From a virus: DNA of 38,426 bases. Every line of letters starts with the position of its first letter. Within the stretch, counting starts at the first letter, position 1. The stretch is from IMG/VR virus record IMGVR_UViG_3300042554_001744, positions 1 through 38,426 of that record; one strand, given 5' to 3'. The notes under the pieces are model-generated. The model ran no database searches, had not been told where the DNA came from, and worked only from the letters and a program-made list of their open reading frames with translations. The position numbers and the translations under genes were made by a program. Positions 1 to 38,426 of the stretch are shown here, piece after piece.

Positions 1-192
1 AGCAGCCAGACTTATCAGGCCTTTGGTTACGACCCAGTACTAGAAGGTCCAAAGCCTACGCTTATTCCTCCGTATCAATACGCCCAGCGTGATGGCGTCA
101 TTGAAATTGATGGTCAGTGGTTCACCCACTACATCGCCGTGACCCCAGACGACGATCAGAAGGCTGCAATGGATGCCATGCAGGCGGCCACA
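1..192. repeat. Terminal redundancy, left copy
   Basis: Bases 1-192 match 38235-38426 with a single difference (T at 66, C at 38300). The difference is in the third position of an isoleucine codon (ATT/ATC), so it is silent. This shows that the sequence closes on itself with a unit length of 38,234 bp. Whether this is a physical direct terminal repeat, circular permutation or an assembly overlap carrying a population variant cannot be told from the sequence alone. Confidence 0.95.
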
Positions 193-357
193 ATCCGCAG
201 CGAGCGCAATAGGCGTCTAGCCGCCTGCGACTGGACACAGCTTCCTGATGCACCAGTCGATCGCCAAGAGTGGGCCACCTATCGTCAAGAACTACGGGAT
301 GTGTCTTTACAAACCGGATTTCCTTGGAACGTTGTATGGCCATCGGAGCCCTCCTGA
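1..357 (+). CDS. Tail assembly chaperone, C-terminal part (gene wraps the join)
   Basis: This frame continues the gene that starts at 38145; joined across the circle it encodes 148 residues. The C-terminal part carries the pattern RNRRLAACDWTQLPDAPVD, then a tryptophan and LRD, and ends with a proline-tryptophan-rich stretch (GFPWNVVWP). I recognise this as typical of the phage tail assembly chaperone family Phage_tail_APC (PF16778). Members are usually encoded next to tail-fibre genes and probably help fibre or tail-tip folding. Here it directly follows two fibre-like genes, which fits. The stop lies inside a small downstream membrane-peptide gene, suggesting coupled translation. The family call rests on motif memory, not a search. 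Confidence 0.85.
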   Translation, partial: SSQTYQAFGYDPVLEGPKPTLIPPYQYAQRDGVIEIDGQWFTHYIAVTPDDDQKAAMDAMQAATIRSERNRRLAACDWTQLPDAPVDRQEWATYRQELRDVSLQTGFPWNVVWPSEPS

Positions 358-419
358 GTCTTGGTTTTTTATTGCTGATGGGCTATAGCCTGTTGGCGAT
401 CAATCCACGTGAAGACTGA
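336..419 (+). CDS. 27-residue single-span membrane peptide
   Basis: A short frame starting at ATG 336 overlaps the end of the tail chaperone gene by 22 bases, and its TGA (417-419) shares one base with the next ATG (419). The product is nearly all hydrophobic (GALLSLGFLLLMGYSLLAI) followed by a short charged tail NPREDx. One membrane span with a short polar C-terminus is the only visible feature. It could be a lysis accessory peptide, since it sits just before the lysis cassette, but nothing proves that. The support is the stop-start coupling on both sides and the clear hydrophobic character; the short length limits confidence. Confidence 0.5.
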   Translation: MAIGALLSLGFLLLMGYSLLAINPRED

Positions 420-553
420 TGGCAGTCAAGAGTAAGACAGCACTGGGGCGTGTTGAGCACAAAACCGGCCGCCCTAAAAAATCGCGTCAGGGTCAAGGAC
501 AACACAGCTTGCCTAATCACGGCAGAAAAAAGACTCGCGGTCAAGGGCGCTAA
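419..553 (+). CDS. 44-residue basic protein
   Basis: The start ATG overlaps the previous stop by one base (TGATG). The product is strongly basic and glycine/glutamine-rich, with HKTGRPKKSRQGQGQHS near the middle and KKTRGQGR at the C-terminus. Small proteins with this K-R-Q-G composition and PKKSRQG core occur in cyanophage genomes as I remember them, with no established function. The composition suggests nucleic acid or ribosome binding, but that is inference. It lies between the tail chaperone and the lysis genes and is probably expressed late with them. Confidence 0.65.
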   Translation: MAVKSKTALGRVEHKTGRPKKSRQGQGQHSLPNHGRKKTRGQGR

Positions 554-585
554 TCTGTAACCAAGGGTTGAAGCTATGCCTCCTA

Positions 586-837
586 ATGGACAACCACGAA
601 GAGGTGTACGCGGCACCGCCTGAGCGACCCAATCCGTTTAATCAAGCCGTACCAGCCCTTTTGACCACTGCAGTCATCGGGTTGGGCGGTCTTTTTATGC
701 AAGTCGCAAAGCTAGATCAATCGGTTGGCACAGTTGCGGCCGATATCCAAGAACTGAAAAACGATTCAAAAGAACGGCTGGCCGACCTTGAGAGTAGGGT
801 GCGCATTATTGAAATGACAGTTGGCAGGCATAAATAG
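586..837 (+). CDS. Holin-like protein: one membrane span plus coiled coil
   Basis: The 83-residue product has an acidic, proline-rich N-terminus, a hydrophobic segment at about residues 22-40 (AVPALLTTAVIGLGGLFMQV) and a heptad-rich C-terminal half (QELKNDSKERLADLESRVR) that should form a coiled coil. A single span followed by a cytoplasmic or periplasmic coiled coil, placed directly before another small membrane protein and the endolysin, fits a holin or holin-modulator role. A TTG 18 bases upstream is possible, but ATG 586 gives a cleaner N-terminus. No specific holin family was recognised. A spanin or XhlA-like role is an alternative. Confidence 0.65.
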   Translation: MDNHEEVYAAPPERPNPFNQAVPALLTTAVIGLGGLFMQVAKLDQSVGTVAADIQELKNDSKERLADLESRVRIIEMTVGRHK

Positions 838-869
838 CGCCTTACACTGAAGGCATCCGCAGATCTCCC

Positions 870-1007
870 ATGGATCCCACCACTGTTGCTGTAATCGCCA
901 TCATTGTTGCCGCCGGTAGCGAGGTGATTGCACTGCTGCCCATCAAGGAAAATGGTTGGGTGCAACTGATTATGAAAGCGCTGAAAGCTGTTTTCCCAAA
1001 GCGCTGA
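870..1007 (+). CDS. 45-residue holin-like protein with possible -1 recoding site
   Basis: ATG 870 begins a 45-residue protein with one hydrophobic segment (TVAVIAIIVAAGSEVIALLP, residues 5-24), then an amphipathic basic tail ending VFPKR. It resembles small putative holins of other phages: a short N-terminus, one span, and a basic C-terminus. The last codons contain the heptamer C CCA AAG (995-1001) in the correct register for -1 slippage, only one codon before the TGA (1005-1007). A ribosome slipping there would enter the next frame and add a 94-residue soluble domain. The short form is likely the main product; the long form is a hypothesis. Confidence 0.65.
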   Translation: MDPTTVAVIAIIVAAGSEVIALLPIKENGWVQLIMKALKAVFPKR

Positions 1008-1285
1008 ACGCCGATACGGTATGGCTGGCGCGGTTTGGTGATAAGGACTGGCGGCATCATTTACGCCGCTGGGCACAAGATTATAAGTTTGAGAAGACGC
1101 TTGGACCGCGCTTAGACCGTGAGCAGGAACGGTGGCATCAGGCGCAACCTGAGGAGCCTAAACCTATTGTTGTGCAACACGAAATCGACGATACCCTGCA
1201 GACTGGTGACAGCCGCTTACTTGGTGGCGCCATGAGTATTCACGCCCCTTGGAGCAATGACGCAGAACAAGATCCGCCTAACTGA
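998..1285 (+). CDS. -1 frame extension or separate small soluble protein before endolysin
   Basis: The frame open to 1285 encodes a polar, tryptophan- and arginine-rich sequence (WLARFGDKDWRHHLRRWAQD, then EKTLGPRLDREQERW) that looks like real protein. It has no ATG, GTG or TTG between the end of the holin-like gene and the body of this domain. The only start before it is a TTG at 956 without a visible ribosome site. The simplest reading is -1 frameshifting from the 870 gene at C CCA AAG, giving a 138-residue membrane-anchored fusion. A CTG start at 1004 is the alternative. The frame overlaps the endolysin start by 29 bases, consistent with translational coupling. Function unknown; lysis control is inferred from position. 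Confidence 0.5.
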   Translation, partial: KALNADTVWLARFGDKDWRHHLRRWAQDYKFEKTLGPRLDREQERWHQAQPEEPKPIVVQHEIDDTLQTGDSRLLGGAMSIHAPWSNDAEQDPPN

Positions 1286-2306
1286 CCTGTTTCGGTTCTA
1301 TAAATCTGCGCCACATCAGATGGCCAGCATTGTGGAGCTCGAGGAAGCAATCAATAAAGCCAATCCCAATATCCTCGGCCGTGACCAGCAATGGTTTAAG
1401 ACTTGGAGCCAAGCGGGCAAGAAAGACGAAAGCTATTTGCAACCTGCCCTTGATTTAATCAAGAGATGGGAAGGCCTGCGGCTTGAGGGTTACATCTGCC
1501 CTGCCGGTGTACCGACTGTGGGCTATGGGCATACAGGGCCAACCGTCAAGGAAGGCATGAAAATCACAGAGGCCGATGCTGAGGCGTTGCTGCTGTCTGA
1601 TGTAGAACGTTTTGCCCGTGCTGTTGATTCGCAGATTCGTGTGCAGTTGACGCAAAACCAGCGCTGCGCGTTGATCAGCTTTACGTTCAATGTTGGCACT
1701 GGTGCGCTGATGGAAAGTACCTTGCGCAAAAGGCTGAATAATGGCGAGAACCCACAGAAGGTGGCAATGGAGGAGCTGCCACGGTGGAATAAAGGTGGCG
1801 GGAAGGTCCTAGAAGGTTTGGTGCGTCGTCGTCGTGATGAGCTTGATCTATTCCTAAAGGGAACAAAGCCGCTCACAAACGATGTGCGATTCACGCCTGA
1901 CAAATCGTTTAGTTTTCAGGTAACACCAAACATCAAATACGGTGAGCTGACACTCAATGAAGAGGCTCGCAGGTTTACGGTGCAACATCAATGCGATACA
2001 GCGGTTTTGCTTTGTCAATTCGCTGAGCGTGCCCGTGCTGCATTTGGTAATAAGCCCGTAATTATCACCAGCGGTAACAGGCCGCCAAAGGTGAACGCGG
2101 CAGTAGGTGGATCCGCTAGGTCAGAGCATTTATACGATGCACCCGATACTGGCGCGATTGATTTTTACCTCGATGGCGTGAATACTTACGAACTGCAGAA
2201 GTGGGCCGATGCTCACTGGCCTTACTCGCTGGGCTATGGCGCGCCTAAAGGTTTCATTCATGTCGGTATCAGGCCCGGACGCCCTAGAGTCCGCTGGGAT
2301 TATTGA
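1257..2306 (+). CDS. Endolysin: GH24 lysozyme domain plus M15-type peptidase domain
   Basis: The 349-residue product cleaves the host cell wall at lysis. Residues about 60-195 are a T4-like/RrrD-type GH24 lysozyme: the catalytic glutamate is in KRWEGL (E72), followed by PTVGYGHTG and a conserved SFTFNVGTGAL segment. Residues about 215-349 look like a peptidase M15_3 domain with zinc ligands in SEHLY (H291), GAIDF (D302) and FIHVGI (H335), which would cut peptide cross-links. The residues for both activities appear intact, so the enzyme may cut both glycan and peptide bonds. No signal peptide is visible, so release should depend on a holin. The start ATG follows a GGAG four bases upstream and overlaps the previous frame by 29 bases. 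Confidence 0.93.
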   Translation: MTQNKIRLTDLFRFYKSAPHQMASIVELEEAINKANPNILGRDQQWFKTWSQAGKKDESYLQPALDLIKRWEGLRLEGYICPAGVPTVGYGHTGPTVKEGMKITEADAEALLLSDVERFARAVDSQIRVQLTQNQRCALISFTFNVGTGALMESTLRKRLNNGENPQKVAMEELPRWNKGGGKVLEGLVRRRRDELDLFLKGTKPLTNDVRFTPDKSFSFQVTPNIKYGELTLNEEARRFTVQHQCDTAVLLCQFAERARAAFGNKPVIITSGNRPPKVNAAVGGSARSEHLYDAPDTGAIDFYLDGVNTYELQKWADAHWPYSLGYGAPKGFIHVGIRPGRPRVRWDY

Positions 2307-2312
2307 TTTTGA

Positions 2313-2864
2313 ATGCTGCTGCCTGATTCGGAGATTCGCGCACTGTGCAAAAGCCATGCGTTGATCCATCCGTTTGACCCTGAGCGCTTGAACCCTGCCA
2401 GTTACGACGTGGCCCTAGGGGACAACATCATGCTTGAGGTGGCAGAGACTCCAGAGCTAATCAGGCACAGCATTACTGGCCACAGCAAGGAAGATCCTTA
2501 TTGGCTGCAGCCCGGTGAATTTATCCTTGCCGAAACGCAAGAGATTTTTAATCTGCCCGATGACCCAGCGATTGCTGCGCAGTTTGTACTGAAATCAAGC
2601 CGCGCCCGTTCTGGTATTCAGCACATGCTGGCCGGATTCTGTGATCCTGGGTGGCACGGCAGCAGGCTGACACTAGAGCTTAAGAATGTGCGCCAGAAAC
2701 ACAAGGTTGCCATTTGGCCTGGGCTGCTGATTGGTCAGATGGTTTTCATGCCGTTGTCTGACAACCCCGAGCGTTCTTACGCAGAAGTTGGCCATTACAA
2801 CGGACACACAACCGTAATGCCTTCTTGGGAAACATTTAAGGGTTCCGTGGTTGTGACGCCCTAG
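2313..2864 (+). CDS. dcd: dCTP deaminase (Dcd/dUTPase superfamily)
   Basis: The 183-residue product matches the dCTP deaminase fold: YDVALGD near residue 31, the substrate loop SSRARSGI (95-102), DPGWHG (111-116) and LTLELKN with the expected catalytic glutamate E122, then a hydrophobic WPGLLIGQMVF strand. The enzyme converts dCTP to dUTP in the cytoplasm, the first step to dTTP; some relatives also hydrolyse dUTP. ATG 2313 is seven bases after the endolysin stop. A nucleotide-metabolism gene at the end of the lysis operon is unusual, since such genes are normally early. It is followed by a good terminator and so ends the rightward transcript. Confidence 0.9.
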   Translation: MLLPDSEIRALCKSHALIHPFDPERLNPASYDVALGDNIMLEVAETPELIRHSITGHSKEDPYWLQPGEFILAETQEIFNLPDDPAIAAQFVLKSSRARSGIQHMLAGFCDPGWHGSRLTLELKNVRQKHKVAIWPGLLIGQMVFMPLSDNPERSYAEVGHYNGHTTVMPSWETFKGSVVVTP

Positions 2865-2885
2865 ATTTAATTGGGGAAATCGGTG

Positions 2886-2917
2886 AACCGCTCGGGGCCA
2901 CAACTGGGCGGTTTTTT
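2886..2917 (+). terminator. Rho-independent terminator of the rightward late transcript
   Basis: AACCGCTC (2886-2893) pairs with GGGCGGTT (2906-2913), one G.T pair included, and is followed by a run of T to 2917. It follows the dCTP deaminase gene by about 20 bases. Confidence 0.88.
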
Positions 2918-2922
2918 ATTGC

Positions 2923-3093
2923 CTAGTGATCTGGGCCTTGTTCATGCCGAAATTCATCAGGCAGATCAGGGTTTTGTAGAAAGTGGATTGAAAATTCTTG
3001 GTAGCCGCGCTGATGCGCCCATAACTGAACTGCGCCAACTGTGCGGAACGGGCCAACGCGTGTTTGGTCTGGGAGTTTGATGTAATAGTTCAT
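2923..3093 (-). CDS. 56-residue protein, distal gene of leftward cluster
   Basis: On the minus strand, ATG at 3093 opens a 57-codon frame ending with TAG at 2923. The product begins MNYYIKLPDQTRVGPFRTVG and has a balanced composition with aromatic and charged residues (AVQLWAHQRGYQEFSIHFL), ending in an acidic, proline-containing tail. The YxIKLPDQxRVGPF opening looks like a small beta-sheet domain. No family is recognised. It lies on the same strand as the genes from 3445 to 5743 and is separated from them only by the HNH gene on the other strand, so it was probably the last gene of that cluster before the HNH insertion. It is short, but the amino acid pattern is convincing. Confidence 0.6.
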   Translation of the reverse strand: MNYYIKLPDQTRVGPFRTVGAVQLWAHQRGYQEFSIHFLQNPDLPDEFRHEQGPDH

Positions 3094-3136
3094 CTTGGTT
3101 GTCGTGGCTACCCTTTAACAAATCAGTGGCTAACGC

Positions 3137-3448
3137 GTGGTTGAGCACATTGATGGTACTGAGCTAGTCCGCAAACGTGATGCAAAGAGGAGGTTTAGGG
3201 ATCAGGTGTTGCTTCATTTCAATTACCACTGTGCCTATTGTTTTGAGCCTTTAGGCAGATCACCAACACTCGATCATGTAGTCCCTAAGGCGAAGGGCGG
3301 CACTAGCGAGATGAACAACCTTGTGGCGTGTTGCTTTGGCTGCAATATGTCAAAGGGGCATAAGGATTGGCGTGTGTGGTATCGCAGCCTGCCATTTTGG
3401 TCTGAGATTGGCGAGGCAAGGATTATGGACTGGATTAGTCAGGACTAG
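3137..3448 (+). CDS. Free-standing HNH endonuclease
   Basis: The 103-residue product shows a complete HNH core: CAYC (zinc pair 1), LDHVVPKAKGGTSEMNNLV with the catalytic DH and the central N, and CFGCNMSKG (zinc pair 2). This McrA-like HNH class includes homing endonucleases and some packaging nucleases. It starts with GTG and is the only rightward gene among leftward neighbours, ending four bases inside the end of the convergent gene at 3445. Position and orientation suggest a selfish insertion. It might act in trans for the group I intron in the capsid gene, which lacks its own endonuclease, but that link is speculation. A packaging HNH usually sits beside the terminase, which is far away here. 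Confidence 0.88.
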   Translation: MVEHIDGTELVRKRDAKRRFRDQVLLHFNYHCAYCFEPLGRSPTLDHVVPKAKGGTSEMNNLVACCFGCNMSKGHKDWRVWYRSLPFWSEIGEARIMDWISQD

Positions 3449-3618
3449 GGCGAGGTCATTTGATGCTGGTAGACCTGGGCTTGCCAAAGATCTGAGCTAT
3501 AGCGACACATCCCCTGATAACAGGTGCGGTAGTACATTTCACCTCCATCTGCCGGTTCTAGCGTTTCAATGAAGCTGCCATCATCAAAATCAGTCCTGCT
3601 TAGTACTATCGGTTCCAT
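3445..3618 (-). CDS. 57-residue unknown protein
   Basis: The start chosen is ATG 3618, which overlaps the end of the upstream gene (3590-3970) by 29 bases. A longer reading to 3705 exists, but it would sit out of frame inside that gene. The product has a polar, acidic N-terminal half (SRTDFDDGSFIETLEPADGG) and a tyrosine- and glutamine-rich C-terminus containing YYRTCYQGMCRYSSDLW. Two cysteines five residues apart might pair or bind a metal. No family is recognised. It is the last gene before the HNH insertion. Confidence 0.5.
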   Translation of the reverse strand: MEPIVLSRTDFDDGSFIETLEPADGGEMYYRTCYQGMCRYSSDLWQAQVYQHQMTSP

Positions 3619-3970
3619 CGTCGTATAAAGGGCATTGAGCTGCGAACTTACCGTAGGCGGTTTGTTTGGCTTCGGGGAATTCAAATTCGCAGCCGTTACC
3701 ACCATTGTTGACGCGCAATACAGACCAATGGCTGCAGTCCCAGCAAGTTAGATGCGGCGAATCTGGTGGATCAAGTTGCTGATATTCTTGGCCTTTTTTA
3801 ATGCTTTGGTAGATATTGTGAGCCCGAATAAAGGCGGTCTTTAAGTGTGTCGTTTGAAGATCAATGACAACAAATGCACCGCCTTGCTTCGGAAGTTTTA
3901 CTTTGGCGCGCCAATTTTCAACAAGCGTTCGCCGTTCTAGAACAACTCTGCCGTTGAAAAGGTTAATCAT
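3590..3970 (-). CDS. Unknown protein with C-terminal CxxC...FPEA...C motif
   Basis: The 126-residue product has a basic N-terminal half (NLFNGRVVLERRTLVENW) and a C-terminal cysteine module: CWDCSHW, then a gap, CEFEFPEAKQTAYGKFAAQC and PLY. Four cysteines with a conserved FPEA/FAAQC core suggest a small zinc-binding fold. The same module ends the gene at 4760-5119, where it is attached to a helix-turn-helix. The start ATG lies immediately after the TGA of the upstream gene, with almost no spacing. DNA or RNA binding through a zinc ribbon is plausible but not shown. Confidence 0.7.
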   Translation of the reverse strand: MINLFNGRVVLERRTLVENWRAKVKLPKQGGAFVVIDLQTTHLKTAFIRAHNIYQSIKKGQEYQQLDPPDSPHLTCWDCSHWSVLRVNNGGNGCEFEFPEAKQTAYGKFAAQCPLYDDGTDSTKQD

Positions 3971-3971
3971 G

Positions 3972-4205
3972 TCATTCGTCTTCGCCGTAGGCCGGCAAAT
4001 GGAACAACCGTTCTAGGTTGAAATGATCGGGCGCCAGCTCTTCGGGCTCTTGACTTTCAACGCAAGGATCATTGAGATCACGAACGATGAAGGTGATCGG
4101 AGTACGGTGAAGCCTGACCTGAATTGTGCCGACACGTTTGCTGCGAGCAAGGAAGTTAAAGCACCAATTTTCAAACCAGTTAAGGAATGGAACTTTAATG
4201 GCCAT
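3972..4205 (-). CDS. 77-residue unknown protein
   Basis: The product begins MAIKVPFLNWFENWCFNFLA, aromatic-rich and amphipathic, followed by a basic beta-like region (RVGTIQVRLHRTPITFIVRD) and an acidic tail ending YGEDE. The stop TGA is one base before the ATG of the next gene, as in the rest of this cluster. No family is recognised. The gradient from hydrophobic/basic to acidic residues suggests a small folded protein rather than a spurious frame. Confidence 0.6.
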   Translation of the reverse strand: MAIKVPFLNWFENWCFNFLARSKRVGTIQVRLHRTPITFIVRDLNDPCVESQEPEELAPDHFNLERLFHLPAYGEDE

Positions 4206-4207
4206 CT

Positions 4208-4468
4208 TTATGGTTGCGGCAGCAGGTGACGTGTCAAAACGGTGATAGCAACATCAGCGTACCGGCCAGCCAGCTCACTGTCAGCAATACCAAGAGCACG
4301 GATGAAATCAGCCCGCAGAACGCTGTAGTCCAGATCACGAACATTGGTGGCAACGTCATAGGCGAAGCGTTCCCAGATGCCGGTGTAGATGTGATCAGCT
4401 TGGTAGTGGTCGTAAAGGATCTCCATGAAATCAGCACGGCGCTGGTCAAGTTGGACACGATTCAGCAT
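4208..4468 (-). CDS. 86-residue unknown, mostly helical protein
   Basis: ATG 4468 is chosen because the reading upstream of it falls inside another real gene; it overlaps gene 4446-4649 by 23 bases. The product is charged and helical: RADFMEILYDHYQADHIYTG, then DLDYSVLRADFIRALGIADS and a C-terminal hydrophobic helix. Two RADF repeats, about 50 residues apart, might mark a duplicated helical unit. No family is recognised. It is part of the overlapping early leftward set. Confidence 0.58.
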   Translation of the reverse strand: MLNRVQLDQRRADFMEILYDHYQADHIYTGIWERFAYDVATNVRDLDYSVLRADFIRALGIADSELAGRYADVAITVLTRHLLPQP

Positions 4469-4649
4469 GATTTTTAGCGATAGCAAGGGCTTCAGAACGT
4501 GTGTTGCAGAGTGGTCCGCGCCATACAGCGGTGCCATCCCAACACCATGGCTCAAAGGCTGAATCCAGACCATAACCGACCCAATCCGCTCCGTAGCAGT
4601 AATGGCTTGGGCTGTTATATCGGCCGGCTTCAGCCTTGATCGGCGCCAT
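4446..4649 (-). CDS. 67-residue unknown, Trp/Tyr/Cys-rich protein
   Basis: The product begins MAPIKAEAGRYNSPSHYCYG and contains ADWVGYGLDSAFEPWCWDG and a final helix SEALAIAKNHAESCPT. Four tryptophans, four tyrosines and four cysteines in 67 residues indicate a compact fold, perhaps metal-stabilised. The N-terminus resembles small cyanobacterial and phage proteins with a GYxxxxxxF-W-DGT pattern, but I cannot name a family. It overlaps both neighbours by about 20 bases. Confidence 0.6.
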   Translation of the reverse strand: MAPIKAEAGRYNSPSHYCYGADWVGYGLDSAFEPWCWDGTAVWRGPLCNTRSEALAIAKNHAESCPT

Positions 4650-4830
4650 TGGCTATCGGGCAATTTGCCTGTTGATAGCGGATAAATGGCTGCAGTGCAG
4701 CGTACATACGGGCACAGTCGTCGATCGTGTGACTGTTGAACCGTGGTGCCCAGTATTCCTCAAGGCATTGCCTGAGAATGGTCTGGATTTCGTTTGTAGA
4801 GGGAACAGGCGGCGGCAAATTCTGGCTCAT
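4630..4830 (-). CDS. 66-residue unknown, helical protein
   Basis: The product has a flexible proline-rich start (SQNLPPPVPSTNE), a helix IQTILRQCLEEYW and a second helix TIDDCARMYAALQPFIRYQQ. The amphipathic helices suggest a small helical bundle or a partner-binding adaptor. No family is recognised. Its first 71 coding bases overlap the 3' end of the upstream HTH gene, the deepest overlap in this cluster. Confidence 0.6.
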   Translation of the reverse strand: MSQNLPPPVPSTNEIQTILRQCLEEYWAPRFNSHTIDDCARMYAALQPFIRYQQANCPIANGADQG

Positions 4831-5119
4831 CTATGGCCTCTGGGAAACCGTAGGAGCATTCACTGCGCTGGTATTCAATGCAGTTGTGGCAGTGTTTGGC
4901 GGCGACAAGGCGAGCTTTTGGGACGGTGTTTTTGATGCGGACAGGAATTCGTGGAATTTCAGGTGCGACATCTTTCCACGTTCTGCCATTGCGAATGGAT
5001 GAAATGGCCTGCCGAGTGACGTTGTACTTTTCAGCCAGTGTTGAGTTGTCTTCACTGGATTGAAGGACGTAGATCACATCAGCAGGCGTGAGCGTTGTCG
5101 CGGCGATTGAGCGGGCCAT
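4760..5119 (-). CDS. HTH DNA-binding protein with CxxC/FPEA zinc-like module
   Basis: ATG 5119 shares one base with the upstream stop (TGATG); a TTG one codon earlier is less likely. Residues about 15-55 form a helix-turn-helix: TLAEKYNVTRQAISSIRNGR followed by TWKDV, a pattern common in phage regulators and in the DNA-binding tails of homing nucleases. Residues about 76-112 carry CHNC, CSYGFPEA and FAAACSLY, the cysteine module shared with gene 3590-3970. The combination suggests a transcriptional regulator. A second HTH of the same TWK type is at 6096-6443. Confidence 0.75.
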   Translation of the reverse strand: MARSIAATTLTPADVIYVLQSSEDNSTLAEKYNVTRQAISSIRNGRTWKDVAPEIPRIPVRIKNTVPKARLVAAKHCHNCIEYQRSECSYGFPEAIDEPEFAAACSLYKRNPDHSQAMP

Positions 5120-5313
5120 CAAAGGCGTGGAAGTTTTACCTCACTATGGCGATCAGGCGTTAGCCATTGCAGCTCGCGGTAATACTGGCCCCATGTTTCG
5201 TGGGCAAGTTGTTTGGCCTCGGTGAAGCCACAAGCAACGATCCAGTCGTAAACGTTGATAGATGGAATGGAGAAATAAAAACGGCGGGGCTGGGGCTGTA
5301 GTTGTGTGTTCAT
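5119..5313 (-). CDS. 64-residue unknown protein
   Basis: ATG 5313 is chosen by the ATGA overlap with the upstream stop at 5310-5312. The product contains RRFYFSIPSINVYDWIVACG and FTEAKQLAHETWGQYYRELQ, a short beta-like part followed by an amphipathic helix. The second part ends with a tryptophan and a basic tail. No family is recognised. Stop and next start again overlap by one base. Confidence 0.6.
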   Translation of the reverse strand: MNTQLQPQPRRFYFSIPSINVYDWIVACGFTEAKQLAHETWGQYYRELQWLTPDRHSEVKLPRL

Positions 5314-5609
5314 CGTTGTTCGATGGGTCGCTTGGAGAGATAAAGCTGTGAGATTTGGTAGGTTGCGCCTGTGGCAAAACTTTGCACGATGTAGGTAGGC
5401 CATGAGCAGCCTTCTACTTTTGCGATAACTGTGGCTTCAACCTGAGGCCAGCCACGGACATAGCAGGGCATTCCCGGATGGAAGCGCCATAGATCACGTT
5501 CTGCCCTAACACCACGCCCGTTGGGGGACATTTTGTAGGTCTTCTGGCTGAGCGGGATAACGGGGGCCACCATGCCGGAGCACTGGGCAGAGAGGACAAC
5601 GAGGCTCAT
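5310..5609 (-). CDS. 99-residue unknown, probable small beta-barrel protein
   Basis: The product has a hydrophobic, serine-rich N-terminus (MSLVVLSAQCSGMVAPVIPL), then a beta-rich body: DLWRFHPGMPCYVRGWPQVE, then ATVIAKVEGCSWPTYIVQS and ATYQISQLYLSKRPI. The alternation of hydrophobic and polar residues and the phrase about a valine-rich strand plus YxVQ and YQISQLYLS is like small SH3-type or KOW-like barrels seen in phage early proteins. I cannot assign a family. It overlaps both neighbours by four bases (ATGA). Confidence 0.65.
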   Translation of the reverse strand: MSLVVLSAQCSGMVAPVIPLSQKTYKMSPNGRGVRAERDLWRFHPGMPCYVRGWPQVEATVIAKVEGCSWPTYIVQSFATGATYQISQLYLSKRPIEQR

Positions 5610-5743
5610 TTTGTGGTGGTGTAGATGGCGTGCTGAGTGCCGCTGTGGTGAGCGGTTTTAAGAGTGAGGCCATCGTGAATGATGGCGCCGAAGATCAGGC
5701 CAGGGATGAGGATTTGCAGCATCCCGTAAGCGCGATTTTTCAT
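5606..5743 (-). CDS. 45-residue small membrane protein, first gene of leftward cluster
   Basis: The start at 5743 is preferred over ATG 5833 because a sigma70-type promoter has its -10 box at 5812-5817, downstream of 5833, so transcripts would begin near 5805. The product has a basic start (MKNRAYG), a hydrophobic stretch MLQILIPGLIFGAIIHDG and a polar tail. A single membrane segment is likely. The stop overlaps the next ATG (ATGA). Function unknown; early membrane peptides of phages often inhibit host functions or superinfection, but nothing here proves that. Confidence 0.6.
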   Translation of the reverse strand: MKNRAYGMLQILIPGLIFGAIIHDGLTLKTAHHSGTQHAIYTTTK

Positions 5744-5811
5744 GGTGTGGTGTGGGTTTTCGGTTAGCCGGATCGCTCCGGTTGGGTGAATGGTAGCGGC
5801 TATTTGGGCGG

Positions 5812-5840
5812 AGTAAACCCCTGAAATTGGCATGTCGCAA
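5812..5840 (-). promoter_or_regulatory. Leftward sigma70-type promoter of the small-gene cluster
   Basis: On the minus strand, TTGCGA (5840-5835), a 17-base spacer and TTTACT (5817-5812), in the context GGGGTTTACTCC. The same flanks occur at the promoters near 7684 and 9522 (GGGTATACTCC). Confidence 0.72.
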
Positions 5841-5848
5841 TTCGTGAT

Positions 5849-5865
5849 CTAGGCACCCCGCCTAG
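5849..5865. promoter_or_regulatory. Inverted repeat between divergent genes, possible operator
   Basis: CTAGGC and GCCTAG are perfect inverted arms around ACCCC. The repeat begins nine bases upstream of the -35 box of the leftward promoter and about 25 bases before the rightward gene at 5890, a fitting place for a repressor site or a short RNA hairpin. Confidence 0.45.
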
Positions 5866-5889
5866 CCTGAATGTGCTACCGCCTTTGCC

Positions 5890-6111
5890 ATGGACAATGA
5901 AGCATGGGATTGGATGACCCTCAAGCCTGACCCCACATCCGCTTTCAACATAGAAAAAGAGGCCAGACGCTTGGAGAACACCCCCAACGCCGGCCCCATC
6001 GCTGCTCAGTTGTACAGGGCCTGGAACATGCAGCAAACGCTGCTGCAACAAGCCACCAATCGAATCGCAGCGCTAGAGCTGCAACTGATGAAATCTCAGG
6101 CAGATGCCTGA
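5890..6111 (+). CDS. 73-residue rightward unknown protein with C-terminal coiled coil
   Basis: The product begins MDNEAWDWMTLKPDPTSAFN and is mainly helical, with AAQLYRAWNMQQTLLQQATN leading into IAALELQLMKSQAD, a likely coiled coil. The core (SAFNIEKEARRLE, then LYRAWNMQQTLL) resembles small conserved proteins I associate with marine picocyanobacteria and their phages, with unknown function. It is the only rightward gene between 3.5 and 12.4 kb besides the HNH gene. It is divergent from the 5743 gene and ends 16 bases inside the convergent gene 6096-6443. Confidence 0.75.
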   Translation: MDNEAWDWMTLKPDPTSAFNIEKEARRLENTPNAGPIAAQLYRAWNMQQTLLQQATNRIAALELQLMKSQADA

Positions 6112-6443
6112 ACGTTCTTCCACGTCTTGCCGTATTTGATCAGGTTCACAGTGGTGACGTGAACGCCGTAATCATTGGCGATTTTTTGTGCTGATTCACC
6201 ACCAGCAGCAAGGCGGCCTTTGATCTCTGCCACCTTCTCTTCGTTCAGAGCACCACGCTTGCGCTTGGCCTTACGAGTTTTGCCAACAATAGAAGGCTTT
6301 TCGGTAACTTCAGTGATGGCCTTGGGCTGAGCAGCGCCACCGGATTTGATGACCTGTGCGCTTTCGATCAACCGTTGGATCTGGCCAATGCGGTTGTTCA
6401 GCTCAACAATCTGAGAATCGGTGAGGATAATCATGGAATCCAT
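6096..6443 (-). CDS. DNA-binding protein: coiled coil plus C-terminal HTH
   Basis: The 115-residue product starts with a helical segment (ILTDSQIVELNNRIGQIQRL) likely to dimerise, then a basic linker (GKTRKAKRKRG), then a helix-turn-helix near residues 75-110: EIKGRLAAGGESAQKIANDY followed by GVHVTTVNLIKYGKTWKNV. The HTH ends with the TWKNV signature that also occurs in gene 4760-5119. ATG 6443 shares one base with the upstream stop; ATG 6434 is also possible. A transcriptional regulator of the early region is the likely role. Confidence 0.75.
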   Translation of the reverse strand: MDSMIILTDSQIVELNNRIGQIQRLIESAQVIKSGGAAQPKAITEVTEKPSIVGKTRKAKRKRGALNEEKVAEIKGRLAAGGESAQKIANDYGVHVTTVNLIKYGKTWKNVQASA

Positions 6444-6739
6444 CAGAAAGAGGTTGTGGGTGATTCGGGCTTGAGTGGCGTAAAGGAGCCTTTATTGCCC
6501 CATTTGCCACCCCAAAGCGAAAAGCCAATGTGTTCGGTGTATTCATCCTTGCCTGTGTAGACACGGATCTTTTGGCCCTTGGCTTCCGCCTGCTCAGCCA
6601 TGCTCATCAGATAATTGGCCGCGGCCATGGCCTGATCAGAGGTGAAATCAACGACGATTTGCTCTTCAGGAGCTTTGTCGTTTTTGCGATTGCGATTTTC
6701 CTGAATGCGGAATTTCGCCGTAAAGGCAATGTCAGCCAT
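6443..6739 (-). CDS. 98-residue unknown protein of the recombination operon
   Basis: The product begins MADIAFTAKFRIQENRNRKN, a beta-like start, then FTSDQAMAAANYLMSMAEQA (helix) and a glycine/aromatic C-terminal part, HIGFSLWGGKWGNKGSFTP. No family is recognised. It lies between an RHH protein and an HTH protein downstream of the annealing protein. A single-strand-binding or accessory role in recombination is possible from position only. It overlaps the upstream gene by eight bases and shares one base with the next. Confidence 0.65.
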   Translation of the reverse strand: MADIAFTAKFRIQENRNRKNDKAPEEQIVVDFTSDQAMAAANYLMSMAEQAEAKGQKIRVYTGKDEYTEHIGFSLWGGKWGNKGSFTPLKPESPTTSF

Positions 6740-6914
6740 TGTTCGATAAGAAGTTTGAGATGATGTGGCGCAGCGCTTGATTGATGTTCTGCCCTGATTT
6801 AGCGCAGTACACCTTCAATTGCCGGTAGGTATCAGGTGGAAGCTTGGCCGCAACAATGGTGCGGTTTTTCCTCCGATTGATTTCCTCTTGTGTTTTGGGC
6901 CGTCGCCCTGTCAT
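6732..6914 (-). CDS. Ribbon-helix-helix DNA-binding protein
   Basis: The 60-residue product has a basic N-terminus (MTGRRPKTQEEINRRKNR) followed by a typical ribbon-helix-helix: beta strand TIVAAKLPPDTYRQLKVYC and helix AKSGQNINQALRHIISNFL. Such Arc/MetJ/CopG-like proteins bind DNA as dimers and often act as repressors. The ATG overlaps the stop of the annealing-protein gene (ATGA), so expression is probably coupled and it may autoregulate the operon. The target could be the conserved leftward promoter elements, but this is unproven. Confidence 0.82.
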   Translation of the reverse strand: MTGRRPKTQEEINRRKNRTIVAAKLPPDTYRQLKVYCAKSGQNINQALRHIISNFLSNNG

Positions 6915-7627
6915 GCGGGATTTTCAGCGATGTACTTAGAAATGAACTCCTTGTGCTCAGGGAACTGAATACGGTCGGCAATACGCGGCGCCATGATCTT
7001 GTAATGCTTTTTGAAGGCAGCAATCAGGTCGTCGCGTTTTTCGTAACCCTTGACCCAACCTTTGATTTCTTCAATTTCATCGTCGGTCAGAAACTTGACC
7101 TTGGATTCAGTTTTGGGTTCGGCCTTTGGCTTTGCCCTGGGTTGAGTGTCCTGCACTTGGGACGGTTGCTCCTTGGGAGTGTCCTGCTGCAGGGCTGGCT
7201 TGGCCGCTTCCTCGCGGTGCGGGTTTTCTATGGCTTCCCGTGCCCAGAGCTGCCATGCGAGCCCAAATTGCGCGGCTGCAGCAGTACAGAGGCAACGGCG
7301 ATGAGCATCAGTGAGATCACGGGCAGTGACCTTTTCAAACGCGATGGCGTTGTTGCGGTTATCCATGACCGCCTGCGGGAAGGGCGGCGTATCGGATCCG
7401 TTGACGTGTTCAAAGCACCCGACCACATAAGCGGTTCCGTCGGGAGACTTCCAGACATGGCCGGTTTCTGGGTGAGCTTTGAGCGCAAACTGCCAGCCAG
7501 GCGCATGATCATGGAGTAGGTGGGCAACACGGCACCAATTGACGTAATCAGCGGCGTAGGAGCCAGTTCCCTTGGTTGATACGTCTTGCTGCGTGATGAT
7601 GCCCCCGAGATTGGGGTAATCGTTCAT
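6911..7627 (-). CDS. Single-strand annealing protein, DUF1071/Sak3-like
   Basis: The 238-residue product resembles the DUF1071 (Sak3) family of phage annealing proteins, relatives of Erf/Rad52-type recombinases. Typical stretches are SYAADYVNWCRVAHLLHDHA, GWQFALKAHPETGHVW and FPQAVMDNRNNAIAFEKV followed by TARDLTDAHRRCLCTAAAAQ and FGLAWQLWARE. A proline/lysine/glutamine-rich linker (about 145-175) leads to a helical C-terminal tail. It should anneal complementary single strands produced by the exonuclease at 9557-10237 during recombination-dependent replication. A promoter at 7684-7712 gives it a leader of about 50 bases, supporting the ATG at 7627. Confidence 0.78.
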   Translation of the reverse strand: MNDYPNLGGIITQQDVSTKGTGSYAADYVNWCRVAHLLHDHAPGWQFALKAHPETGHVWKSPDGTAYVVGCFEHVNGSDTPPFPQAVMDNRNNAIAFEKVTARDLTDAHRRCLCTAAAAQFGLAWQLWAREAIENPHREEAAKPALQQDTPKEQPSQVQDTQPRAKPKAEPKTESKVKFLTDDEIEEIKGWVKGYEKRDDLIAAFKKHYKIMAPRIADRIQFPEHKEFISKYIAENPA

Positions 7628-7683
7628 AGGGGTTGTGCGGGTTGTGTGGTGATCGGTGAGGACGGGGCTTCGGACCCATCAGG

Positions 7684-7712
7684 AGTATACCCGCAAAGGC
7701 AAGGATTGTCTA
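7684..7712 (-). promoter_or_regulatory. Leftward sigma70-type promoter of the annealing-protein operon
   Basis: On the minus strand, TAGACA (7712-7707), a 17-base spacer and TATACT (7689-7684), in the context GCGGGTATACTCC. This is one mismatch from consensus at the -35 and one at the -10. It overlaps the last codon of the upstream gene and lies 57 bases before the annealing-protein ATG. Confidence 0.8.
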
Positions 7713-8453
7713 GATGCGTTCAAAGTGGTATCCGTTTGCCTTATGCCCTTTTCTTATTGCCCTGCTTATGCCCTGCCTTGCAACGTATACATCACGGGCG
7801 GCTTCGCCAAGGCTTGCGTAAATCTTGCCTGTCTCTACGCACCGCACGCGCTTCTCTGCAAACTTGCGTTTGGGTCGCCTGGGGTATTGCCTCAGGATTT
7901 CACGCGCCAGATCGGCATCCTCTAGTAGCAACCCGAGCCCAACCTGATCGACACCACCAAAGCATTCAGGTCGCTTTTTGGCAAACCTCAGAAGCTCCTT
8001 TTTGGTGACGTAATTAAAGGCAAATTTTTTACCATCGTGCTGATAGGTTTCAAGTGGATCAACACTTAGCTTTTTCCAGCCAGCGACCGTATTGCGCGGC
8101 AATTTCAGAACCTCGGCCACCTTGGCAAAGCTGTAATACATGATCTCAGCTCGCGTGGAGTAGCCCAGTTTCCTGATCTTTTTGTCGATTGAGATGGTTG
8201 TTCTATCTGGGCGCCCTCGCATTCGGTTCCACATATTGAACGCCTTTACCAGACGCCTTAGCGGCAGGCTTTGCACAAGGTCTAGCAGCGTGTCAGTTTC
8301 TTCTTTTGTCCAAGGCCGAACCGTTGGCCTGAACTTAAAACTGCATTCGCGGCTGCAGGTTTTGCGAGTTGATGGCCGACCATTGCGCATCATCTTGATG
8401 TCAAACTCAGCGCCGCAAATTTTGCAGATTCGCGTGTACTTAGATGCTTTCAC
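7710..8453 (-). CDS. DNA-binding protein with zinc finger and NUMOD1-like C-terminus
   Basis: The 247-residue product has an N-terminal four-cysteine finger (CKICGAEF ... CSREC), a Myb/HTH-like middle (RPWTKEETDTLLDLVQSLPL; later AKVAEVLKLPRNTVAGWKKL) and a C-terminal module VRCVETGKIYASLGEAARDV ... ISRAIRKGHKANGYHFE that matches the NUMOD1-type DNA-binding domain found on homing nucleases. No nuclease domain is visible, so it may be a regulator derived from a homing enzyme, or a nuclease that lost its catalytic part. It starts at GTG 8453, which overlaps the RusA stop (GTGA). Confidence 0.72.
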   Translation of the reverse strand: MKASKYTRICKICGAEFDIKMMRNGRPSTRKTCSRECSFKFRPTVRPWTKEETDTLLDLVQSLPLRRLVKAFNMWNRMRGRPDRTTISIDKKIRKLGYSTRAEIMYYSFAKVAEVLKLPRNTVAGWKKLSVDPLETYQHDGKKFAFNYVTKKELLRFAKKRPECFGGVDQVGLGLLLEDADLAREILRQYPRRPKRKFAEKRVRCVETGKIYASLGEAARDVYVARQGISRAIRKGHKANGYHFERI

Positions 8454-8860
8454 AGTGGATTGATGGTGATAAGTGCGCCAGGTAGTTCGCCTTCATTGGC
8501 GTATTGTTTTGAGGCAATCAGCGTGACAACTTGGGAATCATCTTTGATCAGAACGCCCGTGATGCCGTCAAGGGTTGATCTGCACAGCTTGTCAAGATCA
8601 GGTTTGGTGCTTTTGTAAAACGGAGCCTTGGGCTTGAGTACACCTTTGCTGTTGTAATGCGCCTTGGGTCGGTTGAACATAAAAGTGATCAACACCGATA
8701 CCTGGCCATCAGTCATCGGTTCGCCTGTACCCAGGGCTGCCTGGCTAACCGCAAAACGCCATGGCTTGACCTTTGCTGATGCTTCCACCATCCGGCCGTT
8801 ACCAACATGACGCTTGCTGCCCTGAGGTGCTGGCTCAATGCCCTGCACGGCGAATTTCAC
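8450..8860 (-). CDS. rusA: RusA-like Holliday junction resolvase
   Basis: The 136-residue product has the RusA fold signature: an N-terminal strand FAVQGIEPAPQGSKRH, the catalytic KPDLDKLCRSTLDGITG with two aspartates (D88, D90), and IKDDSQVV with the third acidic site. RusA dimers cut four-way junctions, here resolving branched replication or packaging intermediates. The start GTG 8860 is preferred over TTG 8878 because it overlaps the stop of the 44-residue gene upstream (GTGA) and gives the usual family N-terminus. It belongs to the recombination operon with the annealing protein and exonuclease. Confidence 0.9.
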   Translation of the reverse strand: MKFAVQGIEPAPQGSKRHVGNGRMVEASAKVKPWRFAVSQAALGTGEPMTDGQVSVLITFMFNRPKAHYNSKGVLKPKAPFYKSTKPDLDKLCRSTLDGITGVLIKDDSQVVTLIASKQYANEGELPGALITINPL

Positions 8861-8991
8861 TTCGTATGCGTCAGACAACGATTCAGGTGATCAACTGGTG
8901 TGCTCAGTGTGATGCCTTGCACGTCGGGCCGCATGGACAGCAGCCAGAACAGAAACCGCGTCTGCCAGGAAAGATTATGAGGATTGGCCAT
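8857..8991 (-). CDS. 44-residue unknown protein filling the operon gap
   Basis: ATG 8991 opens a 45-codon frame that overlaps the upstream gene (8975-9190) by 17 bases and ends at 8857 with a GTGA overlap to RusA. The product begins MANPHNLSWQTRFLFWLLSM and continues with RPDVQGITLSTPVDHLNR. Without it the operon would have its only unexplained gap. The stop-start couplings on both sides support translation. A hydrophobic, tryptophan-rich helix (residues 8-20) is the only recognisable feature. Confidence 0.58.
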   Translation of the reverse strand: MANPHNLSWQTRFLFWLLSMRPDVQGITLSTPVDHLNRCLTHTK

Positions 8992-9190
8992 GAGATCGAA
9001 TCAGGCAGTTTTCAAGATGGATTTTTTCGCGGGCTGACTTGTAATACAAACTGCGTGCCTCCTCTTTGGGGTCAACGGTCAGTAAGTAACTCACCAGCTC
9101 AGCAACGGCATTGCTGTATTGCTCTGGATCCCATAGGTCGTACTTAGCCAAGATGGCCTCAATCCGATCGTCTATGGGAGAGCCAGCCAT
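8975..9190 (-). CDS. 71-residue unknown helical protein
   Basis: The product contains IDDRIEAILAKYDLWDPEQY, SNAVAELVSYLLTVDPKEEA and RSLYYKSAREKIHLENCLI, i.e. several amphipathic helices. The phrase YSNAV also occurs in the upstream gene (9190-9498), where the DNA encoding it is repeated exactly for 18 bases. No family is recognised. The ATG shares one base with the upstream stop (TAATG). Confidence 0.65.
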   Translation of the reverse strand: MAGSPIDDRIEAILAKYDLWDPEQYSNAVAELVSYLLTVDPKEEARSLYYKSAREKIHLENCLIRSHGQSS

Positions 9191-9498
9191 TAGAACTCTG
9201 CTTTAGGCAGCGTCACTCTCCAGTATTCTGTTTCCCGCTTCTGGGCGACGCCCTCAAACTGCTCTAACTGCTGCAGCTCTTTGACGGCATTGCTGTATTG
9301 CCAACTTGTGCGGGTGCAGCGGGATACTTTGACGCCGTGTGCAGCAAGGTTGCCATCGTCGTCTTTCAGGTCGTCCATGTCGCCGGCGGTATACATCAGG
9401 GCCAGATCCTCCATAAGGCGATCCAGGATTTCCTGATGGCGTGCGATTTCGATCTTGGTGCTGGCGATGACGCCGAGCAGGGATTCAGGGTTGGTCAT
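9190..9498 (-). CDS. 102-residue unknown protein, first gene after an early promoter
   Basis: ATG 9498 is chosen because a strong promoter has its -10 box at 9522-9527, so a start at 9573 would lie upstream of transcription. The product begins MTNPESLLGVIASTKIEIAR and is helical and acidic (EILDRLMEDLALMY), with a C-terminal part containing SWQYSNAVKELQQLEQFEG and RETEYWRVTLPK. The pattern of a helical hairpin followed by a short beta end is common in phage proteins of unknown role. It leads the operon that contains RusA. Confidence 0.7.
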   Translation of the reverse strand: MTNPESLLGVIASTKIEIARHQEILDRLMEDLALMYTAGDMDDLKDDDGNLAAHGVKVSRCTRTSWQYSNAVKELQQLEQFEGVAQKRETEYWRVTLPKAEF

Positions 9499-9521
9499 GC
9501 GTGGGGCATCTCTGCAGATGG

Positions 9522-9550
9522 AGTATACCCCTAAGGGGAGGGCGTGGCAA
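9522..9550 (-). promoter_or_regulatory. Leftward sigma70-type promoter of the RusA operon
   Basis: On the minus strand, TTGCCA (9550-9545), a 17-base spacer and TATACT (9527-9522), in the context GGGGTATACTCC. It lies in the gap between the exonuclease stop (9557) and ATG 9498, giving a leader of about 17 bases. Confidence 0.82.
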
Positions 9551-9556
9551 CCCGCC

Positions 9557-10237
9557 TCAAAACTCAGGCTCATTCAGCAGTAGAAACGCATCACGGGCGC
9601 CCTGCCACTCAATCACCGCCTCGTCAACATCCACCTTCTGCAGCGTCGTGCTGCCAGGTCGGCTCCACAGCACACCAGCCTTCTGCACATACAGATTTGG
9701 CCAGTGCAGGCTCAGCATCCCTAAATATCCGCCCAACTGCGTGCTCACGTCATACGGGCTTGCATCAGCCTTGCCCTGCGTTTTCAAATCCACCAGCACG
9801 AGCTGATGATAATCATCCTTACGCCGCAAAAGGCAGTCAAAGCTTCCCGCAATGTTGCGCTCTAGATCGGCCAGCCGGTATTCACACGCCACCGCCTCAT
9901 ACGTATTCCAAACGGAATGCTCAAGCAGCGGCTCAACCCATTCGCTGTAGTCAGCTGGATACTCCCCTGGCTCACCAGTCGTCAGAAAGTTCTCCAACGC
10001 CAGATGCACCGCTTTCCCGCGTGGCTCCCAGATGTGCTTGGTCTTCATGATCCGCTTCATCGCCCACGCGTCCTTCGTGCCCTTGCACACCTGCGTCACC
10101 GAGTGATTCAGCCACTGCCCCGTGGGTTGCCATTGGTAGCGATGCGCCTCCTCGTTGAACAGGATCGGCAGTGGCGGCAACCACCGGGAAATCTCTGGGG
10201 CTGACGACTTCAACTCGTTCTGCTGGTGTGGGCTCAT
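9557..10237 (-). CDS. PD-(D/E)XK exonuclease (RecB/lambda-exo type)
   Basis: The 226-residue product carries the nuclease core in order: GKAVHLALENFL (residues 74-85), E119 in EYRLADLE, GSFD (D134), LVLVDLKTQ (D150 and K152), and QLGGYL (from Q167), the motif following the active site in RecB-like and Cas4-like enzymes. An N-terminal part with NEEAHRYQW is typical of phage members. It probably resects one strand at DNA ends so that the annealing protein (6911-7627) can pair them. Its first ATG lies deep inside the upstream frame (9972-10412); see that entry for the unusual overlap. Confidence 0.88.
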   Translation of the reverse strand: MSPHQQNELKSSAPEISRWLPPLPILFNEEAHRYQWQPTGQWLNHSVTQVCKGTKDAWAMKRIMKTKHIWEPRGKAVHLALENFLTTGEPGEYPADYSEWVEPLLEHSVWNTYEAVACEYRLADLERNIAGSFDCLLRRKDDYHQLVLVDLKTQGKADASPYDVSTQLGGYLGMLSLHWPNLYVQKAGVLWSRPGSTTLQKVDVDEAVIEWQGARDAFLLLNEPEF

Positions 10238-10412
10238 CTCTGAGGGGATTGCGGTAGGTGGGTGGTGTGAATCCGGGAATTCGCTTGGCGTCTTCCATTG
10301 TGATGACCCAGCCCCGTGATGGGGTATCGAGGTCCTGAAGGGTCCAGTGTTTTGCGGTAATACCCCGACGCAAGAGGCTGGTTACCTCTGTTGTGTCAAA
10401 CGCTTTTTTCAT
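9972..10412 (-). CDS. Unknown protein upstream of, and overlapping, the exonuclease
   Basis: ATG 10412 overlaps the HNH-like gene by 17 bases. The first 70 or so residues look real: MKKAFDTTEVTSLLRRGITA, HWTLQDLDTPSRGW and TPPTYRNPLRDEP, resembling proteins with a DLDxPSxGW phrase that I associate with cyanophages. Downstream of about residue 80 the frame runs through the exonuclease's 5' end for 266 bases and becomes a glycine/alanine/glutamate mixture typical of an out-of-frame reading. Either the true gene ends in a real overlap, or a +1 shift (recoding or sequence error) would fuse it to the exonuclease. Function unknown. Confidence 0.55.
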   Translation of the reverse strand: MKKAFDTTEVTSLLRRGITAKHWTLQDLDTPSRGWVITMEDAKRIPGFTPPTYRNPLRDEPTPAERVEVVSPRDFPVVAATADPVQRGGASLPMATHGAVAESLGDAGVQGHEGRVGDEADHEDQAHLGATRESGASGVGELSDDW

Positions 10413-11220
10413 TCTGCCTGCGATCTTCTTCTTTTCGTAAATGATATGCAACAGTGCTTTTGGGAATCCCAAGAATCCGCCCAATATCTCTAATAGTCCT
10501 GCCAGATTTTTTCATTAACAGCATCTTTTCGATTAAATCGATGGAAATTTTTTCTACTTTTGGTGAAGCCTTTAATTCTGGTTTTAACAAAAGCTTTTGC
10601 GAAATAACCGGCTTTGGTCTTAGTTCTTTGTTTGATCTACTTGAGTCAAATCCCTCTACGTGCAATAAATCCATAGTTGAAAGCTTTTGCGATGCCCCCC
10701 TTCTAAATCGAGATCTAGCCGCGTATAAATGTCCTTTGAGCTCCCATTCGGCTTTGTTGCGTTCTCGTCTTTGCAGTAATTCAAGATGATAACCCTTGGG
10801 GCAAGGAGTATGCAATGATCGCTCTATAGTCCATCCTCTTCTTAGTCTTTCATGTAAGCGTCTAACGCCAACGTTATATTGCTCAGCCCATTCAACCAAC
10901 TTTTTTGTTTCGCCATTGTATTCAATATATTTTGTTCTGATAGTATTTCTGTTTTGCTGTATTTGAGTTTCCCAGCGGCAGTTGCTTGGTTCGTAATTGC
11001 CATTGTTGTCAATTCTGCCTATCGAACAAGTTTTTTGGTTTTCTTCGTCGTCGATTGGATCACCCATATCATCCCAAAAGGCCTGAAATTCAAACCATCT
11101 ATCGCAAACCGTTATACCTCTTGCTCCGTAATGGCTGTAACCAAAGCAATCGGGGTTGTAGCAGCGGTCGTGCATTGATACCCAACGTTGCATCATATTG
11201 ATTCGAGTTTTGTGATTCAT
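10396..11220 (-). CDS. HNH-type homing-endonuclease-like protein, likely mobile insertion
   Basis: ATG 11220 shares one base with the upstream stop. The 274-residue product shows the widespread phage pattern MHDRCYNPDCFGYSHYGARG, ITVCDRWFEFQAFWDDMG, then SIGRIDNNGNYEPSNCRWET, a His-Me/HNH-like nuclease core in which the RIDNxGNYxPxNCRW motif is diagnostic. The C-terminal part has a basic stretch and an HTH (SGRTIRDIGRILGIPKSTVA) for DNA recognition. The gene is visibly richer in A and T than its neighbours, supporting recent arrival. It sits inside the leftward replication operon without breaking it, as many free-standing homing endonucleases do. Confidence 0.82.
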   Translation of the reverse strand: MNHKTRINMMQRWVSMHDRCYNPDCFGYSHYGARGITVCDRWFEFQAFWDDMGDPIDDEENQKTCSIGRIDNNGNYEPSNCRWETQIQQNRNTIRTKYIEYNGETKKLVEWAEQYNVGVRRLHERLRRGWTIERSLHTPCPKGYHLELLQRRERNKAEWELKGHLYAARSRFRRGASQKLSTMDLLHVEGFDSSRSNKELRPKPVISQKLLLKPELKASPKVEKISIDLIEKMLLMKKSGRTIRDIGRILGIPKSTVAYHLRKEEDRRQNEKSV

Positions 11221-11507
11221 CAGATCTGCCTCCACAAACGCTCGCCCTCGCTCTTGTCGCTTTCGGCCGCGGCCATCGGGTGAACGACGTAACGCGCTGC
11301 TAACGGGCTCTTGGGGTCATCAGCGCCCACGTTGGGGCAGAAGGTCATGTACAGGCCCTGATCGTCGTACTTCCCCATAGGGTGTCCGTAGCAGGCGTCT
11401 AGAGGTGGCGTGCGTGTGGCTGTAACCGTGTAGGACACGGCGCGGGTTTTGCTGTCGGCAACCTGCCAGACGTATTTGCCCCTAGCGTCAGGTGAATACA
11501 GTTTCAT
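11220..11507 (-). CDS. 95-residue unknown protein
   Basis: ATG 11507 is chosen over the TTG at 11519. The product begins MKLYSPDARGKYVWQVADSK and has a beta-rich N-terminal half, then an acidic/glycine segment (DACYGHPMGKYDDQGLYMTF), CPNVGADD and a basic tail. The N-terminal beta pattern suggests a small folded domain; no family is recognised. It lies between the putative replication protein and the homing-endonuclease-like gene and was probably next to gene 9972-10412 before that insertion. Confidence 0.6.
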   Translation of the reverse strand: MKLYSPDARGKYVWQVADSKTRAVSYTVTATRTPPLDACYGHPMGKYDDQGLYMTFCPNVGADDPKSPLAARYVVHPMAAAESDKSEGERLWRQI

Positions 11508-11539
11508 GTTGAGTCTCAAATGATTAACAAAGGACGCGG

Positions 11540-12202
11540 TTAGTCGTTCTCAATCCAGCAGCCCATGTCGGCGCTCCACGTCCGCCCGGCAACCTGCGCC
11601 TTGTGCTCTTCCAGGTACACCTCGTACTTTCCGTCACGAAGCCAGCGGAACAGGTCAGGAAGGCTGCCCACGAAGTCGCCAGCGCCCTTGCGCCGTTTCT
11701 GTTCGGCTATGGCGTTGTTGACGGCACCTAGCAGGCGCTCCTCGCCCTCTTCCTTGACTACCTTCTTCCATTCGTCAAATGCCTTTGGTTTGGACTGCGC
11801 TGAGACTCGCTCGGGCGCTGACTGATAGGTTTTCCACAGGCAGGTAAACGCATCGCTGTACTCAACCTTTGCCGATTTTTTAGGCTTTTTACAGCCTATT
11901 TCTTTTTTTGTGTCGCATTCTTTGGGCAAGAGCGGAAGACCTAAACAGCCATCTGAACCAACAGCCGAAACAGCCTTCCCTTCGCTGGAAGGTTGCTGAG
12001 GCGTAGATCCTTGAACCTGCTTCGGTGTGGAGTTACCTAGAGGTGGTGTCCCCGCACCGACACGGTACGCGGGTAGCTTAGTCTCCCTGTCAACCCCTAG
12101 CTCCAGTAAAAAGGCGCAAAACATAGGTAGGGACAGGGTTTTGGGCTTGAACCTAAGCAGGTCTTCAGCCAAATCATCGGGAATTTGCAGTTCAAGGCGC
12201 AT
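11540..12202 (-). CDS. Putative replication protein with N-terminal RHH-like segment
   Basis: ATG 12202 is chosen because the reading upstream of it crosses the intergenic palindrome. The 220-residue product starts with MRLELQIPDDLAEDLLRFKP, like a ribbon-helix-helix strand, then a long proline/glutamine/serine-rich linker, and ends with a helical domain containing AFTCLWKTYQSAPERVSAQS, KPKAFDEWKKVVKEE and FVGSLPDLFRWLRDGKYEVY. The last domain resembles the C-terminal region of phage replisome organisers (SK.A...W, then LpxxxRWLRDGxYE). It may bind the DnaA-like boxes at 11830 and 12305 or recruit host helicase, but this is inference. Confidence 0.65.
   Translation of the reverse strand: MRLELQIPDDLAEDLLRFKPKTLSLPMFCAFLLELGVDRETKLPAYRVGAGTPPLGNSTPKQVQGSTPQQPSSEGKAVSAVGSDGCLGLPLLPKECDTKKEIGCKKPKKSAKVEYSDAFTCLWKTYQSAPERVSAQSKPKAFDEWKKVVKEEGEERLLGAVNNAIAEQKRRKGAGDFVGSLPDLFRWLRDGKYEVYLEEHKAQVAGRTWSADMGCWIEND
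11830..11838 (+). promoter_or_regulatory. DnaA-box-like site within putative replication gene
   Basis: TTTTCCACA lies in a 14-base context, GGTTTTCCACAGGC, that recurs exactly at 12303-12316. TTTTCCACA matches the Synechococcus DnaA-box consensus as I recall it. Confidence 0.5.
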
Positions 12203-12227
12203 CGGAGGTTTTCGGGTTCGTCCGGGA

Positions 12228-12239
12228 TTTCCCGGGAAA
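12228..12239. promoter_or_regulatory. Perfect 12-base palindrome, candidate operator
   Basis: TTTCCCGGGAAA is self-complementary and is preceded by a second short inverted pair (CCGGGA, TCCCGG). It lies 26 bases upstream of the leftward ATG at 12202 in the divergent control region. A dimeric repressor, perhaps one of the early RHH or HTH proteins, could bind here. Confidence 0.5.
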
Positions 12240-12304
12240 CGTCGGGCACACCTTAGCCATGAAAAACGGGTTGGCAAGCCCATCAAACCTTTATTTCGGC
12301 AAGG

Positions 12305-12313
12305 TTTTCCACA
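12305..12313 (+). promoter_or_regulatory. DnaA-box-like site in the divergent region
   Basis: TTTTCCACA within GGTTTTCCACAGGC, identical over 14 bases to the site at 11828-11841. It is intergenic, unlike the other copy. Confidence 0.55.
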
Positions 12314-12409
12314 GGCTCAATACCGTCCCACTTGTCCCAACCTGCGACTCAATAGCGTGCGTTATTGACCAAACCGCTATACACTTTCAGCATCAATCAG
12401 AGCTGCCTG

Positions 12410-13654
12410 ATGGCTACGCTGTCAGACCTAAAACAAGATCACAAAAACGCCCGTAAGCGCACCCAAACTTCCGCATCCCTTCTTCAGGAGTCCCTGCAGC
12501 GTTACGGCCCTGCACGCTCCATCGTCATTGACGAAGACAACCGCATCCTTGCGGGCAACGGCACTGTTGAAGCCGCCATCAACCTAGGTATCGACGGCCT
12601 GCGAATTATTGACGCCGCACCCGATGAGCTGATTGCCGTTCGCCGCACCGGCCTTTCCGAAGACCAAAAGGTTGGCCTTGCCCTTGCCGATAACCGCACC
12701 GCTGACCTAGCCGAATGGGATGCGGAAATGCTGCAGCAGCTCAGCAAGGAACACGACATCGCCCCATGGTTTGAAGACGAAGACGTTGAGGCGCTTCTGG
12801 AGCAGGTCGAAAAGCTTGACACCGTAGAAGGCAAAACCGATCCTGATGAGGTGCCTGAGGCACCCGAAGAGCCGATCACCAAACCCGGCGACCTCTGGAT
12901 CCTCGGCAACCATCGCCTGCTCTGCGGAGACTCGACCAACATTCAGCACGTCGAACGCCTCATGGATGGGCAGAAGGCAGACATCGTGTTCACTGATCCG
13001 CCATACGGCGTCTGCTACGACCACACTGCTAGACCAAAGCCCGGCAAGAAGAATCACGGAACAATCGAGAACGATGAACTGACTGGACAGCAGCTGCAAG
13101 ATTTCTTGGCTTCTGCTTTTAATTGCGCAGATATTGCGTCGAAGCCAAATTGCGCTGCTTATATCTGGCTAGCTGACAAGTACCTGGCAGAGTGCTTAAG
13201 CGCCTTGCTCGCATCTTCATTTTGCTTTAATCAGACTCTGATCTGGAAAAAGCCAATGCTTTTAGGACGATCTAGATACCAGTGGGCTCATGAAATCTGC
13301 TTGTTTGCAGTCAAAGGCTCGCCCTTCCATACCGAAGACCGCACTAAAACAACCATCTGGGACTTTGGTGGCTACGACAAGTCCAAAAACCAGCACCCCA
13401 CTCAAAAGCCCACCTTCCTCGCCAAAGAAGCCCTTGGTAACAGCTCGATGCCAGGGCAAATTGTCCTAGACCTCTTTGGCGGCTCTGGATCCACGCTCAT
13501 CGCAGCCCAAGAGACAGGTCGCCACGCTCGCCTAATGGAACTCGACCCCGCCTATTGCGACGTGATTGTCAAGCGCTGGGAAGACTTCACCGGCAACACC
13601 GCCATCTGCCATCCTTCAGATAGCCACTTCGCAAACGCTGAGGATGACATCTAA
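12410..13654 (+). CDS. ParB-like N-terminal domain fused to DNA methyltransferase
   Basis: ATG 12410 is preferred over the non-conserved upstream reading. The 414-residue product has a ParB/sulfiredoxin-like N-terminus (about 1-110, with ILAGNGTVEAAINLG and ALADNRTADL), an acidic linker and an N6-adenine or N4-cytosine methyltransferase with TDPPYGV (motif IV, 195-201) before DLFGGSGSTLIA (motif I, 354-365), the beta-class order. HPTQKP (329-334) precedes motif I. No restriction partner is nearby, so it probably protects phage DNA from host enzymes or marks it for packaging. Its TAA shares one base with the terS ATG. Confidence 0.92.
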   Translation: MATLSDLKQDHKNARKRTQTSASLLQESLQRYGPARSIVIDEDNRILAGNGTVEAAINLGIDGLRIIDAAPDELIAVRRTGLSEDQKVGLALADNRTADLAEWDAEMLQQLSKEHDIAPWFEDEDVEALLEQVEKLDTVEGKTDPDEVPEAPEEPITKPGDLWILGNHRLLCGDSTNIQHVERLMDGQKADIVFTDPPYGVCYDHTARPKPGKKNHGTIENDELTGQQLQDFLASAFNCADIASKPNCAAYIWLADKYLAECLSALLASSFCFNQTLIWKKPMLLGRSRYQWAHEICLFAVKGSPFHTEDRTKTTIWDFGGYDKSKNQHPTQKPTFLAKEALGNSSMPGQIVLDLFGGSGSTLIAAQETGRHARLMELDPAYCDVIVKRWEDFTGNTAICHPSDSHFANAEDDI

Positions 13655-13977
13655 TGGCCGCCAGAGAAAGCACAAAAGCTGAGGTTCAATACCGCGCTAG
13701 TCGCCTTGCTCGCATCATCGCCAATGGCGGAAAACGGTCCGATTGTGTTCGATACGGTACTGAGACGTGGGGGGTTACAGAGCGTTCAATCGATAAATAC
13801 CTGAAGCTTGCGCGTGAACAAATACGGGAAGATTGGGCGCATGACACAACACAAATGCTGGCCGATTTGTTAAGCCAAACCAGTACATTGCATATGGAAG
13901 CTCGTAAAGCCGGTCAACTGCACATTGCCCTCGGCTGCATCAACACGATGGCCAAGTTGGCCAAGCTCATCGCGTGA
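13654..13977 (+). CDS. terS: Terminase small subunit
   Basis: The 107-residue helical product lies directly before the large terminase and has an HTH near residues 36-56 (TETWGVTERSIDKYLKLARE), the usual small-subunit DNA recognition element, followed by oligomerisation helices (MLADLLSQTSTLHMEARKAG). It recognises the packaging site and stimulates the large subunit. The assignment rests on position, length and HTH. It is translationally coupled on both sides (TAATG and GTGA). Confidence 0.82.
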   Translation: MAARESTKAEVQYRASRLARIIANGGKRSDCVRYGTETWGVTERSIDKYLKLAREQIREDWAHDTTQMLADLLSQTSTLHMEARKAGQLHIALGCINTMAKLAKLIA

Positions 13978-15314
13978 GCGTTCTTGCCGCTGTTGAATCC
14001 CGTGGCATCCTTGCCATCCCTGGTTTTGCCGAAAACCTACCGACAGCAGCCGATGCAATTGATCGCGTCAAAACCAACCTGCTTCCGCATCAGCAAAAGT
14101 TTTTAGAAGACACGGAGCACCGCAAGCTTGCACTCGTCTGCGGGTTTGGTGCGGGCAAGACGCACGGCCTAGTTGCAAAAGCTGTGCATATGGCTGCCTT
14201 GAATATCGGCTATGTGTCAGCCCTGTTTGAACCTGTGGCCCCTATGTTGCGCGACATTTTGCAGCGGACGATGGATGACCTATTAGAAGAGTGGGAAATA
14301 CCTTTTGATTTCCGCGTCAGCCCGTTGCCGGAGTACACCCTGCACTTCGCCGAGGGTAGCCACACGATCCTTCTGCGGACGATGGAAACATGGAACCGCA
14401 TCCGTGGCCAGAACCTTTGCGCCATTGGTTTTGACGAGGCCGATACCGCAAACAAACGCGTAGCAGAGCAGGCCACACGCATGGCCCTTGCCCGTCTTCG
14501 TGCTGGCAACGTGCAGCAGTTTTACGCCGCCACCACGCCCGAGGGTTACGGCTGGGCATTTGATACGTTCGACCGTAACGCCGGTGAAGACACGGCTTTG
14601 ATCCGTGCTCGCACCATGGATAACCCGTACCTGCCTGATGGGTTTGTGGACAGCCTGATGGCGAATTACCCGCCGCAACTGATCAAGTCCTACCTAGAAG
14701 GGCAATGGGTCAACCTCAACACGGGCCAGGTGTACGACCGCTTTGACCGTGCCAAGCATGTGGTCAACAGCTTGCCTGATCTCAGCCGTGAGCCGCTGCG
14801 TGTTGGCGTGGACTTCAACGTAGGCAATATGTCCGCTGTGATCGGCGTGAGGATTGGCGGCAGCCTGCTGGTGATCGATGAAATCAGCGGAGCCCACGAC
14901 ACCGACGCCTTGGCCAGCGAGATCAAGCGACGTTACCCAGACAGGCGTATATATGTGTATCCCGACGCCTCAGGCGGCAACCGCAGCACCAATGCGAGCC
15001 GGACGGATATTCAGATCCTTGAAAGCCACGGTTTCAGCAACCAATCGGGCAAGGCCAACCCACCTGTTCGTGATCGGGTGCTGGCGGTGCAGAGCTTGCT
15101 GGAAAACGCAAAGGGTCAAATACGGCTCAACGTGGCCGATGGATGCCGGCGGCTGATCGAGTGTCTAGAGCTGCAGAGCTATACGGAGAAAGGCGACCCC
15201 GATAAAGAGGCTGGGCACGATCACATGGTTGACGCACTGGGGTATCTGGTGTGGCGTGAGTTCAACCCGCTGCATCAAGGCGCCGGCAAGGGCACGGGCA
15301 TCAGGCTGTATTGA
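13974..15314 (+). CDS. terL: Terminase large subunit
   Basis: The 446-residue packaging motor has an N-terminal ATPase with Walker A GFGAGKT (57-63) and Walker B LCAIGFDEAD (148-157), and a C-terminal RNase H-like nuclease with acidic residues D280 (GVDFNVGN), D331 (YPDASGG) and the D416/D420 pair (DHMVDALGYL). It translocates DNA into the prohead and cuts the concatemer. The start is GTG 13974, overlapping the small-subunit TGA. The length and motif set are standard. The packaging mode cannot be read reliably, but the circular assembly fits headful or long-repeat packaging better than cos. Confidence 0.97.
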   Translation: MSVLAAVESRGILAIPGFAENLPTAADAIDRVKTNLLPHQQKFLEDTEHRKLALVCGFGAGKTHGLVAKAVHMAALNIGYVSALFEPVAPMLRDILQRTMDDLLEEWEIPFDFRVSPLPEYTLHFAEGSHTILLRTMETWNRIRGQNLCAIGFDEADTANKRVAEQATRMALARLRAGNVQQFYAATTPEGYGWAFDTFDRNAGEDTALIRARTMDNPYLPDGFVDSLMANYPPQLIKSYLEGQWVNLNTGQVYDRFDRAKHVVNSLPDLSREPLRVGVDFNVGNMSAVIGVRIGGSLLVIDEISGAHDTDALASEIKRRYPDRRIYVYPDASGGNRSTNASRTDIQILESHGFSNQSGKANPPVRDRVLAVQSLLENAKGQIRLNVADGCRRLIECLELQSYTEKGDPDKEAGHDHMVDALGYLVWREFNPLHQGAGKGTGIRLY

Positions 15315-15325
15315 TCGTCATAGGG

Positions 15326-15331
15326 TATACT
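15326..15331 (+). promoter_or_regulatory. Possible rightward promoter -10 after terL
   Basis: TATACT in the context TAGGGTATACTCT, the same core as the leftward promoters. There is no good -35 at 16-18 bases (AGGCTG at 17), so it is a weaker candidate. It lies just past the terL stop. Confidence 0.45.
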
Positions 15332-15337
15332 CTCAAT

Positions 15338-15496
15338 ACGAGGGGAGCGGCCCACTCGCAAAACTCAACCGCCGGCCGAACAGCGCACACGAGGCCGTTA
15401 AACCCGAGCGCAACAGGGCCTGAATAAGCCCGCTCCGCCGGTTGGCCCGGCAACTTATTACTTAATTACCTGGTCCCTTTGGGGGCCTTTTCTTTT
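15338..15496 (+). ncRNA. Candidate structured RNA between terL and the portal operon
   Basis: This segment has no plausible coding frame, begins about seven bases after a TATACT and ends in a terminator. It folds well by eye: GGAGCGG (15344-15350) pairs with CCGCTCC (15430-15436); inside this, AGGCC (15392-15396) pairs with GGCCT (15417-15421); next, GCCGG (15437-15441) pairs with CCGGC (15447-15451). It does not look like a tRNA, tmRNA or 6S RNA to me. It could be a regulatory or packaging RNA, or simply a structured leader. Confidence 0.42.
15472..15496 (+). terminator. Probable rho-independent terminator after terL
   Basis: GGTCCC (15472-15477) pairs with GGGGCC (15482-15487), one T.G included, around a four-base loop, then a T-rich run with one C to 15496. 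Confidence 0.65.
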
Positions 15497-15527
15497 GCCG
15501 CTACCCTGAAGCCGCCGCACATACACA

Positions 15528-15716
15528 ATGTCTGCACCCGTCTGGCACGATCTCGAAGCCGCCTTTGATTCCGTCCAAGACGACGGCTCTTACGATTTCA
15601 GCCAAGCCGCATCCGCCATGCTCACAGCCATTCAGCAATGGCTATACGACAACGACTTTGATGAAGCCGGCGATGCCCTAGAGGATGAAATTGTTCGCGC
15701 TGATCAAGCCGAATAA
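15528..15716 (+). CDS. 62-residue acidic unknown protein
   Basis: The product is acidic and helical: MSAPVWHDLEAAFDSVQDDG, SYDFSQAASAMLTAIQQWLY and DNDFDEAGDALEDEIVRADQ. About a quarter of residues are D or E and there are almost no basic ones. Small acidic proteins near the portal may act as DNA mimics or assembly factors, but nothing specific is visible. It is the first gene after the candidate terminator and RNA. The 123 bases between it and the portal gene hold no gene; TAGAAT at 15811-15816 is a weak -10 candidate without a matching -35. Confidence 0.65.
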   Translation: MSAPVWHDLEAAFDSVQDDGSYDFSQAASAMLTAIQQWLYDNDFDEAGDALEDEIVRADQAE

Positions 15717-15839
15717 ACTTTGACCTGCCGGGTCGGTTCTTTCCGTAAGGTTGAACGCAGCGGGTGGCTGATCGGCGGCCCGGCCATCATTCACGATTAA
15801 CCTAGAGCCATAGAATTTGTGCATGGCTAGGCGCAAAAG

Positions 15840-17324
15840 ATGACGTACACCGGTTTCAGGCACTATGACCGGAATCTGGCGCGCAAAGCCACGCAGGTTC
15901 AAGATCCCAATGCTGCATGGCAGGCACAGGAAGCCCATTGGATCCTGATTGAAGATCTGCTGCATGGCACTTATGGAATGCGGCGTAAGCATCGTCGTTA
16001 CCTGCCGCAGGAACCACGCGAGCAAGACGAAAGCTACGACAACCGCCTGGCTCGATCAGTTTGCCCGCCTTATTACCAGCGGCTAGAGCGGATGCTCGCG
16101 GGCATGTTGACCCGTAAGCCCGTGCGTCTCGATGATGTACCCGATGTAATTCGTGAGCAGCTTTTCGATGTAGACCTTCAGGGCAATGACCTGAACATTT
16201 ACGTCTACGAACTGGCCCGCAAAATGGTGCGTTACGGCCACGTTGGTGTTTTGGTTGATTTCCCGACCCAAGACGACAGCGAAATTCAGAACATCACCGA
16301 TATTTCGCAGCTTCGCCCTTATTGGTGTACTTACACGCCAAGAGACATACTTGGATGGCGGTCTGAAATCGTCAACGGAGCACAGCAGCTAACACAACTC
16401 CGCTTGATGGAGCAGGTCACTATTGCTGATGGGGAATACGGCGAAAAGCTAATCCAGCAGGTCAGAATCCTAAAACCCGGTTCCTACGCATTGTTTCGCC
16501 AAGACGATACGCGTGGCACCTTTGAGCAGGTAGCCGAAGGCACCACCAGTCTTGATTACATTCCTTTCGCCGTTGCCTACTCCAATCGAGTTGGCCTGCT
16601 TGAGTCGCGCCCGCCGTTGGAAGATATTGCTGAGCTGAACCTCAAGACGTATCAGATCCAGAGCGATCTGGACAACATGCTGCACATCTCAGCGGTGCCC
16701 ATGCTGGCGTTCTTTGGCTTCCCATCTAGCGCCGAGGAAGTTAGCGCCGGTCCCGGTGAAGCGATTGCATTCCCAGCTGAAGGCCGTGCTGAATACATTG
16801 AACCGAGCGGCAACAGCTTCCGTTCGCAGTTTGATCGGCTCAAGCAGCTTGAGATGCAGATCAATGAACTTGGCCTGTCTGCCGTGCTGGGCCAGAAGCT
16901 AAGCGCTGAAACTGCCGAGGCAAAACGAATCGATCGCAGCCAAGGCGATTCCACAATGATGGTCATCGCTCAGCAGGTGCAAGACCTAATCGATAATTGC
17001 CTGCGGTTCCACGCTGATTACCTTGGCCAAGCTCAATCTGGTAGCAGCTACGTCAACCGTGATTTCATCGGCGCACGTCTTGAGCCAGCGGAAATTACTG
17101 CGCTGTTGCAGACCTACACCGCTGGTGTGATCAGTCAAAAGACATTGCTCGACCAACTTGCCCAAGGTGAAGTGCTTGGTGACGATTTCGACGTTGAGGA
17201 AGAACTAGAGGCCACGCAATCTGGTGGTCTGATCGAAATTGGCGGTCCTGAAAATCTTGGCTCCGAAGATGTGATGGGCGAAGAAACGCCAGACGGTCAA
17301 AGCCTTGACGATGAAATGCAATGA
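15840..17324 (+). CDS. Portal protein (DUF4055-like)
   Basis: The 494-residue product is the head's DNA entry channel. The N-terminal region with WILIEDLLHGTYGMRRKHRR and NRLARSVCPPYYQRLERMLA, the long helix ELNLKTYQIQSDLDNMLHIS, and AVLGQKLSAETAEAKRIDRS are typical of the DUF4055 portal group in siphoviruses. The C-terminal acidic tail fits portals. It lies between terminase and the MuF protein, the canonical order, and overlaps the next start by four bases (ATGA). Confidence 0.92.
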   Translation: MTYTGFRHYDRNLARKATQVQDPNAAWQAQEAHWILIEDLLHGTYGMRRKHRRYLPQEPREQDESYDNRLARSVCPPYYQRLERMLAGMLTRKPVRLDDVPDVIREQLFDVDLQGNDLNIYVYELARKMVRYGHVGVLVDFPTQDDSEIQNITDISQLRPYWCTYTPRDILGWRSEIVNGAQQLTQLRLMEQVTIADGEYGEKLIQQVRILKPGSYALFRQDDTRGTFEQVAEGTTSLDYIPFAVAYSNRVGLLESRPPLEDIAELNLKTYQIQSDLDNMLHISAVPMLAFFGFPSSAEEVSAGPGEAIAFPAEGRAEYIEPSGNSFRSQFDRLKQLEMQINELGLSAVLGQKLSAETAEAKRIDRSQGDSTMMVIAQQVQDLIDNCLRFHADYLGQAQSGSSYVNRDFIGARLEPAEITALLQTYTAGVISQKTLLDQLAQGEVLGDDFDVEEELEATQSGGLIEIGGPENLGSEDVMGEETPDGQSLDDEMQ

Positions 17325-18625
17325 CGCAATCAGGCGTTACACCTCGCCTGCTCAATGTTGAGCAATTTAAGCGGAAGATCGACCGCAGTAATCCTGTCGC
17401 CAACATTTACCGCAATGCCATTGATCTCAATCGCTTCAGCAATGCTGTCGCTAAGCAGATCGTCCGTGATTACAACGCAATCATCCTTAGCGCTGTAGAT
17501 GACCTTAAGCGTATTGATTTTGGCGAGGCCACCGCAGGCGCAGGCATTGTCAGCCCATCATCTGTGCAGGCTCAGCGTCTTCGCGTCATTCTTGCTCAGC
17601 TGAAAGATTCGTTAGACAACTGGGCAGATCGCAGCACCGCTTATGCGTCACGCGAACTGCAGGGCTTGGCTGAATTGCAAACTGAATTTGTCACTGAGCA
17701 ATTACGTCTAGCTGTTGCCGGTGGTGAAGTTGGTGGCCGCGGCATTGAACCGAGCGTTGTGGCTCAGCAGGCTGTTAACACAGTTGAGGTGGCACCGAAC
17801 TTTGCGGCCAGTGTCGCCAGCGTTGATCCGACCGATTTGAATTTCACCTTGCCTGGCACTGGAGCCTTTAATCTGACAGCAGCGCAAGGGTCGGCCATAA
17901 CTTTGCCTAATGGTGAAGTCGTGCAGAAGGCGTTTCGCGGCCTAGCCGAATCTCAAGCTCAGCGCTTTAACGCCATTGTTCGCACTGGCATTCTTTCTGG
18001 CGAGCCAACGCCACAGATCGCACGGCGGATGGTTGGAACCCTTGAGTTTGGACAGCTTGCCAAGACAGCGCGACAGCAAGCATTGGCCGGTGGCGAACTG
18101 ACCCGCGTGGCTGATCATCAGGTTTTGACCGTTGTTCGCACGAGCGTGCAGCAGGTGGCCAATGAAGCAAGCCAACAGGTCTACCGCTCCAATCAAGACG
18201 TAACGAAGAAATACCGTTACCTCGCCACATTGGATAGCCGCACCTCAGCGATCTGTCGCAGCCTTGACGGCAAGGAATTTAAGTATGGCGATGGGCCATT
18301 GCCTCCGGTTCACTTCAACTGCCGTAGCACCACGATTCCCATTGTTGATTACCGCGCCCTTGGCCTGCGGCCACCAGAAAAAATAATCGGCCCAGCAAGG
18401 CGTGCATCAGAAGGTGGTCAGGTTTCAGCGGACACAAACTATGCGCAATGGTTGCGTGATCGGCCCGAAGTGCAACGCGAAATCTTTGGTAGCAAGCAGC
18501 CTTATTACACGATGCTGTTAGAAAAATATGGCCCTGAAGGTGCCCTGTCCCGCTTTGTACGTGAAGACGGCAGCGAAGTTAGCCTGAAACAGTTGCAGCA
18601 AAGGTATGGAAAGCCCGAGCCTTAA
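17321..18625 (+). CDS. Minor head protein, SPP1 gp7/MuF family
   Basis: The 434-residue product has a long helical N-terminal part and a C-terminal phage Mu F-like domain at about residues 298-336: YRYLATLDSRTSAICRSLDG, then KEFKYGDGPLPPVHFNCRST, the diagnostic cysteine/histidine pattern. These proteins bind the portal and are packed in small copy number inside the head, and may be injected with DNA. It directly follows the portal with an ATGA overlap and its end overlaps the next small gene by 20 bases. Confidence 0.92.
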   Translation: MTQSGVTPRLLNVEQFKRKIDRSNPVANIYRNAIDLNRFSNAVAKQIVRDYNAIILSAVDDLKRIDFGEATAGAGIVSPSSVQAQRLRVILAQLKDSLDNWADRSTAYASRELQGLAELQTEFVTEQLRLAVAGGEVGGRGIEPSVVAQQAVNTVEVAPNFAASVASVDPTDLNFTLPGTGAFNLTAAQGSAITLPNGEVVQKAFRGLAESQAQRFNAIVRTGILSGEPTPQIARRMVGTLEFGQLAKTARQQALAGGELTRVADHQVLTVVRTSVQQVANEASQQVYRSNQDVTKKYRYLATLDSRTSAICRSLDGKEFKYGDGPLPPVHFNCRSTTIPIVDYRALGLRPPEKIIGPARRASEGGQVSADTNYAQWLRDRPEVQREIFGSKQPYYTMLLEKYGPEGALSRFVREDGSEVSLKQLQQRYGKPEP

Positions 18626-18818
18626 ACATTTCAAGGACGGTTATGTTTCCAGTGATCTTGTAGAAGCCTTAGTCGGCGAAACGTGGATCAATGCCATCTA
18701 CACCAATGAAGGCTGGTTTACTTTTGATCTAGCCACTAAATTGGTTGCAGTTACCGAATGGCGTGATGGCAAAGAAGCCGACCAAGGCCGAAAAGAAAAT
18801 CGGGAAGGTGATGTCTGA
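18606..18818 (+). CDS. 70-residue unknown protein
   Basis: ATG 18606 overlaps the end of the MuF gene by 20 bases. The product has a compact beta-type region (VGETWINAIYTNEGWFTFDL, LVAVTEWRDG) and a short charged tail (QGRKENREGDV). The NxGWFTFDLATK phrase hints at a small barrel, but no family is recognised. It also overlaps the next gene by 53 bases, suggesting dense coupling. Confidence 0.6.
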   Translation: MESPSLKHFKDGYVSSDLVEALVGETWINAIYTNEGWFTFDLATKLVAVTEWRDGKEADQGRKENREGDV

Positions 18819-18951
18819 ATACAAGGCAGGAACTCTGCAATCCGGCAAGCCCGGCCCTGGTAAGGGTCCAAAGGTAACCAGCCGCAAGCAGGCGATTGCC
18901 ATTGCACTGAGCGAAGCCGGCAAAACCCGTAAGCCCAAAGGTAAAAAGTGA
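18766..18951 (+). CDS. DUF6496-like small basic protein
   Basis: ATG 18766 is chosen over an upstream ATG at 18745 because the conserved part starts MAKKPTKAEKKIGKVMSEYK. The 61-residue product continues with SGKPGPGKGPKVTSRKQAIA and IALSEAGK, the pattern that defines DUF6496 as I remember it. These are highly basic proteins of unknown role frequently located near head genes; nucleic-acid binding or internal head protein are possible. It shares one base with the next ATG (TGATG). Confidence 0.78.
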   Translation: MAKKPTKAEKKIGKVMSEYKAGTLQSGKPGPGKGPKVTSRKQAIAIALSEAGKTRKPKGKK

Positions 18952-19118
18952 TGGCACCAAAGAAACCGGGTCTTTACGCCAACATCAACGCCAAACGCAA
19001 GCGGATAGAGGAAGGCTCCAAGGAACGCAAAGCGCGTCGCGGCGAAGCTGACTACCCTGAAGCTGGCGCCTTCAAGGCTGCTGCTAAAACCGCCAAAAAA
19101 CGGAAGCCCAAAAAATGA
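18951..19118 (+). CDS. 55-residue basic protein
   Basis: The frame from ATG 18951 to TGA 19118 overlaps its neighbours by one and four bases, a tight coupling that argues for real translation. The product begins MAPKKPGLYANINAKRKRIE and ends in KAAAKTAKKRKPKK. The GLYANIxAKRKRI opening is familiar from small proteins in many phages, located between MuF and scaffold genes, without known function. Its basicity suggests it could neutralise DNA charge inside the head, but this is inference. Confidence 0.75.
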   Translation: MAPKKPGLYANINAKRKRIEEGSKERKARRGEADYPEAGAFKAAAKTAKKRKPKK

Positions 19119-19303
19119 AGGGCAAAATCTGGGAAGGAAGCTGCACCTATCTCAAGTGTTCCGATGGCTTGATTGAGGGCCGCTTCCTTTTCCCAGTGCC
19201 AAGCACGCCTGAAAGCCTCGGTGCGTTGATGGGTCGCCTCGCTGAGGGCGTCGAAGTCATCACCTGCATCGAAAATGATGATGAGGACGACGAGGATGAT
19301 TGA
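19115..19303 (+). CDS. 62-residue acidic-tailed unknown protein
   Basis: ATG 19115 overlaps the preceding TGA (ATGA). The product has a short beta-type N-terminal part (MKGKIWEGSCTYLKCSDGLI), a helix PESLGALMGRLAEGVEVI and an extreme acidic tail ENDDEDDEDD. Between strongly basic neighbours, such an acidic tail could mediate pairing with them, but no family is known. Confidence 0.62.
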   Translation: MKGKIWEGSCTYLKCSDGLIEGRFLFPVPSTPESLGALMGRLAEGVEVITCIENDDEDDEDD

Positions 19304-19568
19304 GTATCGCGGCGAGAAATTTGAGGGCTACAACAAGCCCAAGCGCACGCCAAACCATCCAACCAAATCTCATGTCGTCTTGGCCAAGGAAGGCGACAAG
19401 GTAAAACTGATCAGGTTCGGTCAGCAGGGCGTGTCAGGCTCACCACCACGAAAATCAGAATCGGCAGCAGACAAAACACGAAGGGCATCATTTAAGGCTC
19501 GCCACGCTGAGAACATCGCCAAGGGCAAGATGTCTGCGGCTTACTGGGCTGACAAGGAAAAGTGGTGA
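19296..19568 (+). CDS. 90-residue conserved phage protein (DUF5872-like)
   Basis: ATG 19296 is chosen over ATG 19275 because the conserved domain starts MIEYRGEKFEGYNKPKRTPN. It continues with KVKLIRFGQQGVSGSPP, SFKARHAENIAKGKMSAAYW and DKEKW. This pattern is common in phages between portal/MuF and scaffold genes, and is annotated as a DUF without function in my memory; the name DUF5872 is my best guess and should be checked. It overlaps the previous stop by eight bases. Confidence 0.72.
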   Translation: MIEYRGEKFEGYNKPKRTPNHPTKSHVVLAKEGDKVKLIRFGQQGVSGSPPRKSESAADKTRRASFKARHAENIAKGKMSAAYWADKEKW

Positions 19569-19569
19569 G

Positions 19570-19764
19570 CTACTGACCTTCTGCCTTATGGATTCGGTCT
19601 TTTAACTCGGCCACATACTTACGCAGCGCGTTGGCATTGTCCGCGTGCCACCGATCATGCGTCTTCAAATACTCCCGTGTGTGCAGGTCAATCGCTTTCA
19701 GCATCTGATGGATGACTGGGTTCCACGGCTCACGGATTGGTGTATCCCATTCGCGCCGGGACAT
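19570..19764 (-). CDS. 64-residue leftward protein inside the late operon
   Basis: The product begins MSRREWDTPIREPWNPVIHQ and continues MLKAIDLHTREYLKTHDRWH and ANALRKYVAELKDRIHK. The WNPVIHQMLKAIDLH phrase is familiar from small picocyanobacterial and cyanophage proteins of unknown function and supports a real gene and host link. It is the only leftward gene between 12.4 and 38.1 kb and ends one base beyond the converging 19296 gene, so it needs its own promoter, perhaps in 19765-19821. Confidence 0.72.
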   Translation of the reverse strand: MSRREWDTPIREPWNPVIHQMLKAIDLHTREYLKTHDRWHADNANALRKYVAELKDRIHKAEGQ

Positions 19765-19821
19765 GACGTGCAAAAAGCATCTTTTACTTATACAGTTTGC
19801 TGGTAAACCCTACGGGTCACA

Positions 19822-20517
19822 ATGTCCGACGAACAACTGCAGGAAGCTACGCAGACTGCAAATGGTGATGAGCTGGAAAGGCTCAAGCGCAGCATCGAAG
19901 GTTTGGAGCGCAAAAACTTTGAGCTGATTGGCAAACTCAAAGATCAAAAGGAAAAGGCACCTGCATTGCCTGATGGCATTGACGTTCAGGAGCTTCTGGA
20001 TTTCAAGCGGCGCAAGGAACAGGAGGAGCTGGAATCAAAGGGCAAATACGATGAGGCTCTGAAGCAATACGCTCAACAATTTCAAGAGCGCGAGGAAGGA
20101 TACAAACGCCGCATCTCTGAACTTGAGTCAAAGCTCACTGTTAATCAGCTCGACAATCGCGTTGTTGCGATCCTTGCTGAACAGGGCGCTCACAATCCAC
20201 ACGATGCTCTGCGGTTGGTTCGTGATCAGCTTAAGCTGGATGAAAGCGGAAACCCCGTAGCCGTTGACGGTTACAACGAGATTCCGATGGATCAATGGGT
20301 GGAACGCCTCAAAAATGAGCGTGGCTACCTATTCAAAGCTCCGACCATCAAAGGTTCAGGCGCACCGGTTGGCGTTCGTGCCACATCAAACGAAGTACCG
20401 GCAGGCACCAAGAATCCGTTTGTACGTGAACATTTCAACCTGACCGAGCAATCGCGGCTGTACCGGACTGACCGTGATTTGTACGAACGCTTGAAAGCTT
20501 CGGCAAACAATGCTTAA
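19822..20517 (+). CDS. Scaffolding protein
   Basis: The 231-residue product is strongly helical and charged: LERLKRSIEGLERKNFELIG, QELLDFKRRKEQEELESKG and QQFQEREEGYKRRISELESK, clear coiled coils up to about residue 115. A more globular basic C-terminus follows (PVGVRATSNEVPAGTKNPFV, with a TRDLYERLKA end). Position directly before the capsid gene, length and composition match phage scaffolds of the GP20 type. It guides capsid assembly and leaves or is degraded before DNA filling. No separate protease gene is seen. Confidence 0.88.
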   Translation: MSDEQLQEATQTANGDELERLKRSIEGLERKNFELIGKLKDQKEKAPALPDGIDVQELLDFKRRKEQEELESKGKYDEALKQYAQQFQEREEGYKRRISELESKLTVNQLDNRVVAILAEQGAHNPHDALRLVRDQLKLDESGNPVAVDGYNEIPMDQWVERLKNERGYLFKAPTIKGSGAPVGVRATSNEVPAGTKNPFVREHFNLTEQSRLYRTDRDLYERLKASANNA

Positions 20518-20520
20518 TAT

Positions 20521-20541
20521 GTAACCGTTAGCGCTTAAAGG
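20521..20541 (+). promoter_or_regulatory. 21-base late-gene element upstream of the capsid gene
   Basis: The element GTAACCGTTAGCGCTTAAAG plus one G is 19/21 identical to 34744-34764 upstream of the tail-fibre gene. Here it also forms an inverted pair GTAACC/GGTTAC (20521-20526, 20540-20545), and GGTTACGCC is repeated at 20540 and 20561. Promoter, processing site or regulator site are possible. Confidence 0.55.
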
Positions 20542-20600
20542 TTACGCCTAAGGCGCATTGGGTTACGCCCGCACCGTAAATCAATTTAGGAGTTTTCACC

Positions 20601-20648
20601 GTGGCGACTCTTCGCTCCGACGTGATCATTCCCGAAATCTTTACGCCT
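20601..20648 (+). CDS. Major capsid protein, exon 1
   Basis: Sixteen codons from GTG 20601, preceded by AGGAG with eight bases of spacing, encode the N-terminus (M)ATLRSDVIIPEIFTP. The frame meets TGA right after codon 16, where the group I intron starts. Exon 2 (20922-21890) continues it in frame: YLIEQTTQRNAFLASGVAQ. Together they give a 338-residue protein whose N-terminus is typical of capsid proteins. A gene finder would miss this exon and call a later start. Confidence 0.9.
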
Positions 20649-20921
20649 TGATCAGAAGGGCCCCTAGGGCGTAATTCCTAGGGATAACGGGGTGAATTGC
20701 TGGGAAAGCCACCATCCGAAAGGACAGGCCAATCAGCAGCCAAGCCAGCCGACAAGCTGGAAGGTTCAACGACTAGATCCCGAGAGGAAACTCAGTAACG
20801 GATCCACGAGTGCCCCGCACCCAACCAGTCTTTGACTAGGGGGTGAAGATATAGTCTGAGCTGCGACCGATGGTAAAGGCGCAGAACTAAGGGATAAAGA
20901 GCCCTTGGGGTAACAACTCTG
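20649..20921 (+). ncRNA. Group I self-splicing intron in the major capsid gene
   Basis: The 273-base insert begins with TGA and ends in G. P1: the exon end TTACGCCT (20641-20648) pairs with AGGGCGTAA (20666-20674) to put U20648 opposite G20667, the required U.G at the 5' splice site. A P4-like pair (TGCTG near 20698 with CAGCA near 20735), AAGCC/CAGCC joining strands, GACTA (20771-20775) pairing with TAGTC (20852-20856) as P7, and the phage-typical GAAGATATAGTC (20845-20856) complete the core, resembling subgroup IA. Removal restores the capsid frame exactly. No endonuclease ORF fits inside. Splicing itself is not shown by sequence. Confidence 0.92.
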
Positions 20922-21890
20922 TACCTGATTGAGCAAACCACCCAGCGGAATGCATTTCTCGCTAGCGGCGTAGCTCAACCTCTGGCTGCACTCAATGCAA
21001 CCGAAGGCGGAGATTTCGTGAATGTTCCCTTCTGGAAAGCCAATCTCACTGGCGATCTGGAGGTAATGTCTGATTCCACCAGCTTGACCCCCGGCAAGAT
21101 TGTTGCCGATAAGCAAGTTGGCGTGATCCTGCACCGTGCGCGTGCTTGGGAATCCCGTGATCTCGCAGCTCTTGCTGCAGGTTCGGACCCCATGGCCGCT
21201 ATCGGCGCCAAAGTTGGTGAGTATCTTGCCAACCAACAGCAGGTCGATCTTTACAAGTGCCTTGAAGGTGTTTTCGGCTCCCTGACCGGTGGCGATTCTC
21301 CTGCTTTCGCTGATCTGCGTTTTGATACCAGCGGTGCTACTGCACTTGGCCCCCGTCAGGTGTCTAAGGCCCGCGCCATCCTTGGCGATCAAGGCGAAAA
21401 GCTGAGCGCTCTCGCTATTCATAGTGCTTGCTACTACGACTTGGTTGAGCGCAAGGCAGTCGATTACGTCCTGGCTTCGGATCTGGGTATCACCCCGGAT
21501 ACCTCCATGCCTGACGCATTCGGTGGCTCTGTTGCTTCTGCCTACACTGCCGATTACCGCGTTCCCACGTATATGGGATGCCGGATTATTGTCAGTGACG
21601 ACATCACCAACTCGGCTGGTGTTTACGCTGCCTACTTCTTCACCAATGGCGCTATTGCCACCGGTGAGCAAGCTGCGATGCGCACTGAAGTTGACCGCGA
21701 CATCCTCGCCAAGAGTGATGCAATGTCGGTTGACATGCACTACATCCACCACCCTGTTGGTGCAAAGTGGAACGTGACTACCACGAACCCCACTCGCGCT
21801 CAACTGGCAACCGTGGGTAACTGGAGCAAGGTGTACGAAACCAAGAACATTGGAATCGTGCGTGCTTCGATCACGTCCAATTACGACTGA
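20922..21890 (+). CDS. Major capsid protein, exon 2
   Basis: Exon 2 encodes 322 residues, from YLIEQTTQRNAFLASGVAQ to NIGIVRASITSNYD. The body resembles Gp13-like HK97-fold capsid proteins: VNVPFWKANLTGDLEVMSDS, KIVADKQVGVILHRARAWES, AIHSACYYDLVERKAVDYVL and YMGCRIIVSDDITN. It forms the icosahedral shell together with the scaffold encoded upstream and probably the small proteins downstream. The frame (position 3n) equals that of exon 1 after intron removal. The family name is from motif memory and may need checking. Confidence 0.92.
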   Translation, partial: YLIEQTTQRNAFLASGVAQPLAALNATEGGDFVNVPFWKANLTGDLEVMSDSTSLTPGKIVADKQVGVILHRARAWESRDLAALAAGSDPMAAIGAKVGEYLANQQQVDLYKCLEGVFGSLTGGDSPAFADLRFDTSGATALGPRQVSKARAILGDQGEKLSALAIHSACYYDLVERKAVDYVLASDLGITPDTSMPDAFGGSVASAYTADYRVPTYMGCRIIVSDDITNSAGVYAAYFFTNGAIATGEQAAMRTEVDRDILAKSDAMSVDMHYIHHPVGAKWNVTTTNPTRAQLATVGNWSKVYETKNIGIVRASITSNYD

Positions 21891-21905
21891 TAGGAGTAAC
21901 GAGTC

Positions 21906-22319
21906 ATGCCATCCTCCATTTTTGAGCTGACTTCTGATCTTGCCGTCCTGAACGTCAAGGCTTCTCAGAAGGTTGTTACCGCCGCCGGTAACGAAGCAAC
22001 CACCCTCACCGCTGCACAGTGTGTTGAGGGCGTTGTGACCATGACCCCTTCCACGGGTCGTGCTCTGACCACCCCCACGGGCGCTGAACTCAAGACCTTC
22101 TTTGGTGGGCAACTTGAAATCGGCACCAGCTTCGAGCTGACCGTGGTGAACGTGGCTGCCGCTACTCACGCAATCACTCTGACCGCTGCCGCTTCTGGCA
22201 TCACCTTGGGTGGCGTGGCTGCTATGGCAACCATTGCTGCTGCCAGTAGCGGAACCTACGTTTTTGTTTGTACTGCAGTGGGCACCCCTGCCTTCACTGT
22301 CTACCGCAAGAACGGCTAA
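21906..22319 (+). CDS. Probable capsid decoration or head-fibre protein
   Basis: The 137-residue product is rich in threonine, alanine and valine with regular beta alternation (ASQKVVTAAGNEATTLTAAQ, LEIGTSFELTVVNVAAATHA, GTYVFVCTAVGTPAFTVYR). Such small beta proteins directly after the capsid gene commonly stabilise or decorate the head. It follows the capsid stop by 15 bases, with GGAG as ribosome site. No named family is certain. Confidence 0.62.
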   Translation: MPSSIFELTSDLAVLNVKASQKVVTAAGNEATTLTAAQCVEGVVTMTPSTGRALTTPTGAELKTFFGGQLEIGTSFELTVVNVAAATHAITLTAAASGITLGGVAAMATIAAASSGTYVFVCTAVGTPAFTVYRKNG

Positions 22320-22489
22320 TGGGCATGATCGCCTTTCGGCGACTGCGTGAACGGGAGGCTCTGGCTACGGCTGGGGCCTCTTTTTCTAATGCAGAGCCCA
22401 CACCTAAACTTGAAACAGAAGAACCGGCGCCTAAAAAACGTCGCACTGTAAAGCCCAAGGCGGAGGCCACCGATGCCAATCACGATTAA
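22319..22489 (+). CDS. 56-residue protein with basic, lysine-rich tail
   Basis: ATG 22319 shares one base with the previous stop (TAATG). The product starts MGMIAFRRLREREALATAGA and ends in a low-complexity charged tail, EEPAPKKRRTVKPKAEATDA. Its second half looks unstructured. Small proteins of this type (hydrophobic/arginine start, KPK-rich end) occur between the capsid gene and the connectors in other siphoviruses, with unknown role. It overlaps the adaptor gene by 17 bases. Confidence 0.62.
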   Translation: MGMIAFRRLREREALATAGASFSNAEPTPKLETEEPAPKKRRTVKPKAEATDANHD

Positions 22490-23039
22490 CGCCACGGTTG
22501 GTTCAGCCTCGGCAAACTCCTATCTGACGCTGGCTGATGCGCAGGCCATTGTTGATGGCTTCGTGGAAGATGAGGACGTGGTGGCATGGGCATCTGCTAC
22601 GACTGATCAAAAGAACCGCGCCCTCTACAGCGCAACCGAGCGCCTGGATCGCGAACGTTTTTTAGGAGCGCGAGCAACGGATACTCAGTCGCTGCAATGG
22701 CCACGTACCGGCGTTCGTAAGCCTGATACGTACATCAATACTTATGCCGTCGGCTTTCCGTTTCGGATCACAACCGACTATTTCACCGATACTGAAATCC
22801 CAGATCAGGTCAAAAAGGCGCAGGTTGTCCTAGCCGTTTACCTGAACAACAACAAAGACGGTTTGAGCCTGAGCGGCATTGAGGATTATCGATCTGTTCA
22901 GATCGGTACGTTGCGCATTGAATCTGCAGGCGCCAGCAGTATGGCCACGGGTGCTGATCGTGTGCCGCCGATTTTTGAACGGTATCTGACTGGGCTTAGA
23001 ATTAGCGGACCGGGTAACTTTGCAATCAAACGGAGTTGA
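22473..23039 (+). CDS. Head-tail adaptor (DnaT-like/connector family)
   Basis: The 188-residue product begins PITINATVGSASANSYLTLA and has a mostly helical body: DAQAIVDGFVEDEDVVAWAS, KNRALYSATERLDRERFLGA and QSLQWPRTGV. The SANSYxTLxxA opening plus QxLxWPR is the typical signature of the DnaT-like/head-tail adaptor group (PF20557 by memory). It binds the portal to form the neck. Position between capsid and head-closure genes agrees. Confidence 0.8.
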   Translation: MPITINATVGSASANSYLTLADAQAIVDGFVEDEDVVAWASATTDQKNRALYSATERLDRERFLGARATDTQSLQWPRTGVRKPDTYINTYAVGFPFRITTDYFTDTEIPDQVKKAQVVLAVYLNNNKDGLSLSGIEDYRSVQIGTLRIESAGASSMATGADRVPPIFERYLTGLRISGPGNFAIKRS

Positions 23040-23278
23040 TGATGGCTGACAACGACTCCTACAACATTGGCTTTGAGTACATCAGCGACACTGCCGCCCA
23101 CACTGGCCGCTTTTACAAGCTGTATGCAGTAGCCGATGCCGTGATCAGTACCGCAACAGTCCAGAACGCCAGCGGCAATACCTTTAGTTCTGTGCCCTTA
23201 AGCGCCGGTGATTCGATTGAAGGTGTTTTCACGAGCGTGACGCTGGCTTCCGGCAAAATCGTCGCCTACAAGATCTGA
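23039..23278 (+). CDS. Small beta protein, copy 1 of a tandem pair
   Basis: ATG 23039 overlaps the adaptor stop (TGATG). The 79-residue product contains SDTAAHTGRFYKLYAVADAV, IEGVFTSVTLASGKIVAYK. It is clearly related to the next gene (DTAAHTGR versus DTTTHTGR; GVFTSV..LASGKIVAYK versus GVFTSI.LQNGHCVAYK). This pattern is common as repeated genes near the phage neck and may be a decoration or spike domain. The ancestral pair arose by duplication. Confidence 0.72.
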   Translation: MMADNDSYNIGFEYISDTAAHTGRFYKLYAVADAVISTATVQNASGNTFSSVPLSAGDSIEGVFTSVTLASGKIVAYKI

Positions 23279-23280
23279 TT

Positions 23281-23529
23281 ATGAGCGACTCCAACGTTCT
23301 CGGTATTGATTACGCCAAAGGCGCAACTTTTATTGGCGACACTACGACGCACACTGGTCGTTGGGCGGCAATCCATTTCACAACAAATTGCCATATTGAT
23401 TCAGTTGTTGCGCAGAACTGGGACGGTTCTACCTTGTCTGGTCAATCCATGAGTGCCGCTACAACGTTATACGGCGTTTTTACAAGCATTAAACTGCAAA
23501 ACGGTCACTGCGTCGCCTACAAGCTCTGA
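23281..23529 (+). CDS. Small beta protein, copy 2 of a tandem pair
   Basis: The 82-residue product contains GDTTTHTGRWAAIHFTTNCH and YGVFTSIKLQNGHCVAYKL and resembles the preceding protein in order and spacing of motifs. It lies two bases after the first copy and shares one base with the next start. The two probably form a structural pair in or on the head or neck. Confidence 0.72.
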   Translation: MSDSNVLGIDYAKGATFIGDTTTHTGRWAAIHFTTNCHIDSVVAQNWDGSTLSGQSMSAATTLYGVFTSIKLQNGHCVAYKL

Positions 23530-23885
23530 TGGCACTTGCTACTTCACTTCGCAAGACGGCCAGCAAGCTGATGCTGAGGTTCGGTGGCCTTGTCACCATC
23601 AGGCGTGTTACTACCGGCGCCTATAACCCAACCACTGGCGTTGCTACACCCACTGCGTCTGAATCGGTGATACGTGGCTTGTTGGAGGATGTGACCGAAC
23701 GGGAGATCAACGATCTGATCAAAAGCACCGATAAAAAGCTGACTATCGCTGCTGCTGATCTTGCCTACGAACCGGCCATTTCAGATCAGGTGACTGTATC
23801 AAGCCGGATCATGCAGGTGGTTGAGGTGCGGAAGATTGAGCAGGACAATACGCCTATTGTGTTTGAGATGTTTCTGAGGGAGTGA
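23529..23885 (+). CDS. Head closure/head-tail joining protein
   Basis: The 118-residue product is beta-rich and begins MALATSLRKTASKLMLRFGG, followed by VTIRRVTTGAYNPTTGVATP, KKLTIAAADLAYEPAISDQV and VVEVRKIEQDNTPIVFEMFL. Arrangement and size match SPP1 gp16-like head-closure proteins, and it lies in their usual slot between the adaptor and the tail-completion gene. The name is by structure and synteny rather than strong motifs. Confidence 0.72.
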   Translation: MALATSLRKTASKLMLRFGGLVTIRRVTTGAYNPTTGVATPTASESVIRGLLEDVTEREINDLIKSTDKKLTIAAADLAYEPAISDQVTVSSRIMQVVEVRKIEQDNTPIVFEMFLRE

Positions 23886-23886
23886 T

Positions 23887-24291
23887 ATGGCTGGCCAAAT
23901 AAGGATCGGTGATATTGGTAAATACGCTGAGGGGCAATACAACAAGCTGGTTACCGCTGCTGTTTTGACCGCAGATCAAAGGCTCAAGCTTGCAAGCCCT
24001 GTCGATACCGGGCGTTTTCGCGCTAGCTGGGCAATCGGTCAAAATGCCGCACCATTTGAAGGGCAGCCAGAAGGGCAGTATTCAAGCAGCATCCCACCAA
24101 ATGCAGTTAACTACAGCCTTGGCAACGAGCAGGTCGGCAACGTTTACAGCATCCACAACAACCTGATTTACGCTGAACCATTGGCCCGTGGCCGCAGCAA
24201 GCAAGCACCTGATGGCTGGGTTGATTCAATCGCCAAAGACATTCAAACTTATGTCAATGTCGAAGCGGACCGCATTGGTCGTTCATCGTGA
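23887..24291 (+). CDS. Tail completion/neck protein, HK97 gp10-like
   Basis: The 134-residue product contains the well-known SPVDTGRFRASW signature (LASPVDTGRFRASWAIGQNA), and later NNLIYAEPLARGRSKQAPDG and VDSIAKDIQTYVNV. These are the core of the HK97 gp10-like neck family (gp22-type), which links the head-closure ring to the tail. Length and position fit. It overlaps the next gene by four bases. Confidence 0.82.
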   Translation: MAGQIRIGDIGKYAEGQYNKLVTAAVLTADQRLKLASPVDTGRFRASWAIGQNAAPFEGQPEGQYSSSIPPNAVNYSLGNEQVGNVYSIHNNLIYAEPLARGRSKQAPDGWVDSIAKDIQTYVNVEADRIGRSS

Positions 24292-24719
24292 GCCTTAACA
24301 CCGTCCGCGCCTACATCGAAAACCGTATTGCGACGGAGTTTGCCGCTTCGCCAGCGCTGCAGGTTTCCTATCAAAACGTACCCTTCACGCCACCCAACAA
24401 TGCGAGCTGGGTACAAACGAGCATCATCTGGGGCGATTCTGCTTATATGACGATGCTTACCACGTCTACGCGTGGCACTGGCGCTGGCTTTGATCGGCGC
24501 AATGGAACACTGGTGTTCAATATCTTCACGCCGCGTGGTGGTGGCCCCGGAGCTGGTCTGACAATCTCTCAGCGTTGCATCACCCTGTTTTCACGTTTGC
24601 AGCTAGAAAATATAAAGTTTGACGCCGCAAATGGTCCGCGAGTCATTGAGCCCTCGTCGCCGGAAGGGTTTTCGCAGATGCAAGTGGTGATAACTTTTGA
24701 GGCTTACGAGCAAAGCTAG
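24288..24719 (+). CDS. Tail terminator protein
   Basis: The 143-residue product begins MSLNTVRAYIENRIATEFAA and includes a beta core (ASWVQTSIIWGDSAYMTMLT; NGTLVFNIFTPRGGGPGAGL) and RCITLFSRLQLENIKFD. This is the tail-terminator (gpU/DUF4128-like) fold seen in lambda-type siphoviruses, placed before the major tail protein as usual. It starts with GTG 24288, overlapping the neck gene (GTGA). Confidence 0.78.
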   Translation: MSLNTVRAYIENRIATEFAASPALQVSYQNVPFTPPNNASWVQTSIIWGDSAYMTMLTTSTRGTGAGFDRRNGTLVFNIFTPRGGGPGAGLTISQRCITLFSRLQLENIKFDAANGPRVIEPSSPEGFSQMQVVITFEAYEQS

Positions 24720-24748
24720 AATCATTTCAGCCAATACCGTTCACAAAA

Positions 24749-25507
24749 ATGGCTGTCACTGTTTTGTCCGGTACGTCCGGCGCCCTTTACTACAAGCCCG
24801 CTGGAACCACCGGTACATTCGGTGAGTCTGGTGTGAATACAACTACTGAAACCATCACGGTTGAGCCTTACCTGAATTTCAAGGTTGGCGATCCCGTCAA
24901 ATTCCGTCTGGTCAATAGCCAAACCGGTGGATCTGGTACAGGTACTCTGCCTGCCCCGTTGAGCGATGCGACCACCTATTACGTGATTGCCTACACCGCT
25001 GCTACTGGCGCTCTGCAGGTTTCTACCAGCGCTGGTGGATCGGCAGTCAATCTGTCCGATGATGGTACTGCTGCTACGCCCAATGAGTTTGAGGTGTACT
25101 ACGCAGATTTCGCCGCTGTCGGTCAGGTGCAAAGCTGGTCTTTTGAAATCAGCCGAGCTGAGATTGACGTAACCACAATTGGTCAAACCGCTGGCCAGTA
25201 TGCACCCTTCCGTGCCTACATCCCCGGCTTTGCTGATGGCACCGGCACCGCCACCATCTACGTGACCAACGAAGACAGCGCCCTGTCCAACCGCATGGTT
25301 GAAGATGTGGTGCAGCGTCAGCAGGTTGGCTGTGGATTCAAGCTCTACAGCGACAAGCAGAGCACTGAGGCCCTAAGCCGCAGCATCTCCCTTGATGCCG
25401 TGATCATTAGCGCCAGCCGCAACATCAATCCCGATGATGCCCAACAGGTTGAGATCACCTTCCGTCCCACCGCAACTCCTACCTTCGATTTCAGCACTAC
25501 CGCTTGA
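24749..25507 (+). CDS. Major tail tube protein
   Basis: The 252-residue product is beta-rich with few charged patches: MAVTVLSGTSGALYYKPAGT, VEPYLNFKVGDPVKFRLVNS, VGQVQSWSFEISRAEIDVTT and QQVEITFRPTATPTFDFSTT. Size, position (between tail terminator and chaperone) and the VQSWSFExSRAEIDVTTIG segment typical of tube subunits support it. A rho-independent terminator follows immediately, probably tuning down the transcript of the chaperone and tape measure. Confidence 0.88.
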   Translation: MAVTVLSGTSGALYYKPAGTTGTFGESGVNTTTETITVEPYLNFKVGDPVKFRLVNSQTGGSGTGTLPAPLSDATTYYVIAYTAATGALQVSTSAGGSAVNLSDDGTAATPNEFEVYYADFAAVGQVQSWSFEISRAEIDVTTIGQTAGQYAPFRAYIPGFADGTGTATIYVTNEDSALSNRMVEDVVQRQQVGCGFKLYSDKQSTEALSRSISLDAVIISASRNINPDDAQQVEITFRPTATPTFDFSTTA

Positions 25508-25532
25508 TAGGATCGCTTAGTTGAGTTGATCG

Positions 25533-25560
25533 GCCCCTAGGTTGCACTGGGGGCTTTTTT
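25533..25560 (+). terminator. Rho-independent terminator after the tail tube gene
   Basis: GCCCCT (25533-25538) pairs with GGGGGC (25549-25554), one T.G included, with a 10-base loop and six T at 25555-25560. It could attenuate transcription into the chaperone and tape-measure genes. Confidence 0.82.
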
Positions 25561-25592
25561 ATGCCTAAAGTGATAACAACGATCTAATTTTT

Positions 25593-25952
25593 ATGCCCGC
25601 GCCTGCATCGTCAGCTCTTGCCCGCCTGAAAAAAGCAGCCAACCTGACGCCCATCAAGCGTGTGGTTACTTTGGCCAACGGCGAAGTTTTTGAGTTTTAC
25701 GCTGCACCGTTAACCATGTCTGAGCGTGAGCGTGCGCAGAAGATGCCAGGAGGCGATGACCCAAATGGCTTTGCGTTGAACTTGCTGGTCACCAAGGCAG
25801 TTGACGATGCCGGTCAGCGCTTGTTTCAGACGGGTGAGATTGCGGAACTGAAGAACGAAGTGATGGATGCCGACCTGCAGGCGCTGATGCTGGCCATCAT
25901 TACCAACCCCGAGGAAGGTCAAGAGCTGGACATGAAAAGCCGTAAAGGATGA
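25593..25952 (+). CDS. Tail assembly chaperone, short form (gpG-like)
   Basis: The 119-residue product begins MPAPASSALARLKKAANLTP and includes IKRVVTLANGEVFEFYAAPL, TMSERERAQKMPGGDDPNGF and MDADLQALMLAIITNPEEGQ. It occupies the slot of lambda gpG, between major tail protein and tape measure. It ends AAA GGA TGA; a shifted reading before the stop extends into an open frame of 57 codons (see next entry). It coats the tape measure during tail assembly and is not present in the virion. Confidence 0.85.
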   Translation: MPAPASSALARLKKAANLTPIKRVVTLANGEVFEFYAAPLTMSERERAQKMPGGDDPNGFALNLLVTKAVDDAGQRLFQTGEIAELKNEVMDADLQALMLAIITNPEEGQELDMKSRKG

Positions 25953-26121
25953 GCTGAAGAAAGACAACCTACTGTTGCTGCAGTTTGGCGTTGCCAAGGA
26001 ATTGGGATATACGTTGGCGCGTTTAAACCAAGAGGTGACACTAGAAGAGCTGATGATGTGGTCGGCGTATTTTGACCTACAAAATGAAGAGCAAGAACGT
26101 CAGATGAAGCGTCGCCGGTAG
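25945..26121 (+). CDS. +1 frame extension of the tail chaperone (gpGT-like)
   Basis: The frame at +1 (codons beginning 25945) reads K, DELKKDNLLLLQFGVAKE, then LGYTLARLNQEVTLEELMMW, SAYFDLQNEEQERQMKRRR, stopping at 26119-26121. There is no start codon near the overlap, while this pair of frames is a hallmark of siphovirus tail chaperones. The likely slip site is AAA GGA TGA (25944-25952): tRNA-Lys moving one base forward from AAA to AAG. Most phages use -1 shifts, so a +1 (or -2) site is less common. The extended form would recruit the tail tube protein. Confidence 0.8.
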   Translation, partial: KDELKKDNLLLLQFGVAKELGYTLARLNQEVTLEELMMWSAYFDLQNEEQERQMKRRR

Positions 26122-26148
26122 ACTTGCTTGTAAGAACAGGGTCAAGCC

Positions 26149-28368
26149 GTGTCTGTCGTAGCTAACGTTGCCATCAATGTTGATAGCCGTGGCGCGACGC
26201 AGAAGCTGCGCGAGGTTCAGTCACAGGCAAACGCTACCGAGAAAGCAGTCGGCGGGCTTGGCGGTGCAGTAGGAAAACTTGCGGCAGCTTTTGCGGCAGT
26301 CCAGGCGGTTCGGTTTGTATTTGTCCAGGCTGCTGAAATTGAAAGCCAAACCAGAAGCCTTCAGGTATTAACGGGAAGCGTACAAAAAGCAACTGAAATC
26401 GTTAAACAGCTTCAGGATCTTGGAGCGGTAACACCATTCACAAGCTCGGAGCTTATTGACGCCGCTAAGCGGTTACAAGCTTTTGGCGTTGAAACAAATA
26501 AGGTTGTTGATACCACCCGCCGGCTTGCCGATGTCAGTGGTGCTACTGGAGCCGAACTGCAAGGACTTGTTACTGCTTACGGCCAGGTTCAGGCAAAGGG
26601 GCGGCTACAAGGTGAGGAGCTGCTTCAGTTCCAAGAGCGTGGCGTTGCCCTGCAGAAGGTACTTAAAGAGGAGTACAAACTTAGCGGCAAAGAATTTCAA
26701 AAAGCACTGGAAGGCGGCCGCATTAGTGCCGAAGCTGTTGAAGCAGCCATCATCAAGCTCACGGATGCCGGTGGTAAATACGCCAACGGTGCGATTGCGC
26801 AAAGCGATACTTTAAATGGCAAGCTCAGTACCCTGCAAGATTCGTTCCAGCGACTAGCTCAAAACATTGGCAAATTCTTTGAACCGGTATTCAAGTTTCT
26901 AATTGATGGCCTCAATGCATTTCTTGAGCGATTAAATAATGCATCACGGCTCGGGGCAGAGGCTAGGGCTTTTCAGCAAGCAAACGAGCGGACACGCACG
27001 AGGTTTGGGGCCCTGCGCTCTGCTAATCCATTCGATCAAGAGGTTCAAGATTATAGAAATCGTCTGCGCAAATCGCTTGTCGCTTCTGAATTGGGAGCTG
27101 GGGCAGGTGTTTCTGCACCAAGGTTGAGCGCAGGTGGTCCGTTGCCCCCGTTGCTTGGTGGTACTGGCGGCAAAGGTCGGAAAGCAGGCAAAACAGATGC
27201 GGAGCGTGAAGCGGAACGCGCTGCGGAAGCCGAACGACGCCTGCAGGAACGTTTGCGTGGTCTGCAGATTGAGTCACAACTAACCCAGAAGCTTTTAAGC
27301 AACAAGCTCTTGATCGCTGATGTCGAAAACCTAGGCAACAAAGAGGCAGCGATTGGATTGAAAGCAGAATCGCAAACCCTGCAAATTGTTGCCGATCTGC
27401 AAAAGTCTTTGATTGGTGTCACCGATGAGCGGGAGCGTTTGGCGATTGTCACCAAGACTGCGGCAGAGCTTGATAATCTGAATGTTGAAACATTGATTGA
27501 GCTAGAGCGCAATCGCCTTGCTGTAATCAAGGAGCAAAACACTGAATTCTTCAAGCGAGCTGGTCTCAGCGTTCAAGACAATCTGCGTGGCGGCGCTGGC
27601 GCTTTTGATCTTGGCTTACCGGATCTGAGGGTGAGCGAAGGTGAGACCAAAATCAATGACCTTAAGCAACAACTGCAGGAGCTTTCGGATCCAATCAACG
27701 TGGCGCTTAATGGAGCGACTGCCATTGGTGATGCCTTCAGCACAGCATTCACTGATGTGATCACCGGCGCCAAGTCTGCCCAGCAAGCGTTGTCCGAGGT
27801 CTTCAAAAAGATTGCCGATGCCTTCATTGAAACGGCCACTCAGATCATTGCCAAGCAGATTGCCCTGATCACCTTCCAAACCATCTTGAACGCCTTGGGT
27901 GGTGGCGGCGGATTCTCGTTTGGTGGTGCAACTGAAGGGCTTGGCGGAAAGGTATTTGGTTCAACCGCTTCTGTTTTTGAGGGCTCAGGTTTTACACCCT
28001 TTGCCGAAGGCGGTTTCGTTACCGGCCCCACCAATGCAATCATCGGCGAAGGCGGTGAATCGGAATACGTCATCCCCGCCAGCAAGATGAACGCCGCTAT
28101 GGCTCGTTATTCAAAAGGCGTCCGTGGCGAGGCAGTTGTTGGCGGCGAAGGTGGTTCCGCTCAAGCCGCTGCAGTCAGCGCCGGCCCGATGGAACCCATC
28201 GATGTTCGCTACAGCGTGGAGCGCATCAACAACGTCGATTACGTCACCAACGATCAGTTCCAGCGCGGACTGGCGCAAGCCGCACAACAAGGTGCAGTAC
28301 AAGGTGAACGCCGCGCTCTTCGTACGCTGGGTAATAGCCCAGCCAACCGCCGTCGCATTGGTCTGTAA
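26149..28368 (+). CDS. Tape measure protein
   Basis: The 739-residue product sets tail length. The N-terminal region (ANVAINVDSRGATQKLREVQ, AAAFAAVQAVRFVFVQAAEI) and the helical ITxLTGSVQKAxEIVKQLQ/ELIDAAKRLQAFGVETNKVV stretch match the tape-measure N-terminal domain, followed by long helices with RLQERLRGLQIESQLTQKLL and a glycine-rich C-terminal part (GGGGGFSFGG, GGFVTGPTNAIIGEGGE). It is one of the longest genes, as expected. With the usual relation near 0.15 nm per residue, tail length would be about 110 nm. The start is GTG 26149; its TAA shares one base with the next ATG. Confidence 0.95.
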   Translation: MSVVANVAINVDSRGATQKLREVQSQANATEKAVGGLGGAVGKLAAAFAAVQAVRFVFVQAAEIESQTRSLQVLTGSVQKATEIVKQLQDLGAVTPFTSSELIDAAKRLQAFGVETNKVVDTTRRLADVSGATGAELQGLVTAYGQVQAKGRLQGEELLQFQERGVALQKVLKEEYKLSGKEFQKALEGGRISAEAVEAAIIKLTDAGGKYANGAIAQSDTLNGKLSTLQDSFQRLAQNIGKFFEPVFKFLIDGLNAFLERLNNASRLGAEARAFQQANERTRTRFGALRSANPFDQEVQDYRNRLRKSLVASELGAGAGVSAPRLSAGGPLPPLLGGTGGKGRKAGKTDAEREAERAAEAERRLQERLRGLQIESQLTQKLLSNKLLIADVENLGNKEAAIGLKAESQTLQIVADLQKSLIGVTDERERLAIVTKTAAELDNLNVETLIELERNRLAVIKEQNTEFFKRAGLSVQDNLRGGAGAFDLGLPDLRVSEGETKINDLKQQLQELSDPINVALNGATAIGDAFSTAFTDVITGAKSAQQALSEVFKKIADAFIETATQIIAKQIALITFQTILNALGGGGGFSFGGATEGLGGKVFGSTASVFEGSGFTPFAEGGFVTGPTNAIIGEGGESEYVIPASKMNAAMARYSKGVRGEAVVGGEGGSAQAAAVSAGPMEPIDVRYSVERINNVDYVTNDQFQRGLAQAAQQGAVQGERRALRTLGNSPANRRRIGL

Positions 28369-28820
28369 TGGAATTTGCCTACGGTCACCTGCTTGACGTT
28401 GGCCCATCCGGCCAAGCCGCACGCTTCCGCTTTCAAAACTACGCCATCGCCCAAAACATAAGCGGCTACATGTTCCTCGGCTTCGGCTTCGGTGGAGCAG
28501 TCGCAACGCTTCAGGGCGACAACCTAGACGCGACGCTGCAACTGCCGAATACAGAGATGACCCGCGCCTGGGCAACGCAAGCGTTGGAAAACCTCTGGGT
28601 CGCCAAGGTCACCACGATTTTGTGGGAGCCCAGCAGTGGCGCCGTACAACGCACGCTTTACGAGTATTTCGGTAGCTGTGCCAGTGGCGGTTGGGACGAA
28701 ACGACGCTACAGATCAGCCTGAATTCAGTACTTGATTCAGTGCAAGCCAACGTGCCAGCGCGCCGCTTGATCCGTAACTTGGTTGGCAATATCCCATTTA
28801 CAGCTCAACTGCGTGTGTAG
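28368..28820 (+). CDS. Minor tail protein (tail-tip, DUF1833-like)
   Basis: The 150-residue product contains MEFAYGHLLDVGPSGQAARF, GDNLDATLQLPNTEMTRAWA, ENLWVAKVTTILWEPSSGAV and YEYFGSCASGGWDETTLQIS. Size and position directly after the tape measure match lambda gpM-like or DUF1833-like minor tail-tip proteins. The shared TAATG start-stop with the tape measure and overlap with the NlpC-like gene support co-translation. Confidence 0.75.
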   Translation: MEFAYGHLLDVGPSGQAARFRFQNYAIAQNISGYMFLGFGFGGAVATLQGDNLDATLQLPNTEMTRAWATQALENLWVAKVTTILWEPSSGAVQRTLYEYFGSCASGGWDETTLQISLNSVLDSVQANVPARRLIRNLVGNIPFTAQLRV

Positions 28821-29157
28821 TCACCTGATCGGCAGACCCTACGAATATGGCGGCAACGATTGCATCCGGCTGGTGATCGACGCCCTAAACGAAATGGGCA
28901 TGAATCCACCGCCGTTTAATGCAGACTGGTACACAATGACGCCACGGCAGGTGCTACAAGACCTGCGCCGTTTTTGCACTGTGATTGACGAGCCGATCTA
29001 CGATGGTGACATCGCAATTTTGACAGCGGCTCCGCTTGCTTTTGGGGTGACATGGCAGCAGGGACTCCTCTACATCAACAACCTCAGCAAAAGCGTGGAC
29101 TGGAAACCGGCGGCGCTCCTTTCAATCCGCCGCTGTTACCGTTTGAAGTCGCGTTAA
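28813..29157 (+). CDS. NlpC/P60-like tail-tip protein (gpK-like), His replaced
   Basis: GTG 28813 overlaps the previous stop and directly precedes the domain; an upstream TTG (28783) is less likely. The 114-residue product has GRPYEYGGNDCIRLVIDALN with the catalytic-type Cys17, the hallmark of NlpC/P60 domains such as lambda gpK. The position that normally carries His (HVGIYIG-like) reads WQQGLLYIN, apparently Gln in its place. The enzyme may therefore be inactive and act structurally at the tail tip, unless another residue substitutes. It overlaps the hub gene by 106 bases. Confidence 0.72.
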   Translation: MCSHLIGRPYEYGGNDCIRLVIDALNEMGMNPPPFNADWYTMTPRQVLQDLRRFCTVIDEPIYDGDIAILTAAPLAFGVTWQQGLLYINNLSKSVDWKPAALLSIRRCYRLKSR

Positions 29158-31172
29158 TCGAAACGCTGGGTTGTAGCGATCAGGAATACCGCAAGTTTTT
29201 ACGCCACGCCGAACTGAAATCGCGTGTAAGGCCAGCTGAGTATGACCATATTCCGGATATTGAAAACACAGGTGCAGAAATTATCGCCGTTGTCAGTCTT
29301 GTTATCGGCCTGGCCAGCACAGCCGTCAGCATCCTGCTGGCACCCAAAGCGCCGACGCTTGAAAACCAGCCCCGTATTCGTAGCCGACAACTCTCCGATC
29401 AAATCGGCCCTACTCGCTTCAACCAAACCACCAGCTTCGATAACGTCAGCGCCTTGGCTGAATACGGCCAAACCATCCCCGTCCCATTTGGCAAACGCGA
29501 CGAAGGCGCTGACGGCAACGATACCGGCGGCCTAATTCTCGCCCCAGCTTTGGTGTGGAGCCGCCTGTTCGCTAACGGCTCGTTCCAGTCCTATGAAGGC
29601 ATCTACGTTGCCGGACAGTTTGGCCTACCGACCCCACAACTTGGCGGCATCCGTGTCGGCACCACCGGCTTATCTACTCTTGATGACAGCGAATATGCAT
29701 TGTTCTGGTCATCCAAACAAGATGCCAACCGACCCACAACACTAATTGCCGGCACCTCTGGAGCTGGAGCGACTGGCACATTAGGCAGGCAAGTCTTTAC
29801 CGCACCGACTGGTGGCGGTCAGCAGTTCAGCCAAGGATTTTCGCAAGCCTATAACCCGCAAAATCAATCGCAGTTTGGTGCCTACTCACCCATCGAAAAT
29901 GGCACTGCCTTCCGCTTTAACTGGGAGATCATCGCCGCGCCAGAGGCTGGAACACTGGGCGCAGATAACCAAGAGCAACGCGCAGAGATCAAAGCACGAC
30001 GCAGAAAGATTGCCGGCAAGCGAGCTGATGTGCTCACCGTCGTTGAGAACGCCACTGCAACAACGAAACTCGCCGTTGGCCAGCCCGGAGTCGGCCGCCA
30101 GTATTCAAGGCGGATGGGCATCGTTCGCATCAATAACACCGAATACTCAAGCCGTACGTTTGTCAACGTCAGCGTTGGATCGACAGCTGTTTTTCAGATC
30201 CGCCTTCAAAACTGGGACGACTTTGAAAGGACTGATTTTGCTGATACTGAAGTCAACCTGACCGACCTTGAAAGCGCCGCTGATGCTTGGCGTACCCGAG
30301 CTGACGACTTGCTAACGATTGGCTCGCGCTGGATTATTGGCTCAACCATCTGGATTGTCAGAGATCGCGACCCACAACCTGACGCACAATTCATCAATGT
30401 CACTCTCCAGTGCACTGAGATTCAGAAAAATTCCCAGATTGGCGCTTGCGGTACACGCACGATTAATGAACCACTAGCTGGTTACGACGGCCCCGGATCA
30501 GGACCAGGTGGCCAAGACTTTGACCCTGCTACCAACATTGGTACTGGGTTCTTCCCGCTGTGTCGCTACAGCGAAGCTACGGTGCGCCCAGTTCGTCGTG
30601 ATGCAGACGTAATTGAGATTGGCATCAAGAGCCAAGTGTGGAATCGCGCTAGTGGCCTCACCAACTTCAACACGATCCCGACACCAGCCAAACTCTTCCG
30701 ACTGGACAGGAAAAACATCACACTGAATACACCACGACTGGATCGCTACTTTGCGCGCTCCTCGTTTTTCTCTGTGCTGGTGCGACCTGTGCAAAAGTTT
30801 GGCGAAGCGGAAAGGGCTTGGGCACGCATCCCTCAACTGTTCTGCGTGTCAGGCACAGCACCAGTTGACCAGTTCAACTTCCTGCGAATCCAACCCCGCA
30901 CAGCTGGTTACTACGAATATCGGTTTGTTCCTGTCACTGGCGCCGAAGCTGGCCGCGATGATGAATTAAACCAGACCGTCATTCAACTGGACTCCGAATC
31001 CGAATCAGCCAACGCCGATACTAATTTTGGTAGCGACTATTCAACTCCCTATGGTGCCTTTCGCCTGAGTACAAGAGGCAAGCGGTTCACGGTCAGTCAA
31101 CTGGAACGAAACAAGGAGCTGACTACCAACGCAAGCACCGAATTTGTCGGCGGCACGTTCATTCCCGGCTAA
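29052..31172 (+). CDS. Tail hub/host-specificity protein, first part
   Basis: The 706-residue product begins MAAGTPLHQQPQQKRGLETG, then PPLLPFEVALIETLGCSDQE and, notably, a hydrophobic segment EIIAVVSLVIGLASTAVSIL at about residues 75-94, reminiscent of the membrane-like region of lambda gpI/gpJ-type proteins. The body is beta-rich with SALAEYGQTIPVPFGKRDEG, a segment common in tail hub proteins. Together with the next gene it seems to make up a gpJ-like hub split in two. The start overlaps the NlpC-like gene by 106 bases, so the exact N-terminus is uncertain. Confidence 0.82.
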   Translation: MAAGTPLHQQPQQKRGLETGGAPFNPPLLPFEVALIETLGCSDQEYRKFLRHAELKSRVRPAEYDHIPDIENTGAEIIAVVSLVIGLASTAVSILLAPKAPTLENQPRIRSRQLSDQIGPTRFNQTTSFDNVSALAEYGQTIPVPFGKRDEGADGNDTGGLILAPALVWSRLFANGSFQSYEGIYVAGQFGLPTPQLGGIRVGTTGLSTLDDSEYALFWSSKQDANRPTTLIAGTSGAGATGTLGRQVFTAPTGGGQQFSQGFSQAYNPQNQSQFGAYSPIENGTAFRFNWEIIAAPEAGTLGADNQEQRAEIKARRRKIAGKRADVLTVVENATATTKLAVGQPGVGRQYSRRMGIVRINNTEYSSRTFVNVSVGSTAVFQIRLQNWDDFERTDFADTEVNLTDLESAADAWRTRADDLLTIGSRWIIGSTIWIVRDRDPQPDAQFINVTLQCTEIQKNSQIGACGTRTINEPLAGYDGPGSGPGGQDFDPATNIGTGFFPLCRYSEATVRPVRRDADVIEIGIKSQVWNRASGLTNFNTIPTPAKLFRLDRKNITLNTPRLDRYFARSSFFSVLVRPVQKFGEAERAWARIPQLFCVSGTAPVDQFNFLRIQPRTAGYYEYRFVPVTGAEAGRDDELNQTVIQLDSESESANADTNFGSDYSTPYGAFRLSTRGKRFTVSQLERNKELTTNASTEFVGGTFIPG

Positions 31173-31205
31173 AGGCTTTATTCACTACTATTCACCCAGA
31201 GATCG

Positions 31206-33032
31206 ATGTCTTTCACTCCTACCGAAGTTGATCTAGCTAGCGTATCGCCGGCAACGACATTAAATCCGTTTCCCGCCAACGCGATCTACTTTGATATCTT
31301 TGGGGATCCAACCACTAAGCGGGTTGGGGATACACAGGAAGAAGATCTAATCTGCCTTGCTGGTAATTCAACGATCACCATCCGCATTAGAACGGAAGTA
31401 ATTAGAGGTACGATCGGCGTTGATGTTGGTCAGAGATACGTTGATCTAACTGGTTCAAGGCTTATATGGCGAAACTTTACCTACAAAGTCATTCGGTCCG
31501 TCGGCGATGGACCCGTTGGCACAGTCTTTGCTTTTACTAAGACAGTCAATAACCCGCTTGGCAGAGGCGTAAGCACACTCAGTTACCGCGTAACGGAAGC
31601 TGTTAGAACAGCCACCCCAACTCCTGCGCCACCCAATCCAAACCCTACTCCCGGCCCAACACCTGCGCCAACACCTGCGCCAACGCCAGCGCCAACAGCG
31701 GCGCCGACACCGATACCGGGACGCCCTGTAGATGACAATGGAGTCTCACGAGCCCAGCGCATTTTTGAGCAGCAATCACAAATTGCCGATGTCAGCTTTT
31801 ATCAAGAACTTACAAAATCCAATCAATCAAATCCTGAGCATGAAATTGTTTATGTCAACGAATATCTAGAAAACGTATCGGATGCAAATTACGACGACCT
31901 ATCCGTCCTTGCTATCTCCGTCAAATCAAGCGGTCAGATCGGAAGCGTTGGGCAGATCCGCGCTTGGATTCCCAGTGGCATCAGTGTCCAACGGCTGGTA
32001 GACGGCGGAAACGGCCCCAGCAACCTGTTCTCTGATCTGGTCTACTACCTGCTGACCGATATCAAACAAGGCGTGGGCAATGTCGTGCCACTGGAGCTTG
32101 TCGATGTCGCCTCACTGCAAACGACAGGGCGTTACCTTCGCGCCAACAAGATTTTCTACGATGGCGTACTAGAAGATACCGAATCACTCCGCTCGTTCAT
32201 TTTCAATACAGCGCCGCTTCAGCTGTGTAACTTCACGATCAAAAACGGTCGTTTTGGCTTGATGCCGGCATTGCCGTTCAACAGCAGCTTTCAGATCAGT
32301 ACTAGCCCCGTCGCTGTCGAACAGATCTTCACGGCTGGCAACATCATCGAAGACTCGCTGCAGCTGCAGTACATCGATATCGCGCAGCGCACCAACTTCA
32401 AAGCTTTGGTGTCGTGGCGCGTCACCGTAGAAAACGATCTGCCGACGCAAGCCTCAGCGTTGGTGGAATGGGCCGACATTGCCGAAGACGACGCTTCCGC
32501 CACCCAGCAGGTGTTTGATCTCAGCGAGTTCTGCACCAACCGCGAGCAGGCGTTGCGTACAGCTCGATTCTTGTTGAGTGTGCGGCGCCGCGTCACGCAA
32601 ACAGTCACGTTCAAAACGGTGCCGGATGCGCTGAGTATCCAGCCTGGTTCTTATATCCGCGTGATGACGACGGCTACCACCTTCAACACCAACAGCGTGG
32701 GTGCCATCACCGATGCAGGCAGCTTGACTTCCATCAATCCGATTGATGACGGCAGCTACGACGCCATGTTTTTCAACCCGACGACTGGTGAGTTTATTGA
32801 GCGCTCGTTCTTTGTCTCGGGCAACGTCATCTCCGATCCGTCGCTGCACAACACCCTGTTTATGATTCGCAGTCAGCAGAACAACAGCAGCATCTTCCAA
32901 GTCGAACAGCTCACGCTTGACGAAGAAGGCCTGATCAATGTCTCTGCCGTGCAAGTACCTGTTGATTCAAGCGGAGCTAGCATTGTTGCAAAGGACGTAT
33001 TGACTCCCGGCAACTTCAGGGTGACTGAGTGA
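31206..33032 (+). CDS. Tail hub protein, second part, with Pro-Thr linker
   Basis: The 608-residue product has an N-terminal domain (1-135), a Pro-Thr-Ala linker at residues 136-174 (TPTPAPPNPNPTPGPTPAPT repeated units), then a C-terminal region with the gpJ-like phrases SFYQELTKSNQSNPEHEIVY, DDLSVLAISVKSSGQIGS, VGNVVPLELVDVASLQTTGR and TNREQALRTARFLLSVRRR. It should form the baseplate hub with the previous protein. The Pro-Thr linker probably separates mobile domains; its DNA contains tandem 12-base units near 31655-31710. Confidence 0.85.
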   Translation: MSFTPTEVDLASVSPATTLNPFPANAIYFDIFGDPTTKRVGDTQEEDLICLAGNSTITIRIRTEVIRGTIGVDVGQRYVDLTGSRLIWRNFTYKVIRSVGDGPVGTVFAFTKTVNNPLGRGVSTLSYRVTEAVRTATPTPAPPNPNPTPGPTPAPTPAPTPAPTAAPTPIPGRPVDDNGVSRAQRIFEQQSQIADVSFYQELTKSNQSNPEHEIVYVNEYLENVSDANYDDLSVLAISVKSSGQIGSVGQIRAWIPSGISVQRLVDGGNGPSNLFSDLVYYLLTDIKQGVGNVVPLELVDVASLQTTGRYLRANKIFYDGVLEDTESLRSFIFNTAPLQLCNFTIKNGRFGLMPALPFNSSFQISTSPVAVEQIFTAGNIIEDSLQLQYIDIAQRTNFKALVSWRVTVENDLPTQASALVEWADIAEDDASATQQVFDLSEFCTNREQALRTARFLLSVRRRVTQTVTFKTVPDALSIQPGSYIRVMTTATTFNTNSVGAITDAGSLTSINPIDDGSYDAMFFNPTTGEFIERSFFVSGNVISDPSLHNTLFMIRSQQNNSSIFQVEQLTLDEEGLINVSAVQVPVDSSGASIVAKDVLTPGNFRVTE

Positions 33033-33406
33033 TGGCGTTTCCCACCTTGAAACCAACCGGCCGCGAGTTCAACGCAGGCGACTTCCCGATCAAACGCTTT
33101 AACGCCCAATCCGGCGCTGAGGTTCGCATCCTCTACGGCAACCGCCGCACCAACGCCACACTGAGCCTCAGCTACGACAACATCACCGACGCCAACGCCC
33201 AGCTGTTTGCTGCTGACTACGACGCCCAACTCGGAACCTTCCGTACGTTTACTTTGCCGAGTGATGTACGCGCCGGTTGGACTGGATCAGCAGCGACAAT
33301 TGACGCACCACCTACAGCACGCTGGCGCTACGACTCCGCTCCTGTAATACAGGCAGTTCGGCCCGGTCGCAGTAGCGTTACAGTAAGTTTGGTGGCTGTG
33401 ATCTGA
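33032..33406 (+). CDS. Minor tail protein, distal region
   Basis: ATG 33032 shares one base with the previous stop (TGATG). The 124-residue product begins MAFPTLKPTGREFNAGDFPI and includes RRTNATLSLSYDNITDANAQ and FRTFTLPSDVRAGWTGSAAT. This is typical of a small beta-structured protein found after hub genes, annotated in many phages as a conserved tail protein. It probably sits at the tail tip or fibre base. Confidence 0.7.
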   Translation: MAFPTLKPTGREFNAGDFPIKRFNAQSGAEVRILYGNRRTNATLSLSYDNITDANAQLFAADYDAQLGTFRTFTLPSDVRAGWTGSAATIDAPPTARWRYDSAPVIQAVRPGRSSVTVSLVAVI

Positions 33407-33831
33407 TGCAGAAAGCATATACCGGACGCGACGGCCGCCTGCTGATCGACGGTTCCGAGCAAATTAAGGTCACCAGCTGGACCCTAACCGGCAACCTCGA
33501 AGCGCTGGAAACCACCAGCCTTGGCGATACTCAACGCACCTATGTTCCAGGAGTCCAAGAATTTAGTGGCAGTGCCACACTGCTGTATTACAGCGAAGCA
33601 TCAGGCCGTAATGATGCCGCCACAGCACTGAGAAATATCCTTAAGGTCGGCAGTGTTTCTGACAGCGATACCGTAACAATTACCCTCCGCTTTATGCAGG
33701 GCAATTCTGTTAACGATGTGTCGCTCAATGCGTGGATCACCAGCGTGTCGTATGGCGCCAATGTCGGTGAAGTCAGCAGCGCCCAGATCAGCTTCCAAGC
33801 CACTGGAGCACTCACTGCGGTGACGATCTAA
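33406..33831 (+). CDS. Second tail-tube-like protein
   Basis: The 141-residue product begins MQKAYTGRDGRLLIDGSEQI and has VTSWTLTGNLEALETTSLGD, YVPGVQEFSGSATLLYYSEA and VSLNAWITSVSYGANVGEVS, the beta pattern of tail tube-like folds (gpV- or TP901-like). It differs from the main tube protein at 24749. Such proteins in the tail-tip region may form an extra ring or a fibre attachment disc. The fold assignment is by recognition of the pattern only. Confidence 0.68.
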   Translation: MQKAYTGRDGRLLIDGSEQIKVTSWTLTGNLEALETTSLGDTQRTYVPGVQEFSGSATLLYYSEASGRNDAATALRNILKVGSVSDSDTVTITLRFMQGNSVNDVSLNAWITSVSYGANVGEVSSAQISFQATGALTAVTI

Positions 33832-34727
33832 TGGGCATTTATCTTGGCCTGATCGGCAACATCGAGCTAACCCGCACAGCTCTTGAAGGTGCCAAGCAAA
33901 GCACCATAAACCCAAGTGATGTAAACGCCAGTCAAGACCGTTTTAGTTTTGACTTTCAAGAAGGCTTTCTGGTTACAGGTGATTTCATCGAGATCACCAC
34001 AACAGATGGCACCAATCTTAACTTTATTGATCCGAGTGGGTGGGCAAATAATTCGCTCCACTCCAGCGGCGCTTGGTACATTTTTGTTGACGAGCTCGGC
34101 GGGATTCGTCTTTACACAAGCTTTGCGGCAAGCCTAGATGGCGGCACACAAGGCCGCGTGCCACTGGTCGCTATCAACCGAAATATCCCGATCAATGTGA
34201 TTATCCGAGACCGTGAATCACGCGTGCTTGGCGACATCATTGAGTACGAACTGAATACAAATCGCGAAACAGTTGATATCACGACGCTGAGCGATGAATA
34301 CCGCCAGCAGTACAGCAGCCTGATTAGCGGGAGCGGCAGGCTAACCGCACGCTGGGATTACACCAACAACCGCCACGAAGAACCCGTCAACTATCTGATG
34401 CAGCTGGTACTGCGTACAGAGGTTGGTTCTACATTCCACGGACGTTTTTACATCAAGGCGCCGGATACCCCCGCGTTTGCGGGTTCATTTGAAGCGGCTC
34501 AAATTAACGATTCTGTTTACTGGGATTTGAACGGCATTATTACGGCTTCGGCCGTCAGTTTTGCTGCTGATCAGGTCATCACCGCCGTTATCGACTTTAT
34601 TTCAACTGGCCCAATCAAGTTACGGGCTTCAACTCAGGTTCCCAACCGCCTGCTGCAGGAGGACACCGGCAAGATCAAGCTGGAGCAGAATGGGGCGGCG
34701 TTTGTGTTGCTGGAAGAGCCGGAATAG
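33831..34727 (+). CDS. Minor tail protein with conserved YLGLIGNIELTR start
   Basis: The 298-residue product begins MGIYLGLIGNIELTRTALEG and continues with beta-rich segments (QEGFLVTGDFIEITTTDGTN, SHLxxGAWYIFVDELGGIRL, TFHGRFYIKAPDTPAFAGSF). The YLGLIGxIELxR opening is common to a group of cyanophage tail proteins with unknown role. TAATG links it to the previous gene. It probably lies between tail tip and fibres. Confidence 0.7.
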   Translation: MGIYLGLIGNIELTRTALEGAKQSTINPSDVNASQDRFSFDFQEGFLVTGDFIEITTTDGTNLNFIDPSGWANNSLHSSGAWYIFVDELGGIRLYTSFAASLDGGTQGRVPLVAINRNIPINVIIRDRESRVLGDIIEYELNTNRETVDITTLSDEYRQQYSSLISGSGRLTARWDYTNNRHEEPVNYLMQLVLRTEVGSTFHGRFYIKAPDTPAFAGSFEAAQINDSVYWDLNGIITASAVSFAADQVITAVIDFISTGPIKLRASTQVPNRLLQEDTGKIKLEQNGAAFVLLEEPE

Positions 34728-34743
34728 GAGCCTTAGACTCGTT

Positions 34744-34764
34744 GTAACTGTAAGCGCTTAAAGG
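34744..34764 (+). promoter_or_regulatory. 21-base late-gene element upstream of the tail-fibre gene
   Basis: GTAACTGTAAGCGCTTAAAG plus G matches 20521-20541 at 19 of 21 positions. TAAGCGCTTA inside it is a perfect palindrome. It lies 10 bases before the tail-fibre ATG. Confidence 0.55.
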
Positions 34765-34774
34765 AAGCCCCGCA

Positions 34775-37441
34775 ATGGCCGACCTAAGGATCAGCGAACT
34801 AGCCACGCTTGCGGGTGCCAATCTTGCGGCCGGCGATTTCCTGCCTCTCGCTGACACCAGCGCCAGTGAAACCAAAAAGATCACCGTTACGGATCTCGTT
34901 GGCAATGCCACCACGCTGATTGCGGATGCAACGATCCCCAGCGCGAAGATCCTGTTTGGTGTCAACACAATTCCTGCTAGCTCGCTGAGCAACGGCAGTG
35001 TTACTGCAACGCAGCTGGCAAATGATGCGGTCACAGCCGCCAAGCTTGCTGACGAATCCAGCGTTGACCTTGTAACGACGCTTCCGGCTAGCGGTGCGTT
35101 TGTCGGCCAGATCGCACTGGATACCGACGACAGCAAGATTTACTGCTGGGATGGCAGCAGCTGGGTCAGCGTCAAAGGCGCCGGCAGCGTCAACGCTGTT
35201 ATCGGTAGCACCAGCGGCGCGATCAATATCGTTGTTAGCACCAGTGGCGATCAGGTCTCGATCAGCGCAACGCTGGATAACACCACGGCTGCTGCTGAGT
35301 TTCTGGCTGGCCCTACGGCATCTGCTGGCACGGTTGGTTACCGCCCAATTGTTGGCGCTGATCTCCCGACTGCCACCACAACGACCAAAGGCGCCGTCAT
35401 CGTTAACGGCAACGGCCTAACCCTGTCTGGTGACACGATCACCATCAACAACACGGTTACTGCCGAAGCAAGCGATTATCACATCGTTCAGTACAACGCC
35501 AAAGGTCTTGTCACTTCTGGCCGTGTTATCAGCGCCAGTGACGTACCAATCGCCACTGCATCGGTAAACGGCATTGTCAAACCCGGCTCCGGACTGGGTG
35601 TAAACGGTAGCGGTTCACTTAATCACACCAATTCGATTGGTGCTGGCTCTGGCGTCAAACTCAGTTTTGACACCGAAGGGCACATCACTGGCGCTGCATC
35701 ACTTGCTGAGGCAGATATCCCGAACCTGTCGGCCGCCAAGATTACGACCGGCACTCTTGATATTGATCGAATTGGTGCCAACGCAGTTACCGGTGTCAAA
35801 CTGGCCAATTTTGCAATCACAAAGATTGGTAGCACAATCCCTTCAGCGGATAGCATCGGACAATTCTTCTTTAATCCACTCTCCCGCGATCTTTCACTCT
35901 GGGATGGCAATGTTTACCAGCCGGTTGGCATCAGCGCCGGTGAGATCGTCTTTGCTGGCACTTACGACGCATCTACGAACACGCTGAGTTCTGTTACGTC
36001 CGAAGGATCGGCAGCTGGTTTCGTTAATGGCAGTGCTCTCCCATCGGCAGCAGGTGGCAACAGCCGTTATTACGTCGTAGTGAACAACGGCGGTACCGGC
36101 ACTGCACCAGCACCAACGGTCACGCTGCAACCGCCAGACATTTTGCTGTCGAACGGAACCAATTACATCCTGATCGACGTTTCGCAGACTTTCACCAGCC
36201 AAAGCGCTGTCAACGTTTCGTTTTCACCGACTGGAACTATTGCAGCCAGTAACGTACAGGCCGCGATTGCTGAAGTCGCTTCAGAAGCACTGCAAGCAGC
36301 AGGCAGCACACTGACGGGTCAGCTGCTAATTGGCTCAGCCGGCAGTTTGGTGTTCGAAGGCGCCACCGACAACGCTTTTGAGACCACGCTTGGTGTTGTT
36401 GATCCAACAGCGGATAACGTAATTAACCTGCCAAATGTCTCCGGCACGGTCATCACGAGCGGCGACACTGGAACCGTTACCAGCACGTTGATTGCTGATG
36501 GCACAATCGTTAATGCCGATATCAATGCCTCTGCTGCAATCGACTACAGCAAACTTGCTGCACTAACGAGCGGCAACATCGTTCTTGGTAACGCAAGCAA
36601 CGTCGCCACCAGCACTGCTGTAACCGGTGATGTCACCATCGGCAATACTGGCGTTACCGCCATTTCCAGCGGTGTCATCGTTGACGGAGATATCAACGCC
36701 AGCGCAGAAATTGCTGTTAGCAAACTAGCGGATGGTACTGCTCGTCAGTTGCTGCAGACTGATGCAGCTGGTACAGGGGTTGAATGGACTAGCAATGTTG
36801 ATATTCCCGGAACGCTAGATGTCACAAGCACTGCAACTTTTGATGGCACCATTACTGCTAAAGATAACGTCACACTTAATGCACAGGTTGACCTACGTTT
36901 TGCAGATAGCGACAGCAGTCACTGGGTCGGATTTCAAGCTCCTGCAACTATCACCAGCAGTGTTACATGGACACTTCCAAGCGCCGATGGTAGCACTGGC
37001 CAAGTATTAACAACAAACGGCACAGGCACCCTGAGTTGGACAGGCGTTGGCGACGTTACGCTTACTGGCACTCAAACACTTACGAACAAAACACTTACTG
37101 ATCCAGCAATTACTGGAACAATTCTTGAAGATATTTTTACAATCAGCGACGGGGCTGCGTTTGAAATTGATCCGGGAAACGGCAGTATTCAACTAATCAC
37201 TCTTGGCGCAAACCGCACACCAAAAGCGACAAACTTTGTGGCAGGAGAAGCGATCACTCTGATGGTGGATGACGGAACCGCTTATTCAATTACTTGGACA
37301 GATACAACATTCGGATCATCAGGCGTTATATGGAAAACAAATGCGGGAATCGCACCCACCCTCAACACGTCTGGATTCACCGTTATTGTTCTGTGGAAAG
37401 TTGGCACGCAAATTTATGGTGCTCGGGCAGGAGACGCCTAA
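34775..37441 (+). CDS. Tail fibre protein
   Basis: The 888-residue product has a repetitive, glycine/serine/threonine-rich beta composition: DLRISELATLAGANLAAGDF at the N-terminus (a common virion-attachment start), repeats with ADATIPSAKI, TAAKLADES, NADINASAAIDYSKLAALT and ITVSKLADGTARQLL-type units, and WTLPSADGSTGQVLTTNGTG near the C-terminus. These are typical fibre repeats that form trimeric shafts. The last about 600 bases become more A/T-rich, consistent with exchange of receptor-binding ends. A 21-base element precedes the gene. Confidence 0.85.
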   Translation: MADLRISELATLAGANLAAGDFLPLADTSASETKKITVTDLVGNATTLIADATIPSAKILFGVNTIPASSLSNGSVTATQLANDAVTAAKLADESSVDLVTTLPASGAFVGQIALDTDDSKIYCWDGSSWVSVKGAGSVNAVIGSTSGAINIVVSTSGDQVSISATLDNTTAAAEFLAGPTASAGTVGYRPIVGADLPTATTTTKGAVIVNGNGLTLSGDTITINNTVTAEASDYHIVQYNAKGLVTSGRVISASDVPIATASVNGIVKPGSGLGVNGSGSLNHTNSIGAGSGVKLSFDTEGHITGAASLAEADIPNLSAAKITTGTLDIDRIGANAVTGVKLANFAITKIGSTIPSADSIGQFFFNPLSRDLSLWDGNVYQPVGISAGEIVFAGTYDASTNTLSSVTSEGSAAGFVNGSALPSAAGGNSRYYVVVNNGGTGTAPAPTVTLQPPDILLSNGTNYILIDVSQTFTSQSAVNVSFSPTGTIAASNVQAAIAEVASEALQAAGSTLTGQLLIGSAGSLVFEGATDNAFETTLGVVDPTADNVINLPNVSGTVITSGDTGTVTSTLIADGTIVNADINASAAIDYSKLAALTSGNIVLGNASNVATSTAVTGDVTIGNTGVTAISSGVIVDGDINASAEIAVSKLADGTARQLLQTDAAGTGVEWTSNVDIPGTLDVTSTATFDGTITAKDNVTLNAQVDLRFADSDSSHWVGFQAPATITSSVTWTLPSADGSTGQVLTTNGTGTLSWTGVGDVTLTGTQTLTNKTLTDPAITGTILEDIFTISDGAAFEIDPGNGSIQLITLGANRTPKATNFVAGEAITLMVDDGTAYSITWTDTTFGSSGVIWKTNAGIAPTLNTSGFTVIVLWKVGTQIYGARAGDA

Positions 37442-37488
37442 TGGTTATCGTCAGTTGCGACACCTTAAACCTGCTTGGATGACATCCG

Positions 37489-38106
37489 ATGCTTTCTAAA
37501 TTCCTATTGGCTTGCACGGCTCCGGCAGCAGTAGCGGTTGAGTTTTACGCTTCCGGTGGAACATCGGATCCGGGTGGTATCGGCACTAATAAATCAATCG
37601 TGTTGCCCCAGTCGGTATCGGTTAACGACATTATTGTTGTTCACACAACAATGGGCACAGGCTTGACTTCCTCTGGCTATACACAAATCGGAGGCGACTT
37701 TACGAACGATGACGGCTACATCAATCGTGCTTATTACATAATTGCGACAAGTGGAACTAGCTCGACAATAAACTACAACGGAACAGATGCTATTGCCGTG
37801 TTGATCAAAAGCCCCGGCAAGTCAAACATACAGGTTGGCTCATGGGCTGATACCACAAGCGCCAATTTGACCATCACCCCGCCATCTGGCACCACGTCAA
37901 GTGACATTGTTGTTTTGACTGCAATAGATAGAGCTGTTGGGAGCCTAGGTGCCCCATCTGGCTACACGGGGATTGGGCCAAGTTCATCATCATCCTTTTT
38001 TTCCGTAAGAAGCTTTTACGACGCTACTGGCTCCAATGCCGCCGCAACTGTAAACCGTAGTACTGCAGCAAACTCTTTTACAGGAATCGGCTTTAGGCTG
38101 TACTAA
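37489..38106 (+). CDS. Fibre-tip or adhesin-like protein
   Basis: The 205-residue product begins MLSKFLLACTAPAAVAVEFY, resembling a signal or anchoring segment, and then has beta-type, serine/threonine/glycine-rich repeats (GGTSDPGGIGTNKSIVLPQS, GSSTINYNG-like and SANLTITPPSGTTSSDIVVL). It is like carbohydrate-binding tips or adhesins on phage tails and is encoded next to the fibre gene and the fibre-assembly chaperone. ATG 37489 follows the fibre stop by 47 bases. The exact role is uncertain. Confidence 0.65.
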   Translation: MLSKFLLACTAPAAVAVEFYASGGTSDPGGIGTNKSIVLPQSVSVNDIIVVHTTMGTGLTSSGYTQIGGDFTNDDGYINRAYYIIATSGTSSTINYNGTDAIAVLIKSPGKSNIQVGSWADTTSANLTITPPSGTTSSDIVVLTAIDRAVGSLGAPSGYTGIGPSSSSSFFSVRSFYDATGSNAAATVNRSTAANSFTGIGFRLY

Positions 38107-38144
38107 ACCAAGGCCCTCGCTACCTTTTGCTCCTGTCTTCAACC

Positions 38145-38426
38145 ATGGAACTTCGTAATCAAGCTACTGGGGCCGTAATCCTCGATTACGAATTCAGGCA
38201 GATATTCAAAAATACCTCATTTCCAGCTGATATCAGCAGCCAGACTTATCAGGCCTTTGGTTACGACCCAGTACTAGAAGGTCCAAAGCCTACGCTTATC
38301 CCTCCGTATCAATACGCCCAGCGTGATGGCGTCATTGAAATTGATGGTCAGTGGTTCACCCACTACATCGCCGTGACCCCAGACGACGATCAGAAGGCTG
38401 CAATGGATGCCATGCAGGCGGCCACA
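38145..38426 (+). CDS. Tail assembly chaperone, N-terminal part (continues at base 1)
   Basis: ATG 38145 begins MELRNQATGAVILDYEFRQI and runs in frame to the window end; bases 38235-38426 duplicate 1-192, so the gene continues at base 193 to stop at 357. The whole protein is 148 residues. The PPYQYAQRDGVIEIDGQWFT segment and the C-terminal DWTQLPDAPVD belong to the tail-chaperone family named above. It lies directly after the fibre genes. Confidence 0.85.
   Translation, partial: MELRNQATGAVILDYEFRQIFKNTSFPADISSQTYQAFGYDPVLEGPKPTLIPPYQYAQRDGVIEIDGQWFTHYIAVTPDDDQKAAMDAMQAAT
38235..38426. repeat. Terminal redundancy, right copy
   Basis: This copy matches 1-192 with C at 38300 instead of T at 66. 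See the left copy. Confidence 0.95.

Follow-up and report, generated by a model that had tools for sequence, protein, structure and literature searches.

The best-known cases of frameshifting in tailed phages are the tail chaperone genes. In lambda (gpG/gpGT) and P2 (E/E+E'), a short product and a -1 extended product with a common N-terminus are made from one mRNA, and this mechanism is conserved while the sequence varies. In the P2-like case, a visible stimulator is sometimes lacking (PMC3091744). The -1 frameshifting of E. coli dnaX and of IS3/IS911-type elements uses the same heptamers as those described below (A AAA AAG). In E. coli, the highest efficiencies in the presence of stimulators were reported for C_CC.A_AA.G, G_GG.A_AA.G, and A_AA.A_AA.G, and C_CC.A_AA.G reached 54% with a pseudoknot (PMC4066793). 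Among lysis genes, the lambda S105/S107 holin gene is a small gene beside the endolysin from which two membrane proteins differing at one end are made. In the PBSX-type xhlA/xhlB/endolysin cassette, a small coiled-coil membrane protein, a small membrane peptide, and an endolysin follow one another, and we know of no frameshift in this cassette.

The locus analyzed here lies in a virus DNA of 38,426 nucleotides (IMG/VR record IMGVR_UViG_3300042554_001744), the whole of which is referred to as the window. Its gene order is that of a coiled-coil membrane protein, a short membrane peptide with a domain in the -1 frame, and an endolysin (Table 1). From the comparison of related sequences, a programmed -1 ribosomal frameshift in this lysis region of cyanobacterial viruses is predicted with a probability of about 0.92. 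The tail chaperone genes are located between the major tail protein and the tape measure, whereas the gene described here encodes a membrane peptide beside an endolysin, and the proteins are unrelated; identity with a tail chaperone was rejected, as the tape measure of the window is found at 26149-28368, whereas the gene precedes the endolysin at 1257. Unlike lambda S105/S107, in which two start codons generate an N-terminal difference, a C-terminal domain of about 94 residues would be added here by the predicted frameshifting. Compared with the PBSX-type cassette, no sequence relation between the 45-residue peptide and XhlB was found. Homologues of both the peptide and the domain are found in S-CBS2 (gp049/gp048) with the -1 relation kept, but gp048 starts at a GTG of its own that overlaps the stop, and the heptamer is missing. 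In the searchable literature, this appears to be a known mechanism in a new gene and place; in the open-access literature, we found no description of such frameshifting for these genes.

Table 1. Positions of the peptide gene, the candidate frameshift site, and the adjoining genes in the window.
Feature	Position	Strand	Description
Upstream small protein	586..837	+	N-terminal membrane helix and coiled coil; ATG 586, ORF opens at TTG 568
Zero-frame ORF	870..1007	+	45 residues (MDPTTVAVIAIIVAAGSEVIALLPIKENGWVQLIMKALKAVFPKR); end reads TTC CCA AAG CGC TGA
Slippery heptamer C CCA AAG	995..1001	+	in the zero frame of ORF 870-1007
Zero-frame stop TGA	1005..1007	+	single codon (CGC) between heptamer and stop
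-1 frame extension	1001..1285	+	94 residues, then TGA 1283-1285; helical; conserved tail LQTGDSRLLGGAMSIHAPW
Endolysin	1257..2306	+	N-terminal module DLFRFYKSAPHQMAS, phage lysozyme, peptidase M15_3

The first-pass annotation of the window had reported an in-frame C CCA AAG one codon before the TGA of the zero frame, and this was confirmed by reading the letters directly. It had also described the -1 frame as open up to its TGA without a start codon near its body. Indeed, this frame reads TTT CCC AAA GCG CTG AAC ... with no earlier stop, and the sole ATG, GTG, or TTG ahead of the domain is TTG 956, which lies 5' of the heptamer and is not kept in relatives. Both lengths given at that time, 45 residues for the zero-frame peptide and 138 residues for the fusion predicted after slippage (...KAVFPK-ALNADTVWLARFG...), were reproduced on recomputation. 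In the 8,441 plus-strand codons of the window, no other such heptamer was found near a stop. Given Phe-Pro-Lys, however, TTC CCA AAG is expected in approximately 8% of cases from the local codon usage; thus, the window alone is suggestive, and the comparison must decide.

According to the proposed mechanism, when a ribosome translating the peptide ORF arrives at C CCA AAG, its P site would be occupied by tRNA-Pro and its A site by tRNA-Lys. The majority of ribosomes would continue, add Arg, and terminate at the TGA to give the short peptide, and some would slip one base back, onto CCC AAA, and continue in the -1 frame. The 138-residue product would have the same membrane N-terminus followed by a soluble domain of about 94 residues, and a single mRNA would provide a fixed ratio of the short and extended forms just before the endolysin. 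The short peptide may act as a small holin-like protein, with the extended form modulating or docking lysis proteins.

For the comparison, IMG/VR was scanned with three versions of the -1 domain and one S-CBS2 form, and phage isolates were included, which yielded 229 domain loci. A homologue of the 45-residue peptide was present in 216 of them, and the domain was in the -1 frame of the peptide in all 216. These loci were reduced to 158 distinct junctions of 60 nt, 153 of which contained an in-frame X XXY YYZ heptamer (A AAA AAG in 108, C CCA AAG in 40, G GGA AAG in 4, and C CCA AAA in 1). The heptamer was separated from the stop by one codon in 150 of these 153 junctions, and the shortest overlap of the two frames was 13 nt. 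In the endolysin genes of the same loci, in-frame A AAA AAG was found zero times in 43,409 codons, and the three main heptamers combined occurred 8 times; none of the three was located in the last five codons of any of 131 neighboring endolysin genes. Since 153 of 158 junctions carried a heptamer compared with 0 of 131 endolysin gene ends, chance was dismissed. The same arrangement was found in the cultured cyanophages S-CBS1, S-CBS3, KBS-S-2A, and S-EIVl and in the T7-like S-B28, 7B11-B, and WH11-B. In the T7-like phages, CCA AAA AAG TAA is followed by a -1 extension that is different and shorter, with SISLTxPW or a similar sequence at its end. The neighbor of this extension in PHROGs is 6464 (E 0.005), which also matches S-CBS2 gp048, hinting that the two may have a tail in common. 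At the DNA level, the window region matched none of the phage records searched, and no prophage copies were found in the genome contigs searched. The alignment of homologues that the first-pass annotation had suggested as a check thus showed both frames and the heptamer to be kept widely, even where the heptamer type switches, and the comparison supports its proposal that -1 frameshifting adds a C-terminal domain to the short membrane peptide.

One apparent protein spread over two frames is also what a decayed or mis-assembled gene would present, if an ancestral one-frame gene had been split by an indel. However, the identical frame relation recurs in more than 150 distinct sequences, which come from many samples and from several cultured phages. 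Moreover, the pooled dN/dS of the domain past the zero-frame stop was 0.16 in the -1 frame compared with 1.4-2.0 in the other two frames, and that of the zero-frame peptide was about 0.10. Judged from these ratios, the -1 extension is a domain under purifying selection, and selection on both frames speaks against decay. The probability of a decayed gene is negligible, this explanation being in effect refuted by the sequence comparison.

At one homologous site, A AAA AAG, C CCA AAG, and G GGA AAG replace one another. A minimum of 5 changes in heptamer type was counted on the best protein tree, and at least 2 were forced by well-supported branches; as the protein tree is poorly resolved, two or more changes is the safe statement. 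Codon choice followed the same pattern. In peptides ending in Lys-Lys, the terminal pair is encoded by AAA AAG, and the preceding residue varies among A, G, S, Q, E, T, R, and P, with A as the third base of its codon. When this residue is glycine, the codon is nearly always GGA, compared with GGA in 14% of the glycine codons of the neighboring gene. These switches bear on transcriptional slippage, in which the polymerase would slip on the A run, so that the mRNA itself would carry the -1 frame. About two thirds of the junctions do have six consecutive A, but CCCAAAG in 40 junctions, including that of the window, and GGGAAAG in 4 offer just three, and slippage of bacterial polymerases normally requires longer runs. 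This explanation was considered extremely improbable.

As a control, homologues of the short peptide were gathered without reference to the domain; the T7-like extension was called by a simple text rule, and two cut-off contigs were set aside. Among distinct junctions, the heptamer was found in 91 of 92 with a -1 extension and in 1 of 41 without (Fisher p about 1e-31, a value that overstates independence because near-identical contigs from related samples are included, the contrast itself being plain). Domain-less relatives ending in Phe-Pro-Lys use CCC, CCT, or CCG for proline, and those ending in Lys-Lys use AAG AAA or AAG AAG. In domain-less loci such as L313, the next gene in the -1 frame is the endolysin itself, which has a start of its own, and there is no heptamer. 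In another domain-less locus (L317), C CCA AAG is found three codons ahead of the stop with no recognizable -1 domain, and this heptamer is possibly a relic.

The first-pass annotation had named two observations that would speak against it, namely, homologues with an ordinary start for the domain and homologues retaining both frames without the heptamer. Both were found, but only marginally. Both frames with an imperfect heptamer were present in L045 (G AAA AAG), L049 (G CCA AAG), and L220/L255 (one contig, C CCG AAG); A AAG, the tetramer that performs best in E. coli, is retained in L045 and L049. In the S-CBS2 group (L086/L167 and L168), the downstream gene starts with GTG and the heptamer is absent, and in L169-L174 the domain is a separate ORF, with no 45-residue peptide detected in these loci. 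The N-terminal stretch of these separate ORFs is hydrophobic or rich in aromatic residues, and their tail is IIEHEPDGSKAQELLGG. The heptamer-less arrangements look like alternative solutions or decayed motifs. Consequently, frameshifting, a GTG start, and a separate ORF represent three arrangements for the delivery of the same domain, and frameshifting is by far the commonest of those found.

As the S-CBS2 group has a GTG start at this place, coupled translation exists in a relative, and termination-reinitiation must be weighed. Ribosomes would stop at the TGA and restart at the overlapping CTG (CTGA), producing a separate cytosolic domain. The zero-frame stops of the 153 junctions were TGA in 118, TAG in 26, and TAA in 9, and the stop context was CTGA in 105, TTGA in 11, and GTGA in 2, which would suit such a restart. 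However, CTG is a poor start codon in bacteria, and the 35 junctions ending in TAG or TAA have no overlapping NTG. A start overlapping the stop was never ATG, and was GTG in 2 and TTG in 11 of the 153 junctions; an ordinary start was thus not the rule. Moreover, reinitiation leaves the heptamer unexplained, and the relatives with a proper start (S-CBS2) and the domain-less loci of the L313 type have no heptamer. Termination-reinitiation was therefore judged unlikely. Internal initiation at an unrecognized start within the zero-frame gene or the domain was the choice of annotators, who picked an ATG for S-CBS3 gp22 and a TTG for S-CBS1 gp23. These starts are not conserved, however, and conserved residues are cut off by them. 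In addition, from the preceding stop of the -1 frame up to where the domain match begins, 131 of the 153 junctions have no ATG, GTG, or TTG, and over the 15 -1 codons that follow the heptamer, 115 junctions have none of these codons, 29 have TTG only, and 9 have ATG or GTG. Internal initiation was considered very unlikely.

Stimulators were also sought for the predicted -1 frameshift. The 60-nt windows directly 3' of the heptamer fold more stably than those elsewhere. Against synonymous shuffles, the mean z of downstream folding was -0.92 for the A AAA AAG class and -0.3 for the C CCA AAG class, and z was -0.96 for the window sequence itself; the excess over the shuffles is modest. No conserved upstream Shine-Dalgarno (SD) stimulator was found, the SD-like signal being equal to that of synonymous shuffles. 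A conserved downstream hairpin or pseudoknot was not found with RNAalifold, as the structures break in many sequences and convincing covariation is absent. In this respect, the site differs from dnaX and IS3/IS911, for which SD and/or hairpin or pseudoknot stimulators are proven.

The short peptide has one predicted membrane helix followed by a short amphipathic helix, with a hydropathy peak of 2.4 over 19 residues. In the AF2 model, helices were located at residues 3-22 and 30-41 (mean pLDDT 81). By the charges and the positive-inside rule, the C-terminus of the peptide and the C-terminal domain are expected to be cytoplasmic. The earlier description of the gene as holin-like holds as regards position, the product being a small membrane protein adjoining the endolysin as is expected of a holin, but not as regards family, because no significant match of the window peptide to a holin family was found in Pfam or PHROGs (PHROG 22542/15106 are of unknown function). 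All 48 of 48 relatives of the peptide matched phrog_22542, the family to which the peptide belongs, and one of the 48 touched PHROG 1356 'holin' with E 0.025. In the T7-like 7B11-B and WH11-B, the peptide gene is flanked by a tail-fibre-like gene and the gene of the small terminase, which is the place of the holin gene in T7. Positional counterparts of the upstream small protein in KBS-S-2A and S-CBS1 showed a weak match to PHROG 937 'hemolysin'. Because the gene order, the T7-like position of the peptide, the endolysin modules, and this 'hemolysin' match agree, a role in lysis is fairly likely. On the basis of gene position and topology, we consider the peptide a putative holin and the extended form a putative regulator or docking partner of lysis proteins. 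That the two products set a holin/antiholin or docking ratio is a tentative proposal. Equally speculative is a frameshift lysis-timing device, in which the 45-residue peptide might be the pore former and the extended form an antiholin or endolysin-docking subunit supplied at a fixed ratio. If true, such a device would be common to siphovirus-like and T7-like cyanophages, with an exchangeable C-terminal part joined by frameshifting. The natural heptamer series together with the domain-less homologues makes a frameshift-set lysis ratio directly testable. An unannotated homologue of the 45-residue peptide (46% identity, E 3e-3) was also observed at 1486-1629 of a microvirus from a marine animal gut (L237, Microviridae sp. 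MH572431.1), between the scaffolding and replication genes.

The -1 domain was modeled by AF2 as helical (mean pLDDT 73). Judging by length and identity, the low-E matches in BFVD seem to be the fragments under which this domain has been annotated in relatives; thus, the fold gives no function. The endolysin gene overlaps the end of the -1 frame, with its ATG located 29 nt inside. In the downstream endolysins, the N-terminal module is kept and the catalytic domains vary (lysozyme and M15, glucosaminidase and C39, or lysozyme and C39). This module of approximately 60 residues (LxDLFRYYKxLPHQxAAIxELE) was observed in the window (1257-1440) and in L085, L083, and L130, and no Pfam family was found over it in the proteins scanned. 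An obligatory partnership of the -1 domain with the module was rejected, as domain-less loci have the same module. In one contig (L163:1504-2469), which could contain an error, the -1 domain reads in frame into the endolysin, and one slip would therefore yield a membrane-anchored endolysin fusion.

In isolates, the domain is truncated in the annotation of S-CBS3 gp22 and S-CBS1 gp23 and is unannotated in KBS-S-2A. The frameshift appears to be kept in this membrane-protein gene in both siphovirus-like and T7-like cyanophages, whose hosts are very abundant photosynthesizers, and in these phages a real protein domain has been hidden by annotation, being truncated or missed. The heptamer swaps and the heptamer-less, domain-less homologues also provide a clean comparative case for the evolution of frameshift sites.

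Two further observations were made in the window. The ORF at 25593-25952 (+), just 5' of the tape measure, occupies the tail chaperone position, and no canonical -1 heptamer was found at its end; a coding-like ORF at about 25940-26110 (+) (VKDELKKDNLLLLQFGVAKELGYTLARL...) follows it in a +1 relation. A group I intron (Rfam RF00028, 65 bits) was detected at 20639-20884 (+), just 5' of the ORF at 21018-21890, whose match to the major head protein profile begins only at position 55. The capsid gene of the window is probably interrupted by this intron.
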